NCBI GenBank assembly: GCA_903908245.1
Contig: CAIVRE010000034.1
Span: 1-36,207, forward strand
Direction: 5' to 3'
Source: Candidatus Omnitrophota bacterium
Lineage (GTDB): Bacteria > Omnitrophota > Gorgyraeia > Zapsychrales > Fredricksoniimonadaceae
DNA length: 36,207 bases
Shown: piece by piece, positions 1 to 36,207 of the stretch
Layout of the letters: each line of letters opens with the position of its first letter
How positions within the stretch are numbered: the first letter of the stretch is position 1
The notes under the pieces: generated by a model
Told to the model about the DNA's origin: nothing
The model's database searches: none
Seen by the model: the letters and a program-made list of their open reading frames with translations, nothing else
Position numbers and translations under genes: made by a program

Positions 1-132
1 CAAAAGCGGAAGGAGAAAAAACGATTAACCCTGGAAAGAAGAAAAAGCTATAATCTTAACCAACAAAACAATGGCCCTGATCAGGAGCGATCTGCAAACT
101 TAAGTTTGACTGAAGTGTCCAAAATTGGCTGA
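1..132 (+). pseudogene. Upstream fragment of the PAS histidine kinase, in a different frame
   Basis: From base 1 a reading frame stays open to a TGA at 130-132. It reads like real protein, ending in LSLTEVSKIG after a basic, coiled-coil-like stretch. The downstream kinase frame opens after a TGA at 111-113, and its first residues (YIIYANPSFYALTGY) are the early part of a PAS domain. Joining the two frames anywhere in 114-129 gives a continuous linker plus PAS start. I infer that one base is missing here, either a real frameshift mutation or an assembly error. No convincing slippery heptamer is visible (the local sequence is TCCAAAATTGG), so programmed frameshifting is unlikely. The 5' end lies outside the window. 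Confidence 0.5.
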
Positions 133-215
133 AGACATACATTATTTATGCCAACCCGTCTTTTTATGCTCTTACCGGTTATCCGAAGAACGAGGTCATT
201 GGAAAGAATTATTTC

Positions 216-1157
216 TTGATCTATGGAACGGGTGTAAACGTGCGTGTGATCGAAGAAATACAGAAAACCTTGCGCCAAGGCAGGTCTTTTCACGGGGAGA
301 TGCTGAATTTCAAAAAGAATGGTGAAAAGTTCTGGAGTTTGCTTCGTATTGCTCCTGTACGCGATGCAAAGGGGGTCATTACTCATTATGTGGGGATCAA
401 GACCGACAGTACTTTGATGAGGCAAAGAGATCTGGAGATCGAGGAGCAACGTGAGGAGCTTCTGCATGTTACGCGGGTCGGGAAACTTGCGGAATTTGTT
501 TCGTCTCTCGCTCATGAGATCAGTCAACCGCTTACAGCTATTCTTGCATATGCCCAGGCGGCACAGCGTCTGTTCGCAGGCAGAGAGCCTCAGTTGCAGG
601 AGATCTTGCAGTACATTGTTAATGATGATCAAAGGGCCTCGGAGGTCATTCGGCGGTTACGGGCATTGCTCAAGAAGAGCAGGCCAACGCTTGAGGCTCT
701 TGATATCAATGCCCTGATCAACGATACGGTTTCACTTATTATGACGCATATTACCGTAAGAAATAAGGTCATCAAATTTGATCTTGACAGTGATCTTCCG
801 TCCATCCAGGGCGATCGCATACAGTTGCAGCAGGTGCTCCTGAATCTTATCAGTAATAGTCTGGAAGCGATGGATGAGCGCAGTGATTCCCGCGAGTTAT
901 CGGTTAGGACATTCCAGAAGGATAAGGAAACGATCATGGTCGAGGTCATGGATTCCGGCGGCGGAATTTTAGCGGAGAATATGGATAAACTTTTTGTTCA
1001 TTTCTTTACCAGCAAAGCGGATGGCCTGGGGATGGGATTGTCCATCAGCCGTTCTATTATTGAAGCGCATGGCGGTCGTTTGGAGGCCAGGAATAATCCT
1101 GATAACGGCGCAACGTTTTATTTCAGCCTCCCTGTGGATAAAAAGGATGCTTCATGA
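216..1157 (+). CDS. PAS-domain sensor histidine kinase (FixL-like)
   Basis: Cytoplasmic two-component sensor kinase. The PAS domain starts before this TTG, with YANPSFYALTGYPKNEVIGK readable in frame from about 147, and continues to about residue 63. It resembles the LOV subgroup (VIGKN, LRQGRSFHGEMLNFKKNGEKFW) but has NYFLIYG where LOV has NCRFLQ, so the photoactive cysteine is absent. A short coiled coil (67-85) leads to the HisKA domain with phosphoacceptor His100 in LAHEISQPL. The HATPase follows, with the N box at NLISNSLEA, then DSGGG and GMGLSISRSIIEAHGG. No membrane segment is seen. The TTG at 216 is only the first usable start after the frame break; the true protein probably begins upstream of the window. 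Its stop overlaps the next start (ATGA), so kinase and regulator are translationally coupled. Confidence 0.85.
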   Translation: MIYGTGVNVRVIEEIQKTLRQGRSFHGEMLNFKKNGEKFWSLLRIAPVRDAKGVITHYVGIKTDSTLMRQRDLEIEEQREELLHVTRVGKLAEFVSSLAHEISQPLTAILAYAQAAQRLFAGREPQLQEILQYIVNDDQRASEVIRRLRALLKKSRPTLEALDINALINDTVSLIMTHITVRNKVIKFDLDSDLPSIQGDRIQLQQVLLNLISNSLEAMDERSDSRELSVRTFQKDKETIMVEVMDSGGGILAENMDKLFVHFFTSKADGLGMGLSISRSIIEAHGGRLEARNNPDNGATFYFSLPVDKKDAS

Positions 1158-1774
1158 CGCGTCACGAGTCGATCGTCTATATTGTTGATGATGATGTCTC
1201 TATAGGCAGGGCGCTGACGCTGTTGTTAAAGGCTCATGGATTCAGGGTGGAAGCCTTTCTCTGCGCAACAGAGTTTCTGGCGTTCAAGCATCTTCGGATC
1301 CCTTCCTGCCTTCTGCTGGATGTCCGCCTTCCGGATCTGGATGGCCCGGCTCTTCAAAAGGTTATGGCGGATGAAAAGCTGGATATCCCGATCGTTTTTA
1401 TTACCGGATTTGGGAGTATTCCCATAGGGGTGAAAGCGATGAAACAGGGGGCGGTCGATTTTCTTCCCAAGCCGTTCACTGACCTGGATCTGCTCAATGC
1501 CGTCGAACGCGCGCTCGCCAGAAGCAAGGCGCAGAACAAGTATGGTGCCGAGATAGCACAGATCAAGCGGCGTATTAAAACACTTTCTCCCAGGGAACTG
1601 GAAGTGTTCGTGTTTGTTGCCAAGGGGATGCTTAATAAACAGATCGCGTCAAAGCGGGGGACGGCCCTGCAGACGATCAAGGTCCACCGCGGCCGGGTCA
1701 TGCAGAAGATGCAGGCCAAAACCGTTACAGAACTTATTCACTTTGCCCAAAAAGCGGGCATTGTTCCTTCCTGA
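1154..1774 (+). CDS. FixJ/NarL-type response regulator (REC + LuxR HTH)
   Basis: This is the partner of the preceding kinase, sharing a 4-bp ATGA overlap. Residues 8-120 form a receiver: acidic VDDD at 11-14, phosphoacceptor Asp56 in LLLDVRLP, the Thr of FITGFG and Lys106 in FLPKPF. Residues about 138-190 form a LuxR/GerE helix-turn-helix: LSPRELEVFVFVAKGMLNKQIA, then TIKVHRGRVMQKM, which is the recognition-helix region. The receiver plus HTH at 206 aa fits FixJ/TodT-type regulators, which dimerise on phosphorylation and activate transcription. Targets cannot be read from the sequence. The downstream diguanylate cyclase and envelope-stress genes are candidates by position only. Confidence 0.93.
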   Translation: MTRHESIVYIVDDDVSIGRALTLLLKAHGFRVEAFLCATEFLAFKHLRIPSCLLLDVRLPDLDGPALQKVMADEKLDIPIVFITGFGSIPIGVKAMKQGAVDFLPKPFTDLDLLNAVERALARSKAQNKYGAEIAQIKRRIKTLSPRELEVFVFVAKGMLNKQIASKRGTALQTIKVHRGRVMQKMQAKTVTELIHFAQKAGIVPS

Positions 1775-1817
1775 AACGTTCATCTGGCGTTTTGTGTTCG
1801 CTTATACCCGGGTACAA

Positions 1818-1845
1818 TTGATTCTGTCCCTCCTTTCCTTAGAAT
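1818..1845 (+). promoter_or_regulatory. Candidate sigma70-like promoter for the GGDEF gene
   Basis: TTGATT (1818-1823), a 16-bp spacer and TAGAAT (1840-1845). The ATG at 1852 lies 6 nt past the -10 box, so if this promoter is used the transcript would be leaderless. No Shine-Dalgarno precedes that ATG, which is consistent. Prediction by eye only. Confidence 0.35.
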
Positions 1846-1851
1846 ATTCCT

Positions 1852-2685
1852 ATGGGCACTACTCGCAACACGGTCAAACCGGATAATTTCGACAAGAAAT
1901 ATTCCCCATTCAGGCTTCTTCTTGTATTGGCGTTCTCGATATTTGTGAGCGGGCTTCTAAAGAAGCTTTTATTCTTGTGGTTCCCGATGTTGAATTCATC
2001 AGATATGTCTCTGATCGGTTCAGCCCTGTTGATCGTGATCTTATCCCCGATACTTTACGCATTCTTTTACAGGCCGATGGTCATGCAATATGACAAGTTA
2101 AAGGGAGCGGAAGCGATGATGCGGGAGCTTGCGCTTATTGATGTTCTGACGGGTTTATATAACCGCAGGGGGTTCTTGACGTATGCCGATCACCTTTTGA
2201 AGTTATCGGACCGCACTCAAAGGGGGCTTATCCTGATCTATGCCGACCTTGACAACATGAAACAGATCAATGACAAGCTGGGGCATGAAGAGGGGGATCG
2301 GGCGCTGGTGACGATCGCCGATGTTCTTAAGAAGACGTTCCGTTATTCCGATGTGGTCGGGCGGGTCGGTGGCGACGAGTTTGCCATCCTTGCTTTGGAA
2401 GCGAAAGCGGAAAGTCTTGATGCCCTGCGCAAACGGCTCGATGAGAATCTTAAAAGAACAAAATATAATATTGATTCGATCGATAAATTAACATTCAGCT
2501 TCGGGATCATTTATTACAATCCTGAAAAGCCGCAGACGATCGATGCCCTTCTTAAGAGGGCGGATATGTTGATGTATAAAGAGAAGAATTTCAGGGTCAT
2601 TCCCGCCGTTGGATCAGTCCTGGCCCTGATGTTATACCTTGGTCCAATTGTTTTGTTCTTATTGCCTATTAAGATAGCAGTATGA
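1852..2685 (+). CDS. Membrane-anchored diguanylate cyclase (GGDEF)
   Basis: Makes cyclic di-GMP from two GTP. Two transmembrane helices (about 20-44 and 54-73) are followed by a short linker and a GGDEF domain from about 93 (LALIDVLTGLYNRRGF). The active-site motif GGDEF is intact at 173-177. The inhibitory I-site RxxD (RYSD, 164-167) sits exactly five residues before it, so product inhibition is expected. Other family marks are YADLDNMKQIND and the late SFGI and RADMLMYKEK. After the usual domain end there is an unusual C-terminal hydrophobic segment (about 254-275), a possible third membrane helix. No recognisable sensor domain is present. The stop overlaps a weak upstream ATG of the next gene. 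Start 1852 has no clear ribosome-binding site but fits the first helix. Confidence 0.9.
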   Translation: MGTTRNTVKPDNFDKKYSPFRLLLVLAFSIFVSGLLKKLLFLWFPMLNSSDMSLIGSALLIVILSPILYAFFYRPMVMQYDKLKGAEAMMRELALIDVLTGLYNRRGFLTYADHLLKLSDRTQRGLILIYADLDNMKQINDKLGHEEGDRALVTIADVLKKTFRYSDVVGRVGGDEFAILALEAKAESLDALRKRLDENLKRTKYNIDSIDKLTFSFGIIYYNPEKPQTIDALLKRADMLMYKEKNFRVIPAVGSVLALMLYLGPIVLFLLPIKIAV

Positions 2686-2705
2686 CTCAGGAAGGAGGAG
2701 GCAAG

Positions 2706-3221
2706 ATGACGACAGATATCAAGAAGGTTTTCATTGTTGATGATGATGAATCCGTATGTCGTTCGATCAAGTGTTTGTTGACGACATTCGGGTTCACGGT
2801 GGAAACATTTCTTTCCGGTAAAGATTTCTTTAATGCTGTCGCCGAGACTGATCCGGGATGTCTGGTCCTTGATATTAATATGCCGGGATTGGATGGATGG
2901 GAAGTGCAGAGAAGGCTGGCGATCGCGGGTTCCAAGCGTCAGTTCATTATTATCAGCGCGGACAAGGACGACGGTTTCAGGGAGCGGGCGCTGGAGATCG
3001 GAGCGATAGGTTTTTTGCAAAAACCATTCAATGATCAACAGCTGGTTAATTTGATCAATCAATCATTCGAGATCGGAGAAAACAGTATGAAGAATAATTT
3101 TTTAATGGTTTTTATCGCGGCATTCTTAATGACGACGGTCCTGGGCTGCAATATGTTCAAGGGCGCCGGGAAAGATATGGAGAACGCCGGGCAAAGCATT
3201 CAGAAGACGGCGGATAGATAG
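2706..3221 (+). CDS. Receiver-domain protein in frame with an entericidin-like C-terminus
   Basis: The first 120 residues are a single receiver domain: VDDDE at 11-15, phosphoacceptor Asp56 in LVLDINMPG, and Lys106 in FLQKPF. ATG 2706 is preferred to the ATG at 2682 because AGGAGGAGG stands just before it. There is no stop after the receiver: the frame continues through Met128 into a signal-peptide-like helix, a lipobox (VLGC) and an entericidin-like tail. As one protein this would put a lipoprotein signal in the middle of the chain, which makes little sense. More likely Met128 is a second start (see the nested feature) and the receiver stop has been lost, or the full chain is a true fusion. 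No output domain is seen, so as a regulator it would act through protein contacts. Confidence 0.8.
   Translation: MTTDIKKVFIVDDDESVCRSIKCLLTTFGFTVETFLSGKDFFNAVAETDPGCLVLDINMPGLDGWEVQRRLAIAGSKRQFIIISADKDDGFRERALEIGAIGFLQKPFNDQQLVNLINQSFEIGENSMKNNFLMVFIAAFLMTTVLGCNMFKGAGKDMENAGQSIQKTADR
3087..3221 (+). CDS. Entericidin A/B-like small lipoprotein (nested, in frame)
   Basis: A 44-aa lipoprotein reading from ATG 3087, inside and in frame with the receiver ORF. It has its own Shine-Dalgarno (GGAGAA, 3075-3080, 6 nt before the ATG). It starts MKNN, has a hydrophobic helix (residues 5-19) and a lipobox VLGC with the lipidated Cys21. The mature part CNMFKGAGKDMENAGQSIQK closely follows the entericidin pattern (CNT.RG.GEDI...G.AI), small envelope lipoproteins linked in enterics to stationary phase. 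Its neighbours, a YtjA-type membrane protein and a BON protein, are the usual company of entericidins in stress clusters. I infer independent translation from this start. Confidence 0.7.
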   Translation: MKNNFLMVFIAAFLMTTVLGCNMFKGAGKDMENAGQSIQKTADR

Positions 3222-3248
3222 GATTAAGGAAAAGGGAAGGGGGGGCAT

Positions 3249-3413
3249 ATGTTAAATTGGGCAGTGACATTTTTTATTATCGCGATCATCGCGGCGTTGC
3301 TGGGATTCACCAGTATCGCAGGTTCGGCTGTGGAGATCGCCAAGATCCTGTTCTTTGTGTTTTTGGTCCTGGCTGTCGTTACTTTTATATTCGGAAGACC
3401 CCGAAATGCTTGA
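3249..3413 (+). CDS. YtjA/DUF1328 family small membrane protein
   Basis: A 54-aa protein starting [20 protein letters not shown] and ending in FGRPRNA. It has two transmembrane helices (about 4-20 and 33-48) joined by the [17 protein letters not shown] loop, which is the signature of the DUF1328/YtjA family (LGFGGIAG...AKILF). A purine-rich run (AAGGGAAGGGGGG) precedes the ATG. The function of the family is not known to me. It often sits beside entericidins, BON and CsbD proteins in osmotic/envelope stress clusters, as here. Confidence 0.88.
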
Positions 3414-3459
3414 ATTTAAAACAAAGGATCAAACTAACAGTTAAAAGGAAGGTTTTTAT

Positions 3460-4248
3460 ATGAAGATCAATTATTCAGGATTTGTTGTGATGGTTGCGGT
3501 TACGGCGTTATTTACCGGTGTGCTTGCATGCGCAGCGTTCGCTTCGGAAACGGATAGCCGGATCGAAGCATCTGCGAAGAATTCGTATGTGTATAAGACG
3601 TATCTTCAGAAAGATTCGATCACGACACAGTCCAAAGATGGGGTGGTTACATTATCGGGCAGTGTTTTGGAAGAGTCCCACAAATTTGTGGCCCAGGAAA
3701 CGGTGGCGAATTTGCCCGGGGTCGTAAAGGTGGAGAATCAGCTTGTTTATAAAGGTGAGCAGCCTCCCGAGAATTCGGACGGTTGGGTCGGTGTGAAAGT
3801 AAAGACAGCCCTTTTGTTCCATCGCAATGTCAATGCTTTTAAGACTGAGGTTGGCGTGAAAGAGGGCGTTGTAACATTAAAAGGCGAAGCTTTATCCCAG
3901 GCTCAAAAGGACTTGGCGGGGGAGTATGCTAAAGATGTAGAGGGTGTAAAAGATGTCAAGAACGAGATGACCCTGGTAAAGCCCGAAGAGAATAAAGGAC
4001 AGACATTGGGTGAAAAGATCGATGATGCGTCCATTACCGCCCAGGTCAAGATGGGGCTGTTGTCTCATCACTCGACTAGCGCGATCAATACCAAGGTGTC
4101 AACAAGTGAAGGGGTGGTTACGGTGAGCGGCGTGGCCAAGAATGATGCTGAAAAGGCATTGGTTAGCAAGCTCGCGAACGACGTCAACGGGGTGACGAGT
4201 GTAGTGAATAATATGACCATAGCAGCCCTGGTTGTATCCAAGAAGTAG
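3460..4248 (+). CDS. Exported protein with three BON domains (OsmY-like)
   Basis: A periplasmic stress protein. Residues 1-28 are a signal peptide with likely cleavage at AFA|SE. Three BON domains follow, at about 33-97, 112-172 and 188-255. Each has the alpha-beta-beta-alpha-beta pattern and the hallmark sequence before the second strand (DGVVTLSGSV, EGVVTLKGEA, EGVVTVSGVA), then GVVKVENQL-, GVKDVKNEM- and GVTSVVNNM-type ends. OsmY has two BON domains, so this one has an extra copy. BON domains are thought to bind phospholipid or other envelope surfaces. The Shine-Dalgarno AAGGAAGG stands before ATG 3460. It is the last gene of the envelope block, followed by a terminator. Confidence 0.92.
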   Translation: MKINYSGFVVMVAVTALFTGVLACAAFASETDSRIEASAKNSYVYKTYLQKDSITTQSKDGVVTLSGSVLEESHKFVAQETVANLPGVVKVENQLVYKGEQPPENSDGWVGVKVKTALLFHRNVNAFKTEVGVKEGVVTLKGEALSQAQKDLAGEYAKDVEGVKDVKNEMTLVKPEENKGQTLGEKIDDASITAQVKMGLLSHHSTSAINTKVSTSEGVVTVSGVAKNDAEKALVSKLANDVNGVTSVVNNMTIAALVVSKK

Positions 4249-4270
4249 TTTTTGTATATATGGTCTGGTG

Positions 4271-4316
4271 CGCGTAGGGGTGTTCCCGGGAGGTCGCCCC
4301 TATGCGTTTATTTTAT
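4271..4316 (+). terminator. Rho-independent terminator after the BON gene
   Basis: A ten-pair stem, CGCGTAGGGG (4271-4280) with CCCCTATGCG (4297-4306), containing one G-T pair, followed by TTTATTTTAT. It ends the envelope-stress block and separates it from ptsP. Confidence 0.85.
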
Positions 4317-4345
4317 CGAGCAATTAGATATGGTCCGGGATCAAG

Positions 4346-6601
4346 ATGAAACGCGATAATTCCAAACTTATCAGTGATATTGGTGAACTGACCGCGCTTT
4401 TCACGGATGCTGCGAACCTTGACGCCCTTCTTGCGAACATCGTCAAAATGATCGCGTTCTATATGAAAGTGGAGGTTTGCTCGGTTTATCTTTTTGACGA
4501 TGATACCCAGATGTTAACGCTCAGGGCGGCCAAGGGGCTCCGGGCCGGGTCTATCGGTAAGGTTCGTATTAAGTCGGGTGAAGGGCTTACGGGGATCGCG
4601 TTCAAGGAGTTAAGGGCCGTTTGTGAAGGGGATACGGCCAGGCATCCTGATTTTCGTCCCGTGCCGGGGATCAATGATGAAAAGTATTGTTCATTCCTGG
4701 CGATCCCGATCTTGCGTGGACAGAACCGCATCGGAGTGATGGCGCTTCAGAGTGTAAAAAGAGATTATTTTTCTAATGAAGACGTCAATATCTTTCGTGC
4801 GATCACGTCCCAGCTGGTGACCACGATCGAGATGGCCAAGCTGTTGTTTTCTTTTGATCACCCCCGGCTTGATCCTGTGGTCGACCTGAAGCCGACGCGG
4901 CTCAAGTTTGTTAAAGGCCGGGTGGGCGCCGTGGGTTCAGCCATGGGCGATTCTATTGTCTTTGCGCCGCTGGCATTGGGAGACTTTAAAGTTCCCAAAG
5001 GGCGCAAGGTCCTGACGCTTGATGATTTTCGCCGGGCGGTCGCATTGACCGAGAAGGAATTGCATGAGATGCAAAAGGCCGTTGAAGAAAAATTGCTTGA
5101 TGTTGTTGCTCTGATCTTTTCCGCGCAGATCATGATGCTCAAGGACAGGGCCATGCTGGGGGCCATGGAAGCGTTGATCGTGAAAGGCAGCCCTCCCCAG
5201 GATGCCGTCCGCGCTGTTATCGGGGAGTATGTGTCGCGGTTCGAGCGGATGACAAATGAATATGTGCGTGAAAAACGTTACGATGTTATTGATGTCGGCC
5301 GCCGGATCCTGACAAATATGGCCGGGCGCATCGACAGCCGTGACCAGTATGTCGGGAAAGTGGTTATTGCGCGCGAACTTCTGCCGTCGGACATCATGAA
5401 GCTCAGTCTGCAGAAGGTGGGGGGTGTTGTGCTTTTGTCGGGCGGTGTTACATCGCACGTTGCAGTCCTGGCGCGGTCGTTGAACATTCCTCTGGTGGTC
5501 GTTGATGAACCGAGGCTTTTAACCGTGACGGACGGGTCGTGTGTCCTGCTTGACGGGGCCATGGGGAATATCTTTATTGAGCCATCCGAGGCTGTTGTTC
5601 GTGCTTTTCGGGAGAAAGAAAAGTCGCGCGCGGATGTCAAGCGTATCCAAAAAGCTCTTTTGAACGAGACCCGCACCAGTGATGGTGTGAGAGTGACCCT
5701 GCTCGCGAATATAAATCTTTTGGCGGATCTCGACGTTGCCAAGGCTTTTAAAGCGGAGGGGGTTGGCCTTTACCGCAGTGAATTCCCGTTTTTGCTGCGA
5801 GGTGATTTTCCTTCCGAAGAAGAGCAGTATGTGATCTACCGCCGCCTGGTCGAGAGCATGAAAGGCCGTGAAGTCACGTTCCGTACCCTTGATGTTGGCG
5901 GTGACAAGATGCTTTCATATTATGATAATACAAGAGAGGCCAATCCCTTTCTTGGTTTGCGCTCGATCCGGTTCTCGATCAAGAACAGGGATATTTTTAT
6001 CCATCAGATACGGGCGATCCTGCGGGCAAGTTTTGATGCGGATGTCCGTATCATGTTCCCGATGATCTCTTCGGTGGATGAATTCGTGGTTGCGCGCGAT
6101 ATGGTCAGGGAATGTGCACGCGCCCTAAAGTCTGAGGGACGGCCGTATCAGCCGCGGGTGAAGATCGGCGCGATGATCGAGGTCCCTTCGATATTGGAAG
6201 TCATTGATGAGTTAGCCTCCCAGGCAGAGTTCTTTTCCATTGGGACCAATGACCTGATCCAGTACATGCTGGCCGTTGATCGTACGAATGAAAAAGTCGC
6301 GGAGTTTTATTTTCCGCATCATCCCGCGGTTTTGCGGGCCATAAAGCGGGTGGCCGATGGCGCCTTGCGTCATCAAAGGGATATTTCGGTGTGCGGGGAT
6401 ATGGCCCATGATCCGCGGTATATACCTTTTCTGATCGGTATTGGCATCAGGAAGTTCAGCCTGGATGCCCGTTATTTACCGAGGATCCAGCAGTGTATCG
6501 CGGGGATAGATACGGGGAAAGCGGGAGTGTTCGCGGCTGAACTTTTAGGGAAGTCGAGTGTTAGTGAGACCGCGCGGCTCTTAGATCACGCGGTCTTTTA
6601 A
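4346..6601 (+). CDS. ptsP: Phosphoenolpyruvate-protein phosphotransferase with GAF domain (EI-Ntr)
   Basis: First enzyme of the nitrogen-type PTS: it takes phosphate from PEP onto a histidine and passes it to an HPr/NPr protein. Residues 1-170 are a GAF domain (VCSVYLFDDDTQMLTLRAAKGL, GEGLTGIAF, SFLAIPILR). The EI part follows: an N-terminal HPr-binding and swivelling domain with phosphoacceptor His371 in GGVTSHVAVLARSLNIPLVV, then the PEP-binding barrel (GVGLYRSEF, FRTLDVGGDK, NPFLGLRSIR, FPMISSVDEF, GAMIEVPS, FSIGTNDLIQY) with catalytic Cys683 in VCGDMAHD. The length of 751 aa is normal for PtsP. No HPr or EIIA gene lies in the window, so its partner is elsewhere. The usual GE after the cysteine is GD here, a conservative change. 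Start ATG 4346 has only a weak ribosome-binding site. Confidence 0.92.
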   Translation: MKRDNSKLISDIGELTALFTDAANLDALLANIVKMIAFYMKVEVCSVYLFDDDTQMLTLRAAKGLRAGSIGKVRIKSGEGLTGIAFKELRAVCEGDTARHPDFRPVPGINDEKYCSFLAIPILRGQNRIGVMALQSVKRDYFSNEDVNIFRAITSQLVTTIEMAKLLFSFDHPRLDPVVDLKPTRLKFVKGRVGAVGSAMGDSIVFAPLALGDFKVPKGRKVLTLDDFRRAVALTEKELHEMQKAVEEKLLDVVALIFSAQIMMLKDRAMLGAMEALIVKGSPPQDAVRAVIGEYVSRFERMTNEYVREKRYDVIDVGRRILTNMAGRIDSRDQYVGKVVIARELLPSDIMKLSLQKVGGVVLLSGGVTSHVAVLARSLNIPLVVVDEPRLLTVTDGSCVLLDGAMGNIFIEPSEAVVRAFREKEKSRADVKRIQKALLNETRTSDGVRVTLLANINLLADLDVAKAFKAEGVGLYRSEFPFLLRGDFPSEEEQYVIYRRLVESMKGREVTFRTLDVGGDKMLSYYDNTREANPFLGLRSIRFSIKNRDIFIHQIRAILRASFDADVRIMFPMISSVDEFVVARDMVRECARALKSEGRPYQPRVKIGAMIEVPSILEVIDELASQAEFFSIGTNDLIQYMLAVDRTNEKVAEFYFPHHPAVLRAIKRVADGALRHQRDISVCGDMAHDPRYIPFLIGIGIRKFSLDARYLPRIQQCIAGIDTGKAGVFAAELLGKSSVSETARLLDHAVF

Positions 6602-6610
6602 GCAGAGGTT

Positions 6611-7504
6611 GTGATGTTAGTCAGCAGGAAAGATGATCCATCGTGCAGTTATCAGGAAAGTGTCAGGCGCATTAATGATCTATGCGGGCTTGACGGGGAA
6701 GATGTTTCCCCGGATGGGCGCACAATCTTCATGGCACGCGGAGAGAGAACGCGTCATGCCATTGTCTTTTTTCACGGGAACACCAATAGCCCCCGGCAAT
6801 TTGAAGTGCTGGGGAATACTTTTTATCAAATGGGATATAATGTTTTGATCCCCCGGGTCCCTCATCACGGGCTCAAGGACCGGATGACCAATGACCTTTC
6901 CAGGCTTACGGCGTTCGAACTGATCAAATTGTGCGACGATTGCGTGGATATTGCCCGGGGATTGGGTGATCATGTGACGGTCGTTGGCTTTTCAATGGGC
7001 GCGAATATCGCCGGCTGGGCTGCGCAAAACAGAAGTGATGTGGATAAAGCTGTTATTATCGCTCCATTCTGGGGGTGGAAGGGCCTGCCGACTTATTGTT
7101 TCAAACCATTTATTAACTTTTTGTTTGTTTTACCCAATAAGTTTGTTTGGTGGGATAAAAAGGCAAAGACGGCGCTTACGGGGCCGACATCTTCCTATTA
7201 TGGATTCTCGACCCGCGGAGTAGCGCAGATCATGTACCTGGGCTGGCTCACGATGAAAGAAGCCAGGAGGGCTGCTCCGAAGGCGCGAGCCATTGTTGTT
7301 ATCACAAGCGCCTTTGATAATTCGGTCGACGAGAAGAATCTTGACAGGGTGGTTGACCAGTGGCGCCGGCATGGCGGGGTCAAGATAACACGCTTCAAGT
7401 TTGATAAAGCGATAGGTGTCTTTCACGACATGATCGACCCTCAGCAACCTTATCAGAAGACTTCGGTTGTTTACCCCAGGCTCATAGAACTGATCGAGAA
7501 TTAA
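6611..7504 (+). CDS. Alpha/beta hydrolase
   Basis: A soluble serine hydrolase of the alpha/beta fold, substrate unknown. The oxyanion-hole strand is IVFFHGNTNSP (51-61). The nucleophile elbow is VVGFSMGA with Ser128. A late acid is Asp236 or Asp240 (ITSAFDNSVD), and the catalytic His is probably His272 in GVFHDMIDPQ. A cap-like insertion with several aromatics lies at about 155-215. The GTG at 6611 is immediately followed by an ATG at 6614; AGAGG precedes both and either could be the start. It lies 9 nt after ptsP, so it is probably co-transcribed with it. It ends 6 nt from the convergent STT3-like gene with no terminator visible between. It could be an esterase or monoacylglycerol-lipase type enzyme. 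Confidence 0.85.
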   Translation: MMLVSRKDDPSCSYQESVRRINDLCGLDGEDVSPDGRTIFMARGERTRHAIVFFHGNTNSPRQFEVLGNTFYQMGYNVLIPRVPHHGLKDRMTNDLSRLTAFELIKLCDDCVDIARGLGDHVTVVGFSMGANIAGWAAQNRSDVDKAVIIAPFWGWKGLPTYCFKPFINFLFVLPNKFVWWDKKAKTALTGPTSSYYGFSTRGVAQIMYLGWLTMKEARRAAPKARAIVVITSAFDNSVDEKNLDRVVDQWRRHGGVKITRFKFDKAIGVFHDMIDPQQPYQKTSVVYPRLIELIEN

Positions 7505-7510
7505 GAGGGG

Positions 7511-9988
7511 TCACCATTTGACTTCATAAATGAATATCTTCGTCCTGCCCGTGAGGTCGCTCTCTTTGGAGAACGGATTGAAGTGCTTGAGGCCGGCCCC
7601 TTCGAAATAATACATGCGGGCGATCAGGGAGTTTGCGATCACGCGGTCCAGAAGGACGCAGTGAGGCGGACCGGATCCTTCACTGAAAAAGATGACAGAA
7701 TAGGAAAGGTTGGCGCCGGGGAGTTTCTTTTCCTCGATATCGCCGTTCTTTACGTAAAAAATGCTCTGCGGGATACCTGTTCCGTATTGGGGTGATTTGA
7801 TAGTGACGGACATGTCGGCCGTGTTCAACGCAACGCTTTGGTCGAAGAAAAGGGTGCTCCCATCGTGTCCTTTGACATTGAGCGTCGGGCTCTGGCGATA
7901 AGGCCCGCCGACCAGGCTCCAGATGAAGGGCACGTAATCTTTTGATCCCCTGGAAGGGACCTTTTTTAACATTTCAGGATGGCTGTTCAAGTCCTCGATC
8001 TTCTTGAAGTCCCATTTTCCCAGGTAGCCAAGCATCACGTTCCCGTCCACGATCTCGTTGTAGATCAGCACATAGGAGGGCGGGGGGACGCCATGGGTCA
8101 TTTTGATCAGTTCATCCGCGTCACGGGGCGTCAGGGTCTTTTCATAAAGCTTAAAAGCATCCGCGCGGTCAAGGCCGGTCGCGGCGGAAAGCAGCGGCAC
8201 GATTGTTGAGAGCGGCAGGCCTTTGTTTTGCAGGTATTCGCAGGCATTATTCGAGCTGACATTGAGCATCCGCAGGATCCCGAGCGCTTCTTCTTCGGTC
8301 TGGCTCAGGTAGACCCTGGTGAGCCAGTAGGCCTGTTCACCCTTGATGCTGGCGCCGTCAAAGGTGACGCGGCGCCTGGCAATGGCTTTAACAAAATGCC
8401 CGGGGGACCACCAGGTATTGATCACGCTGTTCTCCGGGGAATGGTCGCGCAGTTTGACCAGGGCGCGCTCCCAGGCGGAATTGAAGATGGGGCTGAGGAA
8501 CGAGCGGATGCCTTGTTTGGCGGTGATCAGGGGAAAGGCAAGGGACAGGATCAGGATACCCGCGATGAGAGGCGTCGCCGCGTTCCTGAGTGGAGATCTT
8601 AAAGTGAGCGTTCCGCGGCGGTCCCACAGCTCCTGCAGACCGGCGGCGAAGAGCAGGGACAAAGGCGTAAAGCACAGAAGCGCGAAGCGCTGGGCGCTGA
8701 GTGCCAGCAGCAGGGTAACGCCGAAGAAGATGGTCAAGATCAGGACCTTGGCCGTGCGGGCGCTGTAGTTCCCAAAGGCGCGGCTTGCGAACCAGATGAT
8801 GGTCAGCACGCCTCCGATGAACATGACCGGCCCTCCGGTCAGACGGACAATATCGGAAAATGGTATCTTTTTTAATTCTCCGACGACAATAAAAAGGTCG
8901 GGCCAGCCTTTCATGGAGGGGGCGATGAACTTGTTGAGTTCTCCCAGCGCGAACAGCAGGATCTGCCATACCGCGCCGAACCCGAAGAATATTCCGACGG
9001 CAATGAACGGGAAGATCGTGAGCGCCGCGGTCAGGAGCAGCGCCGGGTTTAAAGCCGGCCGTTCTTTGATGAACGCCATGGCGCAGGTCGCGGCGATCCC
9101 GATGGCGCTCAGTCCCCACAGGAAGCCCCAGCCCGCCCAGAATTGCGCGTAAACAGCCAGGCACAGCGCGATGAGAAGGGCAAAGATCAGCGATCTCTTG
9201 ATGTTCCTGAGATGGTCAATAGCGCAAAAAAGCAGGCCAGACACCATTAAAGGGAAGAAGACATTGTACGCGTCGTCTTTAAAGTTCGCGAAAGTACTGC
9301 GTTGAAGATAAATGGGCGCCAGGACAAAGAAGATCGACGCGATAAAGCCGGGGAATACGTTACAGCCCAGACTGCGGCAGCTGAAAAAGAAGGCGGCCAG
9401 GACAAAAGGGAAAAGAGCCACGGCCGTAAATCCTACGCCGAACATCAGGTCGATATCGGGCTTGAAGAGGCGGGCAGTCTTGTAGACCAGGGCCCCGATA
9501 TAAGGGTGCCAGGTTTGCGGCTGCCAGTATCCAAGCGGCGCGAGCATCATGGGATTGAAGAATTTTCCGTCTTTGGAGCTGGTCCCGAAAGAGCCTTTTT
9601 CCAGGATATCCTGGGTCAGGGAGAGGAAATAATACGCGTCCACCTCAAGAAGATAATGTTTGTTATCGCCCGATTGTTTCAGGAGCTGCTGTCCGGCCTC
9701 ATCAAAGGCTTTGCGCAGTTCTGAGCCATGTTCCCGGATGACCTTGTCGAATTGTTCCTTGATGAGCTGTTCTTTCTTTTCCGCGGGCAGGTCGGGGAAC
9801 TGGCGTGCGACCTGGGCGGCAACGCTCATGCGTATTTTGGTGATCACCAGCATTGTCCCCTGTTCGTAGGCGTCGGAGGAGACATTATGGGTCAGGGGAT
9901 AAAGCCTGAAATAGAGCCCGATAACGCAGGCGATGAGCCCGGCGGCCAGCCATAACAGGGCTCGGGGGATACGTGCAGTATTATGCAT
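7511..9988 (-). CDS. STT3/AglB/PglB-like oligosaccharyltransferase
   Basis: A multi-pass membrane glycosyltransferase predicted to move a lipid-linked glycan onto Asn of exported proteins. About a dozen hydrophobic helices fill the first two thirds, and the last third is a soluble outer domain. STT3 marks are an early membrane-proximal Asp (SSDAYEQG), a DxYY motif (LEVDAYYFLSLT, near residue 116), an acidic loop in place of the second catalytic motif (STFANFKDDAYNVFFP, near 238) and a WWSPGH version of WWDYG (near 525), where sequon recognition occurs. Between the first helix and DAYY is a charged loop of about 70 residues. ATG 9988 is chosen, 10 nt after the stop of the upstream protease; a TTG at 10024 would overlap that gene. 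Acceptor proteins and the lipid-linked-sugar genes are not in the window. Family membership is secure, glycan and sequon are not. Confidence 0.82.
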   Translation of the reverse strand: MHNTARIPRALLWLAAGLIACVIGLYFRLYPLTHNVSSDAYEQGTMLVITKIRMSVAAQVARQFPDLPAEKKEQLIKEQFDKVIREHGSELRKAFDEAGQQLLKQSGDNKHYLLEVDAYYFLSLTQDILEKGSFGTSSKDGKFFNPMMLAPLGYWQPQTWHPYIGALVYKTARLFKPDIDLMFGVGFTAVALFPFVLAAFFFSCRSLGCNVFPGFIASIFFVLAPIYLQRSTFANFKDDAYNVFFPLMVSGLLFCAIDHLRNIKRSLIFALLIALCLAVYAQFWAGWGFLWGLSAIGIAATCAMAFIKERPALNPALLLTAALTIFPFIAVGIFFGFGAVWQILLFALGELNKFIAPSMKGWPDLFIVVGELKKIPFSDIVRLTGGPVMFIGGVLTIIWFASRAFGNYSARTAKVLILTIFFGVTLLLALSAQRFALLCFTPLSLLFAAGLQELWDRRGTLTLRSPLRNAATPLIAGILILSLAFPLITAKQGIRSFLSPIFNSAWERALVKLRDHSPENSVINTWWSPGHFVKAIARRRVTFDGASIKGEQAYWLTRVYLSQTEEEALGILRMLNVSSNNACEYLQNKGLPLSTIVPLLSAATGLDRADAFKLYEKTLTPRDADELIKMTHGVPPPSYVLIYNEIVDGNVMLGYLGKWDFKKIEDLNSHPEMLKKVPSRGSKDYVPFIWSLVGGPYRQSPTLNVKGHDGSTLFFDQSVALNTADMSVTIKSPQYGTGIPQSIFYVKNGDIEEKKLPGANLSYSVIFFSEGSGPPHCVLLDRVIANSLIARMYYFEGAGLKHFNPFSKESDLTGRTKIFIYEVKW

Positions 9989-9998
9989 AGGTGCCAAT

Positions 9999-10697
9999 TT
10001 ACTGTTTTTCGGACGGGTTGACAAGTTTTAAATATTCTAAATGGATCTTGTTCGCAGGTACGGCAAAAGCCGCGCGCTGGATGGTGGTGCGCTTGGCGTT
10101 CATCAGGCCGATGAACTGCCCTTCGGAATTAAAGACGGGGCCGCCGCTGTCACCGGGGTAATGGTTGATGCTGATCTCGATCAGCTCCGGGGTCACGGAT
10201 CCGTCTTCCAAGGTCCGTGTGCCCAGGCCGTTCACCTGGCCGCCGGAAATGGTCTGGTCCAGCAGGGGAGAATGGCCGATGGTGATCACCGGCTGTCCCA
10301 GTTCGATCCTGTCTGAATCGGCCCATTCGATCGGGTTTAAAGGGAAGGGCGGGTCAATCTTCAGGATCGCAAAGTCATATTCCCGGGAGATGAACGGTAC
10401 CTTGGCGTTTACGGATGCGCCGTTCTTAAAGACGACTTTAATGATGTTCGACCCGTAAATGATATGAGTGTTCGTGACGACTAGCCCTGAAGCGTCGATG
10501 ATAACGCCCGCGCCGCTTTGTTCCATGACCGTCTCGGGGTTTTCGTCCGGGGAGACCTGCCGGGCGCGGATGGTGACGACCGAATTCTCGTAAGACTGGA
10601 CTTTCGATAAAGGGGTGCTGACATCGGCAGAGGATGCTGTGCTTGGAAAGGAGAGCAAAAGAATAATAATGGCCGGAAAGCGGGCAAATAAAGGCAT
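9999..10697 (-). CDS. Exported trypsin-like serine protease (HtrA-type catalytic domain, no PDZ)
   Basis: A periplasmic protease or protease-fold protein. Residues 1-23 are a signal peptide (ending STASSA). The catalytic domain has the full triad: His78 in VVTNTHII, Asp108 in YDFAILKI and Ser184 in GDSGGPVF. The HtrA-like oxyanion region ITIGHSPLL and the late SINHYPGDSGG are present. At 232 aa it stops right after the protease fold, so the PDZ domains of DegP/DegS are absent and regulation must differ from classical HtrA. It sits 10 nt upstream of the STT3-like gene on the same strand, so the two are probably one operon acting on exported proteins. Confidence 0.9.
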   Translation of the reverse strand: MPLFARFPAIIILLLSFPSTASSADVSTPLSKVQSYENSVVTIRARQVSPDENPETVMEQSGAGVIIDASGLVVTNTHIIYGSNIIKVVFKNGASVNAKVPFISREYDFAILKIDPPFPLNPIEWADSDRIELGQPVITIGHSPLLDQTISGGQVNGLGTRTLEDGSVTPELIEISINHYPGDSGGPVFNSEGQFIGLMNAKRTTIQRAAFAVPANKIHLEYLKLVNPSEKQ

Positions 10698-10748
10698 GAG
10701 GTTATTTTATCATCAACGGGCTTTGGGACAGTCTTTAATTGTGGTAGC

Positions 10749-12092
10749 ATGGCATTCATGTCATTTGACCATCTGGAAAAGAACGCCGAGTTCCTTCGCG
10801 CTTTCGACTTGTTCGAGCATTCCGCCAGGAACATTTTCTTGACAGGCCGTGCCGGAACGGGGAAGTCCACTTTGCTGCAGTATTTCCGTACGAGTACGAG
10901 CAAGAACACGGCCGTGCTTGCGCCGACCGGTGTGGCCGCGGTCAATATCAAGGGCCAGACCATCCATTCGTTCTTTAATTTTCGTCCTGATATCACGCCG
11001 GATACTGTCGGGAATATCAGGCTTCGCCGCGGGCAGAAAGAGATCTATCGCAATCTCGATACGGTGATCATTGATGAAGTGTCGATGGTGCGCGCGGATA
11101 TGATGGATTGTATCGATGCCTTTCTTCGGCGCCACGGCCCGCACAGCGCCAAACCTTTCGGCGGGGTGCAGATGATCCTCATCGGGGACCTTTATCAGCT
11201 TCCGCCGGTGGTCATGCGCGAGGAGCGCGATATTTTTACCAATGTATATCCCAGCCCTTATTTCTTTGATGCCAGATGTTTTGCCGGACTTCAGGTGGAA
11301 TTCCTTGAGCTGGAAACGATCTACCGCCAGAAAGAAGACCGTTTCATCGCGTTGCTCAACGCGGTGCGAGACAATGCGCTGACGGCGGACGACCTGACAT
11401 TGCTTAACAGGAATGTTAACCCTTCCTTTGAGCCGGCGGAGAAAGATTTCTATGTGTATCTGACGACGACCAATGACCTGGCAGACCGCACGAACCAGGC
11501 CAGGCTCTCGGCGTTAAAGGGCAAGTCCTTTGAATATGGCGGTACGGTGGACGGCCATTTTGAGGCCAGGAACCTTCCAACGCAGGAGGCGTTGCGCCTC
11601 AAGATCGGCGCGCAGGTCATGCTGCTCAATAATGACTCCATGGGCCGCTGGGTCAACGGGTCTATCGGGCATATCAAGGACATTATTCATTCGGATGGCA
11701 ACGACGCGATACGGGTGCATTTGGCCGACGGGGCGGATGTGGACATCGAGCCGTTCACCTGGGAAATGTACCGTTTTGTGTTCGACAAGGAAGCCGGGCG
11801 CATTGATTCCGAGATCGTCGGGGCTTTCACGCAGTATCCTCTGCGGCTGGCCTGGGCGGTGACCATCCATAAAGCGCAGGGGAAGACGTTCTCCAAAGTG
11901 GTGATCGATATCGGTTACGGGACTTTTTCGCACGGGCAGGTTTATGTGGCCTTGTCGCGGTGTATCAGCCTGGAGGGGATCGTGCTCAAGAAGCCTGTCA
12001 TGCGTCATCACATCCTGATGGATGACAGGGTAAGGCTTTTTCTCAAGAATATTAAAAAAGATGTGCGAAACACGCATATTGTCCTAAAATAA
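10749..12092 (+). CDS. Pif1-like superfamily 1B DNA helicase
   Basis: An ATP-dependent 5'-3' helicase of the Pif1/RecD group. Walker A is GRAGTGKS (33-40), motif Ia is VLAPTGVAAVNIKGQTIHSF (a Pif1 hallmark), and Walker B is DTVIIDEVSM with Asp109-Glu110. Motif III is ILIGDLYQLPPV. Motif V/VI is LAWAVTIHKAQGKTF and GQVYVALSRC. The 447-aa length is a minimal core without an extra nuclease or zinc domain. It is divergent from the protease gene, with only 51 bp between. ATG 10758 (Met4) is an equally good start: a weak TTGGGA-N16-TAGCAT (10723-10750) lies 7 nt before it and overlaps the first ATG. Likely roles are G-quadruplex or replication-fork processing, from family knowledge only. Confidence 0.9.
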   Translation: MAFMSFDHLEKNAEFLRAFDLFEHSARNIFLTGRAGTGKSTLLQYFRTSTSKNTAVLAPTGVAAVNIKGQTIHSFFNFRPDITPDTVGNIRLRRGQKEIYRNLDTVIIDEVSMVRADMMDCIDAFLRRHGPHSAKPFGGVQMILIGDLYQLPPVVMREERDIFTNVYPSPYFFDARCFAGLQVEFLELETIYRQKEDRFIALLNAVRDNALTADDLTLLNRNVNPSFEPAEKDFYVYLTTTNDLADRTNQARLSALKGKSFEYGGTVDGHFEARNLPTQEALRLKIGAQVMLLNNDSMGRWVNGSIGHIKDIIHSDGNDAIRVHLADGADVDIEPFTWEMYRFVFDKEAGRIDSEIVGAFTQYPLRLAWAVTIHKAQGKTFSKVVIDIGYGTFSHGQVYVALSRCISLEGIVLKKPVMRHHILMDDRVRLFLKNIKKDVRNTHIVLK

Positions 12093-12132
12093 ATGCATTG
12101 TTGTTTAAGCTCCTATCCCGGGAGATCGAAAT

Positions 12133-12909
12133 ATGGCAAAGCACATTCTTATCGCGGATGACGAACCAACGGTTGTTGCCCTGGCTAAACAAAAACTGGA
12201 AGAGCACGGTTACTTTGTTGAGACCGCGCGCAACGGCAAGGAAGCGATGCGGATCGTTAATTCATTGGCGATTGACCTCATTGTGCTCGATGTCGTGATG
12301 CCGGTGATGGACGGGGTGGATGTTTATAAAGAGTTGAAGAAGGTCCCCCGGACGGCGGATATCCCGATCGTTATCATGACGGACAATCGTATTTTTCGCG
12401 AGTCTTTCCAGACATTGGGGGTAGAGCATTTCCTGCCCAAGCCCCTGGATGCTGAAAAACTGATCCATAAGGTCGAGTATATTTTCACTTGTGCGGAGTT
12501 CGGGAGCAAGAACAAGCAGGTATTGGTCCTTGGCGCTGATCTTGAGATAACGGAAAGTATCGGCAAGACCCTTGAAGCCCAGTCCCTGGTTGTCGGAAAG
12601 AGCGCAGACCCGATCGATTTTATATCGACCTGCCTGATCCTTGCGCCGAAGGTCGTTATTGTCGATGTTCTTTTAAGGGGGGATGTCCCTTCGTATGAGG
12701 TCGTTAAAGCCGTGCGTTGTTTCAGCCGGCTGAAGGATACCAAGGTCCTTCTTTATACCTGTCTTGCGCCAGAGGATATGGACAGCATGGAAGGGATCGA
12801 ACAGCTTAAGCAATTCAAAGACTTTTGTATGGAAGCCGGTGCGGACAAGTATCTCGGGCGTTTTATTCCGGCCACATTCTGGGATACGGTTAAGAATTTC
12901 CTGGCGTGA
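12133..12909 (+). CDS. Response regulator with one intact and one degenerate receiver
   Basis: Residues 3-120 are a normal receiver: IADDEP with the acidic pair, phosphoacceptor Asp53 in IVLDVVMPVMDG, and Lys103 in FLPKPLD. Residues 129-258 have the same fold outline (QVLVLGADLEITESI, VVIVDVLLRGD, KVLLYTCLAP, GADKYLGR) but lack the acidic pair after the first strand. This second receiver is therefore probably not phosphorylated, although an Asp remains at the usual acceptor place (VDVLL). There is no DNA-binding or enzymatic output domain. GGGAGA precedes ATG 12133. The cognate kinase is not in the window. Confidence 0.85.
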   Translation: MAKHILIADDEPTVVALAKQKLEEHGYFVETARNGKEAMRIVNSLAIDLIVLDVVMPVMDGVDVYKELKKVPRTADIPIVIMTDNRIFRESFQTLGVEHFLPKPLDAEKLIHKVEYIFTCAEFGSKNKQVLVLGADLEITESIGKTLEAQSLVVGKSADPIDFISTCLILAPKVVIVDVLLRGDVPSYEVVKAVRCFSRLKDTKVLLYTCLAPEDMDSMEGIEQLKQFKDFCMEAGADKYLGRFIPATFWDTVKNFLA

Positions 12910-12924
12910 TGTTTTAAATAACAC

Positions 12925-12953
12925 TTGCCTTGCAAAATGCCTTCTGATATATT
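12925..12953 (+). promoter_or_regulatory. Promoter of tRNA-Lys
   Basis: TTGCCT (12925-12930), a 17-bp spacer and TATATT (12948-12953). Transcription should start near 12960, 17 nt before the tRNA. The same TTGCCT -35 box appears before the metallo-beta-lactamase-fold gene at 27844. Confidence 0.7.
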
Positions 12954-12976
12954 TATGCCCACTTTGGATTTTCCGT

Positions 12977-13052
12977 GGGCCTCTAGCTCATCTGGTAGAG
13001 CAAGTGACTCTTAATCACTGGGTGGCAAGTTCGAGTCTTGCGAGGCCCACCA
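12977..13052 (+). tRNA. tRNA-Lys(CTT)
   Basis: A 76-nt cloverleaf with encoded CCA. The acceptor stem is GGGCCTC/GAGGCCC, the D arm GCTC/GAGC and the anticodon stem AGTGA/TCACT with loop CTCTTAA, giving anticodon CTT (reads AAG). The variable loop is 5 nt and the T arm GCAAG-TTCGAGT-CTTGC. All stems pair perfectly. A promoter lies just upstream and a terminator directly follows, so it is a single-gene unit. Confidence 0.97.
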
Positions 13053-13058
13053 TTTTTT

Positions 13059-13090
13059 AAAAAGCCTTCCGGTTTCCGGAAGGCTTTTTT
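13059..13090 (+). terminator. Rho-independent terminator of tRNA-Lys
   Basis: A fourteen-pair hairpin, AAAAAGCCTTCCGG (13059-13072), loop TTT, CCGGAAGGCTTTTT (13076-13089), ending in a T run. Very strong and symmetric. Confidence 0.92.
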
Positions 13091-13298
13091 CATTATGGCC
13101 GACCTGAAGGGAGCGAAAGCGACCGGAGGGCGCCGAGCTCTTGCGAGGCTGATGTCCCCCCGATATTTAAAGCCACTTACCAGTAGAGTTTCGTGAGCTT
13201 TCCCCACAATTATCGCAGCCAGTCAATTTGGCATTATTAATGAATATATGTTAACTTTATTAATGGTGGCCGTCTGATATCCGAACGGGGGATGGGGA

Positions 13299-15812
13299 TT
13301 GAATTTTAAGCGGATTTTACATGGATTTCTTGCATATACGCTGATCCTGGCATTTATGATGTCGGATGTGAGCGTTTATGCCCAGGGGGTGGTTCAGTTA
13401 CCCGCCGCCGGCACTCGTCTGGCATTGAGCCCTGCTTTTGCGCCTCCGCTTCTTAAAGGCATCAAGGTTTATCGTAATGACCCGTTCCGTTTCGACTTTA
13501 TCCTGGATAAAGGCGATGCGGCGGTGGCGGACGGGCAGGTAAAGACTGATTCTACCCGTTTGATAAAATATTTTCTCGCCTCGATCACTGTTCCGCAAAA
13601 AGATCTGTGGGTCAATCTCTCGCCCTATGAAAAAGACCGCATAGTGCCTGAAGCATTTGGCCAGACAGAAATGGGCCGCGACCTCCTCGCCCAGGATTAC
13701 ATCCTCAAACAGATCACGGCATCCGTTATTTATCCGGATGAGAAAACGGGTAAAGAATTCTGGGGGAAGGTCTACGCCGAAGCTTTGAGGCGGTATGGCA
13801 CAACGGATGTCCCGGTGGATACGCTCAATAAAGTCTGGATCATCCCGGAAAAAGCAACGGTTTACGAGAATAAAGACGCTGCTTTTGTGGTTGAGAGCAG
13901 GTTGAAAGTCATGCTCGAGGAAGATTATCTGGCTCTTGAGAAGGATTCCGTCGTGACGGGGCAAGGCCAGAATGCGCCAGCGACAAATAAACTGGGCTCT
14001 GAGATCGTTCGTGAGGTCGTGATCCCCATTCTTGAGAAAGAGGTTAACGAGGGGAAGAATTTTGCACCCCTCCGTCAGGTTTACAATTCGCTCATTTTGG
14101 CGACATGGTATAAGCGCAAAGTCAAAGCCGGTATCATGGGGCAGGCGTATGTTGGCCGGAAGAAAACGGGCGGCATTGACATCGCCGACAAGAATGAGAA
14201 GGAAAAGATCTGGTTGCAGTATGTCGAGGCGTTCAAAAAAGGCGCGTATGATCTCGTCAGGGAAGAATACGACGCTGCGACGCAGGAAACGATCCCGAGG
14301 AAATACTTTTCCGGCGGATTCGATGCTTCCCAATTCCAGCCGGCGGTGACGGCGGATAGCGCCACGCTGCCTCAAACGGACGCGCGGGATATTGTTATTG
14401 AGATGAAGGGATCTTTAATAACCGAAGATCCGTCACAGTCTGACGGAACGTTTTCTCCTGATGTTGTAAGGCCTGCGATCATGAAGTTGGTTGAAACTGC
14501 GGCGCGGCCCAAGGCCTTGAGGCAGATCCGGATCGTCAGCGATCAGGTCCCCGTTTTGATGGAATGGTTTTTCTCTGAAGGTTTGATGCCGGATGCCGCA
14601 TTATTGAAACAGCTTTTATACAATATTTATTTTCAATATACGCAAGGGGACAAACATGTCGCCGATGGCTGGCTGTCGTTGATGGCGCAGAAATGGGGTG
14701 TCCCGAAGGAAAATCTCAGCCGGCTTATGTTGTGGCTCAGAAAGAATAAAACGTTTGAAACAGAAGTTTCCGGATTGAACCTTTACGCTTTCATGCAAGC
14801 CGTTGTTATGAGTTATCGGCAGTTCCCTGATCTGAGAAAAACGTTTGTTTATAATCTTCCTCCTGGTCTGTCAGGTGACATGCAATTGCATTTGGCAACC
14901 GAGAATGTTAATCGCATGTTGGGTTTGTCGAGCGCGGATTTTGTGGGGGCTGAAACAGTTTTGAAGGCGCCTATCGAGGGAACCCCATATTTTATTGGCC
15001 TTCAGTATGGCCTGGCGGAGAGTACGCACGGATTATATCTTGTTGTCGGAAGGGAAATGAACCTTCAAGACCCGTTGGTAGGGACATTTTTCAGGATCGG
15101 CCTTGATTCCCAGGAGGATTCTTTACGCGTCATCATGGTACAGGGCGTGCGCGGGGCAGGAAAAGAGATCAATGAAATATTCCCCGGCATGCTTGGGCTG
15201 CATCCGGGTGTGGCGTTGCTTTATGTCGCGGCGGCTTTGGCAGCGCAGGGGCATTTACGGTATAACAAGGATGGTTTTGATGGCAGTCGTAAAGATCCGT
15301 TCAGGCATTTTTCCGGAATAAAGCCTGAATTTATTCCTACGATGAAGAACGGGACGCCTTCTGTCGAGATCATGATCAGCTACGCACGTTTTGGCCTGAG
15401 AAAGTCTACTGACTATGATCGCTGGCAGGAGACGTCTTATCTGTTGGAAAAGTTGATCCCTGCCCGTGTGAAGATGGGGGGTGCCAAGGCAAAAGGGATC
15501 GTGGCGATGATGGGTGCTTTTCAACGGCTAAAGCCGATAGCAGTCAAGATCGCCAATATCGAAGATGATTTTGAGCATCAGGGGGCAGCGGGCGGTCCTT
15601 TGGCCGAAGCGGTTATTAAGCCCGATGTGCAGGGTGGTATCGACCTTGATCCAGCCAGGATCGATATGGCAGCGAAAAGTGGTGGCGAGGAGATCCAATT
15701 CAACTTCGACCCCGCGATGCTTCAGCGATTACAGGATGCTTCCGGCGTAACGCCGGTCATTGTCGGCATTCATTCCCTCGGAAGTCTCCAGCAGTTCCTC
15801 GAGATCCATTAG
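13299..15812 (+). CDS. Large exported protein with Omnitrophota-type N-terminal domain
   Basis: An 837-aa protein of unknown function. Residues 1-29 are a signal peptide (YTLILAFMMSDVSVYAQ). The first mature segment reads GVVQLPAAGTRLALSPAF, PPLLKGIKVYRNDPFRFDF and ILDKGD; this run heads many large secreted proteins in Omnitrophota and is my main taxonomic clue. Up to about residue 345 it continues with the same family pattern (FLASITVPQKDLWVNLSPYEKDRIVP, GRDLLAQDYILKQITAS, FWGKVYAEALRRYG, VWIIPEKATVYE, LKVMLEEDYLAL, REVVIPILEKEVNEGKNFAPLRQVYNS, GRKKTGGIDIAD). The rest (350-837) I do not recognise: mixed helix and strand, no membrane segment, no catalytic motif I can name. The start is TTG 13299 after a G-rich GGGGGATGGGG. 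It stands alone between a tRNA and a coiled-coil gene. Confidence 0.75.
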   Translation: MNFKRILHGFLAYTLILAFMMSDVSVYAQGVVQLPAAGTRLALSPAFAPPLLKGIKVYRNDPFRFDFILDKGDAAVADGQVKTDSTRLIKYFLASITVPQKDLWVNLSPYEKDRIVPEAFGQTEMGRDLLAQDYILKQITASVIYPDEKTGKEFWGKVYAEALRRYGTTDVPVDTLNKVWIIPEKATVYENKDAAFVVESRLKVMLEEDYLALEKDSVVTGQGQNAPATNKLGSEIVREVVIPILEKEVNEGKNFAPLRQVYNSLILATWYKRKVKAGIMGQAYVGRKKTGGIDIADKNEKEKIWLQYVEAFKKGAYDLVREEYDAATQETIPRKYFSGGFDASQFQPAVTADSATLPQTDARDIVIEMKGSLITEDPSQSDGTFSPDVVRPAIMKLVETAARPKALRQIRIVSDQVPVLMEWFFSEGLMPDAALLKQLLYNIYFQYTQGDKHVADGWLSLMAQKWGVPKENLSRLMLWLRKNKTFETEVSGLNLYAFMQAVVMSYRQFPDLRKTFVYNLPPGLSGDMQLHLATENVNRMLGLSSADFVGAETVLKAPIEGTPYFIGLQYGLAESTHGLYLVVGREMNLQDPLVGTFFRIGLDSQEDSLRVIMVQGVRGAGKEINEIFPGMLGLHPGVALLYVAAALAAQGHLRYNKDGFDGSRKDPFRHFSGIKPEFIPTMKNGTPSVEIMISYARFGLRKSTDYDRWQETSYLLEKLIPARVKMGGAKAKGIVAMMGAFQRLKPIAVKIANIEDDFEHQGAAGGPLAEAVIKPDVQGGIDLDPARIDMAAKSGGEEIQFNFDPAMLQRLQDASGVTPVIVGIHSLGSLQQFLEIH

Positions 15813-16046
15813 CTATTGGAACGATGAGAAAATAAAAGAAATGTTTTACAGAAACAGGAGGTTTTGTTGTTAAAATGATGATGTCAATTCGCGGATATGT
15901 TAAAGGGGATCCTTGAATGGGCAACACAGTTGATCATGTTCCATGAATAGAGCCGCCTCTGTCGGGGAAGATCCCGGCCGGGTTTTTTTTGTTTGTTTCG
16001 CGCAGAAAGGGTCTTGATTTAACATATTTAAAAATGAGAGGTTCGT

Positions 16047-16850
16047 ATGCGTGTAGACGTCATGGAAAAAGAGAAGGAAGTGCAAGCGGTCGTCAAGGAG
16101 AAGTTGCCCCGTCCTGTTGTAAAAATTGCCAAGGTGTTGCCCGAGGAGGTCTCGCCGTCGGCTCCTGTGGCTGTGTTCGCGCCGGATCTGCAGTATCTTC
16201 AGTTCCAGGAGGAGTCTGCGGCCAGGGAGAAACAGCTTCTGGCTGAAATGGAAGCGAAATATAATATGCTGTATAAACAGCATGAGGAGTTCTTTGCGCA
16301 GAAGGAAAAGAGGCTGATCGATGACCTGTTGGCCAGGCATACGGCCGAGTGCCGTCGTTTGCAGGAGGAGTCCGCCGCAGGGGAGAAACAATTGCTGGCC
16401 GAACTGGAAGTGAAGTATGACATGCTTTACAAGCAGCTTGAGGAGTCTTTTGCGCGCGAGGGAAAGCAGCAGGTCGAAGAGTTGCAGGCTACCTATGCGG
16501 CTGAACGTTCCCGGCTTGAGCAGTCCGCGACAGAAAGGGAACAGGCCCTTCTTGGCCGGCTGGTTGTTGCGCGCAGGCAGTTGTTGGTTGTTATTTCTGG
16601 CGCTGTTTTGAGTATTGCGGCTATTCTGGGCTTCAGGACCAGTCCGAGGGAGGTTGTTCAGCCTGTTTTGCCTCCGTCTGTTGTTTCCGGACAAGTTGTG
16701 GCGCCACCAGTGCAAGCGCCTGTAGCGGTTCCTGTTGCGCAGGCATCTGTCGCCAAGGCCGAACCTGTTGTTGCTCCGGTGGTCGCTGCGGCGGTTGTGA
16801 AGACCGGGAACGGAGGGAATTTTTCACGAGGGGTTTCATCCGTAAAATGA
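16047..16850 (+). CDS. Coiled-coil membrane protein with tandem 52-residue repeats
   Basis: Unknown function. A short N-terminal region is followed by a long Glu/Gln/Lys-rich coiled coil (about 50-176). It contains a duplication: LQFQEESAAREKQLLAEMEA (from 51) recurs as LQEESAAGEKQLLAELEV (from 105), each followed by KYxMLYKQxEExFAxExK, offset by exactly 52 residues. The duplication is still visible in the DNA (16206 and 16362). One transmembrane helix lies at about 178-196 (QLLVVISGAVLSIAAILGF). A Pro/Val/Ala-rich tail follows (197-250), low in complexity, as in envelope-spanning linkers. With no signal peptide, the coiled coil should lie in the cytoplasm and the tail outside. GAGAGG precedes ATG 16047. 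It could be a scaffold or a TonB-like spacer protein, but no TonB motif is present. Confidence 0.8.
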   Translation: MRVDVMEKEKEVQAVVKEKLPRPVVKIAKVLPEEVSPSAPVAVFAPDLQYLQFQEESAAREKQLLAEMEAKYNMLYKQHEEFFAQKEKRLIDDLLARHTAECRRLQEESAAGEKQLLAELEVKYDMLYKQLEESFAREGKQQVEELQATYAAERSRLEQSATEREQALLGRLVVARRQLLVVISGAVLSIAAILGFRTSPREVVQPVLPPSVVSGQVVAPPVQAPVAVPVAQASVAKAEPVVAPVVAAAVVKTGNGGNFSRGVSSVK

Positions 16851-16874
16851 CGGGCTGTGATCTTGTATTTATTT

Positions 16875-16917
16875 GAAAAACCTTCATGCCATTATAAGGA
16901 GTGAAGGTTTTTCTTTC
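16875..16917 (+). terminator. Terminator after the coiled-coil gene
   Basis: A twelve-pair hairpin, GAAAAACCTTCA (16875-16886) with TGAAGGTTTTTC (16902-16913), followed by TTTC. The A-rich left arm means it could also work on the other strand. Confidence 0.75.
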
Positions 16918-16980
16918 TCCTCTGTTATAATCGTTTCTTTTTGAACCGTTAGGTTTATTGATCGTTCCTTTAGGAGACTT

Positions 16981-17901
16981 ATGACTTCCCCGATCCTTCT
17001 TTGGTCCGCCTTCGGCATTGCTGTTATGGCCATGCTTTTTATTGATTTTAAGCTCTTTAGCGGCAAAGGCAAAGAGATCGGAATCAAGGAAGCCCTTCTT
17101 TGGAGCGCGGTCTGGGTCGGAGTGGCGCTGCTTTTCAATCTGGGTATCATGATGTTTGATAAAGAGCGTGCGGTGAACTTTCTGACTGGTTATTTGATCG
17201 AACGCGCGTTGAGCATGGATAATATTTTCGTGTTTATCCTGATCTTTAATTTCTTTCGGGTGCCGTCAGCTTTGCAGCAGGGGGTTTTGTTCTGGGGGAT
17301 CCTGTTAGCCCTTTTGCTTCGTGTTGTGTTTATTGGCGCCGGGGTGGTTTTGATCAATGCCTTTCATTGGACGATCTATCTGCTTGGCGCGATGCTGCTT
17401 TTTGTAGGGATCAGGATGCTGTTCGCGAAAGATGAGAAAAAGGACCTGGCCGACAGCAATATCCTGAAGTTCGTTAAAAAACTTTTCCCTGTGACCAACG
17501 ACTATCATGGGAAGAAGTTTTTTATTCAGAAGGAGGGTGTCCGTTGGGCAACGCCTCTTTTTATGGTCCTGGTGATGGTGGCGGCGATGGATGTTGTCTT
17601 TGCCGTAGACTCCATTCCTGCGATCCTGGCAATAACGACCGATCCGTTCGTGGTTTATACATCCAATATTTTTGCTATTCTCGGCCTGCGCGCCTTATAT
17701 TCGGCGGTTGCGGCGTTGACGGGGATGTTCCTTTATCTGAATATCGGATTATGCGTGATCCTGGTCCTGATCGGCCTGAAGATGCTGGTGACAGACTTTG
17801 TCCATATCCCGGTTGTCTGGACCCTTGGCCTGGTGGGGGCGGTGTTGGCTTTGTCGATCATTGTTTCTCTTTTATGTCCTAAGCGGCCTTCGCCTGCGTG
17901 A
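16981..17901 (+). CDS. TerC family integral membrane protein
   Basis: A polytopic inner-membrane protein of the TerC/Alx group, whose better studied members export manganese or support metal handling during tellurite or alkaline stress. Family marks are the first conserved acidic segment IERALSMDNIFVF, with Asp in the membrane, and the second, VAAMDVVFAVDSIPAILAIT, with two membrane Asp residues, plus FAILGLRALY. About eight or nine hydrophobic helices and the 306-aa length are typical. AGGAGA stands before ATG 16981 and a possible -10 box TATAAT at 16926-16931. I looked for a yybP-ykoY manganese riboswitch upstream and the 68-nt space after the terminator is too short for one. MntH, a manganese importer, is encoded about 11 kb away. 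Confidence 0.9.
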   Translation: MTSPILLWSAFGIAVMAMLFIDFKLFSGKGKEIGIKEALLWSAVWVGVALLFNLGIMMFDKERAVNFLTGYLIERALSMDNIFVFILIFNFFRVPSALQQGVLFWGILLALLLRVVFIGAGVVLINAFHWTIYLLGAMLLFVGIRMLFAKDEKKDLADSNILKFVKKLFPVTNDYHGKKFFIQKEGVRWATPLFMVLVMVAAMDVVFAVDSIPAILAITTDPFVVYTSNIFAILGLRALYSAVAALTGMFLYLNIGLCVILVLIGLKMLVTDFVHIPVVWTLGLVGAVLALSIIVSLLCPKRPSPA

Positions 17902-17934
17902 TTCTTCCTTCTGCTGCAAGAAAGCAAATGTTGC

Positions 17935-17963
17935 TTGAATATGGAACATGGATTTGGTATAAA
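17935..17963 (+). promoter_or_regulatory. Promoter of the transketolase operon
   Basis: TTGAAT (17935-17940), a 17-bp spacer and TATAAA (17958-17963). The predicted start is near 17970, leaving about 33 nt of leader with GAGGAG before GTG 18003. Confidence 0.65.
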
Positions 17964-18002
17964 AAGACTTCACTGATCCGGCGTTAAATTGAGGAGTTCC
18001 TA

Positions 18003-18824
18003 GTGTCAACAGCCAGTCCTGATATTTCTTCGTTAAAAGCAAAAGCGTATCAATTCCGTAAAGAGATCCTTGAAACACTCGAAACTTCCGGCTCCGGCCA
18101 TCCGGGCGGATCTTTATCGGCGGTCGAGATCTTTATTTCTTTATACGGGGTGGTTATGAACCATCGTCCCGATGAACCGCATTGGGAAGGGCGTGACCGT
18201 TTGGTGGTTTCCAAGGGGCATATTACGCCTGCGGTTTATGTGACGCTGGCAAATTTTGGTTATTTCCCCAAAGAAGAACTTAAGACTTTTCGCAAGTTCG
18301 GCAGCCGCTTGCAGGGGCATGTGCACAAGAAGGTCCCCGGCGTTGAATTTAACACGGGCTCGCTTGGGCACGGGTTGTCTTTCGTTAATGGCGTGGCGAT
18401 GGCCGCCAGGCTCAAGGGCGCAGAATTCAAGGCCTATTGCCTGATGGGTGACGGCGAGATCCAGGAAGGGTCTGTTTGGGAAGCGGCAATGACCGCGGCT
18501 CATTTCAAGCTGGATAATGTTTGTGCGATCGTTGATTTCAACAAGGTCCAGGAGAACGGGCTGGTCAGCGATATTAAAGGCCTTGAGCCGTTGGCTGAGA
18601 AGTGGAGAACTTTTGGCTGGAATGCGATCGAGGTTGATGGCAACGATTTTACGCAGTTGTTGAAAGCGTTCGAGGTATTTAAGGCAACCCAAGGGAAGCC
18701 GACGGTCATTATTGCGAATACCCTTAAAGGGAAGGGTGTTCCGTTCATGGAATTAAAGTCCGCCTGGCATGGCAAGGCTCCGAATAAAGAGCAGCTGGCC
18801 GAGGCGTTAAAGGTGCTTTATTGA
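18003..18824 (+). CDS. Transketolase, N-terminal (TPP-binding) subunit
   Basis: First half of a split transketolase, which moves two-carbon units in the non-oxidative pentose phosphate pathway. It carries the thiamine-diphosphate part: SGSGHPGGSLSAVEIF, DRLVVSKGHITPAVY, TGSLGHGLS, the metal/TPP motif GDGEIQEGSVWEA ending at DFNKVQENG, and NTLKGKGVPFMEL. The 273-aa length matches N-terminal subunits. GTG 18003 is chosen because of GAGGAG just upstream and good family alignment. The C-terminal subunit starts one base after the stop, so the two are co-translated and must assemble together. Confidence 0.94.
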   Translation: MSTASPDISSLKAKAYQFRKEILETLETSGSGHPGGSLSAVEIFISLYGVVMNHRPDEPHWEGRDRLVVSKGHITPAVYVTLANFGYFPKEELKTFRKFGSRLQGHVHKKVPGVEFNTGSLGHGLSFVNGVAMAARLKGAEFKAYCLMGDGEIQEGSVWEAAMTAAHFKLDNVCAIVDFNKVQENGLVSDIKGLEPLAEKWRTFGWNAIEVDGNDFTQLLKAFEVFKATQGKPTVIIANTLKGKGVPFMELKSAWHGKAPNKEQLAEALKVLY

Positions 18825-18825
18825 T

Positions 18826-19770
18826 ATGGAAATGAAACCTACGCCTACAAGAGACGGGTTTGGCGAAGAACTGGCCCTGATCGGTAAAGAGAACAAGAAT
18901 GTGGTGGTGGTGTCTGCCGACCTGGAAGATGCGACCCGCGCGGAATATTTCAAGAAGACAGCTCCCGAACGGTTCTTCAGTTGCGGGATCGCCGAGCAGG
19001 ATATGATCGGCATGGCCGCCGGGATGGCCAATGAAGGATTTGTGGCGGTCACGAATTCTTTTGCGGTTTTTCTGACGAACCGCGCGTATGACCAGATCCG
19101 CATGGATGTGTGTTATAACGACCTGAATGTCAAATTGTGTGCCACTCATGCGGGCGTTACTGTGGGTGAAGATGGCGCCAGCGCCCAGTGCCTGGAAGAT
19201 TTTGCCATTATGCGTGTTCTGCCCAATATCAGGGTGATCTGTCCGGTCGATACGATCGAGGCCAGGAAAGCCACGCGTGCCATGATCGCCGAGAAAGGGC
19301 CTTTTTATATCCGTTTATCCCGCGCGCCATTGCCTGTGCTGACCAATGAAGCGGCTCCTTTTAAAGTGGGCAAGGCGAATATCCTGCGTGAAGGCAAGGA
19401 TGTTGCTATCATTGCTTGCGGCGTAATGGTTTCCGAAGCGATGAATGCGGCCAGGGATCTGGAGAAAGAAGGCATTAGCGCCCGTGTGGTCAATATGCAC
19501 ACGATCAAGCCCCTGGATATTGACACGATCCTTCAATGTGCCAAAGAGACCGGAGCTATTGTGACGGCGGAAGAGCATCAGGTCGCTGGCGGGTTAGGCA
19601 GTGCCGTTGCGGAAGCCGTTGTTCAGGGCTTCCCGGTGCCAATGGCCATGGTGGGGGTTAATGATTCGTTCGGACAGACGGGGACGCCGGATCAGTTGTT
19701 GCAATATTACGGCCTTAAAGCGGTCAATATCGTTGAAGCGGTCAGGAAAGTTGTAAAAAGGAAAACCTAA
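18826..19770 (+). CDS. Transketolase, C-terminal (pyrimidine-binding) subunit
   Basis: Second half of the split transketolase. The Pyr domain has RDGFGEEL, SADLEDATR, FFSCGIAEQDMIGMAAGMA with the conserved Glu that activates thiamine, and HAGVTVGEDGASAQCLEDFA. The C-terminal domain is KDVAIIACGVMVSEAMNAA, VVNMHTIKPLD and EEHQVAGGLGSAVAE. The length of 314 aa is normal. It forms one functional enzyme with the preceding gene (1-nt gap). The fold is shared with 1-deoxyxylulose-5-phosphate synthase and the pyruvate dehydrogenase E1 beta subunit. The pairing with the upstream N-terminal subunit favours transketolase. Confidence 0.93.
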   Translation: MEMKPTPTRDGFGEELALIGKENKNVVVVSADLEDATRAEYFKKTAPERFFSCGIAEQDMIGMAAGMANEGFVAVTNSFAVFLTNRAYDQIRMDVCYNDLNVKLCATHAGVTVGEDGASAQCLEDFAIMRVLPNIRVICPVDTIEARKATRAMIAEKGPFYIRLSRAPLPVLTNEAAPFKVGKANILREGKDVAIIACGVMVSEAMNAARDLEKEGISARVVNMHTIKPLDIDTILQCAKETGAIVTAEEHQVAGGLGSAVAEAVVQGFPVPMAMVGVNDSFGQTGTPDQLLQYYGLKAVNIVEAVRKVVKRKT

Positions 19771-19789
19771 TGTTGCGGGGGGGCCTGTT

Positions 19790-21124
19790 ATGAGTCATCT
19801 GCAGGATCGTTATAATAAACTCATCACCCCGGAAACAAAGAAGAGGGCCAGCCTGTGGGGTGGCACGGAGAAACAGGAAGAGAAGGTCCATCTTGTCAGC
19901 AGTGTCGCGAACATTGTCCTCGAGCAGGCTGTTATTGAGCGGGCCAGCGACATTCATTTTGAGCCTGCCAAAGAAGGTTTGCGCATCCGTTACCGGATCG
20001 ACGGGATCCTGCATATTGTTTTAAATATTGAAGAGCCGGTCGCGTCTTTGATCATCCGGCGTTTAAAGATCATGGCCGGGATGCAGCTTGACGCCGTGGC
20101 CACCCAGATATCGCAGGACGGGCGGTTCAAACAGCGGATGGGCGCCAGTGAATATGATTTTCGCCTTTCATCCTTTCCCACGGTCCTGGGTGAGAAGGTC
20201 GTTATCCGTATCCTGAACAGCAATTTCTCGGATTATGACCTGGGCAAGCTCGGGATCGATGACAAGAGCCTGGTCAGGATCAGGAGGATGCTGCAGCTCA
20301 AGAACGGCTTGCTGCTGGTGTGCGGACCGACCGGCAGCGGCAAGACCACGACCCTTTATTCCCTTTTAAAAGAGATCAATACCACGTCGATCAATGTGGT
20401 GACACTGGAAGATCCGGTCGAGTATCAGATCGACGGGATGAACCAGTGTGATATCAAGGCGAAGTCAAAATTTCTTTTTGCGGATGGCCTTAAGGCTGTT
20501 CTCCGCCAGGATCCTGATATTATCCTGGTGGGTGAGATCCGTGATGGCGAAACAGCCGAGATCGCTTCGCGCGCGGCCATTACCGGGCACCTGGTCTTCA
20601 GTTCTATTCACGCGAATAGCACGATCGGCACCATCGTACGCCTGGTCAACATGGGCCTGGAGCCTTATCTTGTCTCCTATGCCCTGGTGGGCGTTGTGGC
20701 GCAGCGCCTGGTCCGTCGTATTTGTCCGCAGTGCCGGACCTCGTATCAGCTCACACCTGATCAGGCAGATATGTGGCATCGCTATTTTGAGGGCTGGCAA
20801 TCCCCTCTTGCCAAGGAGAACGCGAATATCCATTATGTAGGCGCGGTAGAAGGGGAAAAGACATCGACGGTGACATTGTTCAAGGGCGAAGGGTGTGAGT
20901 ATTGCCAGATGACGGGGTATGTGGGGCGCATCGGCCTCTATGAAATATTGACGTTCACCGAGGAATTGCGGCAGGCGGTGCTTCAGGGCAAGGCGACGAC
21001 TGAATTGAAACAGATCTGTATCCGCAGCGGGATGGTTCCACTGGCGATCGATGCCATGAAGAAGGCCCAGGAGGGGTGGACGACACTGGAAGAGATCGTC
21101 CCTATATTGATCGAGCCGAATTAA
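19790..21124 (+). CDS. GspE/PilB-type secretion or pilus assembly ATPase
   Basis: A cytoplasmic hexameric ATPase that powers type II secretion or type IV pilus extension. It begins directly at the second N-terminal domain (VANIVLEQAVIERASDIHFEP, YRIDGIL), so the N1 domain that binds the inner-membrane platform is missing. The length is 444 aa against roughly 500-570 in full-size relatives. Walker A is GPTGSGKT (179-186), the Asp box VTLEDPVEYQ, Walker B ILVGEIRDGETAEIA, the His box TGHLVFSSIHANS, and a tetracysteine zinc site C312PQC315 with C369EYC372. The zinc site points to GspE/PilB and away from PilT. No other pilus or secretion gene is in the window. It lies 19 nt after the transketolase, probably on the same transcript, with a tail-to-tail overlap with the next gene. 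Confidence 0.9.
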   Translation: MSHLQDRYNKLITPETKKRASLWGGTEKQEEKVHLVSSVANIVLEQAVIERASDIHFEPAKEGLRIRYRIDGILHIVLNIEEPVASLIIRRLKIMAGMQLDAVATQISQDGRFKQRMGASEYDFRLSSFPTVLGEKVVIRILNSNFSDYDLGKLGIDDKSLVRIRRMLQLKNGLLLVCGPTGSGKTTTLYSLLKEINTTSINVVTLEDPVEYQIDGMNQCDIKAKSKFLFADGLKAVLRQDPDIILVGEIRDGETAEIASRAAITGHLVFSSIHANSTIGTIVRLVNMGLEPYLVSYALVGVVAQRLVRRICPQCRTSYQLTPDQADMWHRYFEGWQSPLAKENANIHYVGAVEGEKTSTVTLFKGEGCEYCQMTGYVGRIGLYEILTFTEELRQAVLQGKATTELKQICIRSGMVPLAIDAMKKAQEGWTTLEEIVPILIEPN

Positions 21125-21840
21125 TCCGGTCTTGTGAACATCCGGATCATTTTTGCTGCCTGTTCAGCTCCTGCGGACAGGCTTTTTTTATTTGCGGATG
21201 ACAGCTCCTCGAAGAAACGTGTTTCTTCCAGGATATCGGATATGAAAAGCAGGGCCAAGGCTTTTTTCCCGGCTTTGCGTGCGGCCAGGAACAGGGCCGC
21301 GCATTCCATTTCGATCACATCGGCGTTGAGTTCCCGGAAAAGCCCCATGTGTTTTTCTTCTTCATGCAGGGAAGCAAAACTGACGACGGGGCAGGCGTGG
21401 GCCGTGGCCCCGGAGGCTTGCAGGAACCGGGAATAAAGCCCTTCATCCGGGTGAGCCGCAACAGGCACTTGAATGCGGTTATCGACGATATCACTGAAGC
21501 TTTCAAATCCGTAAGCGGCCCCGGGCAGGATCAGGTCGCCGATCTTGAGCCCTTTTTCTTTATTGATCAGGCCGCAACTTCCCAGGAAAAAGATATTCTG
21601 GCAGGCAGTTCCTTGCAGGTAAAGCACGGCATCGCCGACAAAACCGGCACCGATCCCTGTTTTAATGACCGTGATGTTGTCCGTGTTGGCAGAGGAAAAT
21701 ACCGTTCCCCGGTTGAGTGTCTTGATCCCGAAGACTTCCAGTGTTTTGGGTGGTAAGAATGGCAGAAGAAGGCAGTTTTTCCGGACAGATTCCCGGGGGA
21801 TGCCGAAGAGCGACTGGAATTGTTTCATGGGAGTTTCCAT
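21121..21840 (-). CDS. Nucleoside phosphorylase / nucleosidase family protein
   Basis: A member of the PNP/MTAN fold that splits or phosphorolyses N-glycosidic bonds of nucleosides. Family marks are the phosphate or ribose loop region KTGIGAGFVGDAVLYL, IFFLGSCGLI, KIGDLILP, the substrate-binding VIEMECAALFLAARKAG (Met178-Glu179) and the catalytic Asp202 in LLFISDIL. The spacing fits MTA/SAH nucleosidase, futalosine hydrolase or purine phosphorylase, and I cannot choose between these. It starts at ATG 21840 (Met5 is an alternative). Upstream on this strand, TTAACG-N17-TATGAT suggests a promoter with a very short leader. Its stop overlaps that of the GspE-type gene by 4 bases, tail to tail, without a terminator. 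Confidence 0.8.
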   Translation of the reverse strand: METPMKQFQSLFGIPRESVRKNCLLLPFLPPKTLEVFGIKTLNRGTVFSSANTDNITVIKTGIGAGFVGDAVLYLQGTACQNIFFLGSCGLINKEKGLKIGDLILPGAAYGFESFSDIVDNRIQVPVAAHPDEGLYSRFLQASGATAHACPVVSFASLHEEEKHMGLFRELNADVIEMECAALFLAARKAGKKALALLFISDILEETRFFEELSSANKKSLSAGAEQAAKMIRMFTRPD

Positions 21841-21912
21841 TGCGTTAAAGAGTTTATCATATTAAACTTTGTCTATCTCGTTAAAATTCGTTTTTGGAAG
21901 GGAAGGCCGGGC

Positions 21913-22809
21913 ATGAAATATTCCTGTATCCCGGGAACAGAAGAGAAGGTGTCGTCCATTGGCCTTGGCACCTGGGTGCTTGGCGGTGAGAATTGGGGGG
22001 GAACCAGGGAAGACGAAAGCCTGGCCGCAGTCGATCAGGCGATCCGTCAGGGGATGAACTTTATTGACCTGGCGCCGTTCTATGGCGACGGGCTGGCCGA
22101 GACCATTGTCGGGAGATCCATTCGAGGCCAGAGAGAAAAGGTATTTATCGCGACCAAGTGCGGGGTTATCCGCAGTAACGGCAGGATAGGTGTTTGCCTT
22201 TCACCGGGATCCATCGCGAAGGAGCTTGACCTTTCGCGCAAGCGCCTCGGGGTGGATGTTATTGACCTTTATCAGTGCCATTGGCCTGATAAAGCAACGC
22301 CGGTAGAAAAGACGATGGATGCGTTGTTGCATTGGCAGAAAGCCGGTGCTATCCGGCATATCGGGGTCTCCAATTTTGGCCTCGATCTGTTAAAGAAGGC
22401 GTGTGCAGCAGCGCCAGTGAAGACATTGCAGGTGCAGTATTCTCTTATTGAGCGTTCGGTCGAGAAAGAACTGCTGCCTTTTTGTGTCGAGAAGAATATC
22501 GGTGTTATCACTTATGGCTCGATGGGGGGAGGTTTGTTGTCGGGGAAATATCAGGCAAAGCCTCAATTCGAGAAATCCGATGCGCGCCATATGTTCTACA
22601 AGTTCCATGATGACACGAAATACAATGATTCTGTCCGTATGGTAAAGGGAATGAAGAAACTGGGGCGTCCGTTAAACCAGGTGGCGCTCAACTGGGTGCG
22701 CGGGCAAAAAGGGGTGATGACCGTGCTGGCCGGGTGCAGGACTTCGCTTCAGGTTATTGAGAATGCGGCGGCCGCCGACTGGGACCTTGAATGGACGTTG
22801 AACAGCTAA
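21913..22809 (+). CDS. Aldo/keto reductase
   Basis: An NADPH-dependent oxidoreductase with a TIM barrel, 298 aa. The catalytic tetrad is complete: Asp52 and Tyr57 (FIDLAPFYGDG), Lys82 (IATKCG) and His123 (YQCHWPD). The cofactor-binding end is also present (GVMTVLAGCRTSLQVIENA). Start ATG 21913 is chosen because the family alignment begins there (MKYSCIPGTEEKVSSIGLGTW) with GGAAGG upstream. The longer open frame from 21820 would overlap the divergent nucleosidase gene. The stop lies inside the next gene (19-nt overlap), so translation is coupled with the radical SAM protein. The substrate is unknown. Confidence 0.9.
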   Translation: MKYSCIPGTEEKVSSIGLGTWVLGGENWGGTREDESLAAVDQAIRQGMNFIDLAPFYGDGLAETIVGRSIRGQREKVFIATKCGVIRSNGRIGVCLSPGSIAKELDLSRKRLGVDVIDLYQCHWPDKATPVEKTMDALLHWQKAGAIRHIGVSNFGLDLLKKACAAAPVKTLQVQYSLIERSVEKELLPFCVEKNIGVITYGSMGGGLLSGKYQAKPQFEKSDARHMFYKFHDDTKYNDSVRMVKGMKKLGRPLNQVALNWVRGQKGVMTVLAGCRTSLQVIENAAAADWDLEWTLNS

Positions 22810-24131
22810 AGAGAACGGCCGGGGTGAAGTTCCCGTCTTTCGGCCCGAACAAGGTTCAGGAGATCACGCGCCTCGTTTTCGAGATCGCAGGACGGGACGG
22901 GAGTTCTTTTGCGGATATCCTTGAAAGGATCCCTGACGGGCGCCTGTCGTTCAACCGCATCAAGGAGCATTTGCTGCGGATCCGCTATCCTGAGGCTTAC
23001 GCCCGGGGCGTGCCCGTCCGGGAGTCTTTTGCCGCGGTTGAGATCGATCCTCATGGGGTGTGCGATGTAAAAAGTCCGCTTAAAGTTTATCCAAAAAAGA
23101 TCCATGTTGAGCGTGGCCTTGAGCATTCCGCGTTAGTTTCCCGTTTGCGCGCTTTATTCCCGGAAAGTATTTATGAAACGATCGGCAGGTACAAAGACTT
23201 TTCTTCCGGATCGTCCTGCGGCGGCCCGGTCGAGTTCAATCGCCGCCTGGACCAGTTCTTTGTTGTGAAAGAACAGTACGACGGCGTTAAGCCCTGTCCG
23301 TGCACACCCGGGGTTGTTTCCTGCGGTTATCATAATGTCGATTTTGGTTTCGGCTGCCCTTTCGAATGTTCGTATTGTTTCTTGCAGAATTACACGAATT
23401 CACCGGGGATCGTTCTTCCGGCCAATATGGAAGATTTTTTCATGGTTTTTGCGGAATACGGCAGCAAGCGGATGCGCCTGGGCTCCGGCGAGACAACGGA
23501 TTCCCTGGCATTCGATCCTGTAACCGGGTTTGCGCCCGGTATTGTGGAATTCTTTCGCGCGTATCCGGAAAGTATCTTTGAATTCAAGACCAAGAGTGAT
23601 AATATTGACGGTTTGTTGTCGGTCAAGGGGGCATCCAATATCATAGCGGCCTGGTCGGTCAATCCCCAGGGGGTGATCGATCGGGAGGAGCACTATACGG
23701 CCGCGCTTTCGCGCCGGCTTGAAGCGGCGGCCCGCTGTGCGGCCGCGGGATACCGGACCGCGTTCCATTTCGACCCGATCTTTTATTATCCGGGTTGGCA
23801 GGAGGACTATTCCGTCGTTGTTAACGAGATCTTTCGTGTTATCCCGAAGGACAGCATCGCCTGGATCAGCCTCGGGACTTTGCGGATGACGATAAGACAA
23901 AAGAAAATGATTGAAAACCGCTTCCCGCGCAATACAATTCTTTCAGCAGAATTGTTGACCGCGCCTGATGGGAAGGTGCGGTATCATTCATTCGTTCGTG
24001 AAAAGGCATACCGGTATTTGTTGTCATTGTTGAGGGGCCATTCGCCGCGCACTGCTTTGTATCTTTGTATGGAAGATGCGGATATGTGGCGTAATCTTGG
24101 GATCAGGCCTCCTTGGCCGGGTTCATCATAA
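22791..24131 (+). CDS. Spore photoproduct lyase-like radical SAM protein
   Basis: A radical SAM enzyme of the SPL superfamily. The cluster motif is CPFECSYC (Cys189, Cys193, Cys196; C-x3-C-x2-C), preceded by a Cys-rich CPCTPGVVSCGYH. After it comes RLGSGETTDSLAFD. True spore photoproduct lyase has a hydrogen-donating Cys at this place (ACxSD-type motif), but here it is Glu234, so DNA photoproduct repair by the known mechanism is doubtful. Later IIAAWSVNPQGVI and FHFDPIFYYPGW are typical of SPL-like proteins. Residues 1-80 form a helical extension. It overlaps the aldo/keto reductase by 19 bp, so the two may act together. The real substrate is unknown. Confidence 0.8.
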   Translation: MDVEQLKRTAGVKFPSFGPNKVQEITRLVFEIAGRDGSSFADILERIPDGRLSFNRIKEHLLRIRYPEAYARGVPVRESFAAVEIDPHGVCDVKSPLKVYPKKIHVERGLEHSALVSRLRALFPESIYETIGRYKDFSSGSSCGGPVEFNRRLDQFFVVKEQYDGVKPCPCTPGVVSCGYHNVDFGFGCPFECSYCFLQNYTNSPGIVLPANMEDFFMVFAEYGSKRMRLGSGETTDSLAFDPVTGFAPGIVEFFRAYPESIFEFKTKSDNIDGLLSVKGASNIIAAWSVNPQGVIDREEHYTAALSRRLEAAARCAAAGYRTAFHFDPIFYYPGWQEDYSVVVNEIFRVIPKDSIAWISLGTLRMTIRQKKMIENRFPRNTILSAELLTAPDGKVRYHSFVREKAYRYLLSLLRGHSPRTALYLCMEDADMWRNLGIRPPWPGSS

Positions 24132-24146
24132 GGATCGGAGAATAAC

Positions 24147-24698
24147 GTGGATTGGAGAAAAATTTTGATATATGCGCTCATGGCTGTGGCTGTCCTGGGG
24201 GTCGCTTATCTTTCATGGTTAATGATCTTGGACAAAATGTCCTATGATCTGTATACCAATGAGAAAGAAGGTATTTCCATGAAATACCCCAAGGGCTGGA
24301 AGGTCACTCCGTATCCGAATACCGGCGCTATTGTCGTGATGGTCAAGCCCAAGGAAAATCCTTTGGTCCTGTTCCAGGCGAACTGGAATATTTCAGCGAC
24401 CAGGCTGCCTGAGCCGCTTACGCTGGACCAGTATGTGAAGGCTTCGAATGCCCAGGTCCAGTTCATGTTCAAGGATGCCCAGGCGACCGCGTATCCCGTC
24501 CGGCTTTCCGGGCATGATGGCCGCAAGATCGTTTATATTTCTGCTGATCCGGAAGGCATGGTCATTCTCAACTATGTCTTCATTTATAAGGGAGTCGCTT
24601 ATAATATAATGTACATTGATTCCAAGGATGCGTACCTGGACCCTAAAAAGAGCAAAGCGGTCACCGATGTGATCCATTCGCTGAAAGTGAAATTTTAA
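24147..24698 (+). CDS. PsbP-like protein with N-terminal membrane anchor
   Basis: A 183-aa protein anchored by one N-terminal helix (about 6-27, ILIYALMAVAVLGVAYLSWLMIL) with no clear cleavage site or lipobox. The outer domain has the PsbP/Mog1-like pattern seen in many bacterial envelope proteins: ISMKYPKGWKVTP near the start, a middle DQYVKASNAQVQ helix, then SGHDGRKIVYI, YVFIYKGVAYNIMYI and a closing VTDVIHSLKV. GTG 24147 with GGAG just before it is the best start. It overlaps the next gene by one base (TAATG). The role is unknown; the domain class is often a binding module and not an enzyme. Confidence 0.72.
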   Translation: MDWRKILIYALMAVAVLGVAYLSWLMILDKMSYDLYTNEKEGISMKYPKGWKVTPYPNTGAIVVMVKPKENPLVLFQANWNISATRLPEPLTLDQYVKASNAQVQFMFKDAQATAYPVRLSGHDGRKIVYISADPEGMVILNYVFIYKGVAYNIMYIDSKDAYLDPKKSKAVTDVIHSLKVKF

Positions 24699-25741
24699 TG
24701 TCAGAACCAATACAAAAAGAAGTTCCTTTGTGCCCATTTTTTGGCCAGTGCGGCGGTTGTCAGTACCAGGATATCCCTTATGAAGAAGAATTAAGGCTGA
24801 AAGGCGCTGCTTTCAAAGAGGCGTTGGCAGCGAAAGTGGATTGTGCTTCCTGGGATATCAAGCCTGTTGTGGCTTCTCCGAAAGTGTATCATTATCGTAA
24901 CCGCCTGGACCTGAAGCTGGTCAGGACCCGCAAAGGTACGATCCATATCGGTTATTCCCCGGCAGCAAAGGGGCAGATCCTGGAGATCGAACGCTGTCCG
25001 ATCGGGATGGAGAAGATCGCGGATTATGTCGCGACATTGCGGGCAGATGCTTCGGCGAACCTGCCCGAGAAGTACCGGATGGCCAATCTCACACTGCGTT
25101 GCGGCGACGGGGACAAGGTTTTCTGGGGAGGGATCGGGCGCAAATCCAATCACCTGAGCTCCGAGAATTATTTCTATTTTGAGTTCCAGGGGAAGAAGAT
25201 CCATTATTCGCTGGACACTTTCTTCCAGGCGAATCTTTCTATCCTTCCGCTGTTGGCGGAGCAGATGCGTGCCCTGCCGATCTGGTCGAAAGACGTGGTG
25301 GTGTTCGATCTTTATGGCGGGGTGGGGTTGCTCGGGCTTATGGTGCATGACCTGGTCAAAGGCGTTATTAATATTGAAGAGAACACCCATGCCGTTAGTG
25401 TGGCGGACCATAATGTCAAGGCGAATGGCATCGCCAATGTGGCGACCCTGGAGGGGCGGGTAGAGAATGTCCTGCCGGGATTATTGGACCAGATGGACAG
25501 CGCGGAGAATATCATCATTGTCGATCCCCCGAGAGCGGGATTGACGGACAAAGCTATCGCGAACATTATCGGGCTTTCCAAGGTCCGGCATTTATTGTAT
25601 CTGTCCTGTAATCCTGAAACACTGGCCGCCAACCTTTCGGGGCTCATGGCCGGAGGGTGGAGCCTTTCTTTTGTCCAGCCGTTCGATTTTTTTCCACGGA
25701 CCAGGCATCTTGAGGCCCTGGTCTTGTTATCACGCCCTTAA
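24698..25741 (+). CDS. RlmD/TrmA-type (uracil-5)-methyltransferase
   Basis: Adds a methyl group from S-adenosylmethionine to carbon 5 of a uridine in rRNA (RlmD/RlmCD type) or tRNA. An iron-sulfur cluster site is formed by Cys12, Cys18, Cys21 and Cys100 (CPFFGQCGGC, ERCPIG). SAM binding: VFDLYGGVGLLGL. Then IVDPPRAGL, the catalytic Cys304 in YLSCNPETLAANL and the late Glu339 in RTRHLEAL. At 347 aa it lacks the N-terminal TRAM domain of E. coli RlmD and is close to RlmC in size. The cluster favours an rRNA target. One-base overlaps on both sides place it in a tight PsbP-methyltransferase-radical SAM operon. Confidence 0.88.
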   Translation: MSEPIQKEVPLCPFFGQCGGCQYQDIPYEEELRLKGAAFKEALAAKVDCASWDIKPVVASPKVYHYRNRLDLKLVRTRKGTIHIGYSPAAKGQILEIERCPIGMEKIADYVATLRADASANLPEKYRMANLTLRCGDGDKVFWGGIGRKSNHLSSENYFYFEFQGKKIHYSLDTFFQANLSILPLLAEQMRALPIWSKDVVVFDLYGGVGLLGLMVHDLVKGVINIEENTHAVSVADHNVKANGIANVATLEGRVENVLPGLLDQMDSAENIIIVDPPRAGLTDKAIANIIGLSKVRHLLYLSCNPETLAANLSGLMAGGWSLSFVQPFDFFPRTRHLEALVLLSRP

Positions 25742-27177
25742 TGATCCGGAGGCAAGTGGCCCAGTTCCTGTTCGTTAATCCTTCGACGCATCGCGCCAAA
25801 GGCGCGACCTCGGTCGCGTTGACAATGCCTCCGATGGGGATCGCGGTCCTGGCGGCCGTCCTTGAGGCCCGCGGTCATTCCGTGCAGATCATTGATGCCA
25901 ACTTTGAGCGGATCGACCCTGAAGATATCCCTGCCCGGATCAGGGAGCGGCCGTTCTTCATCGGGATGACCGTTAATATCCTGACCATAAAAATGGCTTT
26001 GGAGTATGCCCGTACGCTTAAGCGCGTCTTCCCGGACGCCTGGATGGCGTTCGGCGGTCCGCATGCGTCGGTGATGGGGCCGAAGCTGCTGCAGAAGCAT
26101 GCCTGCCTGGATGCCGTGATGGTCGGTGAGGGTGAAGAGACCATGGCGGAGATTGCGGACAGGGCCGGGGCCGGGGATATTTTTGAAGGTGTCCGCGGGG
26201 TGATCTATCGCCGTGGACAGGATATCGTTGATAATGGCGAACGTCCGTTGATCGAGGATATCGACAGTCTTCCGATGCCGGCGTATCATCTGTTGCCGCA
26301 TTTGTCTCATTACCGGTCGCGCAGCCGTGCTTTTCCGGTGGGGTATGTCTTTACAAGCCGCGGGTGCCCGGCGGCGTGTACTTTTTGTTATCGCAATTTC
26401 GGCGCCAAATGGCGGCCCCGGTCTCCCGAGAAGGTGGTGGAGGAGATCGCTTTCCTGCGGGAAACTTACGGGATCCGGCAGCTGGACATCCTGGATGATA
26501 ATTTTACCTTTGATGCCGAGCGGGCGCGCCGTATCCTCGAGATGATCATCGCGCGCAACTGGAAGCTCAAGATCAATCTTCAGATAGGGGTCAGGGTCCA
26601 CAGCCTGACACCTGAATTGTTGCTGTTGATGAAGAAAGCCGGCGTTTTCAAGTTCGGTTTTGGCATCGAGAGCGGAGATGAGGCGATCCTCAAGCGTATC
26701 AAAAAGGGGCTTAAGCTTGAACGGGCGCTTGCACTGGTGAGCGAAGCGCGCCGCATCGGGTTTATTACCCATGGTTATTTTATTATCGGGTTCCCCGGTG
26801 ATACGCCGGAGTCGATGCGCCGCACGATCGATTTTGCGATCAAGCTTGATCCGCATTACGCGAGTTTTTCCGTATGTACGCCTTTGCCCGGGACGGAGAT
26901 CTATGAAGATATCGCGCGTAACGGCGAGTTTACCGCGAATATCGAGGACGGGATCGATGAGGGGCTGTTCGCGCTTAAGGGCTTTTTTAAGTACGGAGGC
27001 CTGAAGCCGGGGGATGCCGGCGTGTATTGTGAAACAGCATGGAAAGAGTTTTACTCTCGTCCGGTCAAAATGCTTGATGTCCTCTCGACTGTCCGTTCCT
27101 GGGGGGAGTTCCAGTGGCTGATACGTGTTATCGCCGACATGTTCCGGTCAAAAAAGGGGCAGGCTTCTAGCCGGTGA
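25741..27177 (+). CDS. B12-binding-domain radical SAM protein
   Basis: Residues 1-175 form a cobalamin-binding Rossmann domain (PPMGIAVLAAVLEARGHSVQIIDAN, MAFGGPHASVM, VGEGEETM), without the His of the base-on DxHxxG motif. Residues 195-420 are the radical SAM core with cluster motif CPAACTFC (Cys209, Cys213, Cys216), then LDILDDNFTFD, FGFGIESGDEAILKRIKKG, HGYFIIGFPGDT and CTPLPGTEIYEDI. This BchE/MiaB-neighbour class often performs radical methylation or ring formation in lipid, hopanoid, cofactor or natural-product pathways, and the substrate cannot be read here. It overlaps the methyltransferase gene by one base and its end overlaps the convergent hydrolase by 11 bases. Confidence 0.88.
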   Translation: MIRRQVAQFLFVNPSTHRAKGATSVALTMPPMGIAVLAAVLEARGHSVQIIDANFERIDPEDIPARIRERPFFIGMTVNILTIKMALEYARTLKRVFPDAWMAFGGPHASVMGPKLLQKHACLDAVMVGEGEETMAEIADRAGAGDIFEGVRGVIYRRGQDIVDNGERPLIEDIDSLPMPAYHLLPHLSHYRSRSRAFPVGYVFTSRGCPAACTFCYRNFGAKWRPRSPEKVVEEIAFLRETYGIRQLDILDDNFTFDAERARRILEMIIARNWKLKINLQIGVRVHSLTPELLLLMKKAGVFKFGFGIESGDEAILKRIKKGLKLERALALVSEARRIGFITHGYFIIGFPGDTPESMRRTIDFAIKLDPHYASFSVCTPLPGTEIYEDIARNGEFTANIEDGIDEGLFALKGFFKYGGLKPGDAGVYCETAWKEFYSRPVKMLDVLSTVRSWGEFQWLIRVIADMFRSKKGQASSR

Positions 27178-27802
27178 GGTCCAGAAAATCTTTTTCTGTC
27201 GCGCAGGCAAGGTAAGGGTTTTCCGTTTTGAGGATTTGCAACCGTCCGCAGGTGGTGTCACCGTAATTATGCCCGGGCCACACCATCGTATCGCCAGGCA
27301 ATTGTTTGATCTTTTGCAGGCTCTGAAAAAGGGCCGGCGCGCTTCCTCCCGGAAGGTCGGTGCGGCCGATCGCTTCCACGAACAGCGTATCCCCGGTAAA
27401 AAGATTCCCTTCCAGAAGATAGCAGGTACATCCCGGCGTATGCCCGGGGGTATGGAGGCATTCGATCTTTAAGTTCCCGACGGAGATCGTTGCGTGATCC
27501 GTGAACCGCTGTAATGTTTTACAGCTTGGGACATAAAGCATGGATTCGTTATCGGACAGATAGGCGGGAAGCTTAAGACGGTTGGAATAATATTTTAATC
27601 CGCCGGTATGGTCAAAATGCCCGTGGGTGAGCAGGATCGATATGACTTTCAGGCCCGCTTTTGCCGCGGCTGCTTCGATCGCGGGGGTGTCGTCATTGGG
27701 GTCGACCACTGCCGCCTCACCGGACGACTTGTCACCGACAAGGTAACTGAAGTTCGCCATCGATCCCAGTTCAAGCTGCTGGATGTATAAATTTTTTATC
27801 AT
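27167..27802 (-). CDS. Metallo-beta-lactamase-fold hydrolase (glyoxalase II-like)
   Basis: A 211-aa zinc hydrolase. Metal ligands are visible as THGHFDH (His60, His62, Asp64, His65), His121 in TPGHTPG, Asp138 in TGDTLF and His178 in WPGHNYG: the full glyoxalase II/persulfide dioxygenase set. FVEAIGRTDLPGG is typical of the YcbL-type short hydrolases. ATG 27802 is chosen over the longer frame from 27844, because a consensus promoter lies at 27816-27844 and the domain begins with MIKNLYIQQLELGSMANFSY. The substrate may be a lactoylglutathione-like thioester or another small ester. It is divergent from the thioredoxin-like gene and convergent with the radical SAM gene (11-bp overlap). Confidence 0.88.
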   Translation of the reverse strand: MIKNLYIQQLELGSMANFSYLVGDKSSGEAAVVDPNDDTPAIEAAAAKAGLKVISILLTHGHFDHTGGLKYYSNRLKLPAYLSDNESMLYVPSCKTLQRFTDHATISVGNLKIECLHTPGHTPGCTCYLLEGNLFTGDTLFVEAIGRTDLPGGSAPALFQSLQKIKQLPGDTMVWPGHNYGDTTCGRLQILKTENPYLACATEKDFLDLTG

Positions 27803-27815
27803 ATGTAAGAGTTGT

Positions 27816-27844
27816 ATTATAATGACGACAAAAGTTTTAGGCAA
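27816..27844 (-). promoter_or_regulatory. Consensus promoter of the MBL-fold hydrolase, almost no leader
   Basis: On the minus strand: TTGCCT (27844-27839), a 17-bp spacer and TATAAT (27821-27816). Only 13 bases separate the -10 box from ATG 27802, so the mRNA leader would be about 6-8 nt and has no room for a Shine-Dalgarno. This decides the start codon. Confidence 0.75.
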
Positions 27845-27900
27845 GCGTCCTGTCGGGTTTTAACGACATTGGCGGGTTATTACAATAGAAAGGGGCCTTT

Positions 27901-28458
27901 ATGGCACTTCTTGAATCGATCAAAGTTCCCTTGGGGTCAGGGCTCCCTCCGTTTGAATTAAAAGATCCGTCAGGAAGGGCGTACAGGAGTGATGCTCTTT
28001 TGGGTGAGAGGGGGCTTTTGGTATTTTTTACCTGTAATCATTGTCCGTATGCCCAGGCGGTATGGCCGCGGGTGATCCGGCTGGGGGATTATGCCAAGGG
28101 TATGCGTGTTGGCGTTGTTGCGATCAACCCGAATATCAATCCGGATTTCCCCGAAGATTCACCTGAAAAGATGAAAGAGGCTGTTCAGCAGAGGGGTATC
28201 CTGTTCCCTTATTTGATCGACGAGGATCAGTCGGTCGCTAAAGCGTTCAAGGCCCAGTGCACACCGGATATTTACCTTTATAACAAGAACAAAGAGCTGG
28301 TGTACCACGGCCGCATTGATGACAGCTGGAAGGATGAAGACGCTGTTACCCGTGAAGAGCTCAAAGAGGCAATGAATAATATGGCCGCCGGTCTCCCTCA
28401 GGACAAGCGGCAGTATCCGTCCATGGGTTGTTCTATCAAGTGGAAATCCATTGCTTAA
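27901..28458 (+). CDS. Thioredoxin-like / AhpC-TSA family protein
   Basis: A 185-aa thioredoxin-fold protein with CxxC active site C45NHC48 in FFTCNHCPYAQAVWPR. This is the variant found in a bacterial family often annotated as thioredoxin family protein or peroxiredoxin-like (GxxLPPFELKDPSGRAYRSD at the start, CTPDIYLYNKNKELVYHGRIDD later, ending SMGCSIKWK). There is no signal peptide, so it should be cytoplasmic. AAAGGGG stands before ATG 27901. Its end overlaps the TTG of the metal transporter by 8 bases, so the pair is likely co-translated and may link redox state to manganese uptake. Confidence 0.88.
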   Translation: MALLESIKVPLGSGLPPFELKDPSGRAYRSDALLGERGLLVFFTCNHCPYAQAVWPRVIRLGDYAKGMRVGVVAINPNINPDFPEDSPEKMKEAVQQRGILFPYLIDEDQSVAKAFKAQCTPDIYLYNKNKELVYHGRIDDSWKDEDAVTREELKEAMNNMAAGLPQDKRQYPSMGCSIKWKSIA

Positions 28459-29755
28459 AAGCCATCAAGAACAGCTTAATGAGAAAAGCGTGGTCCAGAT
28501 CCCGGCCGGTGCCGGTTTCTGGCGCAAGTCCCTGGCTTTTTTCGGCCCGGGCCTTCTGATCGCTGTCGGTTACATGGATCCTGGCAATTGGGCGACCGAT
28601 CTGGCCGCCGGTGCCAAATTCGGATATACCCTTCTGGCCGTTGTTTTGTTTTCCAATTTTCTGGCCATTCTATTTCAATATCTGGCATTAAAGCTCGGGA
28701 TCGCTACAGGCAGCGACCTGGCGCAGGCTTGCCGGAATAATTATTCGAGGCCGGTCACGATCGTCCTTTGGGTCCTTTGTGAGATCGCTATTATTGCCTG
28801 TGATCTGGCGGAGGTCATCGGTTCTGCTGTTGCGCTTAATCTCCTGTTCGGATTGCCGCTGGTCATCGGGATCGTTTTGACCGGCCTGGACGTTTTTGTG
28901 ATCCTGGCCCTTCAATCCAGGGGTTTTCGCTATCTTGAGGCGGTCATAGGCGGGTTGATGATGATCATTGCCGGCGTCTTTATTTATGAACTTGTCGTTG
29001 CCAGGCCGGAATGGGCAGGTGTGGCGGTTGGGCTTCTTCCGAAAGCGGATATTGTGGCGAACCCGATGATGCTTTATATTTCGATCGGTATTTTAGGGGC
29101 GACGGTGATGCCTCATAACCTTTACCTCCATTCCAGTATTGTTCAGACCCGCGCGTTCAAACGGGATGATGCAGGCAGGTCAATGGCCATCAAGTTCGCC
29201 ACGATGGATATCATGGTCTCATTGGGGCTGGCATTTTTTATTAACGCGGCTATTCTGGTATTGAGTGCGGCTGCTTTTCACGGGACCGGCAATCAGGATG
29301 TGGCTGATATTACGGATGCGTATCGCCTGCTGGCACCGACTTTGGGGGCGGCAATGGCCAGTGTACTTTTCGCGGTCGCCCTTTTGGCGTCCGGCCAGAG
29401 TTCAACAATGACCGGGACATTGGCAGGGCAGATCGTGATGGAGGGGTTCCTGGATATCCGCTTGCGCCCCTGGGTGCGGCGCATTATTACCCGGTCGATG
29501 GCGATCATTCCGGCGCTTTGTGTGGCGGTATGGATGGGTTCGAGAGGGATAGGCCAGATGCTGGTTTTAAGCCAGGTTGTCCTGTCGTTCCAGCTGGCTT
29601 TTGCTGTCATCCCTTTGGTTTATTTTACAAGTGACAAGAAACTGATGGGGCGTTTTACGAACGGAATGGTGATCCGGACGCTTGGCTGGGCCGCGGCGGG
29701 ATTGATCGTGGTACTGAACCTTTATCTTATCTTTCAGGTGGTGAAAAATGTATAA
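28451..29755 (+). CDS. mntH: NRAMP family Mn2+/Fe2+ transporter
   Basis: A proton-coupled divalent metal importer with about 11 transmembrane helices. The metal site is formed by helix 1 (YMDPGNWATD, with Asp43-Pro-Gly-Asn46) and helix 6 (GATVMPHNLYLHSS, with Met-Pro-His). Both are intact, supporting manganese/iron transport. ALLASGQSSTMTGTLAGQ is the conserved late loop. Length and topology are standard. TTG 28451 overlaps the preceding gene; GTG 28490, with GAGAAA upstream, is an alternative start that would shorten the soluble N-terminus by 13 residues. It overlaps the universal stress protein gene by 8 bases. I see no Mn riboswitch or MntR site. Confidence 0.92.
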   Translation: MLKSHQEQLNEKSVVQIPAGAGFWRKSLAFFGPGLLIAVGYMDPGNWATDLAAGAKFGYTLLAVVLFSNFLAILFQYLALKLGIATGSDLAQACRNNYSRPVTIVLWVLCEIAIIACDLAEVIGSAVALNLLFGLPLVIGIVLTGLDVFVILALQSRGFRYLEAVIGGLMMIIAGVFIYELVVARPEWAGVAVGLLPKADIVANPMMLYISIGILGATVMPHNLYLHSSIVQTRAFKRDDAGRSMAIKFATMDIMVSLGLAFFINAAILVLSAAAFHGTGNQDVADITDAYRLLAPTLGAAMASVLFAVALLASGQSSTMTGTLAGQIVMEGFLDIRLRPWVRRIITRSMAIIPALCVAVWMGSRGIGQMLVLSQVVLSFQLAFAVIPLVYFTSDKKLMGRFTNGMVIRTLGWAAAGLIVVLNLYLIFQVVKNV

Positions 29756-30185
29756 AAAGATCCTGGTCCCGATGGATATATCTTCGACCGATGACACTAT
29801 TCTCGGCTATATCAGGCCATTGGCGCGTTTTACCGGCGCATCGCTGGTGCTGGTGCATGTTTCCGACGGTTTTGCCGCGCGACTGCAGAATCAGCTGAAT
29901 TTGGCCGACTCCCAGGAAGTGCGTAAAGACCGCGAGTATTTGGAAGGGATCGCCGCAAGGTTGAAAGGGGAAGGCTTTGACGCGCATTGTCATTTATTGA
30001 TGGGGGACCCTGTTGAGGGCATACTGGGCCTTGTTAACGAGGAGGGGTGCGACCTTATTGCCATGGCGACCCACGGTCATGATCATATTGCGGACTGGTT
30101 TTTCGGCAGTGTGGCCGATGGGCTTCGGCATAAGACGGATATCCCGATCCTGATGATCCGTTCGCCTCAAAAAGGCATGAAATAA
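29748..30185 (+). CDS. Universal stress protein (UspA family)
   Basis: A single Usp domain of 145 aa: KKILVPMDISSTDD at the start, LVLVHVSDG, GDPVEGILGLVNEEGCDLIAMATHG, and GSVADGLRHKTDIPILMIR at the end. The ATP-binding pattern G-2x-G-9x-G(S/T) is recognisable only loosely (THGHDHIADWFFGSVAD), so nucleotide binding is uncertain. GGTG precedes ATG 29748. It is the third gene of the thioredoxin-like, mntH, usp operon. Usp proteins next to membrane transporters often modulate them, which is an inference here. Confidence 0.9.
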   Translation: MYKKILVPMDISSTDDTILGYIRPLARFTGASLVLVHVSDGFAARLQNQLNLADSQEVRKDREYLEGIAARLKGEGFDAHCHLLMGDPVEGILGLVNEEGCDLIAMATHGHDHIADWFFGSVADGLRHKTDIPILMIRSPQKGMK

Positions 30186-30213
30186 TTGTAAATTCGTTTC
30201 GCCCGATTATAAT
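30186..30213 (+). promoter_or_regulatory. Promoter of serS
   Basis: TTGTAA (30186-30191), a 16-bp spacer and a consensus TATAAT (30208-30213), just after the usp stop. The expected start is near 30220, 31 nt before ATG 30251, and GAGAGG lies at 30237-30242. No T-box element fits in this leader. Confidence 0.65.
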
Positions 30214-30250
30214 GTGGGGTATTCAATAAAAACGCAGAGAGGTTGTTGAA

Positions 30251-31519
30251 ATGCTGGACTTGAAATTTATCCGTGAAAATGTTGATATTGTTCGTGTCGG
30301 GCTGGTTGCAAAGAGGGCTGAGGGCCGGCTTGACGAGCTTTTGGCGCTTGATGAACAGCGCCGGGCGATCATCGTGAAAGTCGATGATCTGAAAGCGAAG
30401 AAGAATACCGCGAACGAGGAAATAACCCGGTTGATCAGGGAAAAGCAGGATCCGAAAGCCACCATTGCGTCGATGAAGTCGACGGCGCAGGCAATTGACG
30501 CGCTGGAGCCGGGCCTTAAGGAACTGGAAGAGAAGATCAACAATATCCTCCTTTTTATTCCGAACCTTCCGCATCCTTCCATTCCGGTGGGCGGACCGGA
30601 CAAGAATCGTGTCGTGCGTTCCTGGGGTGATATCCGCAAGTTTGATTTCAAGCCGCAGGAGCATATTGCGCTGGCCGAGAAACATGACATCATTGATTTT
30701 AAACGGGCCACCAAGATCTCTGGCTCGAACTTTATTTTATATAAAAGGGCTGGCGCTTTACTGGAGCGCGCGTTGATCAACTTCATGCTCGATCTGCATA
30801 CGCGTCAACATGGGTATGTGGAGGTTTTTCCGCCGGTGCTGGTGAATGCCGCAAGCATGCAGGGCACGGGGCAGCTGCCCAAGATGAAGGATGATATGTA
30901 TCATCTGGCGGAAGATGACCTTTATCTTATTCCAACCGCTGAAGTGCCGGTGACCAATATTTACCGCGATGAGATCCTCGATGAGGCCCAGCTTCCGATC
31001 TATCATGCGGCTTATTCGCCGTGTTTTCGTCGTGAGGCAGGGTCGTACGGCAAGGACACCCGCGGGTTGATGCGGGTGCATCAGTTCAACAAGGTGGAGC
31101 TGGTCAAGTTCGTCAAGCCCGAGACCTCATACCAGGAGCTTGAGTCGCTGGTGGGGAACGCCGAGAAGGTTTTTCATCTTCTTAATATTCCGTATCGTGT
31201 CCTTGAATTGGCATCTGGCGACATCAGTTTTTCCGCGGCCAAGTGCTATGACATTGAAGTGTATGCGCCGGGGCTTGACAAATGGCTGGAAGCGTCGAGC
31301 TGTTCTAATTTTGAGGATTTTCAGGCGCGCCGGGCGGGTATCCGTTATAAAGGCAAGGACATGAAGAAGCCGGCGTTTGTGCACACCCTTAACGGGTCAG
31401 GCGTGGCTACGCCGCGCACGATGGTGGCGATCCTGGAGAATTATCAGCGGGCTGACGGCGGGATCGATATCCCGGAGGCCCTTTGGCCTTATACCGGCGG
31501 GCTTAAGAGTATTATATAA
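30251..31519 (+). CDS. serS: Seryl-tRNA synthetase
   Basis: Charges tRNA-Ser with serine. Residues 1-105 form the long antiparallel coiled-coil arm that grips the tRNA-Ser variable arm (MLDLKFIRENVD, LDELLALDEQRR). The class II core follows: GTGQLPKMKDDMY, LIPTAEVPVTN, motif 2 SPCFRREAGSYGKDTRGLMRVHQF, ASSCSNFEDFQARR and motif 3 HTLNGSGVATPRTMVAILEN. The 422-aa length is standard. It has its own promoter. A broken tRNA-Ser gene lies 750 bp downstream. Confidence 0.97.
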   Translation: MLDLKFIRENVDIVRVGLVAKRAEGRLDELLALDEQRRAIIVKVDDLKAKKNTANEEITRLIREKQDPKATIASMKSTAQAIDALEPGLKELEEKINNILLFIPNLPHPSIPVGGPDKNRVVRSWGDIRKFDFKPQEHIALAEKHDIIDFKRATKISGSNFILYKRAGALLERALINFMLDLHTRQHGYVEVFPPVLVNAASMQGTGQLPKMKDDMYHLAEDDLYLIPTAEVPVTNIYRDEILDEAQLPIYHAAYSPCFRREAGSYGKDTRGLMRVHQFNKVELVKFVKPETSYQELESLVGNAEKVFHLLNIPYRVLELASGDISFSAAKCYDIEVYAPGLDKWLEASSCSNFEDFQARRAGIRYKGKDMKKPAFVHTLNGSGVATPRTMVAILENYQRADGGIDIPEALWPYTGGLKSII

Positions 31520-31544
31520 TGATCCAGGGCAAGCGGGGGAGATA

Positions 31545-32207
31545 ATGGCAGCTAAAGAAGAAAAAGCATCGGGTGGCGGCGGGGATCCTAAAGGAGGATG
31601 GCAGGGGACCCTGTTGATCGTCCTGAAATTTTTATTTGCAGCTTTGTTCCTGCCGGTTGTTATCGGATCGACCATGGCCTTGCAGAACGAGGTCATGGGG
31701 TTTGATGCATCCTTGCGGCACTCTTTGTGGATCGGCCTTGTGGCCTATCTTGTGCTGTTCTTTTTTGTTTATGATTTTGCCCATGTTTATCAGTTCGGCC
31801 AGAATGTAATGACATTTTGTTTCCAGTTCTTCAAGCCGATGTTGAATTTTGCCCCGTATGTTTTGCCGATCTACACGATCGTTGTTCTTATCGCTTTTGC
31901 GGTCATGAGCGCCATGGGGAAAGCGCATGAGTGGCAGGGGATGTTCTTTTCCCTCATTGCGTTTACTTTTTCCATGCATATTATTTTGACCGCCAAGGAT
32001 CTTTACAAGAAGGATCCCGGTTTCGGTAAACCGACGTATTTCTTCGGGATGGAGCTGGTCTATATTATTGATGTCTTTCTGATCGCTTTGGTGATGAATG
32101 TGGTTTTGCCCGGGTTTTCTTTTATCGAGTTCTTCAAGAGGTTAAGCGGCGTATCGCTGGATATTTATAAGCCGGTCATCGGTCAGCTGTTCGGGGTGCA
32201 TTGGTAG
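31545..32207 (+). CDS. Polytopic membrane protein of unknown function
   Basis: 220 aa starting at ATG 31545 (MAAKEEKASGGGGDPKGGW), with GGGGGAG upstream. The longer frame from 31377 is the shadow of serS. A short charged, glycine-rich cytoplasmic N-terminus is followed by about five hydrophobic helices: LLIVLKFLFAALFLPVVIG, SLWIGLVAYLVLFFFVYDF, YVLPIYTIVVLIAFAVMSA, GMFFSLIAFTFSMHIIL and YIIDVFLIALVMNVVLPGF. I recognise no family signature. The TAFTFSMHIILTAKDLYKKD stretch may be a conserved cytosolic edge. It lies 25 nt after serS, so it is likely on the same transcript. Confidence 0.8.
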   Translation: MAAKEEKASGGGGDPKGGWQGTLLIVLKFLFAALFLPVVIGSTMALQNEVMGFDASLRHSLWIGLVAYLVLFFFVYDFAHVYQFGQNVMTFCFQFFKPMLNFAPYVLPIYTIVVLIAFAVMSAMGKAHEWQGMFFSLIAFTFSMHIILTAKDLYKKDPGFGKPTYFFGMELVYIIDVFLIALVMNVVLPGFSFIEFFKRLSGVSLDIYKPVIGQLFGVHW

Positions 32208-32222
32208 GAATGGTTTTTTAGG

Positions 32223-32250
32223 TTGCGGAAAGTTTGAAAGGCAATATAAT
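32223..32250 (+). promoter_or_regulatory. Promoter of the interrupted tRNA-Ser gene
   Basis: TTGCGG (32223-32228), a 16-bp spacer and TATAAT (32245-32250), with an expected start near 32257, 16 nt before the tRNA. The layout is the same as for tRNA-Lys, which supports a formerly working tRNA gene whose promoter is intact. Confidence 0.65.
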
Positions 32251-32272
32251 TAGCCGGCTTTAAGCATTTTCG

Positions 32273-32316
32273 GGAGAGATGTCTGAGTGGTTGAAGGAGA
32301 CGGTCTCGAAAACCAT
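32273..32316 (+). pseudogene. 5' half of tRNA-Ser(CGA), truncated after the anticodon stem
   Basis: GGAGAGA acceptor 5' strand, TG, a long D arm (TCTGAGTGGTTGAAGGAGA) and an anticodon arm ACGGT-CTCGAAA-ACCAT with anticodon CGA at 32307-32309. This is standard bacterial tRNA-Ser, which reads almost identically up to ACC. A C-A mismatch then appears in the stem (32315), and the long variable arm, T arm and 3' acceptor strand (TCTCTCC) are absent. Instead comes unrelated AT-rich DNA and a terminator. The gene cannot give a working tRNA. Its promoter is still there, so a short RNA of about 125 nt may be made. Confidence 0.8.
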
Positions 32317-32329
32317 ATTAGTGGTTTTC
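32308..32329 (+). repeat. Inverted repeat at the tRNA break: candidate recombinase core site
   Basis: GAAAACCA (32308-32315), spacer TATTAG, TGGTTTTC (32322-32329): perfect 8-bp arms around a 6-bp spacer. The left arm is the end of the anticodon loop and the 3' stem strand of the truncated tRNA-Ser. Arms with a 6-8 bp spacer inside a tRNA anticodon region are how many tyrosine-recombinase attachment sites look, so this is a candidate attL/attR. No integrase gene is in the window. Confidence 0.45.
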
Positions 32330-32360
32330 TGTAACATATTGAATTTATTGAGTATTAGAT

Positions 32361-32390
32361 AACCCCGACGAGAGCCGGGGTTTTTTATTT
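32361..32390 (+). terminator. Rho-independent terminator after the tRNA-Ser fragment
   Basis: AACCCCG (32361-32367) pairs with CGGGGTT (32376-32382) around an 8-nt loop, followed by TTTTATTTTA. It could be the original tRNA-Ser terminator or belong to the neighbouring accessory DNA. Confidence 0.8.
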
Positions 32391-32466
32391 TATGACGATT
32401 GGTGATGAGTGGGACTGTGAAATGCCCTGGACAGACACAATTTGGACACCAAAAACGGAGGTGCGT

Positions 32467-32772
32467 ATGCTGACAGCGGAAAGCGAAATGAAGGTTGCGG
32501 AGGTGGCGGCGGTAGATGTCGTGGAGATCAAGGCGGGGAAGACCTACAGGGATTATATTGTCGATATCTGTTGCTGGACCATCGATGCTGTCATTAAAAC
32601 GATAACCTTTGTGATCACCAGCGCGCTCTTAATGGTTGGGGGTGCCCTTTTCTTTGTAATTGAGACAATCGTGAAGATCGTGTTCGGACTAATTATGTTA
32701 TGCCTGACCATGTGGATATTCGGGGCATTATTCAGGATCTGCTGGATGATCTGGGGTCCGAAGGATATCTAG
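32467..32772 (+). CDS. Small two-helix membrane protein, unknown
   Basis: 101 aa from ATG 32467, chosen because GGAGGTG stands 4 nt before it; the longer frame from 32392 has no ribosome-binding site and begins at a terminator tail. A soluble N-terminus (about 40 residues, VAAVDVVEIKAGKTYRDYIVD) precedes two hydrophobic helices (about 45-65 and 68-92). The end FGALFRICWMIWGPKDI is cysteine- and tryptophan-rich. No family recognised. It is the first gene to the right of the broken tRNA-Ser. Confidence 0.65.
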   Translation: MLTAESEMKVAEVAAVDVVEIKAGKTYRDYIVDICCWTIDAVIKTITFVITSALLMVGGALFFVIETIVKIVFGLIMLCLTMWIFGALFRICWMIWGPKDI

Positions 32773-32847
32773 GGTATAGAGTTACGGGGAAGTGTTCGAC
32801 TTTTCAGTCTAATTATTGTAAACTTACATTAACTCAAGGAGGTTGCG

Positions 32848-33315
32848 ATGCATAAAAGGCGTGTCTATGTGGACACTTCAGTTTTTGGCGGGGTTTTTGA
32901 CAAGGAATTCGAAGTTCCCAGTCATAAGTTCTTTGAGTTGGTTCGCCGGGAAAGGTTTGTTCTGGTTGTTTCACCGATCCTTCATGCCGAGATCGAGTTT
33001 GCGCCGCCGAATGTAAGAAAGTTTTTTAATGAAATGCTGTCTTTTGCGGAAGAGTTAGAGGTTTCTGAAGAGGCACTGGTTTTAAGTCATGCATATTTGA
33101 AGCAAAACGTAATTCCCGAGTCATGTGCCGATGATGCATTGCATGTGGCTCTTGCTACGGCGTCAGGATGTGAAATGATCGTCAGCTGGAATTTTAAACA
33201 TATTGTGCATTTTCAACGGATCCCTTTGTATAACGCGATCAATTTGATGCGAGGGTATCGCGAGATCGGCATCTTTTCGCCCCAGGAGGTTATGAATTAT
33301 GAAGAAGACATTTGA
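32848..33315 (+). CDS. PIN-domain ribonuclease, toxin of a toxin-antitoxin pair
   Basis: A 155-aa PIN-fold protein. Acidic residues expected to bind metal are Asp9 in VYVDTSVFGGVF, a middle Glu in LHAEIEF (Glu48) and Asp95/Asp96 in CADDALHVALAT; VSWNFKHIV (Asn115) is the last conserved patch. VapC-like toxins cut tRNA or other RNA. AAGGAGG precedes ATG 32848. Its last 17 bases overlap a 56-aa gene that looks like the antitoxin. Gene order is toxin first, the reverse of classical vapBC but known for this PIN subgroup. Confidence 0.85.
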   Translation: MHKRRVYVDTSVFGGVFDKEFEVPSHKFFELVRRERFVLVVSPILHAEIEFAPPNVRKFFNEMLSFAEELEVSEEALVLSHAYLKQNVIPESCADDALHVALATASGCEMIVSWNFKHIVHFQRIPLYNAINLMRGYREIGIFSPQEVMNYEEDI

Positions 33316-33469
33316 TTGTGTAACAATGAAAGATGAATGTGCCCGCAAGGTAAGGCAGATGATCGGCTCCGTGAGTATTAAGAAGGAGTTGGCTTTCTGG
33401 AAGCAAAAAGCTGAAAGTCTGAAGGGTTCTGCGCGGGGTACGCGTCATTCAAAAACCGCAGTTGCGTAA
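33299..33469 (+). CDS. Small antitoxin-like protein paired with the PIN toxin
   Basis: 56 aa, MKKTFDCVTMKDECARKVRQ at the start, then MIGSVSIKKELAFWKQKAES and a basic tail. The start resembles small partners of PIN proteins (K.FDCV.MK.....K...). ATG 33299 has AGGAGG nine bases upstream, inside the toxin gene, and the frames overlap by 17 bases. There is a predicted helix with alternating charge and no clear DNA-binding fold. I infer that it neutralises the upstream PIN protein. Confidence 0.72.
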   Translation: MKKTFDCVTMKDECARKVRQMIGSVSIKKELAFWKQKAESLKGSARGTRHSKTAVA

Positions 33470-33619
33470 AGACGCTATAAGGTTTATTCCTCGGCTGTTG
33501 ATGAAGCGTCGTCTTCAGCTGTTTGTTTCATGATAGCATTAAGTCTATTCGTCAAGTCCGGCTGGTGGGATTGGCGATCACGAGTATTTGCTTTCTTGCA
33601 TCAGCATTTTGATTCTAAG

Positions 33620-33657
33620 ACCCCTTGTTCACTTTTGTGGATGAGGGGTTTTCTTTT
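33620..33657 (+). terminator. Terminator between the TA pair and the sigma operon
   Basis: ACCCCT (33620-33625) with AGGGGT (33644-33649), continued inside by TTCAC/GTGGA around TTTT, then TTTCTTTTT. It separates the PIN module from the downstream operon. Confidence 0.8.
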
Positions 33658-33774
33658 TAAGTTTTTATAGTTAGGCTCAGCAGACCCAATAATTCCGGTT
33701 TGAGAATGTCGGGGGTGCTGATAAGATATATTCTTCATTGGTTAATTTGTAGATAAGCAGGATTTTAATCGGTC

Positions 33775-33804
33775 TTGTCGTATATAAAGTAGAAATTGTA
33801 TGAT
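33775..33804 (+). promoter_or_regulatory. Possible promoter of the HNH-like/sigma/anti-sigma/CHAT operon
   Basis: TTGTCG (33775-33780), an 18-bp spacer and TATGAT (33799-33804), 25 nt before ATG 33830. It is weak against sigma70 consensus. If the operon's own ECF factor drives it, these boxes would be coincidental. Confidence 0.3.
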
Positions 33805-33829
33805 CCGCCGAAAGAAAACATGAGTCGCT

Positions 33830-34540
33830 ATGAGTGATCGTTGTTACGCCAATTTTCTGGGCAACTGTAAAGGGGCTATCTCCCGAGAGCATTATATTTC
33901 ATGTTCTCTTTTAAAGCTTGTTCCTGGAGACAGTGTTACTATTCGAGGTGTGCCGTGGCTTGGAAAAGGTGAGTCGAGAGTTATTGATAAGTACGCATTT
34001 TGTGCAAAAGTTCTATGTGAGCATCATAACCATGAGTTGTCTGTCTTAGATGAAGAGATCGGCCGATTATTCCATGTTTTGTTTGATGTCTTTAGAAAAG
34101 ATTACATGCCGGCTCAGGTTGCGCTCACTGATAATGACGTAAGTGTTAGATTTAATGGTCGGATAGTGGAGCGGTGGTTGTTAAAAATGTTGTGCGGTGC
34201 CATTGCTGCTGGCAATTGGCAGGGAGCGCACAGGGAGCCGGATGCCGATTTGGTAAAAACACTTTTCAATCAAAGAGAATGGCCAAAACAATTTAAGCTT
34301 TACTCGAGTGAGTTCACGGATTATACAGTTCCAGAAAACCCCGGCATTGATTTTCAGGTCAATGTATCTTTAGATGGCAATATCTTGCAGGGCATCAAGG
34401 TTCGAATTCTTTGTTATGACTTTATTCTTGCCCTTGGCTCTTTTCAGGGGATTCCTGGCCTTGAGCGCCCGTCTGATATTCATATATGCAAAGATGGAGG
34501 CCGTCCTTTAAATATCAAGTTCTATTGGCTGGAAACCTAG
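33830..34540 (+). CDS. HNH-like Cys/His protein, first gene of the sigma/CHAT operon
   Basis: 236 aa, no membrane segment. The first 80 residues have the outline of a zinc-bound HNH/McrA-like fold: an early CYANFLGNC pair, SREHYISCSLL (REH in the place of the catalytic His strand) and LCEHHNHELSVLDEE, where related HNH families have CxxCN...LG..D. Cys is replaced by His at one place, so metal binding may be altered and nuclease activity is unproven. The rest (90-236) is unrecognised, with a helical middle and a beta-rich end. It ends 5 nt before the sigma-factor ATG, so it is part of the same operon. Codon and base use are more AT-rich than in the chromosomal genes to the left. Confidence 0.6.
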   Translation: MSDRCYANFLGNCKGAISREHYISCSLLKLVPGDSVTIRGVPWLGKGESRVIDKYAFCAKVLCEHHNHELSVLDEEIGRLFHVLFDVFRKDYMPAQVALTDNDVSVRFNGRIVERWLLKMLCGAIAAGNWQGAHREPDADLVKTLFNQREWPKQFKLYSSEFTDYTVPENPGIDFQVNVSLDGNILQGIKVRILCYDFILALGSFQGIPGLERPSDIHICKDGGRPLNIKFYWLET

Positions 34541-34545
34541 TCGGC

Positions 34546-35151
34546 ATGAATATAAGTGACGCAGAATTGATCTCAAAGTTGTTGCTTGGCGATAAGAAGA
34601 CCTGGGATGAGTTTGTCGTCGCTCATTCAAAGCTGGTTTATAGTTTTATCCAGGCTACTTTCAGGAAATATGGCGCGAGGATTCAGAAAGAGTCAGTCGA
34701 TGACCTTCACAATGATGTGTTTTTGGGATTCGTTGAGGACAATTTCAGAAGGTTGCGCCAGTTTGAGGGGCGATGTTCATTGGCGAGTTTTGTCAGGACC
34801 AGGACAGTCAATCTGACGATCGATCATTTAAGAGGTATTAAGCCGACAAGCTCGATCGATGAGATCTCAGAGTCTGAAGATGGAGCTATATATCAGAAAC
34901 TTATTAAAGAGCTTCAGGTTTCTCCTGAGCACGCCTCAATAGAGGCTGATGATGCTACATCAATTGTAAAGACATTGCTTAATGAGTTAAGCGTGGATGA
35001 GCGAGAGTTTGTTCGGTTATATTATTTCTCCGACATGGCTCCGGAGCAGATTATGGAGCAGTTGAATATTAAACGCGGCCTTTATGATGTGAAGAAACAA
35101 AGAGTGTTAGGAAAGTTATCGGAGATTGCTCGGAAAAAGAAAATTTGTTAG
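34546..35151 (+). CDS. ECF-type RNA polymerase sigma factor
   Basis: 201 aa from ATG 34546 (MNISDAELISKLLLGDKKTWDEF); the frame is open further upstream but that part overlaps the previous gene. Region sigma2: LVYSFIQATFRKYGARIQKE, DDLHNDVFLGFVEDNFRRLRQF, then SLASFVRTRTVNLTIDHLRG, the -10-recognising part. A linker follows (about 105-135), then sigma4: LLNELSVDEREFVRLYYFSDMAPEQIMEQLNIKRGLYDVKKQRVLGKL, a helix-turn-helix for the -35 box. The W of the usual sigma2 end is replaced by SF. The next gene encodes its likely anti-sigma partner (42-nt gap). Target promoters are unknown. Confidence 0.88.
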   Translation: MNISDAELISKLLLGDKKTWDEFVVAHSKLVYSFIQATFRKYGARIQKESVDDLHNDVFLGFVEDNFRRLRQFEGRCSLASFVRTRTVNLTIDHLRGIKPTSSIDEISESEDGAIYQKLIKELQVSPEHASIEADDATSIVKTLLNELSVDEREFVRLYYFSDMAPEQIMEQLNIKRGLYDVKKQRVLGKLSEIARKKKIC

Positions 35152-35193
35152 ATTGTGTTGTTCCAAGCGTCTATCGCTGTGGAGGTAACTATT

Positions 35194-35865
35194 ATGTTCA
35201 AAAATCCATTTAAGAAGCAATGCCCTGATGACGAGACGGTGGCCTGTTATATTGACGGGCTCTTGCCTTTGAAGGAAAAGGCCAGTATCGATAAGCATTT
35301 GATGGCCTGTTCAGATTGCCAGGAGGCCTTTGCCATTCATAAAGAAGTGGCCGATCAGCAAAAGGTTGGGGTTTTGGCACCTGTGCCGGAGTATTTGGTC
35401 GAAGCCGCCAAGAACATTCGGGCAGGACAAAAGGGTGTTAATTTTCTGGATATTGCGGTTACTGTGGTCGAAGACTTTGTCCAAGGGCTAAAGACGACTG
35501 GGGACATCATTGCCGGGGTTGGCCAGGATCTGCAGTATGCCGGGGCAATGCGAGGTGCGAATGAAGAGAAAGTGTCCAGCGTTGTCGTGCGAAAGGTTAT
35601 TGAAGACGTTTGTGTTGAGGTTGAGGTTTCTCGCTCGACGGGTGATTTGAGCAATGTTGTGTTAAGGGTTTCAGACAATGTTCGCAAAACGCCTAGAACA
35701 GACCTTCGGGCAACACTTATCCTCGATGATACTGAACTGAAGTCATATGTAACTGAGGGCGGTACGCGTAGTTTTGAGAATCTACGGCCAGGGAAGTATG
35801 TAATTCAGATAGCAGATATTAAGAAGATCCTTGGAGTTGTTGGCTTGGAGATCAAACAGGCATGA
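35194..35865 (+). CDS. Soluble ZAS (zf-HC2) anti-sigma factor with beta-rich C-terminal domain
   Basis: 223 aa from ATG 35194, with GGAGGT upstream. Residues 10-48 are a zinc-binding anti-sigma domain: VACYIDGLLPLKEKASIDKH, with the His35-x3-Cys39-x2-Cys42 motif (HLMACSDC), the fold that clamps ECF factors. Unlike most such proteins there is no transmembrane helix; residues 70-125 are a helical, Gly-rich linker (DIIAGVGQDLQYAGAMRG). Residues about 135-223 look like a beta sandwich (DVCVEVEVS, VVLRVSDN, ATLILDDTELKSYVTEGG, FENLRPGKYVIQI). The signal must therefore be cytoplasmic. It lies directly between the sigma factor and a CHAT-domain gene (ATGA overlap), so proteolysis of the linker is an attractive but unproven release mechanism. 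Confidence 0.8.
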   Translation: MFKNPFKKQCPDDETVACYIDGLLPLKEKASIDKHLMACSDCQEAFAIHKEVADQQKVGVLAPVPEYLVEAAKNIRAGQKGVNFLDIAVTVVEDFVQGLKTTGDIIAGVGQDLQYAGAMRGANEEKVSSVVVRKVIEDVCVEVEVSRSTGDLSNVVLRVSDNVRKTPRTDLRATLILDDTELKSYVTEGGTRSFENLRPGKYVIQIADIKKILGVVGLEIKQA

Positions 35866-36207
35866 GTATCGCAACGACACTGAAGCTGGATGCTTCTATA
35901 AGAGATAATCAGATTACTATGTGCGTGTACGAGGAGGACTCGACTCTTCCTCATTATGATCAGACCTCCGTATCTTTACAGGAGGTTTTTTCACTTTGTG
36001 GAGAGATCGTCAAGTTGCTTAATAAAGCAAATGGTGCGATTGGCAGGTCTTCGGGGATCAGTGCGGAACTGAAGAAGGCCGGACGGTGTCTTTATGACCA
36101 GCTATTAACAGAGAGTGCAAAGACTAAATTCAGAGTTACAAAAGCCGCGAATCTTGAAGTCTTTATTGATGAAGGACTTGTTTCTATTCCGTGGGAACTG
36201 CTCTTTG
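35862..36207 (+). CDS. CHAT-domain (caspase-like) protein, N-terminal part
   Basis: The gene runs off the window after 115 codons. ATG 35862 overlaps the anti-sigma stop (ATGA). The visible part begins MSIATTLKLDASIRDNQITM. Its end matches the start of CHAT domains: LKKAGRCLYDQLLTESAKTK, then ANLEVFIDEGLVSIPWELLF, the IPWELL box that stands before the catalytic His and Cys. Those residues lie beyond the window, so activity cannot be judged. CHAT proteins are caspase/separase-clan proteases, often paired with sensors in bacterial defence and cell-death systems. Confidence 0.75.
   Translation, partial: MSIATTLKLDASIRDNQITMCVYEEDSTLPHYDQTSVSLQEVFSLCGEIVKLLNKANGAIGRSSGISAELKKAGRCLYDQLLTESAKTKFRVTKAANLEVFIDEGLVSIPWELLF

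Follow-up and report, generated by a model that had tools for sequence, protein, structure and literature searches.

A conserved sigma, zinc-finger anti-sigma and CHAT gene trio in Omnitrophota: a candidate one-step transmembrane proteolytic sigma switch

The window analysed here comprises an entire contig (C34, 36207 bases) from a 34-contig, 2.16-Mb draft genome of an Omnitrophota bacterium. Its right end carries four plus-strand open reading frames, encoding an HNH-like protein, an ECF sigma factor, an anti-sigma protein and the beginning of a CHAT protein. The features of this region are as follows.

33617..33652, + strand: terminator-like hairpin with a 16-pair stem and T-rich tail, upstream of the row
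33775..33804, + strand: weak sigma-70-like promoter candidate, TTGTCG-18-TATGAT, upstream of the HNH-like gene
33830..34540, + strand: HNH-like protein, 236 aa, judged a local hitchhiker; C13, E20-H21, C63 and H66-N67 are kept in distant homologues
34546..35151, + strand: ECF sigma factor, 201 aa, regions 2 and 4 (TIGR02937, 1.8e-19)
35152..35168, + strand: mosaic boundary; similarity to the same-genus genome G008 begins at about 35168 (blastn)
35194 (ATG)..35865, + strand: soluble anti-sigma protein, 223 aa, with zinc-finger domain, conserved linker and Ig-like beta-sandwich
35221..35319, + strand: putative zinc ligands Cys10, His35, Cys39 and Cys42 (H-x3-C-x2-C), placed by alignment
35551..35553, + strand: codon of Arg120 (CGA), candidate scissile P1 residue in the linker
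35862..36207, + strand: N-terminal 115 aa of a CHAT-transmembrane-sensor protein, the gene running off the contig end

An initial annotation had described these genes as a four-gene operon behind a possible promoter and an upstream terminator. The reading frames and their spacing are as it gave them, with a gap of 5 nt between the HNH-like and sigma genes, a gap of 42 nt between the sigma and anti-sigma genes, and a 4-nt ATGA overlap between the anti-sigma and CHAT genes. The terminator is also there, in the form of the hairpin listed above. A promoter candidate is present too, but it matches the consensus at only 9 of 12 positions; 9 sites of this type were observed against 5.1 expected, and the candidate in the window does not rise above the shuffle level. 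As for the operon, the sigma, anti-sigma and CHAT genes are co-conserved, membership of the HNH-like gene is not supported, and the unit that is conserved comprises three genes rather than four.

The HNH-like protein owes its name to a C..EH...C..HN pattern kept in three distant homologues, not to a family match, and nothing in Pfam, NCBIfam or PADLOC matched it. Homologues occur in 3 of the 384 sampled genomes of the class, the window's own genome included, and in none of the other 31 genomes of its family. Others, at 30-37% identity, sit on Bradyrhizobium, Rhodococcus and other plasmids in unrelated contexts. Given this rarity and these plasmid contexts, we rejected the gene as a member of the system. 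From its distribution we judge it to be a rare hitchhiker that was inserted locally.

The other three genes behave very differently. A profile of three anti-sigma proteins (E <= 1e-8) found homologues in 59 of the 384 sampled genomes, mostly in one family with genomes of 1-1.9 Mb. Larger stretches at 40 places, together with two loci from the window's family, gave 42 loci. The CHAT gene lies directly downstream of the anti-sigma gene in 42/42 of them and a sigma gene directly upstream in 41/42; the remaining locus (L088) has 1501 Ns there, an assembly gap. Scanning GTDB contigs with CHAT alone gave 285 candidate stretches, and nearly all of the best 80 are labelled Omnitrophota. Among these best 80 of 285, the trio was found at 67 of the 68 loci with enough upstream DNA. 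At the single exception no sigma gene was seen, and this is apparently the same contig as L088 (length 288431 in both). The anti-sigma-selected and CHAT-selected sets have genomes in common and cannot count as independent, but each bears out the conserved sigma/zf-HC2/CHAT neighbourhood that had been anticipated. Scans of genome and viral contigs with single proteins returned nothing, the queries being too diverged. A compact relative of the trio is found in another phylum, on a Leptospira interrogans plasmid record (L182, 1981-5005), where a sigma gene is followed by genes for a 242-aa protein and a 403-aa CHAT protein. The 242-aa protein has the Arg120-type linker and the beta-sandwich without the zinc finger, and the CHAT protein keeps the His/Cys dyad without a transmembrane helix; those two missing parts are therefore not essential everywhere.

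The sigma factor of the window has regions 2 and 4 only and scores 70 bits against TIGR02937 (cut-off 42.9), which places it among the ECF sigma factors; against the type III-E CASP-sigma family NF041236 it reaches 20.3 bits, for a cut-off of 100. Just behind its gene the locus is mosaic. The DNA between 35168 and the contig end shares 79.6% identity with G008, and the sigma gene has no DNA similarity to that genome by blastn. The window and G008 anti-sigma proteins are 80% identical, the sigma proteins 34%. Conversely, positions 34546-35259, which cover the sigma gene and the start of the anti-sigma gene, have 68% DNA identity to another genome, G003, whose sigma protein is about 63-64% identical to that of the window. 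These comparisons indicate that one of the two members of the genus has swapped its sigma gene. In G003 (L030, 6139-7920), the gene after the window-like sigma gene codes for a different kind of zf-HC2 protein, 377 aa long, in which a Gly-rich hydrophobic stretch makes up the C-terminal half in place of the beta-sandwich; no CHAT gene comes after it.

Among the relatives, 26 of 41 loci have an exact TATAAT in the interval 3-25 nt before the sigma gene, with its end 3-9 nt ahead of the start codon (shuffle mean 1.0), and at 21 of 41 it is extended by TG (shuffle mean 0.08). A TATAAT in this position points to the housekeeping sigma factor and leaderless transcripts, not autoregulation, so that the promoter of the trio is apparently sigma-70-like and leaderless. 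The window differs from these loci in that the HNH-like gene ends just before the sigma gene, and the weak candidate further up is the only promoter seen. We also considered an ECF-type autoregulatory promoter, but the region upstream of sigma yielded no motif of this type. A dyad that was enriched at first, ATGTC...TTTGC, proved to lie in the coding region of the pyrophosphatase gene upstream, which left the TATAAT box beside the start codon as the remaining signal. At loci L060-L099, exact extended -10 boxes upstream of sigma end 6-9 nt before start codons, which suggests that transcripts without leaders may be widespread in Omnitrophota.

The anti-sigma protein is, as originally proposed, a soluble zinc-finger protein. 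It matches zf-HC2 (27.3 bits, 3.8e-6, cut-off 22.2), as do 15 of 17 relatives, and the window copy has no transmembrane helix or hydrophobic segment. As in ZAS domains, the H-x3-C-x2-C motif lies in a helical N-terminal domain, with helices at 13-20, 26-38, 40-57 and 66-79 in an AF2 model (pLDDT 78), and His35, Cys39 and Cys42 are each kept in 88 of 92 sequences of a broad anti-sigma set. The model also shows a well-modelled beta-sandwich at residues 129-222, for which a fold search returned only generic Ig-like sandwiches with weak scores. Between the two domains, the linker at residues 109-123 is of low confidence, with values below 50 at 109-115 and 117-123.

This linker contains Arg120, which is kept in 95/95 distinct anti-sigma sequences whose median pairwise identity is 41%. 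The protein of G003 was left out of this count, its unrelated C-terminal part aligning there by chance. Only one other position is fully invariant, Tyr202 (94/94), which lies in the sandwich. The consensus around Arg120 reads P-A-P-V-L-R-S/G-R. Proteases of clan CD such as separase and clostripain cleave after Arg. In the CHAT proteins, Asp295 (G008 numbering), which by motif we take to correspond to the separase residue that binds the P1 Arg, is present in 42/42 sequences. Since Arg120 and Asp295 are both invariant and clan CD enzymes cleave after Arg, we propose Arg120 as the cut site. It is a candidate that lies in a low-confidence linker, and its invariance makes cleavage of the anti-sigma protein more plausible. 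As the linker is conserved as a block, the invariance of Arg120 may also be structural.

The pattern of conserved residues bears on whether the anti-sigma protein is the substrate at all. The three genes could merely be co-regulated, with the anti-sigma protein sensing redox state through its zinc finger and the CHAT protein acting on something else, as an effector or a separate stress protease. There is precedent in ChrR and RshA, soluble ZAS anti-sigma proteins that respond to oxidative signals themselves (PMC8999054), and CHAT proteases have diverse substrates. Yet the zinc ligands are less conserved than Arg120, and one locus (L093) lacks the zinc cysteines but keeps the trio and Arg120. 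The strict co-conservation, fixed order and near-zero spacing of the genes also argue against independent functions, and we regard this explanation as unlikely.

Because the contig stops after 115 CHAT residues, the rest of the protein was read in relatives. The fragment ends in IPWELLF, and the catalytic residues would fall past the contig end. It has no Pfam match by itself, and it shares 80% identity with the beginning of a 783-aa homologue that is complete in G008 and whose CHAT domain scores 130.8 bits. A search of the 34-contig assembly did not turn up the remainder of the gene; the gene is presumably complete in the organism. All 14 relatives matched CHAT (PF12770; best 9.7e-39).

The catalytic dyad that the initial annotation had supposed is invariant in these relatives, with His207 and His211 in 42/42 and Cys254 in 41/41 covering sequences (G008 numbering). 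In all 41 full-length proteins a single transmembrane helix directly follows the CHAT domain, at about residues 360-390. The net charge is +5.0 before the helix and +1.4 after it, and is higher before than after in 39/41. Given this basic flank, the positive-inside rule would place the CHAT domain in the cytoplasm. A sensor domain had also been suspected, and the C-terminal part beyond the helix matches TPR families in 36/42 proteins and F5/8 type C (discoidin) domains in 4/42, all from one family. The discoidin proteins have two such domains each where the contig is complete; one copy is cut by a contig end. F5/8 type C domains bind carbohydrates or surfaces and are normally extracellular. 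In the G008 protein, the nearest relative of the window's, the C-terminal part matched no family. That the CHAT domain stays constant while the outer domain changes is in keeping with a sensor protease. The cytoplasmic signal that had been assumed is not supported: a transmembrane helix after CHAT, with TPR or discoidin domains beyond it, contradicts such a signal and suggests an external one. The AF2 model of the CHAT protein is poor (pLDDT 57), and the top matches of a fold search with it, Csx29, separase and DdvA, all at E > 0.001, are leads alone.

The catalytic residues also help to weigh a mechanism without cutting, in which a signal-driven conformational change would let the CHAT protein bind the beta-sandwich of the anti-sigma protein and displace the sigma factor. 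Such a mechanism would resemble DdvA of M. xanthus, a 991-aa transmembrane anti-sigma protein that has ZAS and CHAT in one chain. DdvA illustrates that CHAT can be tied to an anti-sigma protein with no separate substrate, and the beta-sandwich is conserved. A purely structural role would not, however, need a His/Cys dyad that is invariant in all covering copies, and it would leave the invariance of the linker Arg120 without explanation. We consider displacement slightly less probable still than a different CHAT substrate.

A close functional parallel comes from type III-E CRISPR systems. In Craspase (Cas7-11-Csx29, Csx30, CASP-sigma), protease action frees a sigma factor: Csx29, a TPR-CHAT protein, cuts Csx30, the inhibitor of CASP-sigma (PMC10028731). 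Both systems combine a CHAT-family protease, an ECF-like sigma factor and a separate soluble inhibitor, so that the trio could be a Craspase-like defense module whose CRISPR sensor has been lost or swapped and whose trigger is phage infection. The architectures differ, however. Csx29 is soluble, has TPR before CHAT and is activated by an RNA-guided complex, whereas the proteins described here run from CHAT through a transmembrane helix to TPR or discoidin domains, and their inhibitor has a zinc finger and a beta-sandwich. The commonest upstream neighbour of the trio is a proton-pumping pyrophosphatase (20 loci) and the commonest downstream neighbour a sortilin-like beta-propeller protein (20 loci). 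No cas genes, and with them no Cas7-11/gRAMP, recur at the 42 loci, in agreement with the independence from CRISPR claimed at the outset. No trio-related sequence was found in viral contigs, and PADLOC has no match for the protease or the anti-sigma protein. Nothing found points to the defense role that had been raised as a possibility, and we regard it as very improbable.

We therefore favor, with a probability of roughly 0.6, a one-step transmembrane proteolytic sigma switch. The soluble zinc-finger anti-sigma protein would hold the ECF sigma factor. The N-terminal CHAT cysteine-protease domain of the membrane protein would be cytoplasmic, on the same side as the sigma and anti-sigma proteins, and the C-terminal TPR domain, or F5/8 type C domain in some relatives, would lie outside and sense an envelope or extracellular signal. 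That signal would activate the CHAT domain, which would cut the linker that joins the sigma-binding domain of the anti-sigma protein to the beta-sandwich, with Arg120 as the likeliest P1 residue. The sigma factor would then be set free, perhaps after further degradation of the anti-sigma protein. Some observations speak against this switch. The divergence of the window and G008 sigma factors beside such similar anti-sigma proteins would not be expected of closely matched partners, the linker block around Arg120 may be structural, and the Leptospira relative dispenses with both helix and zinc finger.

Several other known systems share parts of this layout. DdvS/DdvA of Myxococcus xanthus (PDB 8rot, 8rw5, 8rlz; PMC4374960) likewise has an ECF sigma factor, a ZAS anti-sigma, a membrane segment and CHAT. 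DdvA is one polypeptide with ZAS first and CHAT C-terminal, so that CHAT presumably lies across the membrane from ZAS, whereas in the trio ZAS and CHAT are encoded by separate reading frames, the transmembrane helix is in the CHAT protein alone, and both domains would be on the same side. CalpL/CalpT/CalpS of type III CRISPR is also a three-part sigma, anti-sigma and protease switch (PMC11417357), but its protease is soluble, of the Lon family and triggered by cA4 through a SAVED domain. ECF54 has CHAT proteins in a conserved neighbourhood, and proteolytic control has been proposed for it (PMC8999054); it is described as lacking an anti-sigma factor, whereas a zf-HC2 anti-sigma gene is adjacent in every trio locus. 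In RseA/DegS/RseP and RsiW, an envelope signal leads to anti-sigma proteolysis and sigma release, as proposed here. Those systems have a membrane-spanning anti-sigma protein on which several proteases act in turn, whereas in the trio it is the protease that crosses the membrane and the anti-sigma protein is soluble, the window's copy lacking any hydrophobic segment. Finally, cyanobacterial EACC2/caspase loci bring together a caspase-like protease, an ECF sigma factor and a TPR protein (DUF1822) (PMC8195603), but no zinc-finger anti-sigma is reported for them, their domain composition is other, and they are tied to TRADD-N conflict systems.

Pieces of the design are already known from Csx29/Csx30, DdvA and ECF54. 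In the open-licence literature we found no description of a sigma/anti-sigma/CHAT trio, though one may have gone undetected. We see an even chance that the full design is a new way of releasing a sigma factor: a single membrane protein that combines sensor and protease and whose extracellular domain can be exchanged, a CHAT domain in the cytoplasm making a single cut after an invariant Arg of a soluble anti-sigma protein, and a constitutive, leaderless housekeeping promoter that would keep the cassette always armed. If the proposed switch is correct, caspase-like proteolytic control of transcription would be separated from CRISPR and would be an ordinary way of signalling across the membrane in a phylum that is large and uncultured. 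It would add a third layout to ECF signalling, a transmembrane protease with a soluble substrate, next to transmembrane anti-sigma proteins (RseA, DdvA) and self-sensing soluble ones (ChrR). Although Omnitrophota are almost all uncultured, the idea can still be tested in E. coli, since one residue, Arg120, and one cysteine can be named for mutation.

Some further observations concern the surroundings of these genes. Just upstream of the row, the window encodes a PIN_3-domain protein (32848-33315; 35.7 bits) whose gene is overlapped by a 56-aa open reading frame (33299-33469), and the two look like a toxin-antitoxin pair. Two 837-aa open reading frames on opposite strands of the window proved unrelated. 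At two loci of relatives (L006, 4318-5184; L031, 2337-3200), a gene for a predicted secreted beta-rich protein overlaps the sigma start, and this protein is a possible accessory or target.
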